Source of the DNA: Paracoccaceae bacterium
Lineage (GTDB): Bacteria; Pseudomonadota; Alphaproteobacteria; Rhodobacterales; Rhodobacteraceae
Direction: 5' to 3'
DNA length: 64,000 bases
NCBI GenBank assembly: GCA_019429405.1
Contig: JAHYIZ010000012.1
Coordinates: 1 to 64,000, forward strand
The notes under the pieces are model-generated. The model was not told the origin of the DNA and did no database searches. It saw only the letters and a program-made list of their open reading frames with translations. The number at the start of each line of letters is the position of its first letter. The first letter of the stretch is position 1. Made by a program: the position numbers and the translations under genes. This document shows positions 1 to 64,000 of the stretch, piece by piece.

Positions 1-17
1 CGCTATATAGTCGAGCG

Positions 18-989
18 ATGGACAGAACCGCAGCCCAAAAGCGCACCAACGGCACCTTTCTCTACCCGCCGATCGAACCATACGATCAGCGGATGCTGGA
101 GGTGGGCGACGGTCACCGGATCTATGTCGAGCAATGCGGCAACCTCAAGGGGCGGCCGGTGCTGGTGCTGCATGGTGGGCCGGGGGGCGGCGCCAGCCCC
201 GCGATGCGGCGCTTTTTTGACCCCGATCATTTCCGCGTGGTGCTGTTCGATCAGCGCGGCTGCGGGCGGTCAAAGCCCACGGCGTCAGTTGAGGCCAACA
301 CAACGCGGCACCTGATCCAAGATATCGAGGCGATCCGCACCACCCTTGGCGTCACCGATTTCATCGTGTTCGGCGGTAGCTGGGGCGCGACGTTAGCGCT
401 TTTATATGCCGAGGCGCACCCCGAGAGGGTGCGGCAACTGGTGCTGCGGGGCGTGTTTCTGGCCACCAAGGCCGAGCTTGACTGGTTTTATGGCGGCGGC
501 GCGGGCGCCTTTTGGCCCGACCTCTGGGCGCAGTTCAGCGAGATGGTGCCCGAGGCCGAGCGGGGTGATTTGATCGGCGCCTACCACGCGCGGCTTTTCA
601 GCGGCGACTGGGCGACCGAGGCGCGGTTTGCGCGGATCTGGGCGCATTGGGAAAATGCACTGGCGAGTGTTGAGGGCGATGCAAGCCTTGGCGAGGCGCC
701 GCCCGAATACGCCCGCACCTTCGCGCGGCTGGAAAACCACTATTTCTTCCATCGCGCCTTTCTGGAAGCCGACGACCAGATTCTGCGCGACCGTCACAGA
801 ATTGAGCATATTCCAGCGGTGATCGTGCAGGGGCGGCTTGATATGGTCTGCCCGCCCGCGTCGGCGTGGAAACTGGCCGAGGGCTGGGAAAAGGCAAATC
901 TGCGGCTGATCGCGGCAGCGGGGCATGCGCTTTCAGAAACCCGGATCACGGCGGAATTGCTGCGGGTAATGAACGCGCTGAGGGCGTGA
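18..989 (+). CDS. pip: Proline iminopeptidase
   Basis: Alpha/beta-hydrolase of 323 aa that removes N-terminal proline from peptides in the cytoplasm (family S33). The oxyanion-hole motif HGGPGGG is at residues 52-58 and DQRGCGRS, typical of prolyl aminopeptidases, at 78-85. The nucleophile elbow GGSWG places the catalytic serine at 121. Asp275 (in GRLDMVC) and His303 (in AAGHALSE) complete the triad. Length matches the family (about 310-330 aa). The ATG at 18 is the first possible start, and only 17 bases precede it, so promoter and ribosome binding site cannot be judged. An inverted repeat (1011-1031) lies just downstream. Confidence 0.93.
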   Translation: MDRTAAQKRTNGTFLYPPIEPYDQRMLEVGDGHRIYVEQCGNLKGRPVLVLHGGPGGGASPAMRRFFDPDHFRVVLFDQRGCGRSKPTASVEANTTRHLIQDIEAIRTTLGVTDFIVFGGSWGATLALLYAEAHPERVRQLVLRGVFLATKAELDWFYGGGAGAFWPDLWAQFSEMVPEAERGDLIGAYHARLFSGDWATEARFARIWAHWENALASVEGDASLGEAPPEYARTFARLENHYFFHRAFLEADDQILRDRHRIEHIPAVIVQGRLDMVCPPASAWKLAEGWEKANLRLIAAAGHALSETRITAELLRVMNALRA

Positions 990-1010
990 TAGCACGTGCG
1001 TTATAAGCCG

Positions 1011-1031
1011 TAACACATTGATATTGTGTTA
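1011..1031. promoter_or_regulatory. Perfect 7-7-7 inverted repeat upstream of the TspO gene
   Basis: TAACACA (1011-1017) and TGTGTTA (1025-1031) are perfect inverted copies separated by 7 bases. They lie in an AT-rich patch about 120 bases before the tspO start and about 20 bases after the pip stop. The repeat could be an operator or a weak hairpin at the end of the pip transcript. There is no T-run directly after it, which argues against a classical terminator. Confidence 0.4.
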
Positions 1032-1152
1032 TTATATCCGCGCCGTTAACCAGACGTTAAGACTTTGCGCAGCGAAAAATATTGCCCCCCACCCGATGCT
1101 TTGCCGCCGCTATTCCCTACATTGAAGGCAGGCGCTGTGCAGGAGATTTGCC

Positions 1153-1608
1153 ATGTGGTCCTTGTTCCTCGTGTTTCTGGCAGCTTCCGCCACGGCGGCG
1201 GCAAGCGGCAGTTTCTTCAAGCCGGGTGACTGGTATCTGAGCCTCGTGCGGCCAAGCTGGACCCCGCCGGGTTGGGCGTTCCCCGTGGTCTGGACGACGC
1301 TTTACATTGCCATCGCCTATGCTGCGGCGCGGGTGGCGGTGGTGCCGGGCGCGGGCTTTGCGCTGGCGCTCTGGGGCTTGCAAATCGCGCTTAACACGCT
1401 TTGGACGCCGGTGTTTTTCGGCGCGCGGCGCAAAGGCGCGGGGTTTGCCATCATCGCGCTGCTGTGGCTGGTGGTGGCGGCGATGGTCTGGCAGTTCTGG
1501 GCGCTTGACTGGGTCGCGGGGCTGCTGATCGTGCCTTACCTCGCGTGGCTGAGCGTGGCGAGCACGCTCAACTTTCGCATCTGGCGGGATAACCCGGAAC
1601 CGGCGTGA
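1153..1608 (+). CDS. tspO: TspO/MBR family tryptophan-rich membrane protein
   Basis: Membrane protein of 151 aa with five predicted hydrophobic helices and the Trp/Pro-rich first half of the TspO (translocator protein) family: [19 protein letters not shown] at about residues 24-42, then WALDW and a C-terminal helix. TspO proteins bind porphyrins and cholesterol-like ligands; in Rhodobacter sphaeroides TspO sits in the outer membrane and modulates photosynthesis-gene expression in response to oxygen. An AGGAG ribosome binding site precedes the ATG at a good distance. The gene stands alone, between pip and the rimP leader. A GC-rich imperfect hairpin (1616-1648) follows the stop. Family assignment is firm, physiological role is inferred. 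Confidence 0.88.
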
Positions 1609-1615
1609 GGCAAAA

Positions 1616-1648
1616 CCGCGGCCGGTCCGCTTGCGGGCCGGGTCGCGG
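1616..1648 (+). terminator. GC-rich imperfect hairpin after tspO
   Basis: CCGCG at 1616-1620 starts a left arm that pairs, with one mismatch, one bulge and one G-U pair, with an arm ending at 1648; the loop is about TT. No T-run follows, so this is at best a weak or Rho-assisted terminator for tspO. Confidence 0.35.
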
Positions 1649-1685
1649 CGTTCACCGGCGCTCTGGCCCACTGCCGGATTCTTTC

Positions 1686-1714
1686 TTGCACCGCGCCGAC
1701 CTTTCGCCTATATC
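1686..1714 (+). promoter_or_regulatory. Candidate sigma70-type promoter for the rimP-nusA-infB leader
   Basis: TTGCAC (1686-1691) is followed, after exactly 17 bases, by TATATC (1709-1714). This is one of the best sigma70-like matches I see in the window. Transcription would start near 1720-1722, giving a leader of about 75 nt before the intrinsic terminator at 1767-1797 and about 90 nt before the rimP ATG. Confidence 0.55.
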
Positions 1715-1720
1715 GCCTTC

Positions 1721-1766
1721 AACAGCGGTCTGCGGGGTCCAAACTCGCAGCCAACCGGGAAAGAGC
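1721..1766 (+). ncRNA. Short leader RNA with alternative pairings (attenuator body)
   Basis: The predicted leader carries a hairpin CTGCG (1730-1734)/CGCAG (1746-1750). A competing pairing is also possible: GCGGTC at 1725-1730 can pair with GGCCGC at 1771-1776, the left arm of the terminator, with one G-U pair. The two structures are mutually exclusive, as expected for an attenuator. There is no ATG, so a leader peptide is unlikely. A stable small RNA of about 75 nt ending at the terminator is an alternative reading. Confidence 0.4.
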
Positions 1767-1797
1767 AACGGGCCGCGACGGCCCGTTTTTTGTTTTG
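1767..1797 (+). terminator. Strong intrinsic terminator immediately upstream of rimP
   Basis: A nine-base-pair stem (1767-1775 pairing with 1779-1787) with a CGA loop is followed by a run of T residues (TTTTTGTTTT to 1796). It ends about 15 bases before the rimP ATG and downstream of the candidate promoter at 1686-1714. It must be read through for operon expression from that promoter. Confidence 0.8.
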
Positions 1798-1811
1798 AGA
1801 GTGCTGAGCGC

Positions 1812-2435
1812 ATGACTGACCTGATCGCCAAAGCCGCCATCGACCAGCGCCTTGCCGGCATCGTTGGCCCCGTGATCGAGGGGCTGGGGTATGAACTGGT
1901 GCGCATCCGCCTGATGGGCGGGCTGAGCAAGACCTTGCAGATCATGGCCGACCGCCCCGAGGGCGGCATCGACGTGGACGATTGCGCCAAGATCTCAACC
2001 GGGGTTTCGGCGGCGCTCGACGTGGAAGACCCGATTTCCGAGCCCTATACGCTTGAAGTTTCAAGCCCCGGCATCGACCGGCCGCTGACCCGACTGAAGG
2101 ATTTCGACGTCTGGGTTGGCTATGAGGCGCGAATTGAAACCGAAGCGCAGATTGACGGGCGCAAGCGCTTCAAGGGTATTCTGGCGGGCACCGATGGCGA
2201 CGAGGTGCTGATAACGCTGCCCGAAGGCCCCGAGGGCGAATTGACCATTGGCCTGAAGTTCGACTGGCTGGCGGATGCCAAGCTGATTCTGACCGAAGAG
2301 CTGATTGCCGAGATGCTGCGCCAGCGCAAGGAAGCAGGCACGCTCGACGTGGCCCAGTTCGACGAGATCGAAGAAACCGAAGGCGACGAAGACGCGGGCG
2401 ATGATGCCCCCGGCGGCGCCACGACCCAACACTGA
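1812..2435 (+). CDS. rimP: Ribosome maturation factor RimP
   Basis: Protein of 207 aa needed for maturation of the 30S ribosomal subunit. The N-terminal domain (about residues 1-80, with the GYELVRIRL segment) is followed by the signature [10 protein letters not shown] and an SH3-like C-terminal domain, then a very acidic tail rich in Glu and Asp. The reading frame is open upstream to 1605, but homology begins at the ATG at 1812 (MTDLIAKAA), so I place the start there. It is the first gene of the conserved rimP-nusA-ylxR-infB operon and sits directly behind an intrinsic terminator, suggesting regulated readthrough. The gap to nusA is 20 bases and contains a GGAGG ribosome binding site. Confidence 0.93.
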
Positions 2436-2455
2436 CCACCCCCCGGAGGACTGAC

Positions 2456-4069
2456 ATGGCGATTACCTCTGCCAACCAGCTTGAACTTCTGCAAACCGCC
2501 GAGGCGGTGGCGCGCGAGAAGATGATCGACCCCGAATTGGTGATCCAGGCGATGGAGGACAGCCTCGCGCGGGCCGCCAAATCGCGCTACGGCGCCGAAA
2601 TGGACATTCGCGTGGCGATCGACCGCAAGACCGGGCGCGCGAAATTTACCCGCGTGCGCACGGTGGTGGGCGATGACGAGGTGGAAAACTATCAGGCGCA
2701 ACTGACGGTGGAGCAGGCCAAACCCTTTTTGGCCGAGCCGGCGGTGGGCGACGAGATCATCGACGAAGTGCCCCCGGTCGATTTGGGACGGATTGCAGCG
2801 CAAAGCGCCAAGCAGGTGATCTTGCAAAAAGTGCGCGAGGCCGAGCGCGACCGTCAGTACGAAGAATTCAAGGACCGCAAGGGCACGATCATCAACGGCG
2901 TGGTCAAGCGCGAGGAATACGGCAACATCATCGTCGATATCGGTCGGGGTGAGGCGATCTTGCGCCGCAATGAGCGGATCGGGCGCGAGAGCTTCCGCCC
3001 GAATGACCGCATCCGGTCTTACATCAAGGACGTTCGGCACGAACCGCGCGGGCCGCAGGTGTTCCTGTCGCGCACCGATCCGCAGTTCATGGCCGAGCTG
3101 TTCAAAATGGAAGTGCCCGAAATCTACGACGGCATCATCGAGATCAAGGCGGTGGCGCGCGACCCCGGCAGCCGCGCCAAGATTGCAGTGATTTCTTATG
3201 ACAACTCGATTGACCCGGTGGGCGCCTGCGTCGGTATGCGCGGCAGCCGCGTGCAGGCCGTGGTGGGCGAATTGCAGGGCGAGAAGATCGACATCATTCC
3301 GTGGAATGCCGATCAGGCAACGTTCCTTGTCAACGCGCTGCAACCTGCCGAGGTTTCCAAGGTGGTGATCGACGAAGAGGCGAACCGGATCGTTGTGGTG
3401 GTGCCCGACGAGCAGCTTTCGCTTGCCATCGGGCGGCGCGGGCAAAACGTGCGGCTTGCCAGCCAGCTGACCGGGCTCGACATTGACATCATGACCGAGG
3501 CTGATGAAAGCCAGCGCCGTCAGGCCGAGTTTGCCGAGCGCACCAAGCTCTTTGTCGATTCGCTCGATCTGGACGAGTTCTTCGCGCAGCTTCTGGTGGC
3601 CGAGGGCTTTACCAGCCTTGAAGAGGTCGCCTATGTCGATCTGGACGAGCTGTTGGCGATCGAGGGCGTCGATGAGGGCACCGCGGGCGAATTGCAGACG
3701 CGGGCGCGCGAATACCTCGAAGAACAGGCCCGCAAGGCGATGGAAGCGGCGCTTGCGCTGGGGCTTGAACAAAGCCTGATCGACTTTGAGGGGCTGACCC
3801 CGCAAATGCTCGAAGCGCTGGCCAAAGACGGCGTGAAAACGCTGGAAGACTTCGCCACCTGCGCCGATTGGGAGCTGGCAGGCGGCTGGACCACGATGAA
3901 TGGTCAGCGGGTGAAGGACGAGGGCATTCTTGAGAAGTTCGACATGAGCCTTGAGGAAGCACAGCATCTGGTGATGACTGCGCGCGTGCAACTGGGCTGG
4001 GTTGACCCTTCCGAGCTGGAAGCGCCGAAAGCCGAAGCTGGCGACGATGACGAGGAGGCCGAGGCCTGA
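2456..4069 (+). CDS. nusA: Transcription termination/antitermination factor NusA
   Basis: Protein of 537 aa that binds RNA polymerase and nascent RNA, controlling pausing, termination and antitermination. The order is an N-terminal polymerase-binding domain (about 1-130), an S1 domain (about 141-205, KREEYGNIIVDIGRGEAIL), KH1 (about 230-300, with GMRGSRVQAV), KH2 (about 309-345, with AIGRRGQNVRLA) and two C-terminal helix-hairpin-helix/acidic repeats (about 360-520). The tail is very acidic. Length and order are those of proteobacterial NusA. An excellent GGAGG site precedes the ATG. NusA is known to feed back on its own operon in enteric bacteria, which fits the terminator ahead of rimP here. 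Confidence 0.97.
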   Translation: MAITSANQLELLQTAEAVAREKMIDPELVIQAMEDSLARAAKSRYGAEMDIRVAIDRKTGRAKFTRVRTVVGDDEVENYQAQLTVEQAKPFLAEPAVGDEIIDEVPPVDLGRIAAQSAKQVILQKVREAERDRQYEEFKDRKGTIINGVVKREEYGNIIVDIGRGEAILRRNERIGRESFRPNDRIRSYIKDVRHEPRGPQVFLSRTDPQFMAELFKMEVPEIYDGIIEIKAVARDPGSRAKIAVISYDNSIDPVGACVGMRGSRVQAVVGELQGEKIDIIPWNADQATFLVNALQPAEVSKVVIDEEANRIVVVVPDEQLSLAIGRRGQNVRLASQLTGLDIDIMTEADESQRRQAEFAERTKLFVDSLDLDEFFAQLLVAEGFTSLEEVAYVDLDELLAIEGVDEGTAGELQTRAREYLEEQARKAMEAALALGLEQSLIDFEGLTPQMLEALAKDGVKTLEDFATCADWELAGGWTTMNGQRVKDEGILEKFDMSLEEAQHLVMTARVQLGWVDPSELEAPKAEAGDDDEEAEA

Positions 4070-4089
4070 GCGAGGCCTCGGAAACCAGC

Positions 4090-4719
4090 ATGACACGCGG
4101 CGGTAAAGACCAGACCCCGGAAGACCCCGAACGCAGGTGCATCGTCACCGGCGAGGTGCAGCCCAAGGCCGGGCTGATCCGCTTTGTGGTCGGACCCGAG
4201 GAGATAATCTACCCCGATCTGGCAGAGAAACTGCCGGGCCGGGGCATCTGGGTCACTGCCGACCGCGAGTTGCTGGAGAAGGCGGTAAAAAAGGGCCTCT
4301 TTGCCCGCGCCGCCAAGGCACCGGTGACGCTGCCCGAGGGCCTCGTCGATCTGGTCGAGGCGGGGCTGGCGCAGCGGGTGGTAGACCTGGTGTCGCTGGC
4401 GCGCAAATCGGGGCGCGCGGTGTGTGGGTTTGAAAAGGTGAAGTCGTGGCTTGCAGAAGGCCGCGCCAAGGTTTTGTTACAGGCCTCCGACGGGTCTGAC
4501 CGCGGCAAGGGCAAGCTCTGGACGCCCGAAGGTGGGCGCTGGTTTGGCTGTCTGACCGCGTCGGAATTGGGTTTGGCTTTCGGCCGCGATCATGCCATAC
4601 ACGGCGCGCTTGCGGCTGGCGGCTTGACCTCACGCGTAAAAGTCGATGCTGCGAGGCTTACAGGCTTGCGCAAGCGGGACGGCGGCATGATCGCCGAGAA
4701 GGATACGAACACGGCATGA
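4090..4719 (+). CDS. YlxR-L7Ae fusion RNA-binding protein
   Basis: Protein of 209 aa joining two RNA-binding modules. The N-terminal half (about 12-90) is a YlxR/DUF448 domain with RRCIVTGE and [11 protein letters not shown]; the C-terminal half (about 95-190) resembles the L7Ae/L30e ribosomal family ([20 protein letters not shown]). In many bacteria the two are separate genes between nusA and infB, while alphaproteobacteria commonly carry this fusion. Its stop overlaps the infB start in ATGA, suggesting translational coupling. A role in ribosome or RNase P related RNA metabolism is proposed for YlxR relatives, but the exact function is not settled. Confidence 0.88.
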
Positions 4720-7268
4720 ACGATACTGACGGCAAAAAACCCCTCGGGCTGGGCGGCGCCAGCCACCCCGGACAGGTGAAGCAAAGCTTCAGCCACGGCC
4801 GAACCAAAAGCGTAGTGGTCGAAACCAAGCGCAAGCGCGTTCTGGTGCCCAAACCGGGCATGCCCGCGCCCAAAGCCCCTGGTGCCGCTGGCCCCTCGCC
4901 CACGGCAGGCGATCCGTCAAAACGCCCCGCCGGTATTTCCGACGCCGAAATGGACCGCCGCATGACCGCTTTGCGCGCCGCCAAGGCGCGCGAAGTCGAA
5001 GACGCTGCGCGGCGGATCGTTGAAGATAAAATCCGCGAGGAAGAACGCGCCCTGCGTGTGGCTGAAGCCGAGGCCAAGGCCAAGGAAGAAGCCGAGCGCG
5101 AAGAGGCCCTGCGGCTTCGGGCCGAGGAAGAAGCGCGCAAGCTGCGCGACGCCGAAGCCCGCGAGAAAAAGAAGGAAGACGTGCGCAGACCCGCGTCGGG
5201 CAAGCCCGCTGCGGCGGCCGATCCGGCCGCAGCCGAAGCTGCAGCAAGCCGCGCCGAAACCAAGGGCGTGGCCTCGGTCGGCCCGCGCAAGACCGACCGC
5301 GACCGCGTTGACCGCACTTCGGCCGCCGACCGCGATGCACGCGGCAAGGCCAAAGGCGCCGATGACGCCCGCCGTACCGGCAAGCTGACCCTGACCGACG
5401 CCCTTGCGGGCGAAGGCGGGCGCCAGCGCAGCCTGGCCGCGATGAAGCGCAAGCAGGAAAAGGCGCGCCAGAAGGCACTCGGCATTCATGCCAAGCCCGA
5501 AAAGCAAGTGCGCGACGTGCGGCTGCCCGAAGCCATCATAGTTTCGGAACTGGCGAACCGCATGGCGGAACGTGCCGCTGATGTGGTGAAAAGCCTGATG
5601 AAAATGGGCATGATGGTGTCGATCAACGAACCCATCGACGCCGACACCGCCGAACTGGTGATCGAAGAATTCGGCCACCGCGCGGTGCGGGTTTCCGATG
5701 CCGACGTCGAACATGTGATCGACACGGTGCATGATGCCGCCGAAAATCTGGCGCCGCGCCCGCCGGTGGTGACGATCATGGGCCACGTTGACCACGGCAA
5801 GACCTCGATTCTTGACGCGATCCGCCACACCACGGTCGCCAGCGGCGAAGCCGGGGGCATTACCCAGCACATCGGCGCCTATCAGGTAAAAACCGATGCC
5901 GGCGCCGTGCTGACCTTCCTCGACACGCCCGGCCACGCAGCCTTCACCAGCATGCGCGCACGCGGCGCGCAGGTGACCGACATCGTGGTGCTGGTGGTCG
6001 CCGCAGACGATCAGGTGATGCCGCAGACGATTGAGGCGATCAACCACGCCAAGGCGGCGAATGTGCCGATGATCGTGGCGATCAACAAGATCGACAAATA
6101 CGAGGCCAACCCGCAAAAGGTGCGCACCGACCTGCTGCAACATTCGGTTGTGGTGGAAGAGATGTCGGGCGACGTGCTGGATGTCGAGGTTTCGGCCACG
6201 ACGGGGCAGGGGCTGGACAAGCTTCTGGAAGCTATCGCCTTGCAGGCCGAACTTCTTGACCTGCGCGCCAACCCCGACCGCGCCGCGCTGGGCGCGGTGA
6301 TCGAAGCCAAGCTTGATGTGGGCCGTGGCCCGGTGGCCACCGTGCTGGTGCAAAACGGCACCCTGAAGCATGGCGACATCTTTGTGGTCGGCGAACAGTG
6401 GGGCAAGGTGCGCGCGCTGATCAACGACAAGGGCGAGCGGGTCGATGCCGCCGGGCCTTCGGTGCCGGTCGAGGTGCTGGGCCTGAACGGCACACCGCAA
6501 GCTGGTGACGTGCTGAACGTGGTTGAGACCGAGGCGCAGGCGCGCGAAATCGCCGACTACCGCATCAAGGCGGCGCGCGACAAGCGCGCGGCAGCGGGTG
6601 CGGCGACGACGCTGGAACAGCTTATGGCCAAGGCCAAGGCCGACAAATCGGTGGCAGAGCTGCCGATTCTGGTGAAGGCCGATGTGCAGGGGTCTGCCGA
6701 AGCCATTTCGCAAGCGATGGAGAAGATCGGCAACGAAGAGGTGCGCGTGCGCGTGCTGCATTCGGGCGTCGGCGCCATTACCGAAAGCGACATCGGGCTG
6801 GCAGAGGCTTCGGGCGCGCCGGTGATCGGCTTTAACGTGCGGGCCAATGCGCCGGCGCGGGCAGCCGCCAACCAGAAGGGCGTCGAAATCCGCTATTACT
6901 CGATCATCTACGATCTGGTCGATGACATCAAAGCCGCCGCTTCGGGCCTGCTGAAAAACGAAGTGCGCGAAACCTTCATCGGCTATGCCACGATCAAGGA
7001 AGTGTTCAAGGTTTCAGGCGTTGGCAAGGTTGCTGGCTGCCTTGTGACCGAAGGTGTGGCGCAACGCTCCGCCGGGGTGCGTTTGCTGCGCGACGATGTG
7101 GTCATTCACGAAGGCACGCTGAAAACGCTCAAGCGCTTCAAGGACGAGGTGAAAGAGGTGATCTCGGGTCAGGAATGCGGCATGGCGTTTGAGAACTACG
7201 AAGACATCCGCAATGGCGACGTGATCGAGATTTTCACCCGCGAAGAGATCGTACGCAAGCTGGCGTGA
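4716..7268 (+). CDS. infB: Translation initiation factor IF-2
   Basis: GTPase of 850 aa that brings fMet-tRNA to the 30S subunit and promotes subunit joining. A long, highly charged, coiled N-terminal region rich in Ala, Glu, Lys and Arg (about 60-250) precedes the IF2_N domain. The G domain follows, with G1 GHVDHGKT at 356-363, G3 DTPGH at 403-407 and G4 NKID at 457-460. Domains II, III and IV complete the protein, with the C-terminal ECGMAFENY motif near the end. It overlaps the preceding gene by four bases and is followed by a bidirectional terminator at 7288-7312. Confidence 0.97.
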
Positions 7269-7287
7269 GCCCACCAAAGCGCGACAG

Positions 7288-7312
7288 AAAAGCCGCCTTC
7301 GGGCGGCTTTTT
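7288..7312. terminator. Bidirectional intrinsic terminator between infB and mutT
   Basis: AAAAGCCGCC, a TTCG tetraloop region and GGCGGCTTTTT form a symmetrical hairpin with A-runs and T-runs on both sides. It serves infB on the plus strand and mutT, which ends at 7318, on the minus strand. Confidence 0.9.
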
Positions 7313-7317
7313 CATGC

Positions 7318-7716
7318 CTACAGCCAATCACGCAGGATCGGCACCAGCGGCAAATCGGCGGGGGGCATCGGGTAGTTGCGCAGGTCTGCGGCGCGCACCC
7401 AGGCCAGCCTTTGCCCTTCGCGCGGGCTAACGATACCGCCCCATTTGCGGCAGGCGAACAAGGGCATCAGCAGGTGAAAGTCATCGTAGCCATGGCTTGC
7501 AAAGGTCAGCGGCGCGAGGCAGCTTTTCCAGGTTTCAATGCCCAGTTCCTCGTGCAATTCACGAATCAACGCCACCTCGGGCGTTTCGCCCGGTTCAACC
7601 TTGCCGCCCGGAAACTCCCACAGCCCGGCGAGCGACTTTCCCGCCGGGCGCTCGGCCAGAAGCACCCGACCGTCAACGTCGATCAGCGCGACGGCGGCAA
7701 CAAGCAGGGTTTTCAC
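7318..7716 (-). CDS. mutT: 8-oxo-dGTP diphosphatase (MutT, Nudix hydrolase)
   Basis: Nudix protein of 132 aa that hydrolyses 8-oxo-dGTP and so prevents A:T to C:G transversions. The complete Nudix box runs from Gly38 to Ile60, with the catalytic RELHEELGI at 52-60, preceded by WEFPGGKVE as in MutT proper. Length matches MutT (about 130 aa). It overlaps the end of argJ by four bases, the usual alphaproteobacterial argJ-mutT arrangement, and is the last gene of the minus-strand parvulin-argJ-mutT group. Confidence 0.9.
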   Translation of the reverse strand: MKTLLVAAVALIDVDGRVLLAERPAGKSLAGLWEFPGGKVEPGETPEVALIRELHEELGIETWKSCLAPLTFASHGYDDFHLLMPLFACRKWGGIVSPREGQRLAWVRAADLRNYPMPPADLPLVPILRDWL

Positions 7717-9077
7717 GACCGATAGTCGGCGTTGATGTCGATGTAGCGGTGCGTCAAATCACAGGTATAAACGGTCTTGGCGGCGGCACCGAGGCCAAGA
7801 TCGACGCCTATCACCAGCTCTTGCGCCTCCATATAGGCCGAGGCTTTTTCTTCGTCATAATCGGGCACGCGCCAGCCGTTTTCGGCCAGAACCATGTCGC
7901 CAAAGGAAATGCGCAGACGGTCGCGGTCGGCGCGGGCGCCGGATTTGCCCACCGCCATCACCACCCTGCCCCAATTCGCGTCTTCGCCCGCGATCGCGGT
8001 TTTGACCAGCGGCGAATTGGCCACGGCCATGGCCACCTTATGAGCGTCTTCAGCGGTTTCGGCCCCCGTCACGCGGACCTCGACAAACTTGGTCGCGCCT
8101 TCGCCGTCGCGCACGACCTGACGCGCCAGATCGAGCATGACCGCGCCCAACGCCGCCTCGAATGCGCGGCCGCTGCGGCTGCGCAGGCTGGTGATTTCGG
8201 CGGCGGGGCCTTGCCCCGTGGCGACAACGAGCAGCGCATCGGAGGTGGAGGTGTCGCTATCAACGGTGATCGCGTTGAAGCTGCGCTCAAGCAGTTTCAA
8301 AACCAGCGATTGCAGCTTGGCGGGGGCGATTTTGGCATCGGTAAAGATATAGACCAGCATGGTGCCCATGTCGGGTGCAATCATACCCGAACCCTTGGCG
8401 ATGCCGGCAATGCGAATAGGGCCGCCCTCGCCCGCAATCTCGGCGCTGGCGCCCTTGGGGAAGGTGTCGGTGGTCATGATTGCTCGGGCCGCAAGCTCGA
8501 TGCCACCGGGGGCCAGCGCGGCGGCAAGTTCAGGCACCTTGGCGGTGATGCGCGCGTGGGGAAGCGGCTCGCCAATGACCCCGGTTGACGACGAGAAGAC
8601 GCGGGCGGCAGGCACCCCGAGTGCGGTGGCCACGGCGCCAGTAACCGCATCGACCGCCTCTTGCCCGGCGGCACCGGTAAAGGCGTTGGCGTTGCCCGAG
8701 TTCACGATGATCGCGGCACCGGCGCCTGCGGGCACCTTGGCCTTGAGCTTGGCCTGACAATCAAGAATGCAGGCGGCGCGGGTGGATGACCGGGTAAAGG
8801 CGCCTGCCACCGACGTGCCGGGCGCGAGCCGCGCCAGCATCACATCTGACCGCCCGGTATAGCGCACCCCGGCCGCGATGGCGGCAAACTCGACCCCCGC
8901 AATCGCTGGCAGCGCCGGAAAGGCGGCGGGCGCAAGCGGCGAGACCGGCGCCGCCTTCTTGCCCGAAGGCGCGGGCGAGGCGGGGGCAAGGGCCGCGAGC
9001 AGCCGCTTTTCCAGCTTCTTGACCTTGGCCTTCAATTTGTCGGTGCGGTCTTTCCTGTCTTTCTCGCTCTTGCCCAT
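7713..9077 (-). CDS. argJ: Bifunctional glutamate N-acetyltransferase / amino-acid N-acetyltransferase (ArgJ)
   Basis: Enzyme of 454 aa that recycles the acetyl group from N-acetylornithine to glutamate in arginine biosynthesis, possibly also using acetyl-CoA. The precursor cleaves itself before a conserved threonine, here Thr239 in the GTML motif (usually ATML), preceded by KGSGMIAPDM. The ordinary ArgJ fold begins at VSPLAPAAFP (about residue 45). The first ~44 residues are an extra Lys/Arg-rich, coiled-coil-like extension followed by an Ala/Pro linker. No later ATG gives a normal-length protein, so the extension seems real. Start is 13 bases after the parvulin gene stop. Confidence 0.93.
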   Translation of the reverse strand: MGKSEKDRKDRTDKLKAKVKKLEKRLLAALAPASPAPSGKKAAPVSPLAPAAFPALPAIAGVEFAAIAAGVRYTGRSDVMLARLAPGTSVAGAFTRSSTRAACILDCQAKLKAKVPAGAGAAIIVNSGNANAFTGAAGQEAVDAVTGAVATALGVPAARVFSSSTGVIGEPLPHARITAKVPELAAALAPGGIELAARAIMTTDTFPKGASAEIAGEGGPIRIAGIAKGSGMIAPDMGTMLVYIFTDAKIAPAKLQSLVLKLLERSFNAITVDSDTSTSDALLVVATGQGPAAEITSLRSRSGRAFEAALGAVMLDLARQVVRDGEGATKFVEVRVTGAETAEDAHKVAMAVANSPLVKTAIAGEDANWGRVVMAVGKSGARADRDRLRISFGDMVLAENGWRVPDYDEEKASAYMEAQELVIGVDLGLGAAAKTVYTCDLTHRYIDINADYRS

Positions 9078-9089
9078 CGCTTTTCTCGC

Positions 9090-9935
9090 TCATTCGCCCC
9101 GAAGGGCGGGGTCTTTCAAAATGGCTTTGTCGATGCCAACGATGCTTTCAGTCACTTGCGCGTCGGCCACGGCCTGGTCAAGCCGATCCTGCACGGCGGC
9201 ATTCTGCAACTCTGTCTCAAGCTGGCGGCGCACCGAATCGAGGGTTGGCACATCGGCCAGGCGGGTTTCGGAAAGCTTGATCACATGCCAGCCATATTCG
9301 GTCTCTACCGGCCCGGCGACCTGACCGGCCTGCATTTGCCCCACAGCGTTGGCGAACGGTTCCACCATCACGTCAAGCGTGAACCAGCCCAGCGCGCCGC
9401 CATCGGCGGCGGCGCCGTCGGTAGACTTCAGCTTGGCGATTTCGGCAAAATCGCCACCCGCGTCGATATCGGCCTTGATCGCCTTGGCCTCGTCTTCGGT
9501 TGCCACCAGAATGTGCGCGGCGTTGTATTCGGTGACCGGGCCGGTAGACACGAATTGCGCCGTATAGGCAGCATTCAGTTTTTCTTCGGTTATGGCGCTT
9601 GCGACGGCATCATCAAGCATGATCGAGGCGAGGTAATTGAGGCGTTGCACCTCAAGCATGTCGTGGTCGCGCTTGGCCAGCCGGGTTTCGGCAATCTGTG
9701 CCAGCGCAACCTGCTGGATCAGCTGTTTCAGGATGCCGTCGAACAAGATCTCGTCGGGCAGCGACAAATAGCCCTCAGGCAGGCCCGCCCGTAGCGCCGC
9801 CATGTGGCCGAGCGTAATGTCGGCGCCGTTGACCGTGGCTACCACCGTGTCCGAGGTCACATCAGCCGCCTGAAGCGGCGCTGCAAGCGCCAGCACGATC
9901 GCGCTTGCGGCAATTAGTTTCGTTCCGATCGACAT
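9090..9935 (-). CDS. Exported parvulin-type peptidyl-prolyl cis-trans isomerase
   Basis: Protein of 281 aa with an N-terminal signal peptide (hydrophobic core at about 7-20, cleavage after LQA at about 23), so it is periplasmic. A SurA/PpiD-like N-terminal helical region (about 30-130) precedes a parvulin domain at about 137-226, with AAHILVATEDEA, DGGALGWF and EYGWHVIKL. It likely assists folding of exported proteins and is divergent from secA, a fitting neighbour. The open frame extends upstream to 10448, but the signal peptide fixes the ATG at 9935. argJ and mutT follow closely on the same strand. Confidence 0.88.
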   Translation of the reverse strand: MSIGTKLIAASAIVLALAAPLQAADVTSDTVVATVNGADITLGHMAALRAGLPEGYLSLPDEILFDGILKQLIQQVALAQIAETRLAKRDHDMLEVQRLNYLASIMLDDAVASAITEEKLNAAYTAQFVSTGPVTEYNAAHILVATEDEAKAIKADIDAGGDFAEIAKLKSTDGAAADGGALGWFTLDVMVEPFANAVGQMQAGQVAGPVETEYGWHVIKLSETRLADVPTLDSVRRQLETELQNAAVQDRLDQAVADAQVTESIVGIDKAILKDPALRGE

Positions 9936-10056
9936 TCGGCCACTCCCGTTTGCGCCGCACCTTGCGGCGACGTTGACACTCTGGCGGCAGGCCCTTACAT
10001 CGCCAATGGTTCTTGTGTAGGCCGCGCGCCCATTTGTTCGCAGCAGTTCTAGGCAA

Positions 10057-10072
10057 GCCCGAAGGTTCGGGC
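10057..10072. other. Hairpin in the secA leader
   Basis: GCCCGA (10057-10062) and TCGGGC (10067-10072) form a six-base-pair stem with a four-base loop, 48 bases before the secA ATG in the divergent parvulin-secA gap (9936-10119). No T-run follows. It may lie in the secA 5' untranslated region; no secM-like leader ORF is visible. Confidence 0.3.
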
Positions 10073-10119
10073 AAGGCCGGACATCACAAGACACGGTCGT
10101 TTGAACCTGCGGAGAACAC

Positions 10120-12825
10120 ATGCTGGGCTTTGGGACAATCGCGAAAAAGGTTTTTGGCACGCCCAATGACCGCAAGGTGAAATCCGTCCGCCCGCTGGTG
10201 GCCAAGATCAACGCGCTGGAGCCCGAGTACACGGCACTGAGCGACGATGGCATCAAGGCCAAGACCGCCGAGTTGCAGGGCCGCGCGCAGGGCGGAGAAA
10301 GCCTAGATGCCCTGCTGCCCGAAGCATTTGCCAACTGCCGCGAGGCGGCGCGGCGCGCGCTGGGGCTGCGCGCTTTTGATGTGCAGCTTGCAGGCGGCAT
10401 ATTCCTGCACCAGGGCAACATCGCCGAGATGAAAACCGGCGAAGGCAAAACGCTGGTCGCAACCTTCCCCGCCTACCTCAATGCGCTGGCGGGAAAAGGC
10501 GTGCACATTGTCACGGTCAACGACTACCTTGCCAAGCGTGACAGCGACTGGATGGGCAAGGTTTATGCGCAGCTGGGCATGACCACCGGCGTCGTGGTGC
10601 CGTTTCAGGATGATGCCAGCAAACGCGCCGCCTACGCCGCCGACATCACCTATGCCACCAACAACGAGCTGGGTTTTGATTATCTGCGCGACAACATGCG
10701 CGCGAGCATTCCCGAAATGGCGCAGCGCGGCCATTTCTATGCCATCGTCGATGAGGTGGACAGCATCCTGATTGACGAGGCGCGCACGCCGCTGATCATT
10801 TCAGGGCCGAGCCAGGACCGCAGCGAGCTCTACAAGACGCTTGATGCCTTCATTCCGGAAATCCTGCCCGAGCATTTCAAGCTCGACGAAAAGGCGCGCA
10901 ACGCGACCTACACCGAAGAGGGCAACGAATTTCTGGAACAGCGGCTGCATCAGGCGGGTGTCTTGCCCGAAGGCCAAACACTCTATGACCCCGAAAGCAC
11001 CTCGATCGTTCACCACGTCACACAGGCGCTGCGCGCGCACAAGCTGTTCCACAAGGACCAGAACTATATCGTGCGTGACGACGAGATCATGCTGATCGAC
11101 GAATTCACCGGGCGGATGATGAAAGGACGGCGGCTGTCAGACGGTCTGCATCAGGCCATCGAAGCCAAGGAAGGCGTCACCGTTCAGCCCGAAAACGTGA
11201 CGCTGGCCAGCGTCACGTTCCAGAACTACTTCCGGCTTTACGAAAAGCTGGCGGGGATGACCGGCACCGCCGTGACCGAGGCGGAAGAATTTCAAGAGAT
11301 TTACAAGCTTGGCGTGGTGGAAGTGCCCACCAACCGCCCGGTAGTGCGCAAGGATGAACACGACCACGTCTACCGCACTGCGGCCGAGAAATACACCGCC
11401 GTGGTCGAGGCGATCACGCAATCGCATGCCAAGGGCCAGCCAATTCTGGTGGGCACGACCTCGATTGAAAAATCGGAAATGCTGTCGGACATGCTGAAGG
11501 CGGCGGGGCTGGTGCACAATGTGCTCAACGCCCGCCAGCACGAGCAGGAAGCCAAGATCGTGGCCGACGCTGGCAAGTTCGGCGCCATCACCATTGCCAC
11601 CAACATGGCCGGGCGCGGCACTGACATTCAGCTGGGCGGCAACGTCGAGATGCAGGTGATGGAAGCGCTGGCCGCCAACCCCGAGGCCGACCCGGCAAGC
11701 CTGCGCACCCGGATCGAGGCAGAGCACGCCGACGACAAGGCGCGGGTGATCGAAGCGGGCGGCCTGTTCGTTCTGGCCACCGAGCGCCACGAAAGCCGCC
11801 GTATTGATAACCAGTTGCGCGGCCGCTCAGGCCGTCAGGGCGACCCCGGCCGCACGCTGTTCTTTCTGTCGCTGGAAGATGACCTGATGCGCATTTTCGG
11901 TTCAGAGCGGCTCGACAAGGTGCTTTCGGGGCTGGGCATGAAGGACGGCGAGGCGATCATTCACCCGTGGGTGAACAAGTCTCTGGAGCGCGCGCAGGCC
12001 AAGGTCGAGGCGCGCAACTTCGACATCCGCAAGCATCTGCTCAAATTCGACGACGTGATGAACGACCAGCGCAAGGCGATTTTCGGCCAGCGCCGCGAGA
12101 TCATGGAGACCGAGGACATCGCCGAGATTGCCCGCGACATGCGGCTTCAGGTGATTGACGATCTGGTTGACGAATACCTGCCGCCAAAATCCTACGCGGA
12201 CCAGTGGAACACCGAAGGCCTGCACGCAGCGGTGATCAGCCAGCTGAACCTTGACGTGCCCGCCGCCGACTGGGCGCACGAAGAAGGCGTTGACCAGGAT
12301 GCCATGCGTGAACGGCTGGCAGAGGCAAGCGACAAGGCCGCCGCCGAAAAGACCGCGAACTTTGGTGAAGACACCATGCGCGCGATCGAAAAGCAGGTGC
12401 TGCTGCAAACCATTGATGCCAAGTGGCGCGAACATCTGGTGACGCTCGAACATCTGCGCTCGGTGGTGGGGTTCCGCGGCTACGCGCAGCGCGACCCGCT
12501 GAACGAATACAAGACCGAGGCGTTCCAGCTGTTCGAGTCGATGCTTGAAAGCCTGCGCAGCGACGTGACCGAGCGGCTGGCGCAGATCCGCCCGGTGGAC
12601 CCCGCCGAGCAACAGCGCCTGTTGCGCGAGGCGATCGAGGAGCATCAGCGCCAGCAGGCAGCGCTTGCGCCAGCCGCTGCAGCTGCCGCGCCCGCAGCAT
12701 TGGTGCCGCTGCTGGCAGGCTTCAGCGAAGCCGACCCCAGCACCTGGGGCAACCCGGCGCGCAACGACGCCTGCCCCTGCGGCTCGGGCGAGAAGTTCAA
12801 GCACTGCCACGGGCGCCTTGCCTGA
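10120..12825 (+). CDS. secA: Preprotein translocase ATPase SecA
   Basis: Motor of 901 aa that drives unfolded precursors through SecYEG. Walker A (TGEGKT) is at 106-111 and the DEAD-like Walker B (DEVD) at 211-214. The preprotein cross-linking, NBD2 (helicase-like [10 protein letters not shown]), helical wing and scaffold regions follow in order. The C-terminus ends in the zinc-binding/SecB-binding motif with Cys885, Cys887, Cys896 and His897, after an Ala/Pro linker. ATG at 10120 has a CGGAG site upstream. The gene is divergent from an exported parvulin and followed by a conserved envelope protein. Confidence 0.98.
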
Positions 12826-12840
12826 GCCACGCAGAAACAA

Positions 12841-12862
12841 AGGCGGGCCCTGAGGCCCGCCT
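12841..12862. terminator. Hairpin after secA
   Basis: AGGCGGGCC (12841-12849) pairs perfectly with GGCCCGCCT (12854-12862) around a CTGA loop, 16 bases after the secA stop. The plus-strand side lacks a T-run, while the minus strand would have TTTGTTT. It is probably a partial or Rho-assisted terminator. Confidence 0.55.
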
Positions 12863-12955
12863 GCCGCCGGGCGGTGCAACAATGCCGCGCGCGCGCCACG
12901 GTGGCGCCATCATCGCCTGCCAGTCTTGCCCGGTCACCCGACATGCGAGGCTAAC

Positions 12956-13840
12956 ATGCGCAATCCATACAAACTGGCCAGCGTCGCCGCCGCCCTTCTG
13001 GTCGTTGCGACCAGCGGCTATGTGATCTTGCGGCCGAAGCCGCCGGTTGCCGCCGTACCGGTCGCAGCGGCGCCGAATGCCAACGCAGCAATCGCCGCTG
13101 ACACCCATGCCGCAGCCCCCGCGCTGCCTGCGCCGCCGCGCCACGCCCAGCCGCCCGAGGTGTTTGCCACTGCCCCGGCCTGTGCTGCGGCGGTGCTGAC
13201 AGTTTCGCCCGCGCCGCAGGCGATGCTGGCGGTGCAGCTGCAAGCGCCCTGCCAGCCGGGCGCACGGGTCGAGCTGCGCCACGGGGGCCTTGCCGTTGCC
13301 GTGCAGACCGATGTGACCGGCAGCTACACCGGCCTGCTGCCCGCGCTGGCGCGCGAGGCGCGGCTGGAAGTGACTCTGCCCGATGGCGCCCGCCTGGCCG
13401 CGCGGGTGCGCATCGGCGACATCGCCAGCGTCGAACGGGTTGCGCTGCTTTCGGGGGCGACCGGGGCGCTGCACCTGCACGCCTTCGAGAACGGCGCCGG
13501 GTTCGGCGATGCAGGGCATCGAAGCGCCGCAGCGCCCGGCGCGCCGGGGCAAGGCACCGGCGGCTATTTGACCCTGTTGGGTGACGCTGGCGCCACGCCG
13601 CCGCTGCTGGCCGAGGTCTACACCGCCCCGGCGGGGCTGCCGCCCGCGCAACTGGCGGTGCAGGCCGATGTCAGCGCCGCCACCTGCGGCACCGACCTTG
13701 GCGGCATCGTGCTGCGAATGGGGGGCGCTGCACAACTGGCGCTGACGCTGGCAATGCCCGCCTGCGACGGCATCGACGGCGCCGTGCTGCTGCCGCTGCC
13801 CGACGTGCCGCTGGCACTTGCGCTGGCCGATCAGATATAG
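12956..13840 (+). CDS. SecA-linked membrane-anchored protein of unknown function
   Basis: Protein of 294 aa with a short N-terminal cytoplasmic stretch, one hydrophobic helix (about 7-25) and an Ala/Pro-rich linker, then a periplasmic region of short beta-rich segments with paired cysteines (about 80 and 100). Relatives next to secA in Rhodobacterales are often labelled 'translocase', which I believe reflects position rather than evidence. The open frame extends to 12926, but the ATG at 12956, after GAGGCTAAC, gives the typical anchor. It could be a Sec accessory or simply an envelope protein. The stop overlaps the convergent radC by ten bases. Confidence 0.7.
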   Translation: MRNPYKLASVAAALLVVATSGYVILRPKPPVAAVPVAAAPNANAAIAADTHAAAPALPAPPRHAQPPEVFATAPACAAAVLTVSPAPQAMLAVQLQAPCQPGARVELRHGGLAVAVQTDVTGSYTGLLPALAREARLEVTLPDGARLAARVRIGDIASVERVALLSGATGALHLHAFENGAGFGDAGHRSAAAPGAPGQGTGGYLTLLGDAGATPPLLAEVYTAPAGLPPAQLAVQADVSAATCGTDLGGIVLRMGGAAQLALTLAMPACDGIDGAVLLPLPDVPLALALADQI

Positions 13841-14622
13841 CCCTGCGCCCGAAAGCTGAGCTCGCGGCTTTTGCCGATGATCAGGTGGTCGTGCAGCACG
13901 ATGCCCAGCGCCTGCGCGGCCTCGTGCACCTTGGCGGTCATGCTGATGTCTGATTCCGAAGGCGTCGGGTCGCCCGAAGGGTGGTTGTGCACCAGGATCA
14001 GCGCCGAGGCGTTCACTTCAAGCGCGCGTTTGACCACCTCGCGCGGGTAGACCGGCACATGGTCCACGGTGCCGCGGGCCTGTTCCTCATCAGCGATCAG
14101 CACGTTCTTGCGGTCGAGGTAGAGCACGCGAAACTGCTCGGTCTCACGGTGGGCCATCGCGGTGTGGCAATAATCCAGCAACGCATCCCAGCTGGAAAGT
14201 ACCGCGCGGTTCATCACCCGCGCCCGCGCCATGCGGTGCGCCACCGCCTCGATGATTTTGAATTCCTGCACCACCGCCTCGCCCACACCCCCGACCTCGG
14301 CCAGCCGCGCGGGCGGTGCGGAAAGCACCCGGTTGAGATCACCAAAGGTATCGAGCAGGCGGCGCGCCAGCGGTTTTACATCCTGCCGCGGAATGGCGCG
14401 AAACAGCAGCAGCTCCAGCAATTCATAGTCGGGCATCGCCGCAGCGCCGCCCGCCATGAACCGTTCGCGCAGGCGCTTGCGATGATCGCGGATGTACGAG
14501 GGCAACCGCGCGCCGGGCACAAAGCCCACCTCCACCGCCTCATCGCCATCAGGCGTGAAAAGCGGCAGCGGGCGTTCGGCAAAGGCGCGGGCGCGGGACA
14601 TGGCGCGATGGTGCCGCGCCAT
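13831..14622 (-). CDS. radC: RadC family protein (JAMM-type)
   Basis: Protein of 263 aa with a helix-hairpin-helix region (about 85-125, LAEVGGVGEAVVQEFKI) and a C-terminal MPN/JAMM metalloprotease-like domain. The metal site is complete: His212 and His214 in HNHPSGDP, Ser222 and Asp225. Despite the name, a direct DNA repair role for RadC is doubtful, and the domain is shared with anti-restriction proteins. The start is uncertain: ATG at 14622 or, 21 bases in, ATG at 14601 (MSRARAF), with no strong ribosome binding site for either. It is a stand-alone gene ending against the secA-linked gene. Confidence 0.88.
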   Translation of the reverse strand: MARHHRAMSRARAFAERPLPLFTPDGDEAVEVGFVPGARLPSYIRDHRKRLRERFMAGGAAAMPDYELLELLLFRAIPRQDVKPLARRLLDTFGDLNRVLSAPPARLAEVGGVGEAVVQEFKIIEAVAHRMARARVMNRAVLSSWDALLDYCHTAMAHRETEQFRVLYLDRKNVLIADEEQARGTVDHVPVYPREVVKRALEVNASALILVHNHPSGDPTPSESDISMTAKVHEAAQALGIVLHDHLIIGKSRELSFRAQGYI

Positions 14623-14641
14623 GGTTTAAGAATGGTTAATT

Positions 14642-14677
14642 CCGCCTGCTTCAGGCCAAATATCCCCGCCGGAGGCG
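14642..14677 (-). repeat. Dispersed intergenic repeat, copy C (after dnaJ)
   Basis: Read on the minus strand this holds CCTCCGGCGGGGATATTTGG, then three bases later TGAAGCAGG. It matches copies at 44964-45025 and 52481-52535 in the GGGTATTTG...TGAAGA..CAGGGCG core, with a shorter spacer. It lies between dnaJ and radC, just past the dnaJ stop. Confidence 0.5.
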
Positions 14678-14688
14678 CCGCTTGCGGC

Positions 14689-15834
14689 TCAGCTCTTCAT
14701 CGCCGCCCAGAAGGTCTTGACCTTCTTGAAAAACGACGCGGTTTCGGGGTTGTTCTCGGCCTCGATCTTGTCGAATTCACGCAAGATCTCGCGCTGCCGG
14801 GTGGTCAGGTTGACCGGGGTTTCCACCGCCAGCTCAATCACCATGTCGCCCGCCTGCCCGCCGCCACGCAGCACCGGCATGCCCTTGCCGCGCAGGCGCA
14901 TTTGGCGGCCCGACTGGCTGCCCGCAGGGATTTTCACAAGGCTGCGCCCTCCCTCGATGGTAGGCACCTCAACCTCGCCGCCAAGCGCGGCGCTGGCCAT
15001 GCTGACCGGCACCCGGCAAAAGAGCGTGGTCCCGTCGCGCTGAAAGATCGTGTGCTCGCGCACCTCGATGAAAATATAAAGATCGCCTGCGGGGCCACCG
15101 CGCGCGCCTGCCTCGCCCTCACCGGCCAGCCGAATGCGGGTGCCGGTTTCAACCCCGGCAGGAATGTTGACCTGCAAGGTGCGGTCTTTTTCCAGCCGGC
15201 CCGCGCCGTGGCAGGTGCGGCAGGGGTTCTTGATCACATGCCCGGCGCCGTTGCAGGTGGGGCAGGTCCGCTCGACCGTGAAAAAGCCGTTCTGCGCGCG
15301 CACCTTGCCCATGCCGGAGCAGGTCGGGCAGGTGGTCGGTTCGGCGCCGCCCTCGGCACCGGTGCCGTTGCACGCGGTGCAGGCGTGAGAGCCGGGCACG
15401 GTAATCGACTTTGGCACCCCGGCATAAGCCTCTTCCAGCGTCACCCGCAGGTTGTAGCGCAGGTCTGACCCTCGGGAAGCGCGCGACCGCCCGCCCGCGC
15501 CGCCGCGCCCGCCCATGAAATCGCCGAACAGGTCTTCGAACACGTCCGAAAAGGCCGAGGAGAAATCGCCTTGGCCGCCGGGATAGCGGCCACCGCCGCC
15601 CATGCCGCCCTCGAAGGCCGCATGGCCGAAACGGTCATAGGCGGCCTTGCGCTGGTCGTCTTTCAACACGTCGTAGGCCTCGTTCACTTCCTTGAACTTG
15701 GCTTCTGCATCCGGGTTGGTCTGGTTGCGGTCGGGGTGAAGCTCTTTCGCCTTGCCGCGATAGGCCTTTTTGATCTCTTCGGCAGTAGCGCCGCGCGAGA
15801 GGCCAAGAACTTCGTAGAAATCTCGTTTTGCCAT
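14689..15834 (-). CDS. dnaJ: Chaperone protein DnaJ (Hsp40)
   Basis: Co-chaperone of 381 aa that delivers clients to DnaK and stimulates its ATPase. J domain at about 1-70 with the HPD motif at 33-35; Gly/Phe-rich region at about 75-125 (GGMGGGGRYPGG); four zinc-binding CxxCxGxG repeats at about 150-215 (CTACNGTG, CPTCSGMG, CPTCNGAG, CRTCHGAG); then the two beta-rich client-binding domains. Type I architecture and length are complete. It lies 68 bases downstream of dnaK with a strong intergenic hairpin, so it is probably cotranscribed at a reduced level. Confidence 0.97.
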   Translation of the reverse strand: MAKRDFYEVLGLSRGATAEEIKKAYRGKAKELHPDRNQTNPDAEAKFKEVNEAYDVLKDDQRKAAYDRFGHAAFEGGMGGGGRYPGGQGDFSSAFSDVFEDLFGDFMGGRGGAGGRSRASRGSDLRYNLRVTLEEAYAGVPKSITVPGSHACTACNGTGAEGGAEPTTCPTCSGMGKVRAQNGFFTVERTCPTCNGAGHVIKNPCRTCHGAGRLEKDRTLQVNIPAGVETGTRIRLAGEGEAGARGGPAGDLYIFIEVREHTIFQRDGTTLFCRVPVSMASAALGGEVEVPTIEGGRSLVKIPAGSQSGRQMRLRGKGMPVLRGGGQAGDMVIELAVETPVNLTTRQREILREFDKIEAENNPETASFFKKVKTFWAAMKS

Positions 15835-15858
15835 CAGCCGCCCCTATCGGGAGCCCTG

Positions 15859-15886
15859 CCCGGCCCCTGCATGCACAGGGGCCGGG
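15859..15886 (-). promoter_or_regulatory. Hairpin between dnaK and dnaJ
   Basis: An 11-base-pair perfect stem (15859-15869 with 15876-15886) with a six-base loop sits in the 68-base dnaK-dnaJ gap. There is no T-run, so it is more likely an RNA processing/stability element or partial terminator that sets the DnaK:DnaJ ratio than a full terminator. Confidence 0.5.
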
Positions 15887-15902
15887 GCGCGGGTTCCGGC
15901 GC

Positions 15903-17813
15903 TTATTTGCGCTTTTTGTCGCCCAGATCCTCAAAGTCGGCATCGACGATGTCATCGTCAACACTGCGCGGCGCATCCTCATCGGCGGCACCTTCGGATT
16001 CGGCGGCGGAGGCCTTGTAGATCGCCTCACCCAGCTTCATCGCGGCGTCGGTAAGGTTCTGCACCCCGCCCTTGATCTTGCCGACATCATCGGACTTGAG
16101 CGTTTCTTCCAGCGCCTTCATCGCCAGCTCGATCACCTCGACGGTCGAGCCATCAACCTTGTCGCCATGCTCGTCGAGCGACTTCTTGGTCGAATGCAGC
16201 AGGCCCTCGGCTTGGTTGCGGGTTTCGACCAGCTCCTTGCGGGCGCGGTCGGCATCGGCGTTGGCTTCGGCATCCTTTACCATCTTCTCGATTTCAGCGT
16301 CGGTCAGACCGCCCGAAGCCTGAATGGTGATCTGCTGCGCCTTGCCAGTGCCCTTGTCCTTGGCGTTGACCGACACGATGCCGTTAGCGTCAATGTCGAA
16401 CGTCACCTCGATCTGCGGCATACCGCGCGGCGCGGGCGGGATCTCTTCGAGGTTGAACTGGCCGAGCATCTTGTTGTCGGCGGCCATTTCGCGCTCACCC
16501 TGGAACACCCGGATCGTGACCGCGTTCTGGTTGTCTTCGGCGGTCGAGAACACCTGGCTTTTCTTGGTGGGGATCGTGGTGTTGCGGTCGATCAGGCGGG
16601 TGAACACGCCGCCCAGCGTTTCAATGCCCAGCGACAGCGGGGTAACGTCAAGCAGCACCACATCTTTCACGTCGCCTTGCAGCACACCGGCCTGAATCGC
16701 GGCACCCAGCGCCACCACCTCATCGGGGTTGACGCCCTTGTGCGGCTCTTTGCCGAAGAAGGCCGTCACCTCTTCCACCACTTTGGGCATCCGGGTCATG
16801 CCGCCGACCAGCACCACCTCGTCAATGTCGGCTTTGCTGAGGCCGGCGTCTTTCAACGCGGCGGCGCAGGGCTTGAGCGAGGCCTTGATCAGATCGCCCA
16901 CAAGGCTTTCCAGCTTGGCGCGGGTCAGCTTCATCACGAGGTGCAGGGGGGTGCCGGATTTGGCGTCCATGCTGATGAAGGGCTGGTTGATTTCGGTCTG
17001 CTGGCTCGATGAAAGCTCGATCTTGGCCTTTTCTGCCGCCTCTTTCAGGCGTTGCAGCGCCATCTTGTCTTTGGTCAGGTCGGCGCCGTGTTCCTTGCGG
17101 AACTCATCGGCCAGATAGTTGACAATGCGCATGTCAAAGTCTTCGCCGCCAAGGAAGGTGTCACCATTGGTGGATTTGACCTCAAAGAGACCATCGTCAA
17201 TTTCCAGAATCGTGATGTCAAAGGTGCCGCCGCCGAGGTCATAAACCGCGATAGTCTTGCTCTCCTTGCGGTCGAGACCATAGGCGAGCGCGGCCGCGGT
17301 GGGTTCGTTGATGATGCGCAGAACCTCAAGCCCTGCAATCTTGCCCGCGTCCTTGGTGGCCTGACGCTGCGCGTCGTTGAAATAGGCCGGCACGGTAATG
17401 ACCGCCTGCGTGACCTCTTCGCCAAGATAGCTTTCGGCGGTTTCCTTCATCTTCTGCAAGATCACGGCAGAAACCTGCGCGGGCGAATATTTCTCGCCGC
17501 GGACTTCCACCCAAGCGTCGCCATTGCCGCCATCGACAATGTTGAAGGGCACCAGCTTGCGGTCTTTTTCAACTTCGGCGTCGGTGACGCGGCGACCGAT
17601 CAGGCGCTTTACGGCGTAGACGGTATTGGTGGCGTTGGTCACTGCCTGACGCTTGGCTGACTGGCCCACCAGACGTTCGGTTTCAGTGAAAGCGACGATC
17701 GAAGGCGTGGTGCGCGCGCCTTCGGCGTTTTCGATCACGCGGGGCTGGGCGCCGTCCATGATGGCGACGCAGCTGTTGGTGGTTCCGAGGTCGATGCCGA
17801 TGACTTTGGCCAT
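15903..17813 (-). CDS. dnaK: Molecular chaperone DnaK (Hsp70)
   Basis: ATP-driven chaperone of 636 aa. N-terminal nucleotide-binding domain starts [13 protein letters not shown] (residues 5-17), with the phosphate-2 loop [13 protein letters not shown] near 190-205; the substrate-binding domain (about 390-505) and a helical lid follow. The C-terminus is acidic, ending in KKRK rather than the enteric EEVKD tail, as is usual in this order. Cotranscription with dnaJ is likely. A candidate promoter lies at 17935-17964, upstream of the ATG. Confidence 0.98.
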
Positions 17814-17934
17814 GATGTAACCCTTTTCTTGCGGCGATGTTTATGGATGACAGGCCCGAGCACGGCCCCTGCCCTCCGATCCCAGGTTTTGAATGCTACC
17901 CGGCGCAGGCAGGGCCCGCTCCGGCTTCTGGGCG

Positions 17935-17964
17935 TATATAAGGAGGGGTCTGGCGCCCTGCAAG
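17935..17964 (-). promoter_or_regulatory. Candidate dnaK promoter
   Basis: On the minus strand CTTGCA (17964-17959) is followed after 17 bases by TTATAT (17941-17936). Equivalently TTGCAG and TATATA are spaced by 17. It can be read as a sigma70 promoter or as the CTTG-type sigma32 heat-shock promoter of alphaproteobacteria. It lies about 120-150 bases upstream of the dnaK ATG; no CIRCE element is seen. Confidence 0.5.
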
Positions 17965-17992
17965 CGCCCTGCAACACCGAAAAACTGCTGCG

Positions 17993-18032
17993 GGTTGCAG
18001 GAAATGCGGCGATTTTGCCAAGAACTGCAACC
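17993..18032 (-). terminator. Long-loop inverted repeat directly after the ABC permease stop
   Basis: GGTTGCAG and CTGCAACC (18025-18032 and 17993-18000) are perfect inverted copies separated by 24 bases, starting at the base next to the permease stop codon. On the minus strand a TTTTT run follows eight bases after the second arm. It may terminate the permease transcript ahead of the dnaK promoter, though the long loop is atypical. Confidence 0.4.
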
Positions 18033-18854
18033 TCAGCGGCGCGCGCCCCAGCTGACCGAGGCATACTGGCGGGTATAGAACTCGCCCATCAGGCCGATCA
18101 TCAGCGCAATCAGACCGACAAGGAGCGGATAGGTCCAGTTCGAGTAGTGCGGATTGTAGTTGAGAAAGGTGAACCCGCGCGCCTGGTCGATGGTGTGAAA
18201 AAGCGGGTTCCAGTCGAACAGTTTGATCATCTTGAAGCTGAGCGTATTGGCCAGAAACATCTTGCCTGAAGCGATCATGTTGGCGCGACTGTAAAGCTGC
18301 TGAATCACGCCCACGGCGTTTGGCGCCCAGGGTTTGGCGGCAAGCAGCACGGTGCCGAAGGCAGCACCCGTGAACCATGACAAGACCAGCATCGCATAGG
18401 CCGCCAGCGGCTGGTCGATGGTAACGGGGGTAAAGGCAACGTGGTAGATGAACAGCACCATAAGCAACGACAGTGTCTGAATATAAAGCACGCCCAGCGC
18501 CGCCGAGCCGATTGTGACCGCAGTGGTCATCGGCGCGTGTTTCATCATCGCCGAAGTCGGGTCCTCAGCCCCTGCCACCGCAGCAATCGCCTTGGTGTGG
18601 GTCAGGAACATGAAGATGCCTGACATGATGTAGAGCAGAAAGTCACCGCGCACCGCATTGCCGCGCATGCCCAGAATATCGAACATCAGGTAGAACGCAC
18701 CGACCAGAACAACGGTCTGCATCATGTTCATAAGCAGACCGAAGATGGCGTTGCCGTGCGACTTTCGGACCGAGCGGACCGTGGCGTGATAAATCAGCGC
18801 CAGAATGCCGAAGCCGGTGCTGATCTTGCCCTTGCGGCGCTGTGGCGTAAACAT
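18033..18854 (-). CDS. ABC-2 type polysaccharide export permease
   Basis: Integral membrane protein of 273 aa with about six hydrophobic helices and the layout of the KpsM/Wzm permeases that export capsule or O-antigen with a KpsT/Wzt ATPase. A basic cytoplasmic N-terminus (RRKGK, then ATVRSVRKSHGNA) precedes the first helix, and the C-terminal helix is followed by RQYASVSWG. The open frame continues to 18974, but the ATG at 18854 matches the normal N-terminus. No ATPase gene is adjacent, so the partner must be elsewhere. It is divergent from cysQ and lies at the edge of the sugar-metabolism and glycosyltransferase genes. Confidence 0.78.
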   Translation of the reverse strand: MFTPQRRKGKISTGFGILALIYHATVRSVRKSHGNAIFGLLMNMMQTVVLVGAFYLMFDILGMRGNAVRGDFLLYIMSGIFMFLTHTKAIAAVAGAEDPTSAMMKHAPMTTAVTIGSAALGVLYIQTLSLLMVLFIYHVAFTPVTIDQPLAAYAMLVLSWFTGAAFGTVLLAAKPWAPNAVGVIQQLYSRANMIASGKMFLANTLSFKMIKLFDWNPLFHTIDQARGFTFLNYNPHYSNWTYPLLVGLIALMIGLMGEFYTRQYASVSWGARR

Positions 18855-18988
18855 GCTGCCCCGTTCCTGCCGCCGGTGCGGCCCTGCCCGCAGTGTTGTC
18901 GGGAAACCTTGCCGATCCCTTGAGGGCGCATCATAAGGGGAATGCTTCGTTTGATCAACGCCAGCCGCCGACACCGGAGATTGCCGCG

Positions 18989-19783
18989 ATGGACCATGAA
19001 CACCTGATTGCCGTCATGCGCCGCCTCGCCCTTGAGGCAGGTGCGCGGATCATGGAAATCTACTCCACCCCCGATTTCGAGGTGCGCACCAAATCCGATG
19101 CAAGCCCGGTGACCGAGGCCGACGAGGCGGCGGATGCGCTGATTTCCACCGGGTTGCGGGCAGCCTTTCCCGAACTGGTGCTCGTGACTGAAGAGCAGGC
19201 GGCAAGCCACGCGCAGGTTGCCGATACCTTTTTGATCGTCGATCCGCTGGATGGCACCAAGGAATTCGTGCAGCGGCGCGGCGATTTTACGGTGAACATC
19301 GCCTATGTCGAAGGCGGCGTGCCGGTGCGGGGCATCGTTTATGCGCCGGCCAAGGGGCGGCTGTTCTATACGCTGGCCGACGGCCGCAGCGTCGAAGAGG
19401 TCGGGCCGTTCGGGCCAGACAGCCCCGGCGAACAGCGGCCGGTTTCGGTTTCCATCCCCGACAATCGCGCGCTGATGGTGGTCGCCTCGAAATCGCACCG
19501 TGATGCGGCGACTGACGACTATATCGCGCGTTATGCGGTGCGCGACATGACCAGCGCCGGGTCGAGCCTCAAGTTCTGTCTGGTGGCAACCGGCGAAGCC
19601 GATCTTTACCCGCGGCTGGGGCGCACGATGGAATGGGACACCGCCGCGGGTGACGCGGTGCTGCGCGGGGCCGGGGGCGCGGTGGTGCGGCTTGATGACC
19701 ACGCACCGCTGGCCTATGGCAAGCCGGGCTTTGAAAACCCGTTCTTCATTGCCTATGCCCCCGGCGTGCTTTTGGTGAAATGA
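18989..19783 (+). CDS. cysQ: 3'(2'),5'-bisphosphate nucleotidase CysQ
   Basis: Inositol-monophosphatase superfamily enzyme of 264 aa that converts PAP (3'-phosphoadenosine 5'-phosphate) to AMP, clearing the by-product of sulfotransfer and sulfate assimilation. The metal-binding signatures are present: EE at about 69-70, DPLDGTKEF at about 88-96 and WDTAAGDAVL near 217-226. Start chosen at ATG 18989, where homology begins, although the frame is open from 18893. The stop overlaps the next start (ATGATGA). Its place near a sulfotransferase suggests a role in recycling PAP from glycan sulfation. Confidence 0.88.
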   Translation: MDHEHLIAVMRRLALEAGARIMEIYSTPDFEVRTKSDASPVTEADEAADALISTGLRAAFPELVLVTEEQAASHAQVADTFLIVDPLDGTKEFVQRRGDFTVNIAYVEGGVPVRGIVYAPAKGRLFYTLADGRSVEEVGPFGPDSPGEQRPVSVSIPDNRALMVVASKSHRDAATDDYIARYAVRDMTSAGSSLKFCLVATGEADLYPRLGRTMEWDTAAGDAVLRGAGGAVVRLDDHAPLAYGKPGFENPFFIAYAPGVLLVK

Positions 19784-20583
19784 TGAGCGTTCTGATTGTC
19801 ATTCCCGCCCGCTATGCTTCAACCCGTTACCCCGGCAAACCTCTGGTGACCTTGCGCGGCGCGGGAGGCACGGCGAAAACCCTGATCCGCCGCAGCTGGG
19901 ATGCCGCAATGGCGGTGCAGGGCGTCGATCGGGTGGTGGTTGCGACCGATGCGGGCAGCATCCGCGCCGAGGCCGAAAGCTTTGGCGCCGAGGTGGTTAT
20001 GACCTCGCCCGAATGCGCCAACGGCACCGAACGCTGCGCCGAGGCGCTGGCGACACTGGGTGGCGGCTATGACATCGTGGTGAACCTGCAAGGCGACGCG
20101 CCGTTGACCCCGGCATGGTTCGTGGAAGAGCTGATCGCGGGGCTGCGCGCAGACCCGCGGGCCGAGCTTGCCACCCCGGTGCTGGCTTGCGAAGGCGCTA
20201 TGCTTTCATCGCTGCGCGCCGACCGGGCCGCGGGGCGGGTGGGCGGCACCACGGCGGTTTTCGGGGTGGGCAACCGCGGCCTCTATTTCTCCAAAGAGGT
20301 CATTCCCTACACCGGGCGCGATTACGCCCCCGAGGCGCCGACACCGGTGTTTCACCATGTCGGCGTTTATGCCTACCGGCCCGAAACGCTGCTGGCCTAC
20401 ACTGGTTGGCCGGTCGGGCCGCTAGAGACGCTGGAAGGGTTGGAGCAGCTGCGGTTTCTGGAAAACGGCCGCAGCGTGCTTTGCGTTGAGGTCGAAGCGC
20501 GCGGGCGTCAGTTCTGGGAACTGAACAACCCTACCGACGTGCCCCGGATCGAGGCGATGATGGCGGCGATGGGGCTGCAATGA
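19780..20583 (+). CDS. kdsB: KdsB-like 3-deoxy-manno-octulosonate cytidylyltransferase
   Basis: Nucleotidyltransferase of 267 aa resembling CMP-Kdo synthetase, which activates Kdo for LPS core or capsule linker synthesis. The N-terminal signature VIPARYASTRYPGKPL, the ATDAGSI and NGTERCAEA segments, NLQGDAPL and the CEGAMLSSLRADRA region follow KdsB order. The C-terminal end reads FWELNNPTDVPRIEAM, where canonical KdsB has a GVDTPEDL-type motif, and an insertion (GGAGGTAK) follows the first motif, so a relative acting on another sugar acid is possible. It overlaps cysQ by four bases (a second ATG at 19783 is an alternative start). Confidence 0.72.
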   Translation: MMSVLIVIPARYASTRYPGKPLVTLRGAGGTAKTLIRRSWDAAMAVQGVDRVVVATDAGSIRAEAESFGAEVVMTSPECANGTERCAEALATLGGGYDIVVNLQGDAPLTPAWFVEELIAGLRADPRAELATPVLACEGAMLSSLRADRAAGRVGGTTAVFGVGNRGLYFSKEVIPYTGRDYAPEAPTPVFHHVGVYAYRPETLLAYTGWPVGPLETLEGLEQLRFLENGRSVLCVEVEARGRQFWELNNPTDVPRIEAMMAAMGLQ

Positions 20584-20661
20584 GGGTTTGGCACCCGGCC
20601 AGAATTCCTGTGGATATTCCGCGACACTATCTTGCTAATTTCACGCGTGTTTCCCCCGTAC

Positions 20662-20690
20662 TTGTCAAAGACGGCGCGAACGCGTCTATT
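20662..20690 (+). promoter_or_regulatory. Candidate promoter for galU
   Basis: TTGTCA (20662-20667) and TCTATT (20685-20690) are separated by 17 bases, 54 bases before the galU ATG in the 160-base gap after the KdsB-like gene. The -35 is good and the -10 only fair. Confidence 0.4.
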
Positions 20691-20743
20691 GGCGAGGTGT
20701 ACGTCGCAACCGCCCGGTATGAGGCGGAACGGACAGGTGTATA

Positions 20744-21637
20744 ATGAAGCGTAAAGTTACCAAGGCGATTTTTCCGGTCGCGGGGCTTGGCACCCGTTTC
20801 TTGCCAGCGACAAAATCAATCCCCAAAGAAATTCTGACGCTGGTTGACCGACCGCTGATTCAATATGCAATTGACGAGGCGCGGGCAGCAGGCATCCGCG
20901 AGTTCATCTTTGTCACCTCGCGCGGCAAGGGCGCGCTGGAGGACTATTTCGACGACGCGCCCGAGCTTGAAAACAGCCTGCGCAAGTCCGGCAAGACCGA
21001 GCTGCTGGAGATGCTGAAGGCCACCAACATGGAAAGCGGCGCGATTGCCTATGTGCGGCAAAACCGCCCGATGGGGCTTGGCCACGCGGTGTGGTGCGCG
21101 CGCCGCCTGGTGGGGAACGAGCCCTTTGCGGTGATCCTGACCGATGACGTGATTGCCGCCGAAAAGCCCTGCCTGCAACAGATGATGGAGGCCTACGCCG
21201 AGACCGGCGGCAACATGGTGGCAGCGATGGAGGTGCCGCCCGAAAAGACCTCATCCTACGGCATCCTGGACGTCGGCGAGGATATGGGCGCGATCGTGCG
21301 CGCCAAGGGCATGGTCGAAAAACCCGCTCAGGAAGATGCGCCCTCGAACCTCGCGGTGATCGGGCGCTACATCCTGACACCAAAGATCATGCAGCACCTG
21401 CACCGCATGAAGGCGGGATCGGGGGGCGAAATTCAGCTGACCGACGCGATTGCCGAGGAAATCCGGCAGGGCGAGTCGGTTTACGGTTTCCGCTTTCGCG
21501 GCCAGCGCTTCGACTGCGGCTCGAAGGCGGGGTTCCTGCAGGCAACGGTCGCCTTTGCCCTCGCGCGGGATGATCTGCGCGACGAGTTTGCAGAGTATCT
21601 TGCGCATATGGCCGCAGTTCAGAAGGCGGCCGAGTAG
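20744..21637 (+). CDS. galU: UTP-glucose-1-phosphate uridylyltransferase
   Basis: Enzyme of 297 aa that makes UDP-glucose from UTP and glucose 1-phosphate, the entry point for many surface polysaccharides. The nucleotide-binding motif GLGTRFLPATKSIPKE is at about residues 12-27, with QYAIDEA just after; GHAVWCA and the LTDDVI metal-binding segment follow, then EKPAQEDAPSNLAVIGRY. Length agrees with bacterial GalU. galE follows after five bases, so the two form an operon supplying UDP-glucose and UDP-galactose. Confidence 0.95.
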   Translation: MKRKVTKAIFPVAGLGTRFLPATKSIPKEILTLVDRPLIQYAIDEARAAGIREFIFVTSRGKGALEDYFDDAPELENSLRKSGKTELLEMLKATNMESGAIAYVRQNRPMGLGHAVWCARRLVGNEPFAVILTDDVIAAEKPCLQQMMEAYAETGGNMVAAMEVPPEKTSSYGILDVGEDMGAIVRAKGMVEKPAQEDAPSNLAVIGRYILTPKIMQHLHRMKAGSGGEIQLTDAIAEEIRQGESVYGFRFRGQRFDCGSKAGFLQATVAFALARDDLRDEFAEYLAHMAAVQKAAE

Positions 21638-21642
21638 GGCGG

Positions 21643-22629
21643 ATGGCAAGGCACGTTCTGGTCACCGGCGGCGCAGGCTACATCGGCGCGCACGCCTGCA
21701 AGGTGTTGGCACGCTCGGGCTATGTGCCGGTGACCTATGACAGCCTGATTACCGGCTGGCGCGACGCGGTGAAGTTTGGCCCGTTCGAACACGGCGATCT
21801 GGCTGACCGGGCGCGGCTCGATGCGGTCTTTGCGCGCTGGCAACCGGTGGCGGTCATGCATTTTGCGGCGCTCAGCCAGGTTGGCGAGGCTATGGCGCAG
21901 CCTGGGCTTTACTGGCGCCACAACGTGCTCTCGTCGCTGACGCTGATCGAGGCGGCGGTGGCCGCCGGGTGCCTCGATTTCGTGTTTTCGTCAACTTGCG
22001 CGACCTACGGCGACCATGACGGCGTGCTTCTGGATGAGGACACGCCGCAAGCGCCGCTGAATGCCTATGGCGCATCAAAACTGGCGATTGAGCAGATGCT
22101 GCGCGATTTCGGCGCAGCACACGGGTTGCGCCATGTGATCTTTCGCTATTTCAACGTGGCTGGCGCCGACCCCGAGGCCGAAGTGGGCGAGTTTCACCGC
22201 CCCGAGACGCATCTGGTCCCGCTGCTGCTGGAGGCGATCGACGGGCGGCGCGGGGCGTTGACGGTGTTTGGCACCGACTACCCCACCCGCGACGGCACTT
22301 GCGTGCGCGACTATGTGCATGTGATGGACCTGGCCGAGGCGCATGTTCTGGGGCTTGCATGGCTGGAGGCGGGCAAGGGCAGCCGCGTGTTCTGCCTTGG
22401 CACCGGCGTGGGCTTTTCCGTGCAAGAGGTGATCGAGGCGGCACGGGGCGTGACCAACCGCGCCGTGCCGATTACGCATGGGCCACGCAGGCAGGGCGAT
22501 GCGGTATCGCTGGTTTCAGGCTCGGCGCGGGCGGTGGCCGAGTTGGGCTGGCGGCCATCCCGGTCAACCATGCCCGAAATGATTGCCGATGCCTGGCGCT
22601 GGATGCAAAACGGGCACTATTCGCAATAA
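21643..22629 (+). CDS. galE: UDP-glucose 4-epimerase
   Basis: Extended short-chain dehydrogenase of 328 aa that interconverts UDP-glucose and UDP-galactose (and possibly UDP-GlcNAc/GalNAc) with bound NAD. The Rossmann motif VTGGAGYIGAHACK is at the N-terminus. Ser/Thr of FSSTCATYG (about 111-119) and the YGASK catalytic pair (about residues 143-147) are present, and the C-terminal substrate domain includes CVRDYVHVMDLAEAH. It lies five bases after galU. Downstream glycosyltransferases begin 16 bases after the stop, so the transcript may continue. Confidence 0.93.
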   Translation: MARHVLVTGGAGYIGAHACKVLARSGYVPVTYDSLITGWRDAVKFGPFEHGDLADRARLDAVFARWQPVAVMHFAALSQVGEAMAQPGLYWRHNVLSSLTLIEAAVAAGCLDFVFSSTCATYGDHDGVLLDEDTPQAPLNAYGASKLAIEQMLRDFGAAHGLRHVIFRYFNVAGADPEAEVGEFHRPETHLVPLLLEAIDGRRGALTVFGTDYPTRDGTCVRDYVHVMDLAEAHVLGLAWLEAGKGSRVFCLGTGVGFSVQEVIEAARGVTNRAVPITHGPRRQGDAVSLVSGSARAVAELGWRPSRSTMPEMIADAWRWMQNGHYSQ

Positions 22630-22645
22630 GCCGGGAAGGCGCAGT

Positions 22646-23683
22646 ATGGGCATGCCCTTGCAGCAAAAGGTCGGGGCGCTGCGGGTGCGGCTGAGGTTGC
22701 GGCTGAAACGGCAGCGGCTGCTCTGGCGGTCCTTCAGGTCGCGGCACCGGCTGTGTGTGGCAACAGACCGCACAGCGCAAATCGGGCGCGATGACATTCT
22801 GGCCTTTGCCTGTGTGCGCAACGAGGTGGTGCGGCTGCCGTGGTTCTTGGCGCATCACCGGGCGCTGGGGGTGCAGCATTTCCTTATCGTCGATAACGAC
22901 AGCGACGATGGCACACGCGACTATCTGGCGGCGCAGCCTGATTGCTCGGTCTGGCGCACCGAGGCGAGCTACAAGGCCTCGCGCTTTGGCATCGACTGGG
23001 TGACCTGGCTTTTAATGCATTACGGGCACGGCCACTGGTGCCTGACGCTCGACGCCGATGAGGCGTTCATTTACCCGGAGCACGACACCCGCCCCCTGCG
23101 CGCGCTGACCGACTGGCTGGAGGCGCAGAACAGGCCAGCGTTTGGCGCGCTGATGCTGGACATGTACCCCAGGGGGCCGCTGGATGCGCAGACCTACGCG
23201 CCGGGCGACGACCCGTTCGCCATTTTGCGCTGGTTCGACGCTGACAATTACACGGTTCTGATGAAGCCGCTCCTCCGCTGTCTCTGGGTGCAAGGTGGGG
23301 CGCGGGCGCGGGTGTTCTTTGCCGATGAGCCGCGTCGAGCGCCGACCCTGAACAAGATTCCGCTGGTGCGGTGGAACCGCCGCTATGCCTATGTGAACTC
23401 AACCCATTCGCTGATGCCGCGAGAGCTGAACCAGATGCATGATGCCAATGGCCAGCCACTGGCCGCCGGCGCATTGCTGCACAGCAAATTCCTGCACACG
23501 ATCATCGACAAATCCCGCGAGGAGAAGGCGCGGCGCGAACATTTCGGCGAACCTGCGGCCTTTGACGCCTATTACGACGGGTTGATTTCCAACCCCGACC
23601 TTTGGCACGAGGGCGCACGCGAATATGCGGGGTGGCGACAACTTGTCGCACTCGGGCTAATGCCCGCGATTGATTGGGGCTGA
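22646..23683 (+). CDS. Glycosyltransferase family 2-like protein (copy 1 of a tandem pair)
   Basis: Protein of 345 aa of the Glyco_tranf_2_4 type, presumed to transfer a sugar during surface-glycan synthesis. It has a strongly basic N-terminus, then ACVRNEVVRLPWFLAHHRALG, the acidic loop IVDNDSDDGT and the metal-binding DADE (in LTLDADEAF), the latter equivalent to a DXD motif. No transmembrane segment is evident. The frame is open from 22583, but ATG 22646, just after galE, fits the paralogue alignment. The next complete gene encodes a protein clearly homologous along its length, indicating tandem duplication. Confidence 0.82.
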   Translation: MGMPLQQKVGALRVRLRLRLKRQRLLWRSFRSRHRLCVATDRTAQIGRDDILAFACVRNEVVRLPWFLAHHRALGVQHFLIVDNDSDDGTRDYLAAQPDCSVWRTEASYKASRFGIDWVTWLLMHYGHGHWCLTLDADEAFIYPEHDTRPLRALTDWLEAQNRPAFGALMLDMYPRGPLDAQTYAPGDDPFAILRWFDADNYTVLMKPLLRCLWVQGGARARVFFADEPRRAPTLNKIPLVRWNRRYAYVNSTHSLMPRELNQMHDANGQPLAAGALLHSKFLHTIIDKSREEKARREHFGEPAAFDAYYDGLISNPDLWHEGAREYAGWRQLVALGLMPAIDWG

Positions 23684-23899
23684 GTTGCGCCGCAGCTGCA
23701 GTTTTCGTAATTTTGTTTCTTCATGGAATACAGGTGTTTACGACTTATGCGCGAATGGCTACTCTCGCCATGCTTCACAAAGGGTGCTGCGCGGAAAAAC
23801 CCCGGCCGATCTGCTGTATCATGCTAAGCGGATTGTTAAGCATAACGGGGCCAGAATGGCGGCTGCGCAAGAGGCAGGGGTAAGGCAGGGACAAGCGGT

Positions 23900-24910
23900 T
23901 TGGGTTTCGCGCAATCATATCGTCTGCGGCTGAAGCGCAGGCGGCTGTTGCTGCGGGCGGTGCGAAAGCGCCGCGCGCTTGCGGTGGTCGCAAAACGGAC
24001 CGAGGCGATCAAGCCAGAAGACATCTTGCTGTTTTCCACCCTGCGCAACGAGCGGGTACGGTTGCCCTATTTCCTGCGCTATTACCGCGAGATGGGGATC
24101 AACCACTTTCTCATTGTCGATAACGACAGCGACGATGGCACCCGCGAATATCTGGCCGAGCAAAAGGATGTGTCGCTTTGGCATACCACCGCCAGCTACA
24201 AGGCCGCGCGCTACGGCATGGACTGGATGAACTGGCTTTTGCTGCGCTATGGCCACAACCACTGGACGCTGACCGTCGACCCCGACGAATTCCTGGTCTA
24301 TCCTTTCAGTGACACGCGGCCGATCCGCGCGCTGACAGATTGGCTTGATACCTACGACATCCGCAGCTTTCCGGCGATGCTGCTCGATATGTACCCCAAG
24401 GGGCCGATCGACGCGCAACCCTACCGCGAGGGGCAAAACCCGCTCGAAATCGCGCAATGGTTCGACAGCGGCAACTACACGATCTCGCGCAACTGGTATT
24501 ACAACAACCTCTGGATTCAGGGCGGGCCAAGGTCGCGGATGTTCTTTGCCGATGCCCCCTACAGCGCGCCGTCGCTGAACAAGATTCCACTGGTGAAATG
24601 GCAGCGGCGCTATGCCTATGTCTCGTCAACCCACATGCTGCTGCCTCGCGGTCTGAACGTAGTCTACGACGACTGGGGCGGCGAAAAGGTTTCGGGCTGC
24701 CTGCTGCACGCCAAGTTCATCTCGCCTCTGACCGCCAAGGTCGAAGAGGAGCTGGAACGGCGCGAACATTTTGCCAGCTCGCGCGAATACATCGCCTATT
24801 CAGAACAGCTTTCGTCAGAACCGGACCTCTGGTGCAAGTGGAGCGAGAAATACATCAACTGGCGGCAGTTGGAGATTTTGGGGCTAATGTCAAAGGGCAA
24901 CTGGGCATGA
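23900..24910 (+). CDS. Glycosyltransferase family 2-like protein (copy 2), TTG start
   Basis: Paralogue (336 aa) of the upstream gene, with the same order: RLRLKR basic start, LRNERVRLPYFLRYYREMG, IVDNDSDDGT and a DXD-like site, here DPDE (in LTVDPDEFL) instead of DADE. C-terminal halves also align (NKIPLVKWQRRYAYVSSTH). The reading frame has no ATG before the conserved N-terminus; a TTG at 23900 with GGCAGGGA ten bases upstream is the best start. The 216-base gap before it is AT-richer than its surroundings and may hold a promoter (TTTACG/TACTCT spaced 17, about 23733-23761). The divergence suggests different acceptors or donors. Confidence 0.8.
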   Translation: MGFAQSYRLRLKRRRLLLRAVRKRRALAVVAKRTEAIKPEDILLFSTLRNERVRLPYFLRYYREMGINHFLIVDNDSDDGTREYLAEQKDVSLWHTTASYKAARYGMDWMNWLLLRYGHNHWTLTVDPDEFLVYPFSDTRPIRALTDWLDTYDIRSFPAMLLDMYPKGPIDAQPYREGQNPLEIAQWFDSGNYTISRNWYYNNLWIQGGPRSRMFFADAPYSAPSLNKIPLVKWQRRYAYVSSTHMLLPRGLNVVYDDWGGEKVSGCLLHAKFISPLTAKVEEELERREHFASSREYIAYSEQLSSEPDLWCKWSEKYINWRQLEILGLMSKGNWA

Positions 24911-24920
24911 GGGCGCGCGC

Positions 24921-26618
24921 GTGACCGTTGGCTTCGTCATGATGTGCCACACCGCACTTGACCGCGCCGCGCAGGTGGCGCGGTTCTGGGCGGTGGGCGG
25001 CGCGCCGGTGGTGATCCATGTTGACTGGCGGGTCGATGCGCTTGCCTACACCAAGTTTGAACGCAGCCTTGGCGACCTTGCCAACGTCAGCTTTTCGCGG
25101 CGGTTCAAATGCGAATGGGGCACATGGTCGCTGGTGGCGGCGGCGCAGGCTGGTGCCGAGCAGATGCTGGCACGGCACCCGGAGGTAGGGCATGTGTTCC
25201 TTGCCTCGGGGTCGTGCCTGCCGCTGCGCCCGGTGCAAGACCTTGCCGCCTACCTCGCGGCGCGCCCAAACACCGATTTCATCGAAAGCGTCACCACCGC
25301 CGATGTCGGCTGGACCGTAGGCGGGCTGGATGAAGAACGCTTCACGCTGCATTTCCCCTTCAGCTGGAAGCGCAGGCGCCGACTTTTTGACCGCTATGTG
25401 GAGTTTCAGCGCCGCTTCAAGATTCGCCGCAAGATTCCCGCCGGGCTGGTGCCGCATATGGGCAGCCAGTGGTGGTGCCTGAGCCGCCGCACGCTGGCCT
25501 CGATATTGCAGGACCCCGAGCGGAAGACCCATGACGACTACTTCGCAAAGGTCTGGATCCCCGATGAAAGCTATTTTCAAACCCTGACGCGGCTCTATTC
25601 GACCAATGTCGAAAGCCGGTCGCTGACGCTGTCGAAGTTCGACTATCAGGGCAAACCGCATCTGTTTTATGATGACCATCTGCAATTGCTGCGCCGGTCA
25701 AACTGCTTTGTCGCGCGCAAGATCTGGCCACGCGCCGACCGGCTTTACGCCAACTTCCTCGCCCAGCGCACCCCGGTTGGCGCCACCGCCGAACCGGACC
25801 CGGTCAAGATCGACCGGCTGTTTTCCAAGGCGGTCGAGCGGCGCACAACCGGCCGCCCCGGCCTTTACATGCAAAGCCGCTTTCCGCATCGCGACCGCGA
25901 AAACGGCAAGACCTCGGCGCCCTATTCGGTGTTTCAGGGCTTTACGGACCTGTTTGAAAACTTCGACGGCTGGCTGGCAAAATACGCGGGCGCTCGGGTG
26001 CATGGCCACCTTTTTGCCCCCGAGCGGGCGGAATTTGCAGGCAATGAGACGCATTTTGCCGGCTGCCTGACCGACAGCGCGCATTTGCGCGACTATAACC
26101 CACAAGCCTTCCTGACCAGCCTGATCTGGAACAGCCGCGGCGAACGGCAGTGTTTTCAGTTCAGCCCGCGCGACAATCAGGCCTGCAACTGGTTCCTCGC
26201 CACCGACCCCAACGCGCAAATCTCGGTCATCAGCGGCGCGTGGGCGGTGCCGCTGTTTCACGCCAGCGACAGTTTCGCGGTGACCCGGCGCGAGGCGGCG
26301 CGGCTGCAAAAGATCGAGCTCGACCAGATCGACATCCTGCGTTCGATGTATGTCAAGGCGCGGGTGCGGATCTGGACGATGGCGGATTTCATCGAGAACC
26401 CGATGGAGCTTTTGCAGACCATCATCGACGAAATCAGCCCGCGGTCCACCCGGCGGCTGACCGAGGTGCCACGGCTGGTGGACCTGACAGGTTTTGGCCA
26501 GTTTTTGCAAAACCTCAAGAATCAGGGCATGCAACCGCGCCTGATGGGCGATTTTCCGGTTGATGATGGCCCGCAGTCTGCCATCGCCCGCCATAGCCGC
26601 CCCTACATTGTCAGATAA
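24921..26618 (+). CDS. GT14-type (core-2/I-branching-like) glycosyltransferase with C-terminal domain of unknown function
   Basis: Protein of 565 aa. The first ~270 residues resemble the core-2/I-branching beta-1,6-N-acetylglucosaminyltransferase / xylosyltransferase family (GT14): VGFVMMCHTALDRAAQVARF, IHVDWRVD, FLASGSCLPLRP and SQWWCLSRRTL with WIPDESYFQTL. The rest (about 300-565) is a separate conserved region I recognise only as DUF5927-like, of unknown role. Such fusions occur in Rhodobacterales beside sulfotransferases. Start is GTG at 24921, ten bases after the previous stop. It is followed 12 bases later by the sulfotransferase, indicating one operon. Confidence 0.75.
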   Translation: MTVGFVMMCHTALDRAAQVARFWAVGGAPVVIHVDWRVDALAYTKFERSLGDLANVSFSRRFKCEWGTWSLVAAAQAGAEQMLARHPEVGHVFLASGSCLPLRPVQDLAAYLAARPNTDFIESVTTADVGWTVGGLDEERFTLHFPFSWKRRRRLFDRYVEFQRRFKIRRKIPAGLVPHMGSQWWCLSRRTLASILQDPERKTHDDYFAKVWIPDESYFQTLTRLYSTNVESRSLTLSKFDYQGKPHLFYDDHLQLLRRSNCFVARKIWPRADRLYANFLAQRTPVGATAEPDPVKIDRLFSKAVERRTTGRPGLYMQSRFPHRDRENGKTSAPYSVFQGFTDLFENFDGWLAKYAGARVHGHLFAPERAEFAGNETHFAGCLTDSAHLRDYNPQAFLTSLIWNSRGERQCFQFSPRDNQACNWFLATDPNAQISVISGAWAVPLFHASDSFAVTRREAARLQKIELDQIDILRSMYVKARVRIWTMADFIENPMELLQTIIDEISPRSTRRLTEVPRLVDLTGFGQFLQNLKNQGMQPRLMGDFPVDDGPQSAIARHSRPYIVR

Positions 26619-26630
26619 GGTCCGCGCGCG

Positions 26631-28040
26631 ATGACCCGCCCTTTCGACTCATTCGTGATCTTTGCCGAAATGCGCACCGGGTCGAACCTGCTTGAGGCGA
26701 GCCTGAACCAGATTGCGGGGCTGCGCTGCCACGGCGAAGCGTTCAACCCCGTGCATTTGGGCGACCCCAAGCTGACCGAGCTTTTGGGGGTTACCCTGGC
26801 CCAGCGCACCGCCGAACCGATCGGCCTTCTGACCCGCATCCGCGAGGCCGAGGGGATGAACGGCTTTCGCTACTTTCACGACCACGACGCGCGTGTGCTC
26901 GAACCCGTGCTGGCCGACCCGCGCTGCGCCAAGATCATTCTCACCCGCAATCCGGTCGAAAGCTACATCAGCCTGAAGATCGCCTATAACACCGATCGCT
27001 GGCGGCTGACGGACGTGCGCGACCGCCGCGAATTCAAGGCGCCCTTCAAACCCGCCGAGTTTGAGGCATTTCTGGCGCCTTTGCTTGAATTCCAGCTAAA
27101 GCTTCTGCGCGCCTTGCAGACCAGCGGGCAAACGGCGTTTTACGTTGATTACGAAGATATCCAGAACCTCGATGTGCTGAACGGCATGGCGCGATTTCTG
27201 GGCTTTCCCGATGGGGTGGGCGCGGTTTCGCAGGCGTTGATCGTGCAAAACCCTGAAGAGATGGCGCAAAAAGTGCGCAACTTCCCGGAAATGGAAGCGG
27301 CACTGGCGCGGATCGACTGGTTCAACCTGTCGCGCACCCCCAACTTTGAGCCGCGCCGGGGCCCGAACGTGCCGGGCTTTGTCGCCGCCAAGGGCGCGCC
27401 GCTGCTCTATTTGCCGCTGAAGACCGGGCCCGAGGCGCGGGTGCGCAGCTGGCTTGAGGGCTTCGGCGGCGGGCTGATCGAGGATTTCACACAAAAATCC
27501 TTGCGCCAGTGGAAGCGCGGGCACCCCGGCCACCGCAGTTTTACCGTGCTGCGCCACCCGCTTGCGCGCGCATGGTCGGCCTTTTGCGAGGCAATCGTGC
27601 CGGGGCGCTATGGCGAAATTCGCGAGGTGCTGCGCACGCTTTACGAGGTGCCGTTGCCGCCGGCCGACGAGGCCACCAAGATGAGCGCTTTGGCACAACG
27701 GACCGCCTTCATGGCGTTCCTGAAGTTTCTGAAAGCCAACCTGAACGGCCAGACCTCGGTGCGAATCGACCAGCTTTGGGCCAGCCAATACGCGGTGATT
27801 CAAGGCTTTGGCAATTTTGCCCCACCTGACATGCTTTGCCGTGAAGACCGGCTGGCCGAAGACCTTGCGCATTTGGCGGCGTCGGTCGGCCTGCCCTGCC
27901 CTGCGCTGCCGCCCGAGGCCAAGGCCACCGGCGTGACGCTGGCAAAGATCTATGACGGCGCGCTAGAGGCCGCCGTGCGCGAGGCCTACCCGCGCGACTA
28001 CATGAGCTTCGGTTTTGCCGACTGGCACGCGGGCAGCTAG
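26631..28040 (+). CDS. Two-domain sulfotransferase (NodH-like plus second sulfotransferase domain)
   Basis: Protein of 469 aa that appears to carry two PAPS-dependent sulfotransferase modules. Module one (about 1-235) has a 5'-phosphosulfate loop FAEMRTGSNL (11-20) and a 3'-phosphate motif RNPVESY (106-112), as in NodH-like enzymes. Module two (about 255-469) begins with LLYLPLKTGPEAR (258-270) and has FTVLRHPLARAW (304-315), as in membrane-type glycan sulfotransferases. No signal peptide. It probably sulfates a surface glycan made by the neighbouring transferases; CysQ nearby would remove PAP. The stop overlaps the convergent ptsN stop by four bases. Confidence 0.78.
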   Translation: MTRPFDSFVIFAEMRTGSNLLEASLNQIAGLRCHGEAFNPVHLGDPKLTELLGVTLAQRTAEPIGLLTRIREAEGMNGFRYFHDHDARVLEPVLADPRCAKIILTRNPVESYISLKIAYNTDRWRLTDVRDRREFKAPFKPAEFEAFLAPLLEFQLKLLRALQTSGQTAFYVDYEDIQNLDVLNGMARFLGFPDGVGAVSQALIVQNPEEMAQKVRNFPEMEAALARIDWFNLSRTPNFEPRRGPNVPGFVAAKGAPLLYLPLKTGPEARVRSWLEGFGGGLIEDFTQKSLRQWKRGHPGHRSFTVLRHPLARAWSAFCEAIVPGRYGEIREVLRTLYEVPLPPADEATKMSALAQRTAFMAFLKFLKANLNGQTSVRIDQLWASQYAVIQGFGNFAPPDMLCREDRLAEDLAHLAASVGLPCPALPPEAKATGVTLAKIYDGALEAAVREAYPRDYMSFGFADWHAGS

Positions 28041-28501
28041 GCTGCCTGCGTGCCCACGGCCTCGGTCAGCAGGGCATGCAACGCAGTGGGCGCGGTATTG
28101 GCGCGCAGCTTGGTGCAGAATTCGGCATTGCGCATGGCGCGTGATACCAGCGCCAGCGCCTTGAGGTGTTCAACGCCCGAATCCTTGGGCGCGAACAAGG
28201 CAAACACCAGATCGACGGGCTGGCGGTCAACCGCATCGAAATCGAGCGGTTTTTCAAGCCGCACGAACACGCCCACCACGCGCGAAAGCCCGTGCAGCCG
28301 CGCATGCGGCAAGGCAACACCATGGCCGACCCCGGTCGGCCCAAGACTTTCGCGGTCTTGCAGCGCGTCAAGCGTATCGGAGGCATTGATCCCGTAAGCC
28401 TGCTGCGCGATCTCAGCGAGATCCTGAAACAGGCGTTTCTTACTCGTGACATGGGCAAAAACCTTGACGGCATCTGCCCCGAGCAGGTCTGAAAGCTGCA
28501 T
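28037..28501 (-). CDS. ptsN: PTS IIA-like nitrogen regulatory protein PtsN
   Basis: EIIA(Ntr) protein of 154 aa, phosphorylated by the PtsP/NPr chain and used to regulate potassium, nitrogen and envelope responses rather than sugar uptake. The phospho-histidine is His66 in GVALPHARL. Sequence is complete and length typical. It sits 32 bases downstream of hpf, in the conserved alphaproteobacterial order lptB-(rpoN)-hpf-ptsN, although rpoN is missing here. Confidence 0.93.
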   Translation of the reverse strand: MQLSDLLGADAVKVFAHVTSKKRLFQDLAEIAQQAYGINASDTLDALQDRESLGPTGVGHGVALPHARLHGLSRVVGVFVRLEKPLDFDAVDRQPVDLVFALFAPKDSGVEHLKALALVSRAMRNAEFCTKLRANTAPTALHALLTEAVGTQAA

Positions 28502-28533
28502 TGGCCTTACTTTCCCGCGCCAGCGGCTGGCGC

Positions 28534-29109
28534 CTATTTGATGTTACGCGGGTCGATCCAGCCCACGTTACCGTCTTCGCGGCGGTGCACCACATTCACA
28601 CCGCCATGTTTCTCGTTGCGGAACACCAGCATGGGTGAGCCCGCGATTTCCATCTGCATAACCGCTTCACCCACCGAAAGCGTCGGCACCTGGGCCTGCA
28701 TCTCGGCGATGATCACGGGCGCAAGGCTTTCGGGCTCCGAATCCCCATTGCCAGCTTCTGCCGCGAGCACATACATCCCCGCCGCACCGAATTCAACAGG
28801 GTCGGGGTGGTTGCGAACATGGTCTTTCAGGCGGCGCTTGTAGCGGCGCAGCTGTTTGTCGAGATGCTCGCGGCACGATTCGAAGGCCGCATAAACCTCG
28901 GACGCCGTGCCTTTGGCGGCGGCGGTCAGCCCGGTCGACAGGTGCACAGAGATTTCGCACAGAAATTCATGCGTCACGCGCGAGAAAACCACGGTGGCAT
29001 CGGTGGGGCGCTGGGAATATTTGTCCAGTGTCTCGCCCAGTTCGGTTTTCACATGGGACTGCAGAGCTTCGCCAATGTCGAGCTGCTTGCCGCTGATCTG
29101 ATACCGCAT
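28534..29109 (-). CDS. hpf: Long-form ribosome hibernation-promoting factor
   Basis: Protein of 191 aa, the long form of HPF that dimerises 70S ribosomes into 100S particles in stationary phase. The N-terminal HPF/RaiA domain (about 1-105, MRYQISGKQLDIGEALQ, then basic RRYKRRLKDH) is followed by a linker and a C-terminal dimerisation domain ending GNVGWIDPRNIK. The frame is open to 29139, but ATG 29109 preceded by AAGGAGAAG gives the standard start. It probably shares a transcript with ptsN. Confidence 0.93.
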   Translation of the reverse strand: MRYQISGKQLDIGEALQSHVKTELGETLDKYSQRPTDATVVFSRVTHEFLCEISVHLSTGLTAAAKGTASEVYAAFESCREHLDKQLRRYKRRLKDHVRNHPDPVEFGAAGMYVLAAEAGNGDSEPESLAPVIIAEMQAQVPTLSVGEAVMQMEIAGSPMLVFRNEKHGGVNVVHRREDGNVGWIDPRNIK

Positions 29110-29351
29110 GGCTTCTCCTTCGGGTGCATGAACCGGCAACAGCCGAACATGGCTGTGGTTGCGGTTCGGTTAATCTCGGGGGGTGGCCCGCGCCGCAAGC
29201 CGGAACCGTGGCCCTGACTGCGGGGGCTTTCTGGTGACGTCGCTCGTGAGAGTGGGCGATGGTCATGCATTTGACGCTATTTGGCGCCAAGCGCCGGGCC
29301 TTTGTCAACGGCTTCGTGCTTGCGCTACCGGGGCAGGCGCGAGATTGTGCT
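29110..29351 (-). other. Noncoding gap where rpoN is found in many relatives
   Basis: This 242-base gap between hpf and lptB has no credible gene. It contains TTGACA on the minus strand (29308-29303) and a small hairpin GGCGC/GCGCC (29283-29295), which may be part of an hpf promoter, but no convincing -10 is spaced correctly. In many alphaproteobacteria rpoN (sigma54) occupies this position. Confidence 0.4.
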
Positions 29352-30122
29352 TCACGTTATGCGGAAGCCTTGCCCAAGATAGACGCGGCGCACATTTTCA
29401 TCGCGCACCACCTCGTCGGCGGTGCCGCTCATCAGCACGGCGCCATCGTGCAGAATGTAGGCGCGGTCAACGATTTCAAGCGTTTCGCGCACGTTATGAT
29501 CGGTGATCAGCACCCCGATGCCGCGCGAGCGCAGATCATGCACCAGCGCGCGGATATCGCCCACCGAGATCGGATCGACCCCTGCAAAAGGTTCATCCAG
29601 CAGCAGAAAGCGCGGGTTGGCGGCAAGGCAGCGTGCAATTTCCACCCGCCGCCGCTCACCGCCCGAAAGCGCCACCGCGGGGGCATGGCGCAAATGCTCG
29701 ATCGAGAAATCGCCCAGCAATTCCTCCAGCCGTTCGCGCTGCTTGTGGCGCTGGCGCTCAACCACTTCAAGCACGGCCAGAATGTTGTCTTCTACCGAAA
29801 GGCCGCGAAAGATCGACGCCTCCTGCGGCAGATAGCCGATTCCAAGCTGCGCGCGCCGATACATCGGCAGGCCGGTCACATCGCGGCCATCAAGCAAGAT
29901 CTGCCCGGCGTCCGGCAGGATCAGCCCGGCAATGGCGTAAAAACAGGTGGTCTTGCCAGACCCGTTGGGGCCAAGCAGCGCCACCACCTCGCCCTGCGAC
30001 AGCATCAGCGCCACGTCGCGCAGCACCGGCTTGCGGCGATAGGATTTGCGCAGACCGTTGACAACCAGCCCGGCAGGCTCCGGCGCCGTGGCGCCCGGTG
30101 CAGACGAGCGGCGCTGCCGCAT
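29352..30122 (-). CDS. lptB: LPS export ABC transporter ATP-binding protein LptB
   Basis: Cytoplasmic ATPase of 256 aa that powers the LptFG complex extracting LPS from the inner membrane. Walker A GPNGSGKT is at 51-58, the signature LSGGERRRVEIARCL follows, then Walker B LLLDEPFAGVDP and the LptB-typical ITDHNVRETL switch region. The first ~18 residues are an extra Pro/Ala/Arg-rich stretch. The start overlaps the lptA stop by one base. Order rnd-kdsD-lptC-lptA-lptB is an LPS biogenesis operon. Confidence 0.96.
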   Translation of the reverse strand: MRQRRSSAPGATAPEPAGLVVNGLRKSYRRKPVLRDVALMLSQGEVVALLGPNGSGKTTCFYAIAGLILPDAGQILLDGRDVTGLPMYRRAQLGIGYLPQEASIFRGLSVEDNILAVLEVVERQRHKQRERLEELLGDFSIEHLRHAPAVALSGGERRRVEIARCLAANPRFLLLDEPFAGVDPISVGDIRALVHDLRSRGIGVLITDHNVRETLEIVDRAYILHDGAVLMSGTADEVVRDENVRRVYLGQGFRIT

Positions 30123-30622
30123 CAGTTGCCCCCGGGCTGAAGAGTCGTTTGCACCCGGCCTTCAACCGTGGCGCTACCGGTGGCCAGGTTGACAGTCAGA
30201 CGCTGCCCCGAGAGCACGTTGCCGCCTTGCGTCAGCAGCACGTTGCCGCTCAGCAGGACCAATCCGGATGCAATCGTATATTCGGCAGTTTCGGCCTGCG
30301 CGGCATCGGCACCACTGGCCAGAACGACGCCACCGCTGGCCAGCAGGCGGGTGATTTCGCGCTGGCCGCCGGCGCCGTATTCCACCCGCACCAGCGCCGC
30401 CGACAGCCGCATGTCGCCCTGCGACACGGCCACATCGCCCGCGAACACCGCGCTGCCGTCGGCCTGATCGATGGTCAGGCTATCGGCGCTGATCTCGACC
30501 GGGGCAGTGGTATCGGCGCGGATGCCGCCAAAGCTGACCTGCTGCGCCAAACCCAGCGGCGCGGCAAGAATGACGCCGGCAAGCAGAGCCGAGAGGGCAA
30601 GGGCAAGACGCTTGGCTAGCAT
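30122..30622 (-). CDS. lptA: Lipopolysaccharide transport periplasmic protein LptA
   Basis: Periplasmic protein of 166 aa with an N-terminal signal peptide (hydrophobic core about 6-22) and an OstA/LptA beta-jellyroll (about 38-160, ISADSLTIDQADGSAVFAGDVAV). It forms the bridge that carries LPS from LptC to the outer membrane LptD. It follows lptC after seven bases and overlaps lptB by one base, so it is cotranscribed with both. Confidence 0.92.
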   Translation of the reverse strand: MLAKRLALALSALLAGVILAAPLGLAQQVSFGGIRADTTAPVEISADSLTIDQADGSAVFAGDVAVSQGDMRLSAALVRVEYGAGGQREITRLLASGGVVLASGADAAQAETAEYTIASGLVLLSGNVLLTQGGNVLSGQRLTVNLATGSATVEGRVQTTLQPGGN

Positions 30623-30629
30623 GGCTACC

Positions 30630-31235
30630 TCAATTCACTGGATGGTATATCAGCTTCACGCCCGCGTTGAAAACCAGAAGATAGGGCGCATCGGCGCCGC
30701 TGGTCGAAAGCGTCATCGCGCCTGCGGAAAGCTGGCCGAAGGGGGCATCGGCAACGACCGACACGGGCGCTTCGATACGCGTGCGATCAATCGTCAGGTT
30801 GATCTCGTCCGACTCGATGGCGTAGCCTGCCGAGGTGCGCAGGCTGACCGCGCCGCGCAACCGGACCTCGCCCCGGATCGGGTCAAGCCGGCCTTCGTCG
30901 GCCACGATATCTGCCCAAAACGCGCCGGGGCTGTCGATCCGCGCCACAATGCCGGTGGCACTTGCACCGCTTCCGACCGCGTCGGGGCGCGCGCCGGCCG
31001 CCGAAACAGTCAGCGCCGCTCCATCTTCGGTAACGCCCGCAAAATGCGGCTCGGTCATGCGCGGCTCGCGCGCAAGTTCATCAAGATCAATGTCGGCATA
31101 GGGGACAGGCTGGCTCGGGTCGATCCGTTGTGACACCAGAAACAGCGTTGCAAGCAGCGACAAAGCGAGCAGCGGCAACACGATCTTGGCGCCCATGACA
31201 AGCCACGAATGGGTATCGTCATAGCCGCGCGCCAT
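30630..31235 (-). CDS. lptC: LPS export protein LptC
   Basis: Bitopic inner membrane protein of 201 aa: short N-terminus, one transmembrane helix (about 15-33, IVLPLLALSLLATLFLV) and a periplasmic LptC beta-jellyroll. It receives LPS from LptBFG and passes it to LptA. It begins two bases after the kdsD stop and precedes lptA. LptC proteins are poorly conserved; the assignment rests on topology, length and operon position together. Confidence 0.85.
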   Translation of the reverse strand: MARGYDDTHSWLVMGAKIVLPLLALSLLATLFLVSQRIDPSQPVPYADIDLDELAREPRMTEPHFAGVTEDGAALTVSAAGARPDAVGSGASATGIVARIDSPGAFWADIVADEGRLDPIRGEVRLRGAVSLRTSAGYAIESDEINLTIDRTRIEAPVSVVADAPFGQLSAGAMTLSTSGADAPYLLVFNAGVKLIYHPVN

Positions 31236-31237
31236 GG

Positions 31238-32221
31238 TCAGGCGACCCCCGCGCGCAGACAGTCGTGAATGTGCAAAATCCCGAGCGGCGCGCCACCGGC
31301 GACGGGGTCAAGCACGAACAGGCAGGTGATCTTGCGCGCATTCATCACCGCAACGGCGGTTGCGGCCAGCGCATCGGGGCCGATCGTCTGCGGGGCGCGG
31401 GTCATCACATCGCCCGCCGTTTGGGCCAAAAGCCCCTCCATGTGGCGGCGCAGGTCGCCGTCGGTGATGATGCCGGCAAGCTGCCCGGCGGCGTCGGTAA
31501 CGCCGACCACGCCAAACCCCTTTTGCGTCATCACCAGCAGCGCTTCGGCCATCGGCGCGGTTTCGGCCACAAGGGGCGGCGCTGCGTGCATCAGGCGAGC
31601 GACCGTGGCCAGCCGCGCCCCCAGCTTGCCGCCGGGGTGGAAGGTGGCGAAATGCTCGGGCGTGAAGGCGCGATGCTCCATCAGCGCCACGGCTAGCGCA
31701 TCGCCCAGCGCCAGCGTCATCGTGGTCGAGGTGGTCGGCACCACGCCCGTGCCGCAAGCCTCGGGTGCTGCGGGCAGCAGAATTGCCACATCGGCTTGGC
31801 GCAGTAAGGTAGAGCCTGCCCGCCCGGCCACGCCGATCAGCGGAATTGAAAAGCGGCGGCTGTGCGCCACGATGTCGGACAGCTCGGGGGTTTCTCCCGA
31901 ATTCGACAACACCAGCACTACGTCCTGCGCCGTGACCATGCCCAGATCGCCGTGGCTCGCCTCGGCGGGGTGAACGAACTGCGCGGGCGTGCCGGTCGAG
32001 GCGAAGGTGGCAGCAATCTTGCGCGCGATATGGCCTGACTTGCCCATCCCCGAGACAACCACCCGGCCCTGCGCCCGCAGGATCGTTTCGACCGCCTGCG
32101 CGAAACTGTCACCAAGGCTGCCGGCCAGAAGCGAAAGCGCCTGCGCCTCGATGCCGATCACCCGGCGCGCGGTGGCAAGCCAAGTGGTGGCGTCAGTGGT
32201 GGAAGATGTCATTGGGTTCAT
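31238..32221 (-). CDS. kdsD: Arabinose-5-phosphate isomerase KdsD (KpsF/GutQ family)
   Basis: Enzyme of 327 aa that converts ribulose 5-phosphate to arabinose 5-phosphate, the first committed step to Kdo. An N-terminal SIS sugar isomerase domain (about 30-190; RVVVSGMGKSGHIARKIAAT, SHGDLGMV, SNSGETPEL) is followed by two CBS domains (about 205-325). Its start lies inside the end of rnd (29-base overlap), implying coupled translation. Cotranscription with lptC-lptA-lptB links Kdo supply to LPS export. Confidence 0.93.
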   Translation of the reverse strand: MNPMTSSTTDATTWLATARRVIGIEAQALSLLAGSLGDSFAQAVETILRAQGRVVVSGMGKSGHIARKIAATFASTGTPAQFVHPAEASHGDLGMVTAQDVVLVLSNSGETPELSDIVAHSRRFSIPLIGVAGRAGSTLLRQADVAILLPAAPEACGTGVVPTTSTTMTLALGDALAVALMEHRAFTPEHFATFHPGGKLGARLATVARLMHAAPPLVAETAPMAEALLVMTQKGFGVVGVTDAAGQLAGIITDGDLRRHMEGLLAQTAGDVMTRAPQTIGPDALAATAVAVMNARKITCLFVLDPVAGGAPLGILHIHDCLRAGVA

Positions 32222-32807
32222 CCCAGCCCATCAGATCAAGCTGACCGCGCGCGGGAAGAAAGTCAAAGCACGCCTGCGCAAGCTGGGTGCGGCCCTCGCG
32301 CGCAAGGCGGATTTCAAGCGCGGCCTTCAGCCGGTGCAGGTAAAGCACATCGGATGCCGCATATTCAAGCTGCGCCGGGGTCAGATCAGCCGCGCCCCAA
32401 TCCGAGGTTTGCTGCTGTTTGGAGACATCGACCCCCACAAGGTCTTGCAGCAGGTATTTCAGCCCGTGCCGGTCGGTGAAGGTGCGCACCATGCGCGAGG
32501 CGATCTTGGTGCACCACACCGGCGCGGTGACCACGCCAAAGGCGTTGTAGAGTGCTGCCACATCGAAGCGGGCAAAGTGAAAGAGCTTCAGCACCGCCGG
32601 GTCTGCCAGCATCCGGGCAAGGTTCGGCGCGCTGCGCTGGCCCTGCGCGATCTGCACCATGTGGGCATGGCCATCGCCCGAGGAAAGCTGCACCAGACAA
32701 AGCCGGTCGCGGTGCGGGTTCAGCCCCATTGTCTCGGTGTCGATTGCGACCACCGGGCCAAGTGCAAGTCCGTCGGGCAGGTCGCCCTTGTAGAGGTGGT
32801 TCGTCAT
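32193..32807 (-). CDS. rnd: Ribonuclease D (short form, 3'-5' exonuclease)
   Basis: DEDDy exonuclease of 204 aa acting on tRNA or other RNA 3' ends. Asp23 and Glu25 lie in AIDTETMGL, a further Asp in HFARFDVAAL, and the Tyr/Asp pair in YAASDVLYLHRL. The HRDC domains of enteric RNase D are absent, as is usual for the short alphaproteobacterial protein. The frame is open to 32891, but ATG 32807 with GAGGCAG upstream fits the homology start. Its 3' end overlaps kdsD. Confidence 0.86.
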   Translation of the reverse strand: MTNHLYKGDLPDGLALGPVVAIDTETMGLNPHRDRLCLVQLSSGDGHAHMVQIAQGQRSAPNLARMLADPAVLKLFHFARFDVAALYNAFGVVTAPVWCTKIASRMVRTFTDRHGLKYLLQDLVGVDVSKQQQTSDWGAADLTPAQLEYAASDVLYLHRLKAALEIRLAREGRTQLAQACFDFLPARGQLDLMGWDEPNDIFHH

Positions 32808-32887
32808 TTCTGCCTCGCTGGCTGCCGGGCGCTGCGGTCTGCGCGCCCGGTCACGGTTCAAGCTTCTGCCGATCACAGCGCGGCGCG

Positions 32888-34462
<1,575 letters not shown>

Positions 34463-34488
34463 TCAATCTGCTGACATACTCAAGGTAA

Positions 34489-34573
34489 TGGTGCCCAGAA
34501 GAGGACTCGAACCTCCACGCCTTGCGGCACACGGACCTGAACCGTGCGCGTCTACCAATTCCGCCACCTGGGC
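34489..34573 (-). tRNA. tRNA-Leu (anticodon CAG)
   Basis: The minus strand folds into a complete type II tRNA of 85 nt including an encoded 3' CCA. Acceptor stem GCCCAGG pairs with TCTGGGC; the anticodon stem CACGG/CCGTG encloses loop TTCAGGT, giving anticodon CAG (plus-strand bases 34537-34539). A long variable arm and a T arm with TTCGAGT are present. It decodes CUG, a heavily used leucine codon in GC-rich genomes. Confidence 0.97.
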
Positions 34574-34734
34574 AGGTGTTCGTGAGCGGGGTGATTAAAG
34601 AGGGCCACTGGCACTGTCAACGGGGTTCGCGAACAATTTGCGCGGCGCGCAACCTGCGGCACCCTTTGCCCTTGTCGCGCAAGGGGCTTGGCGCTAATCA
34701 AAGGGCGGATTTTGCGAACGAAAGGCTGGCGCCG

Positions 34735-35721
34735 ATGTCGAAACTTGTCACCATCTACGGCGGGTCGGGGTTTGTCGGGCGCTACATTGCCCGGCGCATG
34801 GCGCAGGAAGGCTGGCGCGTGCGGGTGGCGGTGCGGCGCGACAACGAGGCGCTGTTCGTGCGCACCTATGGCGCGATGGGGCAGGTGGAGCCTGTGCGCT
34901 GCAACGTTCGCGACGATGCCTCGGTGCGCGGTGCCATGCAGGGCGCTGACGCGGTGGTCAACTGCGTCGGCATTCTGGTGCGCGACGGCAAGAACACCTT
35001 TGATGCCGTGCAGGCGCAGGGTGCGGCCCGCATCGCGCGGATCGCGGCGGAAGAGGGCGTGGCGCGGCTGGTGCACATCTCGGCAATCGGCACCGAAACC
35101 TCGGGCAGCAGCGATTATGCCCGCACCAAGGCTGCGGGCGAGGCGGCGGTTCGCAGCTCATTCCCCTCGGCAGTTATCTTGCGGCCGTCGGTGATGTTCG
35201 GCCCTGAAGACGGTTTCTTCAACAAATTCGCAATGATGGCGCGCTGGGGCGTGGTGCTGCCGATCGTGGGCGCCAATACCCGCTTTCAGCCGGTCTATGT
35301 TGATGATGTCGCCAAGGCGGTGGTCAAGGCGGTGCTGGGCGAGGCCAGTGGCACCTATGAGCTGGGCGGCCCCGACGTGCACACGATGCGCGAGCTGATC
35401 GGCAAGATGCTCGACGTGACCTTGCGCCGCCGCATTGTCGTGAACATTCCGTTCTGGGTGGCGCGGGCGCTGGCGGCATGGTTCGACAGTTTCCAGTTTC
35501 TCTGGGGCGGGCTCTTCGTCAACCGCATGCTGACCCGCGATCAGGTCAAGCTTTTGCGCCACGACAACGTGGTGGCACCCGGCGCGCGCGGCTTTGCCGA
35601 TCTGGGGATTGAGCCGACACCGCTCGGTGCGGTGCTGCCTGATTATCTCTGGCGCTTCCGCCCCACGGGCCAGTTTGATGCCATCAAGGCTTCGGCCAAG
35701 AACCTGCGCAAGCACAGCTGA
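34735..35721 (+). CDS. NDUFA9-like NAD(P)-binding protein (atypical SDR)
   Basis: Protein of 328 aa of the atypical short-chain dehydrogenase group related to the mitochondrial complex I accessory subunit NDUFA9. The Rossmann motif [14 protein letters not shown] is at about 7-20. [14 protein letters not shown] and the substrate segment [13 protein letters not shown] follow; the classical YxxxK pair is present only as YARTK. Alphaproteobacteria have a complex I-associated version, but an electron transfer role is not shown. Start chosen at ATG 34735, although the frame is open from 34522. The stop overlaps uppP (TGATG). Confidence 0.82.
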
Positions 35722-36524
35722 TGGGCGAGACCACACTGGTCGCCGCGGCCCTTGGGCTGCTCGAAGGGCTGACCGAGTTCATTCCAGTGTCTTCGACCGG
35801 GCACGTTTTGTTAGCCGGGCATTTTTTGGGCTTTGAATCAAACGGCAAGGCCTTCGAGGTGCTGATTCAGCTTGGCGCGATCGTCGCGATTGTGGGGGTT
35901 TATGCGCGGCGGCTGATTTCGGTCTTTGCAGCGGCCCCTCACGACCCTGAATCGCGGCGCTTCATCTGGTCGGTGCTGATCGCCTTTCTGCCTGCCGTGG
36001 TGGTCGGCGTGGCGGCGCATGATTTCATCAAGACCGTAATGTTCGAATCGCCCTTGCTGATTGCGGTGATGCTGGTTTTGGGCGGCGTGGTGCTGATCTG
36101 GGTTGATCGGCTGGTGCTGGCCCCGCGGCATGATGACGCAATGCGCCTGCCGCTGGGCATGGCGCTGAAGATCGGGCTGTTTCAGGTTCTGGCGATGGTT
36201 CCGGGGGTTTCACGATCGGGCGCGACCATCGTGGGGGCGCTGGCACTGGGTGCCAGCAAGCGCGCGGCGGCGGAATTTTCATTTTTTCTCAGCATGCCGA
36301 CCATGGCCGGGGCCTTTGCCTTCGACCTTTACAAGAACCGCGACGTGCTCGACAGCGCGGCGCTGGGCGAGATCGCGGTCGGCTTTGTGATGGCGTTCGT
36401 CGCGGCGGTGTTCGTTGTGCGCGGCTTGCTCACCTATGTCAGCCGCCATGGATACGCGGTCTTTGGCTGGTGGCGAATCATCCTTGGAACCGTAGTTCTG
36501 GTGGCGCTGGCGCTCGGGTATTAA
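35721..36524 (+). CDS. uppP: Undecaprenyl-diphosphatase UppP (BacA)
   Basis: Integral membrane phosphatase of 267 aa that recycles undecaprenyl pyrophosphate, the lipid carrier for peptidoglycan and polysaccharide synthesis, and confers bacitracin tolerance. The two catalytic signatures are present: [15 protein letters not shown] (14-28) and [10 protein letters not shown] (about 161-170). About eight hydrophobic helices. Translation is coupled to the NDUFA9-like gene by a one-base overlap. Confidence 0.95.
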
Positions 36525-36558
36525 CACTTAGGTCAGCACACGATACCTATTATGTGGA

Positions 36559-36590
36559 AAAAACGCCCGCATAACGTCGCGGGCGGCAAG
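36559..36590 (-). terminator. Hairpin with a T-run on the minus strand after uppP
   Basis: CGCCCGC (36564-36570) pairs with GCGGGCG (36579-36585) over an eight-base loop. A six-base A-run precedes it, so only minus-strand transcription would see a hairpin plus T-run. No minus-strand gene lies upstream. On the plus strand it may be a weak terminator for uppP. Confidence 0.4.
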
Positions 36591-36679
36591 ATAGTCGGCA
36601 TTTAGGTAAACCATTCTGACTTTTAATTCCCATCGGCGCACAGTAGCAATGCGCGACTGAAAAGCCGAAGGGTGCGACC

Positions 36680-38113
36680 ATGGCCAAGCAACCAATGCTC
36701 AAGTTCGTGACGCTCGGGCGTGAGACCCCCGAAAAGCGCGAACCTTCGGTGCGCGCCACCGACTTTCACGAAATCTACCGCGAGTTTGCCGCCGCAAAAG
36801 CCGCCGAGCAGGCAAGCCGGTGCAGCCAGTGCGGCGTGCCCTACTGCCAGACCCATTGCCCCTTGCACAACAACATCCCCGACTGGCTGCGCCTGACCGC
36901 CGAAGGGCGGCTGCAGGAAGCCTATGAGCTGAGCCAACAGACCAACACCTTCCCCGAAATCTGCGGGCGCATCTGCCCGCAAGACCGGCTTTGCGAAGGC
37001 AATTGCGTGATTGAGCAATCCGGCCATGGCACCGTGACCATCGGCGCGATCGAGAAATACCTGACCGACACGGCGTGGGACATGGGCTGGGTGAAACCGA
37101 TCCGCCCCGCGGCCGAGCGCGCGGAATCGGTGGGCATCATTGGTGCCGGGCCCGCCGGGCTTGCCGCCGCCGATGTGCTGCGCCGCGCCGGGGTGCAAGT
37201 CACGGTCTACGACCGCAACGACCGCGCCGGCGGGCTGCTGACCTACGGCATCCCCGGCTTCAAGCTGGAAAAAGACGTGGTGATGGCCCGTATCGGCCAG
37301 CTTGAACAGGCCGGGGTGCAATTTGTGCTGGGCTGCATTGTCGGCGTGGACCTGAGCTTTGACGCCATTCGCGGCAAGCATGACGCGGTGCTGATTGCAA
37401 CCGGGGTCTACAAGACTCGCGAACTGGAAGGGCCGGGCGCCGGCGCCGAAGGCATCGTGCGCGCGCTCGACTACCTCACGGCCGCCAACCGCAAGGATTT
37501 TGGCGATGAGGTCGAGGCCTTTGACAGCGGCACGCTGAACGCGGCGGGCAAGCGCGTGCTGGTCGTCGGCGGCGGCGATACCGCGATGGACTGCGTGCGC
37601 ACCGCCATCCGCCAAGGCGCGGAATCGGTCAAGTGCCTCTACCGGCGCGACCGCGCCAACATGCCCGGCAGCCAGCGCGAAGTGCAGAACGCCGAGGAAG
37701 AAGGTGTCGAGTTTGTCTGGCTTGCGGTGCCCACCGCATTCGCCGGCAGTCCGGTCAGCGATGTGCTGGTGCAGCGCATGCGGCTTGGCGCGCCCGATGC
37801 CACCGGGCGGCAGGCGCCCGAGGTGATCGACGGCGCCGATTATATCGAGCCCGCCGATCTGGTGGTGCAGGCGCTCGGGTTCGAGCCTGAAAACCTGCCC
37901 GAGCTTTGGGGCACCAAAGGCCTTGATGTTACCCGTTGGGGCACCATCAAGGCGGCACACGACAGCCATGTAACCAGCCTGCCCGACGTCTTTGCCGTGG
38001 GCGATATCGTGCGGGGGGCAAGCCTTGTGGTGTGGGCCATCCGCGACGGGCGCGAGGCGGGCGAAAGCATCCTGAATTATCTGGCGCAGAGCGGCGCCGT
38101 GGCGGCAGAATAA
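36680..38113 (+). CDS. gltD: Glutamate synthase (NADPH) small subunit
   Basis: Flavoprotein of 477 aa that oxidises NADPH and passes electrons to the large subunit. N-terminal cysteine clusters (CSQCGVPYCQTHCPLHNN at about 48-65; CGRICPQDRLCEGNC at about 94-108) bind iron-sulfur centres. Then come FAD-binding GAGPAGLAAADVLRRAG (about 155-171) and NADPH-binding VGGGDTAMDC (about 296-305) sites. The plausible GAAGGG site precedes the ATG. The gltD-unknown-gltB order is common in Rhodobacterales; most other bacteria have gltB first. Confidence 0.96.
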   Translation: MAKQPMLKFVTLGRETPEKREPSVRATDFHEIYREFAAAKAAEQASRCSQCGVPYCQTHCPLHNNIPDWLRLTAEGRLQEAYELSQQTNTFPEICGRICPQDRLCEGNCVIEQSGHGTVTIGAIEKYLTDTAWDMGWVKPIRPAAERAESVGIIGAGPAGLAAADVLRRAGVQVTVYDRNDRAGGLLTYGIPGFKLEKDVVMARIGQLEQAGVQFVLGCIVGVDLSFDAIRGKHDAVLIATGVYKTRELEGPGAGAEGIVRALDYLTAANRKDFGDEVEAFDSGTLNAAGKRVLVVGGGDTAMDCVRTAIRQGAESVKCLYRRDRANMPGSQREVQNAEEEGVEFVWLAVPTAFAGSPVSDVLVQRMRLGAPDATGRQAPEVIDGADYIEPADLVVQALGFEPENLPELWGTKGLDVTRWGTIKAAHDSHVTSLPDVFAVGDIVRGASLVVWAIRDGREAGESILNYLAQSGAVAAE

Positions 38114-38172
38114 GGCGTGCGTGATCGGCGGCGCCTGCAGGGGGCCGCGCTTGCAGCTTCAGGGGGAATGAC

Positions 38173-38910
38173 ATGTCCAAAGCCGTTGAGAATGTTGTGG
38201 TTGCGCTTGCGCTTGTCGTCGCGGGCGCAGCCCCTGCTGCCGCGCAGACCTTTACACCACCCAAGGGCTGCACCTTGTCGCTGACCGTGCAGATGCGCCA
38301 GTGTCAGGTTGCCAACGTCTATTCCTGCGCGAGCGACGAGCCGGGCAACCGCTGGATTTCCTATGCCGATGGCGTGGGCGTGTATTTCTCCAGCCGGATT
38401 GACCATGAAACGCGCTGGATGGAAAGCATCGACCATGACACCGGCGAGATTGACCGCCTGCTGCCCAAGGCAAATGACCACGCAAGTTTCAGCACGCTGA
38501 TTGCGACCGGGTCCGACGACTATGATTTTCTCACCGAGAACACCGGCGGCGTGGTCGAGCGGTATGTCGGTCTCGACAGGCTTACCGGCGACAGCGTGAT
38601 GATTGATGGCATTGCGCTGGAACGAAGCACCTTCGACCTTTCGTCCTATGATGCGTCGGGCGCATTCCTGACCCGGCGCATGGGCACCCAGTTCATCAGC
38701 CGCGAACTGCGCCTGTTCTTTGGCGACACCGAGGTTTTCGAGAATGCCGCGGGCGACCGCGTCGAAAGCTTCCAGCCGCCCGTCACCTTTGCGCTGCCCG
38801 GCGAAGATGGCTTTGGCAGCCTTGTGCCGCTGTTCGACTGCAACGCCGTGCTGACCCAAGCCCCCGACCTGACCGACCACCTGAGGAGTTTCCGCCATGA
38901 CCAGATTTGA
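38173..38910 (+). CDS. Secreted protein of unknown function between gltD and gltB
   Basis: Protein of 245 aa with a clear signal peptide (hydrophobic core about 7-20, cleavage near AAAQ at about 25) and a mature region with paired cysteines (about 35, 45 and 53) that may form disulfides. No domain I recognise. Beta-rich, with a C-terminal FALPGEDGFGSLVPLFDC. It has AGGGGGAA before the ATG, begins 60 bases after gltD and overlaps the gltB start by 14 bases, so it is cotranscribed with and possibly coupled to gltB. A periplasmic protein inside a cytoplasmic enzyme operon is unexplained. Confidence 0.72.
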   Translation: MSKAVENVVVALALVVAGAAPAAAQTFTPPKGCTLSLTVQMRQCQVANVYSCASDEPGNRWISYADGVGVYFSSRIDHETRWMESIDHDTGEIDRLLPKANDHASFSTLIATGSDDYDFLTENTGGVVERYVGLDRLTGDSVMIDGIALERSTFDLSSYDASGAFLTRRMGTQFISRELRLFFGDTEVFENAAGDRVESFQPPVTFALPGEDGFGSLVPLFDCNAVLTQAPDLTDHLRSFRHDQI

Positions 38911-41900
38911 CGCCGCCTGGGTTGCCGAGGAAGAGGCGCGGCGCGCCTGGATGGATGCGCATTCGCTTTACCGCGCCGAAGATGAACATTCGTCGTGCGG
39001 AGTCGGCTTTGTGGTGTCGATCGACGGCACGCCGTCGCGCCGGGTGGTGGAACACGGCATCGAGGCGCTGAAGGCGGTCTGGCACCGGGGCGCGGTCGAT
39101 GCCGACGGCAAGACCGGCGACGGCGCGGGCATTCATGTGCAGATCCCGGTCAGGTTCTTTTATGATCAGGTCCGCCGCACCGGGCATGAACCCGACATGG
39201 GCAAGCTGATTGCGGTCGGCCAGGTGTTCCTGCCGCGCACCGATTTCGGCGCGCAGGAACGTTGCCGCACCATCGTTGAAACCGAAGTGCTGCGGATGGG
39301 GCACTACATCTATGGCTGGCGGCATGTGCCGGTGAACACCGATGTTCTGGGCGAAAAGGCCAATGCCACCCGCCCCGAGATCGAGCAGATCCTGATCCGC
39401 TGCGAAAAGGACATTGATCAGGAAACCTTTGAGCGCGAGCTTTACATCATCCGCCGCCGCATCGAAAAAGCGGCGCTGGCAGCACAGATTGCGGGGCTTT
39501 ACCTCTGTTCGTTCTCGTGCCGATCGATCATCTACAAAGGCATGATGCTGGCCGAGCAGGTCGCGGTGTTCTACCCCGATCTGCGCGATGAACGGTTTGA
39601 ATCCGCCTTCGTGATCTATCACCAGCGCTATTCGACCAACACCTTCCCGCAATGGGCGCTGGCCCAGCCCTTCCGCATGCTGGCCCATAACGGCGAGATC
39701 AACACGCTGAAAGGCAACGTCAACTGGATGAGAAGCCATGAGATCCGCATGGCCTCGAATGCCTTTGGCGATGCCGCCGAAGACATCAAGCCAATCATTC
39801 CGGCGGGCACCTCTGACAGCGGCGCACTGGATGCGGTGTTCGAGGTGATGGTGCGGTCTGGGCGTTCGGCGCCGATGACCAAGACCATGCTGGTGCCCGA
39901 GGCCTGGTCGAACTTTACCGCTGATCTGCCAAAACCCTGGCAAGACATGTATGCCTACTGCAACGCGGTGATGGAGCCATGGGATGGGCCAGCCGCGCTC
40001 GCGATGACCGATGGCCGCTGGGTTTGCGGCGGGCTTGACCGCAACGGCCTGCGCCCGATGCGCTATGTGCGCACCCTCGACGGGCTGCTGATTGCCGGGT
40101 CGGAAATCGGCATGGTGCCGGTGCCCGAGGCAAATATCGCTGAAAAGGGCGCGCTGGGTCCGGGCCAGATGATCGCCGTCGATATGAAGGACGGCAGGCT
40201 TTACCACGACCACGCCATCAAGGACCGGCTGGCGGGCAGCCAGCCCTTTGGCGAATGGGTGGGCAAGGTTGTCGAGCTTAGCGCGCCGCTGGACGCGCTG
40301 CCGGAAACGGCGATGTTTGCGGGGGCTGATCTGCGCAAGCGGCAGCTGGCGGCGGGGTATACGCTGGAAGATCTGGAGCAGATTCTGGCGCCGATGGTCG
40401 AAGATGGCAAAGAGGCCATAGCCAGCATGGGCGATGATACGCCACCGGCCGTGCTCTCAAAAACCTATCGCCCGCTCAGCCATTTCTTCCGGCAGAACTT
40501 CAGCCAGGTCACCAATCCGCCGATCGACAGCTTGCGCGAAAGCCGGGTGATGAGCCTGAAGACCCGGTTCGGCAACCTCAAGAACGTGCTCGATGAAGAC
40601 AGCAGCCAGACCGAGATTCTGCTTTTGGAAAGCCCGTTGGTGTTCAACGCCGAATTTGACGCGATGCGGCAGATCTTTGGCGCCAATGTCGCGGCAATCG
40701 ACTGTTCATTTGCTGCGGGCGCCGAGCAGGATGCGCTGCGCGACGGGCTTACGCGTATTCGAGCCGAGGCCGAAGACGCCGTGCGCTCGGGCGCCAACCA
40801 CCTGATTCTGACCGACGAACATCAGGGCGCCGAAAGGGCGCCAATGCCGATGATTTTGGCCACCAGTGCCGTGCACAGCTGGCTGACGCGCAAAGGCCTG
40901 CGGACCTTCACCAGCATCAATGTGCGGTCAGCCGAATGCGTCGATCCGCATTATGTCGCGGTGCTGATCGGCTGCGGCGCAACCACGGTAAACCCCTATC
41001 TGGCGCAGGATTCCATCGCCGACCGGCGCGAGCGCGGTCTGGTCGAGGGCAGTCTGGTCGAGGCGATGCGCCGCTACCGCGCGGCAATCGACGCGGGCCT
41101 TCTCAAGATCATGTCGAAGATGGGCATTTCGGTGATCTCGTCCTATCGCGGCGGGCTGAACTTCGAGGCGGTTGGCCTCAGCCGCGCGATGGTGGCCGAA
41201 TACTTTCCCGGCATGCAAAGCCGCATTTCCGGCATTGGTCTGCACGGCATTCAGCGCAAGCTGGAACAGGTGCACGCGCGCGGCTGGCTGGGCGGGCAAG
41301 ACGTGCTGCCGGTGGGCGGGTTCTACAAGGCGCGCCGGTCAGGCGAAAAGCACGCCTGGGAAGCGCCGAGCATGCACCTTTTGCAAAGCGCCTGCGAACA
41401 GGGCAGTTTTGATCTGTGGAAGCAGTATAGCGCGATGATGCGCGCCAACCCGCCAATTCACCTGCGCGATCTTCTCGACATCAAGCTGCTGGGCAAGCCG
41501 GTGCCGATCGAAGAGGTGGAAAGCATCACCTCGATTCGCAAGCGCTTCGTGACGCCGGGCATGAGCCTTGGCGCGCTTTCGCCCGAGGCACACAAGCTGC
41601 TGAACGTCGCGATGAACCGGATCGGCGCCAAATCCGACAGCGGCGAGGGCGGCGAAGACCCGGCGCATTTTGTGCCCGAACCCAATGGCGATAACCCCTC
41701 CGCCAAGATCAAGCAGGTGGCATCGGGCCGCTTTGGTGTAACGGCGGAATACCTGAACGCCTGCGAAGAGCTTGAAATCAAGGTGGCCCAAGGCGCCAAA
41801 CCCGGCGAGGGCGGGCAGTTGCCGGGCATGAAAGTGACCGCGCTGATTGCGCGGCTGCGCCATTCGACGCCGGGTGTCACGCTTATCAGCCCGCCGCCGC

Positions 41901-43435
41901 ACCACGACATCTACAGCATCGAAGACCTCGCGCAGCTGATCTATGATCTCAAGCAAATCAACCCGCGCGCCAAGGTGACGGTCAAGTTGGTGGCGCAATC
42001 GGGCGTGGGCACGATTGCTGCGGGGGTAGCCAAGGCCCGCGCGGATATCATTCTGATTTCCGGCCATAATGGCGGCACCGGGGCCAGCCCTGCGACAAGC
42101 ATCAAATTTGCCGGTCTGCCGTGGGAAATGGGGCTGACCGAGGCGCATCAGGTGCTGGCGATGAACAACCTGCGCGAGCGGGTGACGCTGCGCACCGATG
42201 GCGGGTTGCGCACCGGGCGCGATATCGTGATGGCGGCGATGATGGGGGCGGAAGAATACGGCATCGGCACCGCCGCGCTGATCGCGATGGGCTGCATCAT
42301 GGTGCGCCAGTGCCAAAGCAACACCTGCCCGGTAGGGGTCTGCACGCAAGACCCTGTCTTGCGCGCCAAGTTCAACGGAACCGCCGACAAGGTGGTGAAC
42401 CTGATCACCTTCTACGCGCAAGAGGTGCGCGAGATACTGGCCGAGATCGGCGCACGCACGCTCGATGAAGTGATCGGGCGGGCCGACTTGCTGGCGCAGG
42501 TCAGCCGTGGGTCGGAACATCTCGATGACCTCGACCTGAACCCGCTGCTGATCACCGTCGATGGCTTCGACAAGATCGTCTACGACCGCTCGAAGCCGCG
42601 CAACCATGTGCCCGATACGCTCGATGCCGAGATTGTGCGCGACGGCGCGCGGTTCTTTGAAGACGGCGAGAAGATGCAGCTGAGCTACGCGGTGCGCAAT
42701 ACCCACCGCACCATCGGCACCCGTGCCAGCAGCCATATCGTGCGCAACTTCGGCATGAAGAACGCGCTGCAACCCGACCACCTGACGGTCAAGCTGACCG
42801 GATCGTGCGGGCAATCGCTGGGCGCGTTCGCGGCACCGGGGCTGAAGCTTGAGGTGATGGGCGACGCCAACGATTATGTCGGCAAAGGCCTGTCGGGCGG
42901 CATCATCGTGGTGCGCCCGCCGATGGGCAGCCATCTGGTCGCCTCGGAAAACACCATCATCGGCAACACCGTGCTTTATGGCGCGACCGAAGGCTACCTC
43001 TTTGCCGCCGGCCGCGCCGGCGAGCGCTTTGCGGTGCGCAACTCGGGCGCCAAGGTGGTGGTCGAAGGCTGCGGCTCAAACGGCTGCGAATACATGACCG
43101 GCGGCGTGGCGGTGATACTGGGGCGCATCGGCGCCAACTTCGGGGCGGGCATGACCGGCGGCATGGCCTATGTTTACGACCCCGAGGGCCGCGCGCGGGG
43201 CAACATGAACATGGAAACGCTTGTCACCAGCGCCATCGAGCACCCGCATTGGGAGGCGCAGGTGAAAGGCCTGATCGAGCGGCACCTTGCCGAAACCGCC
43301 AGCGCCAAGGCGCGCGCGATCTTGCAGAACTGGGCGGTTGAGCGGGGCAGTTTCGTGCAGGTCTGCCCGCGTGAAATGCTGGTTCATCTGTCACACCCGC
43401 TGACCGTTGCGGCGGCGGCGATGCCGGCAGAATAG
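38897..43435 (+). CDS. gltB: Glutamate synthase (NADPH) large subunit
   Basis: Protein of 1512 aa forming two glutamates from glutamine and 2-oxoglutarate with gltD. A propeptide precedes the N-terminal nucleophile Cys34 (in EHSSCGVGF) of the glutaminase domain (about 34-430); the central and FMN-binding synthase domains follow, with cysteines 1133, 1139, 1144 and 1149 in the [3Fe-4S] region, then the C-terminal beta-helix GXGXG domain (about 1240-1490). AGGAG precedes the ATG by eight bases. Complete and of normal length. Confidence 0.97.
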   Translation: MTRFDAAWVAEEEARRAWMDAHSLYRAEDEHSSCGVGFVVSIDGTPSRRVVEHGIEALKAVWHRGAVDADGKTGDGAGIHVQIPVRFFYDQVRRTGHEPDMGKLIAVGQVFLPRTDFGAQERCRTIVETEVLRMGHYIYGWRHVPVNTDVLGEKANATRPEIEQILIRCEKDIDQETFERELYIIRRRIEKAALAAQIAGLYLCSFSCRSIIYKGMMLAEQVAVFYPDLRDERFESAFVIYHQRYSTNTFPQWALAQPFRMLAHNGEINTLKGNVNWMRSHEIRMASNAFGDAAEDIKPIIPAGTSDSGALDAVFEVMVRSGRSAPMTKTMLVPEAWSNFTADLPKPWQDMYAYCNAVMEPWDGPAALAMTDGRWVCGGLDRNGLRPMRYVRTLDGLLIAGSEIGMVPVPEANIAEKGALGPGQMIAVDMKDGRLYHDHAIKDRLAGSQPFGEWVGKVVELSAPLDALPETAMFAGADLRKRQLAAGYTLEDLEQILAPMVEDGKEAIASMGDDTPPAVLSKTYRPLSHFFRQNFSQVTNPPIDSLRESRVMSLKTRFGNLKNVLDEDSSQTEILLLESPLVFNAEFDAMRQIFGANVAAIDCSFAAGAEQDALRDGLTRIRAEAEDAVRSGANHLILTDEHQGAERAPMPMILATSAVHSWLTRKGLRTFTSINVRSAECVDPHYVAVLIGCGATTVNPYLAQDSIADRRERGLVEGSLVEAMRRYRAAIDAGLLKIMSKMGISVISSYRGGLNFEAVGLSRAMVAEYFPGMQSRISGIGLHGIQRKLEQVHARGWLGGQDVLPVGGFYKARRSGEKHAWEAPSMHLLQSACEQGSFDLWKQYSAMMRANPPIHLRDLLDIKLLGKPVPIEEVESITSIRKRFVTPGMSLGALSPEAHKLLNVAMNRIGAKSDSGEGGEDPAHFVPEPNGDNPSAKIKQVASGRFGVTAEYLNACEELEIKVAQGAKPGEGGQLPGMKVTALIARLRHSTPGVTLISPPPHHDIYSIEDLAQLIYDLKQINPRAKVTVKLVAQSGVGTIAAGVAKARADIILISGHNGGTGASPATSIKFAGLPWEMGLTEAHQVLAMNNLRERVTLRTDGGLRTGRDIVMAAMMGAEEYGIGTAALIAMGCIMVRQCQSNTCPVGVCTQDPVLRAKFNGTADKVVNLITFYAQEVREILAEIGARTLDEVIGRADLLAQVSRGSEHLDDLDLNPLLITVDGFDKIVYDRSKPRNHVPDTLDAEIVRDGARFFEDGEKMQLSYAVRNTHRTIGTRASSHIVRNFGMKNALQPDHLTVKLTGSCGQSLGAFAAPGLKLEVMGDANDYVGKGLSGGIIVVRPPMGSHLVASENTIIGNTVLYGATEGYLFAAGRAGERFAVRNSGAKVVVEGCGSNGCEYMTGGVAVILGRIGANFGAGMTGGMAYVYDPEGRARGNMNMETLVTSAIEHPHWEAQVKGLIERHLAETASAKARAILQNWAVERGSFVQVCPREMLVHLSHPLTVAAAAMPAE

Positions 43436-43442
43436 GCGCGAC

Positions 43443-43470
43443 GCCCCCACCCCTTGACCGGGGCGGGGGC
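43443..43470 (+). terminator. Hairpin after gltB
   Basis: GCCCCCACCCC pairs with GGGGCGGGGGC (one A/C mismatch) around a six-base loop, eight bases after the gltB stop. It is followed by CTTGCCTT rather than a clean T-run, so termination is likely but not certain. Confidence 0.6.
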
Positions 43471-43487
43471 CTTGCCTTAGCTGCGCC

Positions 43488-44222
43488 ATGGCGAAAAAGA
43501 CCCTCAAGCCCGAGGCAATCGACCCGCCCCGGCGAAGGCCAGGGCTGCGGCTGCGGCCCTTGCGCTGGCTATGGTATTGGTCGTGGCGCGGCGCGGTGCT
43601 GGCGCTGGGGCTGACGCTGGCCAGTATCGCGCTTTACACCGTGGTCAACCCGCCCGTTACCATGACCATGCTCGGCGAATGGTGGCGTCTGGGGCAGACG
43701 CAGCGCAAATGGGTGCCGATGGAGGAAATCGCCCCGGCGATGGCGCGTTCGGTGGTGGCAGCCGAGGACGCCAACTTTTGCCTCCACTGGGGTTTTGACG
43801 TGGTTGCCATTCGCACCGCCATCGCCGAGGGGCGCGGCCGGGGTGCATCGACAATCAGCCAGCAGGTGACCAAGAACGTGTTTCTTTGGCAGGGCCGCAG
43901 CTGGGCGCGCAAGGCGCTGGAGGCGGGTATCACGCCGCTGGTGGAATTGGTCTGGACCAAGCGCCGCGTGCTTGAGGTTTACCTGAACGTCGCCGAGTTC
44001 GACACCGGCGTCTTTGGCGTGCACGCCGCCGCCGAGCGCTATTTTGCCACCACCCCCGACAAGCTGACCGCCCGGCAGGCGGCTTTGCTGGCCGCCGTGT
44101 TGCCCGACCCCAAGGGGCGCGACGCGGCAAAGCCGAGCGCATTCCTGAGCCGCCGGGCCGAGGCCATTGCCGACGGCGCCGAGACGATCAGGGCCGACGG
44201 GCGCACGGCCTGCTGGGATTAG
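43488..44222 (+). CDS. mtgA: Monofunctional biosynthetic peptidoglycan transglycosylase
   Basis: Protein of 244 aa polymerising lipid II glycan strands at the periplasmic face. A basic N-terminus and one transmembrane helix (about 34-52) precede a GT51 domain with the catalytic glutamate in VVAAEDANFCLHWGFD (about 85-100), GASTISQQVTKNVFLW (about 122-137) and VLEVYLNVAEFDTGVFG. No transpeptidase domain. The family usually reads EDxxFxxHxGFD; here the segment has Cys (FCLHWGFD). Family and length typical. Confidence 0.92.
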   Translation: MAKKTLKPEAIDPPRRRPGLRLRPLRWLWYWSWRGAVLALGLTLASIALYTVVNPPVTMTMLGEWWRLGQTQRKWVPMEEIAPAMARSVVAAEDANFCLHWGFDVVAIRTAIAEGRGRGASTISQQVTKNVFLWQGRSWARKALEAGITPLVELVWTKRRVLEVYLNVAEFDTGVFGVHAAAERYFATTPDKLTARQAALLAAVLPDPKGRDAAKPSAFLSRRAEAIADGAETIRADGRTACWD

Positions 44223-44294
44223 GGGCAGGCGCCCATTGATCCGCCGCGCCCGCCTCGCTATCAGGGGTGAAAGACCCCCGCCGAGGCCCATTGC

Positions 44295-44960
44295 ATGAAC
44301 CGCCTTTACCACGTTGCGCTGTCGCCCTTTTGCCGCAAGGTTCGCCTTGTGCTGGCCGAAAAGAAGATCGAGGTGGAGCTGGTTGAGGAACGCTATTGGG
44401 AGGCCTCGCCCGAGTTTCTGCGCCGCAACCCGGCGGGCAAGGTGCCGGTGCTGCGGCTTGACGGGCGGATTCTGACCGAAAGCCAGGCGATTTGCGAATT
44501 CGTCGAAGAGACCGTGCCCAACCCGCCGCTTTTGCCGCGCGATGCCTTGGCGCGCCATGAGGTGCGCAGGCTGTGTGCCTGGTTCGACGACAAGTTCAAC
44601 GCCGAGGTGACCAGCAAGGTGATGGGCGAGCGGGTCTGGAAAAAGATCCGCAAAGAGGGCTACCCCGACAGCAAGGCGGTGAAAACCGGGCTCGCGGCGG
44701 TCAAGCGGCATCTGGACTATATGGGCGAACTGCTTGACCAGCGGCGCTGGCTGGCGGGCGATGTGCTGACGCTGGCCGATTTCTGCGCGGCGGCGCATCT
44801 GAGCTGCCTTGACTATATCTCGGACGTGGACTGGGACCGGTCGGCCACGGTCAAGGACTGGTATGCCAAAATCAAGTCGCGGCCCGCATTTCGGTCATTG
44901 CTGGCGGACCATGTGCCGGGATTGCCCCCTTCGCCGCAATATGCCGAGCTTGATTTCTGA
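44295..44960 (+). CDS. Glutathione S-transferase family protein
   Basis: Protein of 221 aa with an N-terminal thioredoxin-like domain (about 1-80: LSPFCRKVRLVLAEKK with a cysteine in the active site, NPAGKVPVLRLDG and ESQAICEF) and an all-helical C-terminal domain (WLAGDVLTLADFCAAAH). The SPFCRK active site resembles omega/beta GSTs and other small thiol-transferases, so detoxification or deglutathionylation are both possible. A dispersed intergenic repeat follows, then queG. Confidence 0.85.
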   Translation: MNRLYHVALSPFCRKVRLVLAEKKIEVELVEERYWEASPEFLRRNPAGKVPVLRLDGRILTESQAICEFVEETVPNPPLLPRDALARHEVRRLCAWFDDKFNAEVTSKVMGERVWKKIRKEGYPDSKAVKTGLAAVKRHLDYMGELLDQRRWLAGDVLTLADFCAAAHLSCLDYISDVDWDRSATVKDWYAKIKSRPAFRSLLADHVPGLPPSPQYAELDF

Positions 44961-44963
44961 AAG

Positions 44964-45025
44964 GTGGGGGGCCGTCTGCCCCCCACTCCCCCCCGAGGGT
45001 ATTTGCGCGATGAAGAAGCAGGGCG
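44964..45025 (+). repeat. Dispersed intergenic repeat, copy B (between gst and queG)
   Basis: A hairpin (GTGGGGGGC/GCCCCCCAC with a five-base loop, about 44964-44987) is followed by a C-run, GAGGGTATTTG and, after five bases, TGAAGAAGCAGGGCG. Copies at 52481-52535 and 14642-14677 share the core GGGTATTTG-N5-TGAAGANNCAGGGCG. The queG ATG at 45027 lies one base after the repeat, so its end supplies the queG translation start region. Confidence 0.6.
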
Positions 45026-45026
45026 C

Positions 45027-46055
45027 ATGAAGGCGCGGCTGATGAGCCGGGCCCTGGCCGAGGGCTTTGCCAAGGCGCGGGTGACGCGGCCTGACGCGGT
45101 GCCTGAAGCGGCGGCGCGGCTGGCAAATTTCGTGGCGGCAGGGCGGCACGGGCAAATGGGCTGGATGGCCGAGCGCATGGTCTGGCGGGGCAACCCGGCC
45201 GCACTTTGGCCCGAGGCGCGGTCGGTGCTGATGCTGGCCGAGGTTTACACCCCCGAAAGCGATCCGTTAGCGGTGTTGGGGCGGCGCGAGCGCGGGGCGA
45301 TCAGCGTCTATGCGCAGGGGCGCGATTACCACGACATCGTCAAGGCGCGGCTGAAGCGGCTGGGGCGCTGGCTGGTGGCCGAGGCGGGCTGCGAGATCAA
45401 GGTGTTCGTCGATACCGCGCCGGTGATGGAGAAGCCGCTTGCAGCGGCGGCGGGGCTGGGTTGGCAGGGCAAGCACACCAACCTCTTGGCGCGCGATCTG
45501 GGCAGCTGGTTCTTTCTGGGCGCGATCTTCACCACGCTGGAGCTGGCGCCGGATGCGCCTGAAGAAAGCCATTGTGGTGCCTGTACGGCCTGCCTTGACG
45601 TGTGCCCGACCGGGGCATTTCCGGCGCCGTATCAGCTCGATGCGCGGCGCTGCATTTCGTATCTGACGATTGAGCACCGGGGGCCGGTGGATGTGGCGCT
45701 GCGCCCCCTGCTGGGCAACCGGATCTATGGCTGCGACGATTGCCTTGCGGTGTGCCCGTGGAACAAGTTTGCGGTGGCAGCGCGCGAAATCGGCTACGCG
45801 CCGCGCGCCGCCGAACCGCCGCTGCTTGCCGAGCTGGCGGGGCTGGATGACGCCGGTTTTCGGGTGCGGTTTGCCGGCAGCCCGGTCAAGCGCATCGGGC
45901 GCGACCGGATGGTGCGCAATGTGCTTTATGCAATCGGCAACTCGGGGCGGGCAGAGTTGCGCGCGGTGGCGGAGCGGTTGCGCGGCGACGCTGACGCGGC
46001 GGTGGCCGATGCGGCGGGCTGGGCAGCGGCAAGGCTTGCTGCGCCAGAATTGTAA
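45027..46055 (+). CDS. queG: Epoxyqueuosine reductase QueG
   Basis: Cobalamin- and [4Fe-4S]-dependent enzyme of 342 aa that reduces epoxyqueuosine to queuosine in tRNA anticodons. The catalytic Asp is probably Asp130 in [11 protein letters not shown]. Two ferredoxin clusters are complete: Cys183, 186, 189, 193 ([11 protein letters not shown]) and Cys236, 239, 243 with Cys209. The C-terminal HEAT-like region has [14 protein letters not shown]. The frame is open from 44964, but ATG 45027 aligns with the family. Upstream sequence is an intergenic repeat. Confidence 0.9.
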
Positions 46056-46107
46056 CCCTTACATCGGGCGACCTTTCTTTTGCCGCCGTGGTTGCTAACC
46101 TTGGCAC

Positions 46108-47025
46108 ATGTCACCCCTGCGCGGCATCCTTCTGAAACTGATCTCGGTCTTGATCTTCATCGCCATGGCGTCGTTGATCAAGGCGACGGCGGCGCATGTG
46201 CCTGCGGGCGAAGCGGTGTTCTTTCGTTCGTTCTTCGCAATTCCGGTGATTCTGGTCTGGTTGGTGGCGCGACGCGAGTTGCGCAGTGGGGTGCGGGTGG
46301 CAAGCCCCATCGGCCATGTTTGGCGCGGCGTGTTGGGGGCATCCGCAATGGGGCTGGGCTTTGCCGGCTTGGGGCTGTTGCCGCTGCCCGAAGTCACGGC
46401 CATCGGCTATGCCTCGCCGCTGCTGACGGTCATATTCGCAGCGATGTTTCTGGGCGAACAGGTGCGGGCGTTTCGCATGGCGGCAGTTGCGATGGGCATG
46501 GTCGGGGTGCTGATCGTGCTGTCGCCCCGGTTGGGTGCGGTGGGCGAAGCCAGCGACCGCGAGGCTTTGGGCGCCATGGTGGTGCTGATGGGGGCACTCT
46601 GCTCCGCCCTTGCGCAGGTGTTCGTGCGCAAGCTGGTGGCAACCGAGCGTACCAGCGCCATCGTCTTCTGGTTTTCGGTCACCGCCAGCGTGCTTAGCCT
46701 GCTGACCATTCCGTTTGGCTGGGTGGTTCCGGCGCCGCGCGAAGCGGCGCTGCTGGTACTGGCGGGGGTGCTTGGCGGGCTTGGGCAGATCTTCCTGACC
46801 TCATCCTATCGCTTTGCCGATGCCGGGGTGATTGCGCCGTTCGAATATGCCTCGATGATCTTCGCGCTTGGTATCGGCTATTTCATCTTTGATGAGGTGC
46901 CGACGCTGGTGATGTTGGGGGGCGCGGCCCTTGTGATTGCCGCCGGGGTGTTGATCATCTGGCGCGAAAGGCAGCTTGGGCTGGAACGTGCCCGCCAACG
47001 CAAGGCGATGACACCGCAGGGGTGA
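46108..47025 (+). CDS. DMT superfamily (EamA-type) permease
   Basis: Integral membrane protein of 305 aa with ten hydrophobic helices in two EamA halves (about 5-135 and 150-285). The first half has KATAAHVPAGEAVFFRSFFAIP, the second SSYRFADAGVIAPFEYASMIFALGI. Substrate unknown; relatives export amino acids or metabolites, and this subgroup resembles RarD/YdcZ-like carriers of alphaproteobacteria. The C-terminus is basic (RQLGLERARQRK). It overlaps by four bases the start of an open frame containing the tiny gene at 47079. Confidence 0.85.
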   Translation: MSPLRGILLKLISVLIFIAMASLIKATAAHVPAGEAVFFRSFFAIPVILVWLVARRELRSGVRVASPIGHVWRGVLGASAMGLGFAGLGLLPLPEVTAIGYASPLLTVIFAAMFLGEQVRAFRMAAVAMGMVGVLIVLSPRLGAVGEASDREALGAMVVLMGALCSALAQVFVRKLVATERTSAIVFWFSVTASVLSLLTIPFGWVVPAPREAALLVLAGVLGGLGQIFLTSSYRFADAGVIAPFEYASMIFALGIGYFIFDEVPTLVMLGGAALVIAAGVLIIWRERQLGLERARQRKAMTPQG

Positions 47026-47078
47026 AATTTCCCGTGCGAAGTGCTATGTTGAGGGTCCGCAGCATGAAGGAGCAGGCC

Positions 47079-47270
47079 ATGACCCGTCACATTGCAGACC
47101 ACGAACGCAAGGGCGAAGACGCCGACCGGTTGCGTGCCTTTGTCGAGATCGAGCGGTCCGAAAAACCCAGCCCCGCAACCACGAAGGCGCAGCGCCAGAG
47201 CGGGCGTGGCGCCGATGCCGGTCGCAGGATGGAAGAATTCGTGCGCATCGAGAAGGGACGCGAAGCCTGA
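47079..47270 (+). CDS. Small hydrophilic protein of unknown function
   Basis: Protein of 63 aa with an AAGGAG ribosome binding site 10 bases before the ATG at 47079. ATG at 47064 and an open frame from 47022 are alternatives, but the site fits 47079 best. It is rich in Arg, Glu and Lys, with no signal or membrane segment. It contains two similar motifs, FVEIERSEKP (residues ~22-31) and FVRIEKGREA (~54-63), suggesting an internal duplication. Convergent with ilvE. I do not recognise the family. Confidence 0.55.
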   Translation: MTRHIADHERKGEDADRLRAFVEIERSEKPSPATTKAQRQSGRGADAGRRMEEFVRIEKGREA

Positions 47271-47300
47271 TGGGGGCGGCGTGACCGCCCCCGCAAAGGC

Positions 47301-48170
47301 CTAGTTGCGCACCAGCTTTTCGTAGTCGGACGCAATGTCTCGGGTCAGTGCGCCGACTTCAAAAGTATAACCGCCGATCTGGCCCACTGGCGTGACTTCG
47401 GCGGCGGTGCCGGTCAGGAAGCACTGCTGGAAGCTTTCAAGTTCATCGGCCTTGATGAAACGTTCGTGCACGGTGATGCCTTTGGCGCGCAGCATGCCGA
47501 TAACGGTCTGCCGGGTGATGCCGTTCAGGAAGGCATCGGGGTAGGGCGTATGCACCTCGCCATCGCGCACAAAGAAGATGTTGGCGCCGGTCGCCTCGGC
47601 CACATAGCCGCGATAATCGAACATCATCGCATCGGAACAGCCCTTGGCCTCAGCAGCGTGTTTGGACATGGTGCAGATCATGTAAAGGCCGGCCGCCTTG
47701 GCGGCATGGGGGATGGTTTCGGGGCTGGGGCGTTTCCATTTGGAGATGTCGAGCTTCGCACCGCGCGTCTTGGCGTCGCCGTAATAGGCGCCCCATGTCC
47801 AGACCGCGATGGCCAGATGCACCGGGTTGCGCTTGGCTGCTACGCCCATGTCCTCGCCTGAACCGCGCCAGGCAACGGGGCGAACGTATGCATCGGTCAG
47901 GCCGTTGGCCTTTAGCGTTGCCTCTTTGGCCGCCTCGATCTCGGCCACGGTGTAGGGGATCGGCATGTCTATCAGCGCGCCCGACTTCAAGAGCCGCTCG
48001 GAATGTTCGGCCGATTTGAAGATGCGGCCGTTATAGCAACGCTCGCCCTCGAACACGCTTGAGGCATAATGCAACGCGTGGGTCAGCACATGCACCTTGG
48101 CATCGCGCCATTCCACCAGGTTGCCATCCATCCAGATCTTGCCGTCGCGGTCGTCATAGGCACCGGCCAT
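47301..48170 (-). CDS. ilvE: Branched-chain amino acid aminotransferase
   Basis: Class IV PLP-dependent transaminase of 289 aa catalysing the last step in leucine, isoleucine and valine synthesis. The Schiff-base lysine is Lys158 in PHAAKAAGLYM; YVAEATGANIFFV and TGTAAEVTPV are family signatures. The frame is open to 48398 but a GGAGG site before ATG 48170 and homology fix the start. It is divergent from petP, and the shared 151-base gap holds a composite palindrome at 48206-48244. Confidence 0.93.
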   Translation of the reverse strand: MAGAYDDRDGKIWMDGNLVEWRDAKVHVLTHALHYASSVFEGERCYNGRIFKSAEHSERLLKSGALIDMPIPYTVAEIEAAKEATLKANGLTDAYVRPVAWRGSGEDMGVAAKRNPVHLAIAVWTWGAYYGDAKTRGAKLDISKWKRPSPETIPHAAKAAGLYMICTMSKHAAEAKGCSDAMMFDYRGYVAEATGANIFFVRDGEVHTPYPDAFLNGITRQTVIGMLRAKGITVHERFIKADELESFQQCFLTGTAAEVTPVGQIGGYTFEVGALTRDIASDYEKLVRN

Positions 48171-48205
48171 ATCATCCTCCTTCGGGCGCACCCGTTTTGC
48201 GAATG

Positions 48206-48247
48206 TTGCGCGCAATACGTCCACTGCGGACATATTATTGCGCGAAA
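48206..48247. promoter_or_regulatory. Composite palindromic element between ilvE and petP
   Basis: TTGCGCGCAA (48206-48215) is a perfect 10-base palindrome; a near copy TTGCGCGAAA is at 48238-48247. Between them AATACGTCC (48214-48222) and GGACATATT (48228-48236) form an inverted repeat with one mismatch around a five-base centre. The element lies 36 bases upstream of the ilvE start and about 75 bases upstream of petP, a position suited to an operator for a MarR-type regulator such as PetP. Confidence 0.5.
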
Positions 48248-48321
48248 TCTGGGTTTCGGTAGCAATTGATTCTTGGAAAGTCAACAAGGCTGACATAAAA
48301 TCCGAAAAAAGTGAGGGCGCA

Positions 48322-48828
48322 ATGGCAGACACGGGGGCAAATGCGGCGGGCGGTGAGGGGCTGCTGTTTCTGACCGACGAGCAGTTGCGCAAAGGCATCG
48401 AGGCGATGTTCTTTGCCTATCGCGGCTTTACCGCCGACCCTGACCGAATTCTCGATGGGCTCGACTATGGCCGCGCCCATCACCGGGCGCTGCATTTCAT
48501 CCAGCGCCAGCCGGGATTGACGGTCAACACGCTGCTGGCGGTCCTTGGGGTAACCAAGCAAAGCCTGAATCGGGTGTTGCGTACGCTGATTGAAGATGGG
48601 CTGGTCGAAAGCCGGGTCGGACGCAAGGACAAGCGCGAGCGCCTCCTTCACCTGACCGAAAAAGGCGCGGCGCTGGAGCGCGATTTGAGCGAGGCGCAGC
48701 GGGTGCGCATGCGCGCCGCCTACCGTGCCACGGGGCCGCAGGCGGTTGCGGGTTTCCGGCAGGTTCTGGAAGCAATGATGGACCCCGAAATGCGCCGCCA
48801 GTACCTGATGTTGCGGGATCGGGCCTGA
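48322..48828 (+). CDS. petP: MarR family transcriptional regulator PetP
   Basis: Winged helix regulator of 168 aa. The DNA-binding region (about 55-115) reads LTVNTLLAVLGVTKQSLNRVLRTLIEDGLVESRVGRKDKRERLLHLTEKG. It is placed exactly as PetP of Rhodobacter capsulatus, upstream of petR and petABC. The frame is open from 48238, but ATG 48322 with GTGAGGG upstream is the likely start. Stop and petR start overlap in TGATG. The composite palindrome at 48206-48244 is a candidate operator. Confidence 0.88.
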   Translation: MADTGANAAGGEGLLFLTDEQLRKGIEAMFFAYRGFTADPDRILDGLDYGRAHHRALHFIQRQPGLTVNTLLAVLGVTKQSLNRVLRTLIEDGLVESRVGRKDKRERLLHLTEKGAALERDLSEAQRVRMRAAYRATGPQAVAGFRQVLEAMMDPEMRRQYLMLRDRA

Positions 48829-49532
48829 TGCAGGTTCAGCCGCATATCCTGATCGTGGATGACGACGAGCGCATCCGCGGCCTGATGCAGAAGTTTCTAG
48901 CGCGCAACGGCTTTCTCGTGACCGCCGCGCGTGATGCCGCGCATGCGCGCAGACTGCTTGCGGGGCTGGAGTTCAGCCTGATCGTGCTCGATGTGATGAT
49001 GCCGGGCGAAGATGGCATCAGCCTGACGCGTGACCTGCGCCGCAAGCTGGCCACGCCGATCATGCTGTTGACCGCGCGAGGCGAAACCCGCGACCGGATC
49101 GAGGGGCTTGAAGCGGGCGCCGATGACTACCTCGCCAAACCGTTCGAGCCAAAAGAGTTGCTGCTGCGGATCGGCGCGATTCTGCGCCGGGCGCCGCAAC
49201 TGACCGTGCAAGGGCCAAAAACGCTTAACCTCGGGCCGCTGCGCTACGAAACCGAGCGCGGCGAGCTGTGGCGCGGCGAGGCGCCAGTGCGGCTGACCGC
49301 GACCGAGGCGGCCTTGATGCGGATTTTTGCCGAGCGCGCGGGCGCGGTGGTTAGCCGCGCCGAATTGATCGAAGACCTTGGCCGCGACCGGGGCATTGAC
49401 CCGGCCGCCGCGCAGGACCGTGCGATAGACGTGCAGATCACCCGCCTTCGCCGCAAGATCGAGGCGGACCCGCGTGAGCCACGCTATTTGCAGACGGTGC
49501 GCGGCGCGGGCTACATGTTGGCCCCCGAATAG
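48828..49532 (+). CDS. petR: OmpR-type response regulator PetR
   Basis: Protein of 234 aa. Receiver domain (about 1-120): acidic residues 11-13 (VDDDER), phosphoacceptor Asp55 in [10 protein letters not shown], Thr82 and Lys104 in LAKPFEP. The C-terminal winged helix (about 135-230) has [13 protein letters not shown]-like residues and ends in TVRGAGYML, typical of OmpR/PhoB. No sensor kinase gene is adjacent, consistent with R. capsulatus petR, which is required for bc1 expression. Translation is coupled to petP by a one-base overlap. A 184-base gap then precedes petA. Confidence 0.9.
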
Positions 49533-49605
49533 CTCCGAAATTCCGATTGTTTTCCCCGTCATCGCTTTGCCGCAACAGCGAAAAAGACGCCCCCTGCGCG
49601 TTATT

Positions 49606-49616
49606 GTCCGCTGGAC
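49606..49616 (+). promoter_or_regulatory. Short palindrome in the petA leader
   Basis: GTCC-GCT-GGAC (49606-49616), inside TTGTCCGCTGGACTGA, resembles the centre of the composite element upstream of petP (TGTCCGC-AGT-GGAC on the minus strand) but is two bases shorter. It lies about 100 bases upstream of the petA GTG. Possibly a related binding site; a hairpin GGCCTG/CAGGCC (49682-49697) follows just before the ribosome binding site. Confidence 0.3.
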
Positions 49617-49716
49617 TGACGGATATGTGATTGCTACAAGCCCGGTGCAGGCTGCGACGATGCGGCCCGACCAGTCTTATCGGCCTGATTCCAGGCCCGG
49701 GAAGGGAGAAGAACTC

Positions 49717-50277
49717 GTGTCCCAAGCAGAAGTTACCGGCACCCGCAGAGATTTCATTCACTATGCTGCCGGAGGTGTCGGCCTGGTAACCACCGGTGTC
49801 GCGGTCTGGCCGCTGATCGACCAGATGAACCCGTCGGCTGACGTGCAGGCGCTTTCGGCAATCTACATCGACATCAGCGAGGTCGCGGTCGGCACCCAGC
49901 TGACGGTGAAATGGCGCGGCAAACCGGTTTTCGTGCGCCGCCGGACGGCGGCCGAAATTGAAGCGGCACGCGCCACCAAGGTTGAAGATCTTCCGATCGA
50001 CCGGCTGGCGCAAAACGCAAACAAGCCGGGCGCCGATGCCGCCGACGAAAACCGAGCACTTGATGACGCGGGCGAATGGCTGGTGATGATCGGCGTTTGC
50101 ACGCACCTTGGCTGTGTGCCGGTGGGCAACGCCGCTGGTGATTTTGGTGGCTGGTTCTGCCCCTGCCACGGGTCGCACTACGATACCTCGGGGCGCATCC
50201 GTAAAGGGCCTGCGCCGCGTAACCTCGATGTTCCGGTGGCCCGCTTCACCGACGCAACAACCATCCTCTTGGGCTGA
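49717..50277 (+). CDS. petA: Ubiquinol-cytochrome c reductase iron-sulfur (Rieske) subunit
   Basis: Protein of 186 aa, exported by the Tat pathway (TRRDF at about 9-13) and anchored by an N-terminal helix. The Rieske [2Fe-2S] ligands are present: Cys128-Thr-His130-Leu-Gly-Cys133 and Cys148-Pro-Cys150-His151, including CTHLGC and CPCHG. It transfers electrons from quinol to cytochrome c1. The start is GTG at 49717 after a GGGAG site, because the open frame from 49474 is not supported by homology. First gene of petABC. Confidence 0.95.
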
Positions 50278-50290
50278 GGGAGAAAACCAC

Positions 50291-51613
50291 ATGTCTGGTA
50301 TTCCACACGACCATTATGAGCCCAAGACGGGCATCGAAAAATGGCTGCACAAGCGCCTGCCGATCGTGGCGCTGGCGTATGACACGCTGATGATTCCAAC
50401 CCCGAAGAACCTGAACTGGTGGTGGATCTGGGGCATCGTTCTGGCTTTCTGCCTTATTTCGCAACTGGTCACCGGCATCATTCTGGCGATGCACTACACG
50501 CCGCATATCGACCTTGCGTTCGCCAGTGTCGAGCACATCATGCGCGACGTGAACGCGGGCCACATGCTGCGCTATGTGCACGCCAACGGCGGTTCGCTGT
50601 TCTTCTTCGCCGTCTACATCCACATTTTCCGCGGCCTCTACTACGGCAGCTACAAGGCACCGCGCGAAATCACCTGGATCTTGGGCATGCTGATCTATGT
50701 GGCAATGATGGCTTCGGCCTTCCTTGGCTACGTTCTGCCATGGGGTCAGATGTCGTTCTGGGCCGCTACGGTCATTACCGGCCTCTTTGGCGCGATCCCG
50801 TGGGTGGGTGACGCGATCCAGACCTGGCTTCTGGGCGGGCCTTCGGTTGACAATGCCACGCTCAACCGCTTCTTCAGCCTGCACTATCTGGTGCCGATGA
50901 TTCTGGTGGCGCTGGTCGCCATCCATATCTGGGCCTTCCACTCGACTGGCAACGGCAACCCGACCGGGGTTGAAGTGCGCCGCACCTCGAAGGCCGAAGC
51001 CGATGCCGATACCCTGCCCTTCTGGCCCTATTTCGTGATCAAGGACCTGTTCGCGCTGGCGGTCATTCTGGTGGTCTTCTTCGCGGTCGTCGGCTTCATG
51101 CCCAACTTCCTCGGGCACCCCGACAACTACATTCCCGGCAACCCGCTAGTAACACCCACGCATATCGTGCCGGAATGGTACTTCCTGCCGTTCTACGCGA
51201 TCCTGCGCGCTTTCACCTCGGATGTCTGGGTGGTGATGCTGGTCGAATGGGTCACCTTCGGCGTGATCGGCGCCAAGTTCTTCGGCGTGATCGCCATGTT
51301 CGGCTCGCTGATCGTGCTGGCGCTGGCGCCGTGGCTTGATACCTCGAGCGTGCGCTCGGGCCGCTACCGGCCGATGTTCAAGTGGTGGTTCTGGCTGCTG
51401 GTGCTAGACTTCGTCGTGCTCACCTGGGCCGGCGCGCAAAGCACCGACGGGATCTACGCCTATATCTCGCTGATCGCGGCAACCTACTGGTTCGCCTACT
51501 TCCTCGTCATACTGCCGGTTCTGGGGCTGATCGAAAAGCCGCTGACCCCGGTGGCGACGATCGAGGAAGATTTCAACGCCCACTACGGCGTCAAATCGCA
51601 CCCGGCCGAGTAA
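50291..51613 (+). CDS. petB: Cytochrome b of the bc1 complex
   Basis: Integral membrane subunit of 440 aa with eight transmembrane helices carrying hemes bL and bH. Conserved histidines lie in helices B and D ([10 protein letters not shown] and [29 protein letters not shown]). The Qo-site PEWY motif is present as [14 protein letters not shown], followed by the inner helices ending in [13 protein letters not shown]. Length and sequence match R. capsulatus PetB (437 aa). It begins 13 bases after petA and is followed by petC, 17 bases on. Confidence 0.97.
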
Positions 51614-51630
51614 GGAAAAGGACCGATATC

Positions 51631-52473
51631 ATGAGAACTCTGTTTATCTCTGCCATCGCGTCGCTGGCCCTTGGCACCGGCGCAGCCTTCGCCGCAACAG
51701 GCGGGCACATCGAAGACGTGGCCTTCAGCTTTGAAGGTCCGTTCGGCACCTATGACGAGGCGCAGCTGCGCCGCGGCCTTCAGGTGTATAATGAGGTCTG
51801 CTCGGCCTGCCACGGCATGCAATATGTGCCGATCCGGTCGCTGGGCGACAAAGGTGGCCCGGCAATACCGGGCGACGAGCTGCGTGCCTTCGCGGCGTCG
51901 CTGAGCATCATCGACAGGGAAACCGGGGAAGAGCGCCCGCGCATTCCCGCCGACATGTTCCCGACGGTGACGGGCGATGGCATGGGCCCGGACCTGAGCG
52001 TGATTGCCAAGGGCCGTGCCGGTTTCCATGGCCCTTACGGGCTTGGCATCAACCAACTGCTGAAGGGCATGGGCGGCGCCGAATACCTCTACTCGATCCT
52101 GGTTGGCTACGAAGATGCGCCAGCTTGCGCGCCCGGCGACTTTGACGGTTACTATAACACCGCCTTCGCGGCTGGCGGCGTGCCCGATACCTGCAAGGAC
52201 GCGAACGGCGTATCGACCGTACCCGGCACCTGGATTGCGATGCCGCAGATGATCTTCGACGATGCGGTGACCTATGCCGACGGCACACCGGCGAGCGCGC
52301 ATCAGGTGGCCGAAGATGTTTCGGCCTTCCTGATGTGGGCGGCGGAGCCCAAGATGATGGCGCGCAAGAAGGCCGGCTTCATCGCCATCCTGCTCTTGTC
52401 GCTGCTCAGCATCACGCTCTACTTCTCGAACAAGCAGCTCTGGGCGCCTTACAAGGGCAAGAAGACGGCCTGA
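51631..52473 (+). CDS. petC: Cytochrome c1
   Basis: Protein of 280 aa with a Sec signal peptide (cleaved near residue 21) and a covalent c-type heme at Cys57-x-x-Cys60-His61 (CSACH). The distal heme ligand is a methionine in AMPQM (residues 203-207). Cys166 and Cys188 could form the disulfide known in R. capsulatus cytochrome c1. A C-terminal helix (about 249-265) anchors it to the membrane. The start is ATG 51631, with AAGGA upstream, although the frame is open from 51382. Ends the petABC operon. Confidence 0.96.
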   Translation: MRTLFISAIASLALGTGAAFAATGGHIEDVAFSFEGPFGTYDEAQLRRGLQVYNEVCSACHGMQYVPIRSLGDKGGPAIPGDELRAFAASLSIIDRETGEERPRIPADMFPTVTGDGMGPDLSVIAKGRAGFHGPYGLGINQLLKGMGGAEYLYSILVGYEDAPACAPGDFDGYYNTAFAAGGVPDTCKDANGVSTVPGTWIAMPQMIFDDAVTYADGTPASAHQVAEDVSAFLMWAAEPKMMARKKAGFIAILLLSLLSITLYFSNKQLWAPYKGKKTA

Positions 52474-52480
52474 CCTCAGG

Positions 52481-52535
52481 GCCGGGGGCCAGCCCCCGGA
52501 CCCCCGGGGTATTTGGACATTGAAGACTCAGGGCG
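52481..52535 (+). repeat. Dispersed intergenic repeat, copy A (after petC)
   Basis: A hairpin (CCGGGGG/CCCCCGG with a four-base loop) lies directly after petC and is followed by CCCCCGGGGTATTTG and, five bases later, TGAAGACTCAGGGCG. This matches copy B base for base across the GGGTATTTG...CAGGGCG core except for a few positions. In this place it can act as the petC transcription terminator. Confidence 0.6.
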
Positions 52536-52555
52536 TCCCGCAGGGGGCGCCCTTT

Positions 52556-53251
52556 TCAGTTTCCCAGATAGCGGGCAAGCGCCGGGGGCGGATTGTCCAG
52601 CAGCTTTGCCGTTGGCTGCGGCGCCAGCGCCTGCCCTTCGACCACGAGAATTGCCAGCGGCGCGAAGTTGCGGGCATCTGCAGGGTCGTGGCTGACCATC
52701 AGCACGGTGGTATTGGCCTCGGCGGCAATCTTTGCCACCATCGCAAGCATTTCAGCCTTGAGCGCCGGGCCCAGCGCGGCAAAGGGCTCATCCAGCAGCA
52801 ACAGCGGGCGCGCCCGCAGCAATGCCCGCGCAAGCGCGACACGGCTTTGCTGGCCGCCCGAAAGCTGGCCGGGACGGCGGTCGGCCAGCCCCTCAAGCCC
52901 GGTGCGTGCCAGGGCAGTGGCAATGGCGGCGCGGTCGGTTGCGGTCAGCCGCAGCGACGGGTTGACCCCGAGGCCAAGGTTTTGCGCGACGGTCAGGTGC
53001 GCAAACAGGTTCTGGTCCTGAAACAGGATCGACAGCGGCCGCGCGCCGGGGGCGAGCGGGGCGAGGTCTTGCCCGTTCCACAGGATGCGCCCCGAGGCGG
53101 GCGCAAAGAACCCGGCGATGGCCGAAAGCAGGGTTGATTTGCCAGCGCCCGAGGGGCCGATCACCGCGACCCGGGCGCCGTCTGGCACCGTGAGGTCGGC
53201 GGTCAGGCGGAAGTCGTCTTGCTCAAGCACAAGGTTTTCAAGCGTCAGCAT
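52556..53251 (-). CDS. thiQ: Thiamine ABC transporter ATP-binding protein ThiQ
   Basis: ATPase of 231 aa that powers uptake of thiamine and its phosphates. Walker A GPSGAGKST is at about 35-43, the signature is LSGGQQSRVALARALL, and Walker B is LLLLDEPFAALG. The frame is open to 53269 (a TTG), but ATG 53251, which overlaps the thiP end by 14 bases, gives MLTLENLVLEQ as in ThiQ. Third gene of the riboswitch-controlled thiB-thiP-thiQ operon. Confidence 0.9.
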   Translation of the reverse strand: MLTLENLVLEQDDFRLTADLTVPDGARVAVIGPSGAGKSTLLSAIAGFFAPASGRILWNGQDLAPLAPGARPLSILFQDQNLFAHLTVAQNLGLGVNPSLRLTATDRAAIATALARTGLEGLADRRPGQLSGGQQSRVALARALLRARPLLLLDEPFAALGPALKAEMLAMVAKIAAEANTTVLMVSHDPADARNFAPLAILVVEGQALAPQPTAKLLDNPPPALARYLGN

Positions 53252-54779
53252 GGGTACCGATCCGGTCAAACAGCCAGAAGAGGCCGAAGGAAAGCACCAT
53301 CAAGAGGCTCGCCGCGGCGGCGGCATCGGCCATGCGGTAAGCGCCCATAAGCGCGTAAAGTTGCAGCGGCAGCGTCGCCTGCGCCGGGTCGGCAAAGAGC
53401 GCGATCACCCCCAGGTCGCCCATCGATAGCGCCGCTGCAAGCCCCGCCGCAAAGCCGAGCGGCCGGGCGAGGCGGGGCAAGATGAGCAGCCGCAGCCGGG
53501 CAAGCCCGGTAAGCCCTAGCGAGGCGGCAAGCCGGGCATAGTCGGCCTCAAGTGCGCGCGTCGCTGGCAGCAGGGTGCGCAGCGCAAACGGCAGCGCAAG
53601 CGCGGCGTTGACCGCCACCGTGACCGGCAGCGCCAGCGTGCCGGGCGCCGCAAACGGGCGCAGCATCAGGAACAGCCCGGTGCCAAGCACCAGCGGAGAG
53701 GCCACAAGCGGCAACGTGCCCGCCCATTCAAACCGCCGCTGCCGGACGGCTGCGAGCGCCAGCGGCAGCGCCAGCGCGAGCGTAAGCGCGGTGGCGGCGA
53801 GCGCGACCGCAAGCGAGCGCGCAGCAGCGAGCCAGACTGCGGCGGGCAACACCGCCACCGCTGGCAGACCGCGCGCCAGAACCGCCGCCATCGGCACGAT
53901 CAGAAAAGCCGCCGCAAGAGCAATCGCCACCGCGTCTTGCGCTCGCAAGACGTGCCCCGCAGGCGGAGCCAGCACCGCGCGACGGTCGAGCCCCGCGCCA
54001 AAACCCTGCGGCAGCGCGATGCGCGTGGTCGCGGCAAGCGCCGCAATGCAGAGCGCGACCTGCAGCAGCCCGAGGCTCGCGGCGCGGGCAAGGTCAAAAT
54101 CGAAACGAAAGGCCTGGTAGATGGCAAGCTCGATAGTGGTGGCGGCGGGGCCTCCGCCCAAGGTCAGCGCCACCGCGAATGAGGTGAGGCAGACGAGAAA
54201 GATGGCAAGCCACGCGCCCGGCAAGGTGGCGCGCAGCATCGGGCCCTCTAGGTGGCTAAATGTCGCGCTTGGCGTAAAGCCCAGCGATGCAGCAAGCCGG
54301 AACCGCTCAACCGGAATCGCCTGCCAGCCTTGCAGCAGCAGGCGCGTGGCGAGCGGCAGGTTGAAGAACACATGTGCCAGCACCACGCCTTGCGCGCCAT
54401 AGATCGAAACGCGCGGCAGGCCCAGCAGGGCGAGCCCGTCATTGAGCACACCGGCGCGGCCGAAGACGGCCAGCAACCCCATGACCGCAACCACGGCAGG
54501 CAGAATGAACGGCGCGCCCATCAGCGAGATGAGCGCGCCGCGCCCCGGAAAGCGGCGGCGGTGCAGCGCGCGCGCCACCGGCACCGCCAGCAACGCCGAA
54601 AGCGTGGCCGAGACAAGCGCCTGCAGCACGGTAAAGCGCGCGGCGCCGAGGTCTGCCGTTTGCAGCGCGCCCAGACCGCCCGCCCGCCATGCCACCGCCC
54701 CAAGCGTGCCGAGCACCAGCGCCAGCACCGCCAGCGCCGCAAGCCTTGCTGCCATCACCGCGCCAGGGCTGCGCGCCAT
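53238..54779 (-). CDS. thiP: Thiamine/thiamine pyrophosphate ABC transporter permease ThiP
   Basis: Membrane protein of up to 513 aa with about 12 hydrophobic helices, a fused double permease. The two EAA-type loops can be seen around VERFRLAASLGFTP and EADYARLAASLGLTG. The start is uncertain: ATG 54779 overlaps the thiB end by 25 bases, while ATG 54755 overlaps the thiB stop by one base (TGATG), the usual coupling form. Forms the channel for ThiB-delivered thiamine. Confidence 0.88.
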   Translation of the reverse strand: MARSPGAVMAARLAALAVLALVLGTLGAVAWRAGGLGALQTADLGAARFTVLQALVSATLSALLAVPVARALHRRRFPGRGALISLMGAPFILPAVVAVMGLLAVFGRAGVLNDGLALLGLPRVSIYGAQGVVLAHVFFNLPLATRLLLQGWQAIPVERFRLAASLGFTPSATFSHLEGPMLRATLPGAWLAIFLVCLTSFAVALTLGGGPAATTIELAIYQAFRFDFDLARAASLGLLQVALCIAALAATTRIALPQGFGAGLDRRAVLAPPAGHVLRAQDAVAIALAAAFLIVPMAAVLARGLPAVAVLPAAVWLAAARSLAVALAATALTLALALPLALAAVRQRRFEWAGTLPLVASPLVLGTGLFLMLRPFAAPGTLALPVTVAVNAALALPFALRTLLPATRALEADYARLAASLGLTGLARLRLLILPRLARPLGFAAGLAAALSMGDLGVIALFADPAQATLPLQLYALMGAYRMADAAAAASLLMVLSFGLFWLFDRIGTHADA

Positions 54780-55753
54780 TCGGCAAGGGCCGGGCCCCGC
54801 GCCGCCAGCGCCTCTTCTGGCGACATCAGAAGCGATTTCACCGGCAAGATCAGCCAGTCAAATGCCAGCGGCAAGCCCGCAGGCGAGATCGTGGCAGGAT
54901 ACATCCAGTTCGTTTCGGGGATCGTGCCCTGCACTGCGGGCGAATGCAGGAACGCCAGAAACCGGTCCGCCAGCGCGGGCTGGTCTGACCCCACCAGCCG
55001 ACCCGCAACCTCGATTTGCAGGTAGTGGCCTTCGGCAAAGGACGCCGCCTCTTTGGTCACGTCGCCCTCAGCGATTACATGGTAGGCGGGCGAAGTGGTG
55101 TAGCTGAGCACCATGTCAGCTTCGCCCTCCAGAAACATGCCATAGGCTTCGGACCAGCCGGGGGTCACGGTCACGATGTTGTCGGCAAGCCCCTCCCAGA
55201 CTTCGGCGGCGCGCTCGCCATAAGCCGCCTTGACCCAGAGCAACAGGCCAAGGCCGGGAGTCGAAGATCGGGGATCCTGAATCACGATCTTCACATCTGA
55301 TGCGCCAAGCGCCAAGAAATCGGCGGGCGGCACAGCAAGGCGCGTGGTGTCATGGACAAAGGCGAACCAGCCCCAGTCATAGGGCGTGAACAGCGGGTCA
55401 TCGTAGGGCACCGGCAGATCGGGCGCGGGCGCAAGCCCGTGCGGCGCAAAGAGGCCTGTGGCGGCGGCCTGCGCGGTCAGGCTGGTATCAAGCCCCAGCA
55501 CAACGTCAGCTTCGGTCCTCGCGCCTTCCAGCAGCAACCGCGCCAGCAGCGCCGCACCATCGCCCGCGCCGACAAAGCGCAGATCGCAGCCGCAGTCGCG
55601 CTCAAACACCTCTTCGATCACCGGGCCGGGGCCCCATTCGGAAATGAAGCTGTCGTAGGTCAGCACTGTCAGAACGGGCTTGTCCTGCGCTTGTGCCACA
55701 AAAGCCGTAGCTGTGGCGCAGAGCAGGCCCGCAAGCATCAGGAATGGTCGCAT
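54755..55753 (-). CDS. thiB: Thiamine-binding periplasmic protein ThiB
   Basis: Periplasmic solute-binding protein of 332 aa for thiamine and TPP. Signal peptide (hydrophobic core about 5-18, cleavage near VAQAQ at about 23), then LTVLTYDSFISEWGPGPVI typical of ThiB, and YDWGWFAFVHD with Trp and Tyr residues of the ligand pocket. The start is ATG 55753 with GGAGG upstream; a TTG 12 bases earlier is unlikely. The TPP riboswitch at 55805-55894 precedes it. Confidence 0.92.
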   Translation of the reverse strand: MRPFLMLAGLLCATATAFVAQAQDKPVLTVLTYDSFISEWGPGPVIEEVFERDCGCDLRFVGAGDGAALLARLLLEGARTEADVVLGLDTSLTAQAAATGLFAPHGLAPAPDLPVPYDDPLFTPYDWGWFAFVHDTTRLAVPPADFLALGASDVKIVIQDPRSSTPGLGLLLWVKAAYGERAAEVWEGLADNIVTVTPGWSEAYGMFLEGEADMVLSYTTSPAYHVIAEGDVTKEAASFAEGHYLQIEVAGRLVGSDQPALADRFLAFLHSPAVQGTIPETNWMYPATISPAGLPLAFDWLILPVKSLLMSPEEALAARGPALAEWRAALAR

Positions 55754-55804
55754 CGCATCCTCCAATGGCTTGACGGGCGGGGTCAGGCCGGGGAATGCCC
55801 GGAT

Positions 55805-55894
55805 ACCTTCCCTCCGCCGGTCTTAACCGGTTCAGGTTCGACGGGTTCGCGGGTCATTCCGCATCTCAGCCCGGCACATGGGCTCCCCGAGGTG
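55805..55894 (-). promoter_or_regulatory. TPP riboswitch (THI element)
   Basis: The minus strand carries the hallmark segments in order: CTCGGGGAGCCC at the 5' end, GGGCTGAGATG in the pyrimidine-sensing arm, GACCCG and GAACCTGA, and the closing GGAGGGAAGG. The region ends about 50 bases before the thiB ATG. No terminator with a T-run is seen between it and thiB, so control of translation initiation (hiding the GGAGG site) is more likely than termination. Repression of thiamine uptake by TPP is expected. Confidence 0.95.
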
Positions 55895-55997
55895 TGGCGC
55901 AGCATATGCTGTGGGGCGGAGTGCGCAAGGCAAAATCGCTTGAGCCGTGGCGCCCGCGGGGCTAAGCGATGCGCACGCCCCACAAGGAGTCCCCGCG

Positions 55998-57122
55998 ATG
56001 AGCTTCAACACCTTCGGACAGATGTTTCGCGTGACCACCTGGGGCGAAAGCCATGGGCCGGCACTTGGTGCCACGGTTGATGGCTGCCCGCCAGGCATCA
56101 CGCTGAGCGAGGCCGACATTCAGCCGTGGCTCGATTTGCGCAGGCCGGGGCTGAACACGCTGACAACCCAGCGGCAGGAACCCGATCAGGTGCGCATTCT
56201 TTCGGGCACCTTTGAGGGGCGCACCACCGGCACGCCAATTCAGCTGATGATTGAGAACACCGATCAGCGCAGCCGTGATTATGGTGCAATCGCACAGGCG
56301 TTTCGTCCCGGCCATGCTGACCTGACCTACCATCAGAAATACGGGCTGCGCGACCACCGCGGCGGCGGGCGATCATCGGCGCGCGAAACAGCGGCGCGGG
56401 TGGCGGCGGGCGGTGTGGCGCGGGCGGTACTGGGGGCGCTTTGCCCCGGCCTGACCATCACCGGCTACATGGTGCAGATGGGCACAAAGCACATCAACCG
56501 CGCCCGTTTTGACCGTGACGAGATCACCCGCAACGATTTCTTCGTACCCGATGCCGGGGTGGTGGCTGAATGGGAAGCCTACCTGCGCCACATCCGCACG
56601 GATGCGCAGAACTCGGTCGGTGCGGTGGTCGAGGTGGTGGCCGAAGGCGTGCCGCCGGGGCTTGGCGCGCCGGTTTACGGCAAGCTCGACGCCGACCTCG
56701 CCGCTGCAATGATGTCGATCAACGCCGTGAAGGGGGTTGAGATTGGAGAGGGCATGGGTGCCGCCGCGCTGACCGGCGTCGAAAATGCCGACGAGATGCG
56801 CATGGGGCCGGGGGGTATCAAATTCCTCTCAAATCACGCAGGCGGTATTCTGGGCGGTATCTCGACCGGGCAGCCGGTGGTGGTGCGGTTCGCGGTCAAA
56901 CCAACTTCGTCGATCCTGACGCCGCGCCGGTCGGTCAATACGGCGGGCGATGAGGTCGAGGTGGTCACCAAGGGCCGCCACGACCCCTGCGTGGGCATCC
57001 GCGCCGTGCCGGTGGGCGAGGCAATGATGGCCTGCGTGCTGCTCGACCACGTTTTGCGCGACAGGGGCCAGACGGGGGGCGTGCGCGGGGTGGTGGGCAA
57101 CCGCAGTCTGAGCTCTTCCTGA
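55998..57122 (+). CDS. aroC: Chorismate synthase
   Basis: Flavin-dependent enzyme of 374 aa that makes chorismate, the last common step of aromatic biosynthesis. The signatures are present: GESHGPALG (about 17-25), [16 protein letters not shown] (about 125-140) and the C-terminal [24 protein letters not shown]. The start is ATG 55998 with AAGGAG upstream, although the frame is open from 55947. It stands alone between the thi riboswitch and an oppositely oriented glycosyltransferase, and no clear terminator lies in the 129-base gap. Confidence 0.96.
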
Positions 57123-57251
57123 CTCGCAAAAATCGCCGTTCCTGTTTCTTTAACCGCGTAAGGTCGAAAAACTGGTCCGCTCTATTCGGAAAGCGCCTTC
57201 ACGTCCGCCAGTTTTGGCTGGAGCCGTCCACTGGGGGCAATAGACCCCGCA

Positions 57252-58262
57252 TCAGTTCAGGTTTTGCGTTGGCGGCTCAGAACAGCCAAGTGGCGCCCGC
57301 TTTGTCACCTGAAGGTTCGCACGGCAGAATTCAAGCAAATCTGCCGAGTCCGCAGTTTCACCGATCCGCAGGAACTCGCGCCGATGATGCTCAACCGCCG
57401 CGCGGGTCAGGGCCGATAGCCGACCACCCGTAAGTGCGTCCATAGTCTTCATCGCTTCGCGAAGTTCCGGCGCGCGCCCCGCAATTCTCAGATCCATCTG
57501 TTGATTCTTGTTACGCCCACGCCAATATTTGTGATCAATCTTACGATCTGCCTGATGCGCGCTTCCCTTGTCGTTCTTAAGAATGAAACTTGCCACGTCT
57601 TTGACCACATAGTGATTAATCTGTGCGTAGCGGCGCATCTCGGGATCGGTCGATTGGAAGTTTTTGAGCTCATAGGCCGCTTCCGGCAGCCCGGAACCGT
57701 TAATTCTACGCACCGGAAGACCGTCGCTTTTGGCAACGGGATTGTGGACACCTGGCCTTTCGAAGGCAGATCTTCGGAACAGAGATTTGAAAGGTTTGCG
57801 CGCCTTAGTGATTAAATCTTCACGCTCGCACATGACGAAATTTTCTATGACCAGACCATCTGGAATGTCTATATGGCCGCTGCATCCAAAAAGACTCCAG
57901 TTGATTTGGGCGCAGTCAAACTGGGGCACAGCCGAAAAGAAGTCTGCCAGCTTGCCGTCGCCAGCGTGAATTACGAGAAATTCGTCCAGATCAAGTGCCA
58001 TGATCCAGTCTGCGTCCGCATATTCTGGGTGGCGCGCGGCGCGCTGATAGGCCCGCACCTGATGCCGCCCCCTGGCCGCGCGATTATAGCGATAGCGGAC
58101 GAGCCCGTGCTTGGCCATCTCGGCTAGAATTTCGTGTGTACCGTCGGTGGAATCATTCTGAAATATTATGACGTAGTCGAAGCCAATCATCCGGTGGTAA
58201 GCAACCCATTCCCACAGATAGGGCGCTTCATTTTTTACGGTGGAAACGAGAGTGGAAGTCAT
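57252..58262 (-). CDS. Isolated glycosyltransferase family 2-like protein
   Basis: Protein of 336 aa of the Glyco_tranf_2_4 type: VKNEAPYLWEWVAYHRMIGFDYV, the acidic loop IFQNDSTDGT and the metal motif DLDEF (in MALDLDEFLVI). It resembles the pair at 22646-24910 in motifs only, with a different C-terminal half. The base composition is visibly lower in GC and A/T-ending codons are more frequent than in neighbours, hinting at recent transfer. Neighbours (aroC, a DMT permease) are unrelated housekeeping genes. Acceptor unknown. Confidence 0.75.
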   Translation of the reverse strand: MTSTLVSTVKNEAPYLWEWVAYHRMIGFDYVIIFQNDSTDGTHEILAEMAKHGLVRYRYNRAARGRHQVRAYQRAARHPEYADADWIMALDLDEFLVIHAGDGKLADFFSAVPQFDCAQINWSLFGCSGHIDIPDGLVIENFVMCEREDLITKARKPFKSLFRRSAFERPGVHNPVAKSDGLPVRRINGSGLPEAAYELKNFQSTDPEMRRYAQINHYVVKDVASFILKNDKGSAHQADRKIDHKYWRGRNKNQQMDLRIAGRAPELREAMKTMDALTGGRLSALTRAAVEHHRREFLRIGETADSADLLEFCRANLQVTKRAPLGCSEPPTQNLN

Positions 58263-58406
58263 AAAACCTAATCGTGGTTGAACGTCGTGACAGCGTCAAG
58301 GCCACTATTTGTGATTTCGGTATGGCGCGCAAGGCAAATCTGGCTGCAGCGGTCTGACCTGAGGCAAGTTTGGCACGGGGCAAATGACAATTCCGCGTGC
58401 CCGGCG

Positions 58407-59273
58407 TTACAGTGCCGCGCGCGAAATCTGCACCGCAAGAATGCCCCCGGCGATCACGGCGACACCCAGCACATCCAATGGCCCGACACGCTCGTTCAGC
58501 AGCACCGCCGCCACCGCAACGCCAAAGAACGGGTTGAGGAAGTGGAAGGTTGAGGCCTTGACCGCACCAATCCGTGCCACCAGCCAAAACCAGACCCATG
58601 TTGCCAGCACGCCCGGCACCAGCGTGGTATAGGCAAAAGCACCGATCAGGCGCGCCGACCAGTGCACGGTGAAATCTTCAAACAAAAGCGCCGCAACGGT
58701 CAGGATCGCGGTGCCCACAAACATTTGCAGGCCCACGATCATCATCACATTTCCGCCCGACGAGGCACCTTTGACCGAAAGCGTGGCCGCAGCCAGCGCC
58801 AGCGCCGCCACCAGGCACATCACCACCCCGAGCGGGTCCACCCCGCCCGAAAGCCGCGCGCCCATGATCAGCACCACCCCCGCCACCCCGGCCGCCATGC
58901 CGAAAACACCCAGAGGCCGCAGACGCTGCCCCATGAACAGCCACCCCAGCAGCGCCACCAGTAACGGCATCGCCGAGGCGATAATGGCGGCAAGGCTGGC
59001 CTGCACCCACTGCATCGCCATGAAGTTGAGGCCGAGGTAGAGCGCGTTCTGGCTAACCCCGAAAATGATCGTGGCGCGCCATTGCGCGCGGTTCAGCCGA
59101 AAGCTCTGCCCAAGCGCCAGCGCAATGGCAACCGCAACCACCCCCGAGACCAGAAAACGCGCTGCAAGCGCGGTCAGCGGCGGCGCGTCGGCCACGATCA
59201 TGCGCGCCGAAGTGAAGGCCGAAGACCACATGAAGGCGAAGGCCAGCCCCATCAGAATTGCGCGAATATCCAT
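58407..59273 (-). CDS. DMT superfamily (EamA-type) permease
   Basis: Integral membrane protein of 288 aa with ten hydrophobic helices in two EamA repeats; helix one starts ILMGLAFAFMWSSAFTSARM and the second repeat ends with FHFLNPFFGVAVAAVLLNERVG. Substrate unknown; such carriers usually export amino acids or metabolites. Distinct from the permease at 46108 and not obviously its close paralogue. It ends 144 bases before the isolated glycosyltransferase start, and nothing recognisable is in the gap. Confidence 0.84.
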   Translation of the reverse strand: MDIRAILMGLAFAFMWSSAFTSARMIVADAPPLTALAARFLVSGVVAVAIALALGQSFRLNRAQWRATIIFGVSQNALYLGLNFMAMQWVQASLAAIIASAMPLLVALLGWLFMGQRLRPLGVFGMAAGVAGVVLIMGARLSGGVDPLGVVMCLVAALALAAATLSVKGASSGGNVMMIVGLQMFVGTAILTVAALLFEDFTVHWSARLIGAFAYTTLVPGVLATWVWFWLVARIGAVKASTFHFLNPFFGVAVAAVLLNERVGPLDVLGVAVIAGGILAVQISRAAL

Positions 59274-59285
59274 GGCTCACCAAAC

Positions 59286-59319
59286 AAAAAGGGCCACCCC
59301 CGGCCCCGGAGGCGACCCT
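59286..59319 (-). terminator. Intrinsic terminator of hup
   Basis: On the minus strand GGGTCGCC pairs with GGTGGCCC (two G-U pairs) across a GC-rich loop, followed by TTTTTGTTT. It lies 40-75 bases after the HU gene stop and just before the DMT permease start. Confidence 0.7.
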
Positions 59320-59358
59320 ATCGGAATTGCGGCACCCCGCAAGGGGCGCGGCGCGAAA

Positions 59359-59646
59359 TCAGCCGTTGACGCTGTCTTTCAGCGCCTTGGCGACCGCGAT
59401 CTTGACCTGCTTGTCAGCGGCTTTGGTCAGGGTCTCGCCGGTGGCCGGGTTGCGCACCTGGCGCTCGGGACGCGCGCGGCACGAAATCTTGCCAACACCC
59501 GGCAGCGTGACCGCGCCGCCTGCAGCGACTTCGGCGGTGACCACTGTAGCAATGGCATCAAGCGCGGCGTTGGCGGTTTTCTTGTCCGCGCCCATTGCTG
59601 CGGCAACGGCGGCAACAAGCTGCGTTTTGGTCAAAGGTTTCGACAT
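59359..59646 (-). CDS. hup: HU family DNA-binding protein
   Basis: Nucleoid protein of 95 aa that bends and compacts DNA. MSKPLTKTQLVAAVAAAMGADKKTANAALDAI gives the helical N-terminal half; GVGKISCRARPERQVRNPATGETL is the DNA-binding beta arm. The sequence carries RPERQVRNPATGE in place of the commoner RAARTGRNPRTGE, so the arm differs in its flanking residues. GGAGACAGACC precedes the ATG, and a weak promoter pair (TTGCCA 59742-59737, TGTTAC 59719-59714, spacing 17) lies upstream. Confidence 0.93.
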   Translation of the reverse strand: MSKPLTKTQLVAAVAAAMGADKKTANAALDAIATVVTAEVAAGGAVTLPGVGKISCRARPERQVRNPATGETLTKAADKQVKIAVAKALKDSVNG

Positions 59647-59713
59647 TGGTCTGTCTCCTCGCTGGCCCCATCTTGGCGGGGGTTGTTCGGCCGTTTACAC
59701 GGTTTGCGGGCCT

Positions 59714-59742
59714 GTAACACACGTTTTTACCCAGCATGGCAA
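59714..59742 (-). promoter_or_regulatory. Candidate hup promoter
   Basis: TTGCCA (59742-59737) and TGTTAC (59719-59714) are spaced by 17 bases on the minus strand, about 70 bases upstream of the hup ATG. The -35 is good, the -10 poor. Confidence 0.3.
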
Positions 59743-59777
59743 GCGATTTTCACCACCCGACCGCCGTTTTCCCCGCG

Positions 59778-61253
59778 TCACAGGAACGCGGTCTCTTCAA
59801 AGCTGCGCAGTTTGCGGCTGTGAATGCGCTCCAGCGGCATTTCACGCAGCTTTTCCATCGCCCGCACCCCGATCTGCAAATGGTTCGCCACCTGGGTCTT
59901 GTAGAAATCTGTGGCCATGCCGGGCAGTTTCAGCTCGCCATGCAACGGCTTGTCAGAAACGCAAAGCAACGTGCCGTAGGGCACGCGAAAGCGAAATCCG
60001 TTGGCCGCGATGGTGGCGCTTTCCATATCAAGCGCGATGGCGCGGCTTTGGCTAAGCCGCTGCACCGGGCCGGATTGGTCGCGCAGTTCCCAGTTGCGGT
60101 TGTCGATGGTGGCCACTGTGCCCGTGCGCATGATCCGCTTCAGCTCAAACCCCTCAAGCCGCGTCACCTCGGCCACCGCCTCTTGCAGCGCAATCTGAAT
60201 CTCGGCCAGCGCCGGAATAGGCACCCAGACCGGCAGATCGTCATCAAGAACGTGGTCTTCGCGCAGGTAGGCATGCGCCAGCACGAAGTCGCCAAGGCTC
60301 TGGCTGTTGCGCAAGCCGGCGCAGTGGCCAACCATCAGCCATGCATGCGGGCGCAGCACCGCGATATGGTCGGTGGCAGTTTTCGCGTTTGAGGGGCCGA
60401 CGCCAATATTGACCAGGGTGACGCCCTGCCCGTCAGCCCGCTTGAGGTGGTAGCTGGGCATCTGCGGCAGCTTAGACAGCGCCGGCAGCGGTTGGTCTGG
60501 CGCCGTGATCTCGGCATTGCCGGGAACAACAAAGCTGGTGTAGCCGCTGGCGGGGTCTGCCAGCGCGCGCCGCGCAAGCGCCTCAAATTCATCGACATAG
60601 AACTGGTAGTTGGTGAACAGCACGAAATTCTGGAAATGTTCGGGCGCGGTCGCGGTGTAGTGCGAAAGCCGCGCCAGCGAGTAATCGACCCGCTGCGCCG
60701 TGAACGGCGCCAGATGCCCCGAACCGTCCGGGTTCGGCACGGCGGTGCCGTTGACGATATCATCGTCCATGCTGGCCAGCGAGGGCACATCAAAGACGTC
60801 GCGCAGCGAGAAATCGAGTACACCCTCTTGCGGCACAGAGACCGAGGGCACGGCCGAAAGCGCGAAATGCACCGGCATCGGCGTTGTCGAGAGCCCCACC
60901 TGTACCGAGACGTCATGGTTGCGCATGACCAGGCCAAGCTGTTGCGTAAGATAGCTGCGGAACAGATCGGGCCGGGTTATGGTGGCCGCGTAGGTGCCGG
61001 GGTGCGAAACATAGCCCCATGCAAGTCGGCTGTCGGCCTTGGTGTGGCTCGACGAGGTAATGCGCACTTCGGGATAGAAGGCACGAAACCGCGCTACCGG
61101 GCGGCGCGCCGAAAGGGTTTCGCCAAATTTTTCAAGCAGGAAATCCGTGGCTTGGCTGTAAAGCGCCTCAAGCCGCGCCACCGCACCGGAGGCGCTGGTA
61201 AAGAGCTCGGGCGGCAATGCCTCGGGGCTGATGATCGGCAGTTCGTTATTCAT
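59778..61253 (-). CDS. amn: AMP nucleosidase
   Basis: Enzyme of 491 aa that cleaves AMP to adenine and ribose 5-phosphate. An N-terminal AMP nucleosidase domain (about 1-170) and a phosphorylase-like C-terminal domain are present; the latter includes NIGVGPSNAKTATDHIAVLRPHAWLMVGHCAG (about 280-311) and DMESATIAANGFRF (about 413-426), as in nucleoside phosphorylases. Length fits. Its start overlaps the adenine deaminase stop by four bases, linking the two: adenine released here is a substrate for the deaminase. Confidence 0.93.
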   Translation of the reverse strand: MNNELPIISPEALPPELFTSASGAVARLEALYSQATDFLLEKFGETLSARRPVARFRAFYPEVRITSSSHTKADSRLAWGYVSHPGTYAATITRPDLFRSYLTQQLGLVMRNHDVSVQVGLSTTPMPVHFALSAVPSVSVPQEGVLDFSLRDVFDVPSLASMDDDIVNGTAVPNPDGSGHLAPFTAQRVDYSLARLSHYTATAPEHFQNFVLFTNYQFYVDEFEALARRALADPASGYTSFVVPGNAEITAPDQPLPALSKLPQMPSYHLKRADGQGVTLVNIGVGPSNAKTATDHIAVLRPHAWLMVGHCAGLRNSQSLGDFVLAHAYLREDHVLDDDLPVWVPIPALAEIQIALQEAVAEVTRLEGFELKRIMRTGTVATIDNRNWELRDQSGPVQRLSQSRAIALDMESATIAANGFRFRVPYGTLLCVSDKPLHGELKLPGMATDFYKTQVANHLQIGVRAMEKLREMPLERIHSRKLRSFEETAFL

Positions 61254-63052
61254 GTGAAAAGTTCCGTCAATTTGAAGGTGGTCACATCCACAAGGCCAAG
61301 ATCAGAAATCCGCAATTCCGGGATCACGACGAGGGCCAGCAGGCTGTGCTGCATATAGGCGTTGTTGAGCGTGCAACCGCAATCGGCCATTGCGGCCACC
61401 ATGCGCGCGGCGGCGTCGGCAACCGTTGCCGCCGGGGCGTCGGACATCAGGCCCGCAATTGGCAGCGCCACATGGGCAAGCTCTGCCCCGTCTTTCCAAA
61501 CGGTTATGCCGCCGCCCAATTGGCCAAGCCGGTTGGCAGCTGCGGCCATTTGCTCGCGGTCGGTGCCGACCACGATCATATGGTGGCTGTCATGCGCCAC
61601 GGTCGAAGCCATCGCCATACGGCCCGTGTACCCAAAGCCCGAAACAAAGCCATTCACCACCGCGCCGCTGCCCCGGTGCCGTTCCACCAGCGCGATCTGC
61701 GCAAGGTCGCGCGCAGCGTCGGCAGGCACGAGGCCGTCGGCCACATCCATCTTTGCAATCAGGGCTTTGGTCGGCGCCTGATTTTCAACCACGCCGATCA
61801 CGCGGGCGGTCACGGTGTTGGCGCCTTCAGGGGCAGCAATGGCGAAATCCTGCGCGGTCAGGTGCTTGCCAAGGTGCACCGTCTGCCGCGCCGTAACAGG
61901 CCAGGGGTAGTGCGGGCAATTGGCCAGCAAGACACCATCCCGCGCCACCGTCAGCCCGCGCGCAATCACCTGCTCAACCGGCAGCGCGCGCAAATCAGAG
62001 GTCAGGATCAGGTCGGCCCGCCGCCCCGGCGTGATACTGCCCAACTCTCGTTCCAACCCGAAATGGCTTGCGGTATTGATGGTGCACATTTGCAGCGCCA
62101 CCAGCGGGTCGCATCCGCAGGCCACCGCGTGGCGGTAAACGCGGTTCATGTGGCCTTCATGCACCAGCGTGCCCGAGTGGCAGTCATCGGTGCACAAAAT
62201 GAAATTGCGCGGGTCGAGCCCCTTTTCGGTAACAGCGGTAATCTGCGCCGCCACGTCATACCACGCGCTGCCCAGCCGCATCATCGACCGCATCCCCTGC
62301 CGCACACGGGCAATGGCATCGGCCTCGCAGGTGCCCTCATGGTCGTCGGCAGGCCCACCCGCCGCGTAGGCGGCAAAGGCGCGGCCAAGATCGGGGCTTG
62401 CGTAATGGCCGCCCACGGTCTTGCCGGCAGTCTGGGTCGCGGCAATCTCGGCCAGCATCTTGGCGTCACCTGCCACCACACCGGGAAAGTTCATCATCTC
62501 GCCCAGCCCGATGATGCCGGGCCAGCCCATCGCCTCGGCCACATCTTCGGGCGTGATTTCAAACCCGGTCGTCTCCAGCCCCGGCGCGGAAGGCGCGCAA
62601 GAGGGCATTTGCGTGAAGATGTTGACCGGCTGCAACAGCGCCTCGTCATGCATCATCCGCACACCCGCAAGCCCCAGCACATTGGCAATTTCATGCGGGT
62701 CGGTGAACATGCTTGTGGTGCCGTGGGGGATAACGGCGGCAGCAAATTCGGCCGGGGTCAGCATGCCGCTTTCGATATGCATATGCGCGTCGCATAGGCC
62801 GGGCAGCATGAATCGGCCCCGCGCCTCAATCACCTCGGTTTCTGGGCCAATACAATGGCCGAGGTCGGGGGCAATGCAGGCAAAGCGCCCTTCGGCAATG
62901 GCGATGTCATGGCCGGGCAGCACCTCGCGGCTGTGCACGTTGACCCATTGCCCGCCACGAATGACCACATCGGCAAAGGCGCGGCCAGCGGCGACGGCGA
63001 TCAGGCGCGGCGCGGCCTCGGGCCAGGATTTGAATGAAGTGTGATTTTCCAT
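61250..63052 (-). CDS. ade: Adenine deaminase
   Basis: Amidohydrolase of 600 aa that converts adenine to hypoxanthine. Metal-binding DAHMHIESG is at 88-96, followed by HGTTSMFTDPHEIANV, GLGEMMNFPGV and TDDCHSGTLVHEGHMNR. It resembles the Ade/YicP group with the C-terminal PHSLLALVVIPELRISDLGL-like end. The start is ATG 63052; a GTG at 63073 could add seven residues and neither has a clear ribosome binding site. First gene of an ade-amn pair, divergent from the partial SDR gene. Confidence 0.9.
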   Translation of the reverse strand: MENHTSFKSWPEAAPRLIAVAAGRAFADVVIRGGQWVNVHSREVLPGHDIAIAEGRFACIAPDLGHCIGPETEVIEARGRFMLPGLCDAHMHIESGMLTPAEFAAAVIPHGTTSMFTDPHEIANVLGLAGVRMMHDEALLQPVNIFTQMPSCAPSAPGLETTGFEITPEDVAEAMGWPGIIGLGEMMNFPGVVAGDAKMLAEIAATQTAGKTVGGHYASPDLGRAFAAYAAGGPADDHEGTCEADAIARVRQGMRSMMRLGSAWYDVAAQITAVTEKGLDPRNFILCTDDCHSGTLVHEGHMNRVYRHAVACGCDPLVALQMCTINTASHFGLERELGSITPGRRADLILTSDLRALPVEQVIARGLTVARDGVLLANCPHYPWPVTARQTVHLGKHLTAQDFAIAAPEGANTVTARVIGVVENQAPTKALIAKMDVADGLVPADAARDLAQIALVERHRGSGAVVNGFVSGFGYTGRMAMASTVAHDSHHMIVVGTDREQMAAAANRLGQLGGGITVWKDGAELAHVALPIAGLMSDAPAATVADAAARMVAAMADCGCTLNNAYMQHSLLALVVIPELRISDLGLVDVTTFKLTELFT

Positions 63053-63140
63053 GCCGAAATCTGCCACCACCACGACGGGCTTGCAAGTGACGTTGTGATG
63101 ACGGCTTGCGCAGGCCGGGCGGGGTGCCGATAGTTGCGGT

Positions 63141-64000
63141 ATGAAAACGTTGCTTTGCCTTGGTCACGGCTACTCGGCGCAAGCGCTGGCGCGGCTGCTA
63201 TTGCCGCAAGGCTGGCGCATTATCGGCACCACGCGGGGGCGGGCGGATTCGCTGGTTTCCGCTGGAATAGAGCCTGTTTTGTGGCCCGCAACCGCGCTTG
63301 GCCCGGCGCTTTCCAAGGCCACGCATGTGCTCATCTCCATCGCGCCGGGGCCTGATGGCGACCCGGTTCTGGCCGCCGAGGAGGGCGCCTTGGCAGAGGC
63401 GGCGCCGCATCTGGAATGGGTCGGATACCTTTCAACAACCGGGGTTTACGGCGACCACAGCGGCGGCTGGGTGGATGAAGCAACCCCGCTGACCCCCAGA
63501 ACCGAGCGCGGGCGGGCGCGGGTGCAGGCCGAAGCAGCCTGGGCCAAGCTGGCTGACACGGTCGGATTGCCGCTGCATATCTTCCGGCTGGCGGGCATTT
63601 ACGGGCCCGGTCGCGGGCCGTTCGAAAAGATCCGCAATGGCGCCGCGCGGCGGATCATCAAGCCCGGTCAGGTGTTCTCGCGCATTCATGTAGATGACAT
63701 CGCCGCCACGCTAGCCGCCTCCATCGCCCGGCCAAACCCCGGCGCCGTCTACAACGTCTGCGATGATGACCCCGCCCCGCCCGAAGATGTCATCAGCCAC
63801 GCTGCTGGCCTGCTCGGCCTGCCGCCACCGTCCGCCGTGCCCTATGACACGGCCGACCTACCCCCAATGGCGCGCAGTTTTTACGCCGAAAGCAAGCGCG
63901 TGCGAAACGACAGGATCAAGACCGAACTTGGGGTGCGCCTTGCCTACCCGAGCTACCGCGAGGGGCTTGCCGCCGTGCTGAAAGCAGAAAGCTCAGGGTA
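63141..64000 (+). CDS. NAD(P)-dependent epimerase/SDR-like protein (truncated by the window)
   Basis: Partial protein of 286 residues read from ATG 63141 to the window end with no stop seen; the last two bases TA could begin a stop. A Rossmann-type N-terminus (LLCLGHGYSAQALARLL) is followed by SISIAPGPDGD-like and GYLSTTGVYGDHSGGWVDE motifs and an HVDDIAATLAASI segment, as in YeeZ-like atypical SDRs. The catalytic YxxxK is not obvious. Function unknown; it is divergent from the adenine deaminase gene. Confidence 0.75.
   Translation, partial: MKTLLCLGHGYSAQALARLLLPQGWRIIGTTRGRADSLVSAGIEPVLWPATALGPALSKATHVLISIAPGPDGDPVLAAEEGALAEAAPHLEWVGYLSTTGVYGDHSGGWVDEATPLTPRTERGRARVQAEAAWAKLADTVGLPLHIFRLAGIYGPGRGPFEKIRNGAARRIIKPGQVFSRIHVDDIAATLAASIARPNPGAVYNVCDDDPAPPEDVISHAAGLLGLPPPSAVPYDTADLPPMARSFYAESKRVRNDRIKTELGVRLAYPSYREGLAAVLKAESSG

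Follow-up and report, generated by a model that had tools for sequence, protein, structure and literature searches.

A probable Rhodobacterales form of the rimP-leader attenuator upstream of rimP-nusA-infB

A structured leader of about 75 nt is located directly 5' of the rimP-nusA-infB operon in the window (the whole 64,000-nt stretch of Paracoccaceae DNA analysed here). The leader belongs to the rimP-leader kind already described, as a Rhodobacterales variant, and in our judgement it is likely the form that the rimP-leader attenuator takes in Alphaproteobacteria (Rhodobacterales), with an antiterminator switch and a terminator arranged as proposed below. It probably acts as an on/off switch for the essential genes rimP-nusA-infB. 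Core factors of transcription and translation are encoded by the nusA-infB operon and, to our knowledge, feedback on it has been debated from the 1980s onwards, in most bacteria with no mechanism at the RNA level. The upstream covarying hairpin and the candidate antiterminator appear to be the new part. The elements of the leader in the window are:

1686..1714 (+), promoter, with −35 TTGCAC (1686-1691), a 17-nt spacer and −10 TATATC (1709-1714); from the sequence and relatives
1720..1797 (+), whole leader, or terminated RNA of about 75 nt; from covariance model R1
1723..1730 (+), candidate antiterminator 5' strand, CAGCGGUC; partner at 1771-1776, with compensatory variants among relatives
1726..1757 (+), P1-P2 hairpin, with P1 1726-1729/1754-1757 and P2 1730-1736/1744-1750; from the minimum free energy (MFE) fold and covariation
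1767..1796 (+), intrinsic terminator, with stem 1767-1775/1779-1787, loop 1776-1778 and T6-G-T4 at 1786-1796
1771..1776 (+), GGCCGC, used both by the terminator 5' arm/loop and in the candidate antiterminator; from the sequence and the predicted intermediate

The operon downstream had been read as rimP-nusA-infB in an earlier note on this DNA, and NCBIfam models agreed, returning RimP, NusA, a YlxR/RnpM-like protein and IF-2:

1812..2435 (+), rimP, first gene of the operon (NCBIfam NF000932)
2456..4069 (+), nusA (TIGR01953)
4090..4719 (+), gene of a YlxR/RnpM-like RNA-binding protein (NF006622 above cut-off; RnpM model below cut-off)
4716..7268 (+), infB, encoding IF-2 (TIGR00487)
7289..7315 (+), operon-closing terminator just past infB, a hairpin with T-runs on both strands

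The promoter, the nine-base-pair terminator with its T-run and the closely following rimP ATG, all described in the earlier note, were found in place. The 5' end of the leader falls at about 1720-1722, the T-tail of the terminator ends at 1796 and the ATG begins at 1812. The hairpin that had been drawn as CTGCG (1730-1734) with CGCAG (1746-1750) is present and is in fact longer, with 7 bp and a 4-bp closing stem. Positions 1726-1729 are used twice, in the candidate antiterminator 5' strand and in the 5' side of P1. Because the fold of the single window leader was only moderately better than that of shuffled sequences (MFE z −2.4), and because the output of a simple promoter scan of the window did not contain the 1686-1714 promoter, comparative proof was required.

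Loci were fetched via RimP (110, nearly all from Rhodobacteraceae) and the leader unit was present directly 5' of rimP in 110/110, either whole or as much of it as the contig holds. In relatives the unit consists of CAACAGCGG at the start of the leader, the hairpin, and then ACGGGCCGC..GCCCGU with a U-tract. The covariance model R1 matched 149/149 genomes sampled from the order, in almost every case with a single strong match; its match in the window (70.7 bits, E 1.1e-20) is the sole strong copy in the source genome. A weak second R1 match (G000:C46) was set aside, being an ordinary terminator that follows an unrelated gene. The promoter arrangement TTG(C)-17-TATAT(G/C) was kept in 180 of 196 leaders, as against 1.3% of shuffles. 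The unit recognized in the earlier note is real and lies far beyond chance expectation. The distance from the terminator to the start codon in relatives is about 8 to 62 nt, which leaves little room for another promoter, so that rimP must be reached by read-through. The attenuator layout recognized in the earlier note is thus supported by conservation, by the lack of room for another promoter and by a published leader family (see below). A coding function of the leader was rejected, as leader-to-start distances occur in all three phases and in-frame stops are present in 30/109 leaders.

In the Planktomarina-like loci L073-L075, L081, L090, L096-L098, L101, L103, L109 and L110, the TTGC-17-TATAT arrangement is replaced ahead of the same leader. 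The replacement is a conserved TGGGATTGAAAC...CTCTGTA-like block, about 45 nt 5' of the leader, and is perhaps a site for another sigma factor or an activator.

Structure statistics were obtained from an alignment of 89 sequences. RNAalifold on the MAFFT alignment was limited by indels and recovered only part of P2 and the terminator; pairs were therefore counted on the named structure. Two-sided changes were found in 7 of the 8 pairs of P2, and the covariation score of the whole structure was 0.218 versus 0.113 for shuffled alignments, well above slid versions too. P1 is conserved, yet shows no two-sided change in the same alignment and is for that reason not taken as proven. The terminator core CGGG/CCCG (1769-1772, 1782-1785) is invariant in sequence in 89/89 relatives, and only the outer pair of the terminator covaries (A-U to G-C). 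The invariance of GGG/CCC exceeds what base pairing demands and the antiterminator accounts for part of it only; a protein that reads the terminator stem is possible. In the P2 loop (window 1737-1743), UCCA is kept in most relatives without a structural reason, and is exchanged for short stem extensions in several members of the Roseobacter group.

The candidate antiterminator is formed by CAGCGG in the 5' strand of the leader, complementary to CCGCUG in the tip of the terminator 5' arm and the loop. The pairing of GCGGTC (1725-1730) with GGCCGC (1771-1776) proposed in the earlier note is available in the window with one G-U pair; among relatives, almost every leader is predicted to form it first, and it shows compensatory changes. 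Leader and terminator partners from the same locus paired better than swapped partners (z 6.5; 0/20,000 permutations; 71 distinct pairs), in permutations that ignore relatedness. Clear compensations are CAGAGG/CCUCUG, CAACAG/CUGUUG and AACGG/CCGU, and a joint origin of CAGAGG and CCUCUG was placed twice on the RimP+NusA tree. Since a C-to-A change breaks a P1 pair with an invariant partner, the long-range partner can be argued to matter. In locus L196, CCGCUG is retained though it has been displaced by an insertion. Plain pair counts gave modest support for the competing stem, a phylogeny-aware sign test for compensatory change was not significant (p 0.25, too few events), and most of the pairing is lost in L009, L013, L090 and L103. 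Two pattern searches for 5'-strand variants in 394 genomes used patterns that were too loose; background was dominant, and their matches were left out of the evidence. The loss of stem conservation and covariation that the earlier note would have held against an attenuator was not what these comparisons returned, with the covariation of the competing stem amounting to few independent events.

Before the 3' arm emerges, 97% of 186 leaders were predicted to pair the 5' strand with the terminator arm; for shuffled leaders the share was 23%. For the complete RNA the terminator was predicted to win in most leaders. An early antiterminator followed by a terminator, as these folds predict, is how a kinetic attenuator would be expected to behave.

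The mechanism that we propose would proceed as follows. Transcription would start at about 1721 from the dedicated promoter, and the 5' strand CAGCGG would first pair with CCGC(UG) as this part of the terminator arm emerges, giving an antiterminator state that allows read-through into rimP-nusA-ylxR-infB. Where this pairing fails to form or is displaced, the terminator would form and an RNA of about 75 nt would be released. One route to the terminator may be retention of the 5' strand by the P1-P2 hairpin; another may be assistance by NusA in the folding of the terminator hairpin. With NusA, encoded in the same operon, as the main input, the outcome would be negative feedback. From the layout and from published relatives we infer real termination, partial read-through and regulation of read-through; a role of NusA as input at this leader is suggested by the same analogy. 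The discrete RNA of about 75 nt, which the earlier note had offered as the other reading, would be the product of termination and for that reason is compatible with an attenuator rather than a true alternative to it. Searches of the literature returned no transcript data for the rimP locus in relatives (Rhodobacter, Paracoccus, Ruegeria).

The rimP-leader attenuator was described in the 5' UTR of rimP-nusA-infB, with a terminator located 4-130 nt ahead of the start of the gene and a highly conserved GGGc(...)gCCC followed by a U-stretch (Naville & Gautheret 2010; PMC2965389). The leader analysed here shares the operon position, the GGGC..GCCC stem with its U-tract (T6 in the window, with the same motif class-wide) and the short distance to the start codon, given above for the window and its relatives. 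It differs in that Rhodobacteraceae add the covarying upstream hairpin and the candidate antiterminator. The general rimP-leader has no visible antiterminator, a remark of its authors rather than a strict criterion, and the gammaproteobacterial tandem rimP-leader has an antiterminator different from the Rhodobacteraceae candidate (PMC2965389). Because a candidate antiterminator with compensatory changes departs from the general form, the leader was filed as a variant. The Rfam rimP model (RF01770) scored above its gathering threshold in 0/41 genomes, including that of the window, and was positive in the E. coli control; Rfam searches of the window at gathering and permissive thresholds returned neither RF01770 nor another relevant match at the leader. 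The alphaproteobacterial form thus escapes the Rfam rimP model, a gap that the leader described here closes.

Other alphaproteobacterial families were sampled with 28 loci (L168-L195) picked by RimP protein alone. A GGGC..GCCC terminator (of the GGTGGGCC..GGCCCAC type) with a U-tract was found before rimP in about 23 of the 28; of the automatic matches three are questionable, and on inspection by eye two that were missed seem genuine. Other stretches of the same loci gave a background of 3%. The upstream hairpin of Rhodobacteraceae was not generally found in these families, and a few distant loci (e.g. L147) matched R1 weakly at rimP.

These loci are also what would be expected of a plain terminator whose efficiency is set by NusA, or by another reader of the GGGC..GCCC stem, with CAGCGG:CCGCUG incidental or serving only to shape folding. 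We regard this as a serious possibility, if the less probable one: most rimP-leaders combine the conserved GGGc..gCCC with no antiterminator (PMC2965389), the GGG/CCC of the Rhodobacteraceae terminator is invariant throughout, and the other families keep the terminator, mostly without the upstream hairpin. It leaves unexplained, however, why CCGC(UG) is retained in the tip and loop, even where displaced (L196), and why it changes together with the 5' strand of the leader. NusA autoregulation at such leaders has been published for Bacillus subtilis, where NusA acts by termination in its own leader (Mondal 2016, as cited in PMC12288461), and proposed for Streptococcus agalactiae and Escherichia coli. 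In S. agalactiae, RNAs of two sizes, short and long, share a single start site in the 5' UTR of the rimP operon (PMC4448216). Like the present leader, the systems of B. subtilis and S. agalactiae place an intrinsic terminator in the 5' UTR of the operon that encodes NusA; they belong to Firmicutes, and NusA dependence in Rhodobacterales is put forward by analogy. The B. subtilis control reportedly works without an antiterminator, so that an antiterminator is not required for control by NusA. For the attenuator with a switch, we see about an even chance that Rhodobacteraceae have turned a near-universal, factor-dependent rimP-leader into a two-state RNA switch, with a covarying antiterminator, a 5' strand sequestered by a conserved hairpin and an RNA of about 75 nt that is possibly functional. 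The leader is present in every Rhodobacteraceae genome checked, the bases named here should switch termination, and the family is genetically tractable.

The unit might instead be, first of all, a gene for a small RNA that functions in trans, the rimP operon living on read-through. The precedent is UpsM, a small RNA derived from the 5' UTR before mraZ in Rhodobacter sphaeroides, with about one read-through per 100 starts (PMC5089854). UpsM comes from the same family and shares a promoter, a structured leader, a terminator and read-through into an essential operon; it differs in operon and sequence, and UpsM is 206 nt long, is processed by RNase E and depends on Hfq. The promoter of its own, the strong terminator and the partly conserved P2 loop (UCCA) would suit a small RNA. 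We consider it unlikely all the same, since the unit always lies directly 5' of rimP with only one strong copy per genome, the P2 loop is replaced in many relatives, and a covarying competing stem is not predicted for a small RNA.

A conserved hairpin 5' of a terminator and a candidate antiterminator could also suggest a ligand-binding riboswitch with P1-P2 as its aptamer. This is very improbable: the hairpin is simple, its loop is variable, it is much shortened in Jannaschia (L099), and the leader had no Rfam riboswitch match, permissive threshold included.

The upstream neighbour in the window is tspO (TspO by NCBIfam), in the same direction as rimP. The gene upstream varies in relatives, with tspO at 12/107 loci and pip at 42/107, so the leader unit belongs to rimP. 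An ordinary tspO terminator with chance pairing, which the position and direction of tspO might suggest, can be dismissed almost entirely, given a synteny that disfavours it, with tspO at these 12 loci only, and the conserved promoter between tspO and rimP. Just past tspO and 5' of the rimP promoter, a strong GC-rich hairpin without a T-run is found at 1616-1648; it could mark where the tspO message ends.

Two further RNA elements were noted elsewhere in the window. An Rfam Cis2_sRNA match at 18138-18290 (+) is antisense to an ORF at 18033-18974 (−) that is ABC transporter permease-like. The definition of the family itself goes back to a position antisense to a gene of this kind in Ruegeria (PMC4809877), so conserved coding sequence may be all that the match reflects. 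A TPP riboswitch at 55792-55899 (−) lies 5' of an ORF at 54755-55765 (−), thiamine-binding periplasmic protein-like, and is ordinary.
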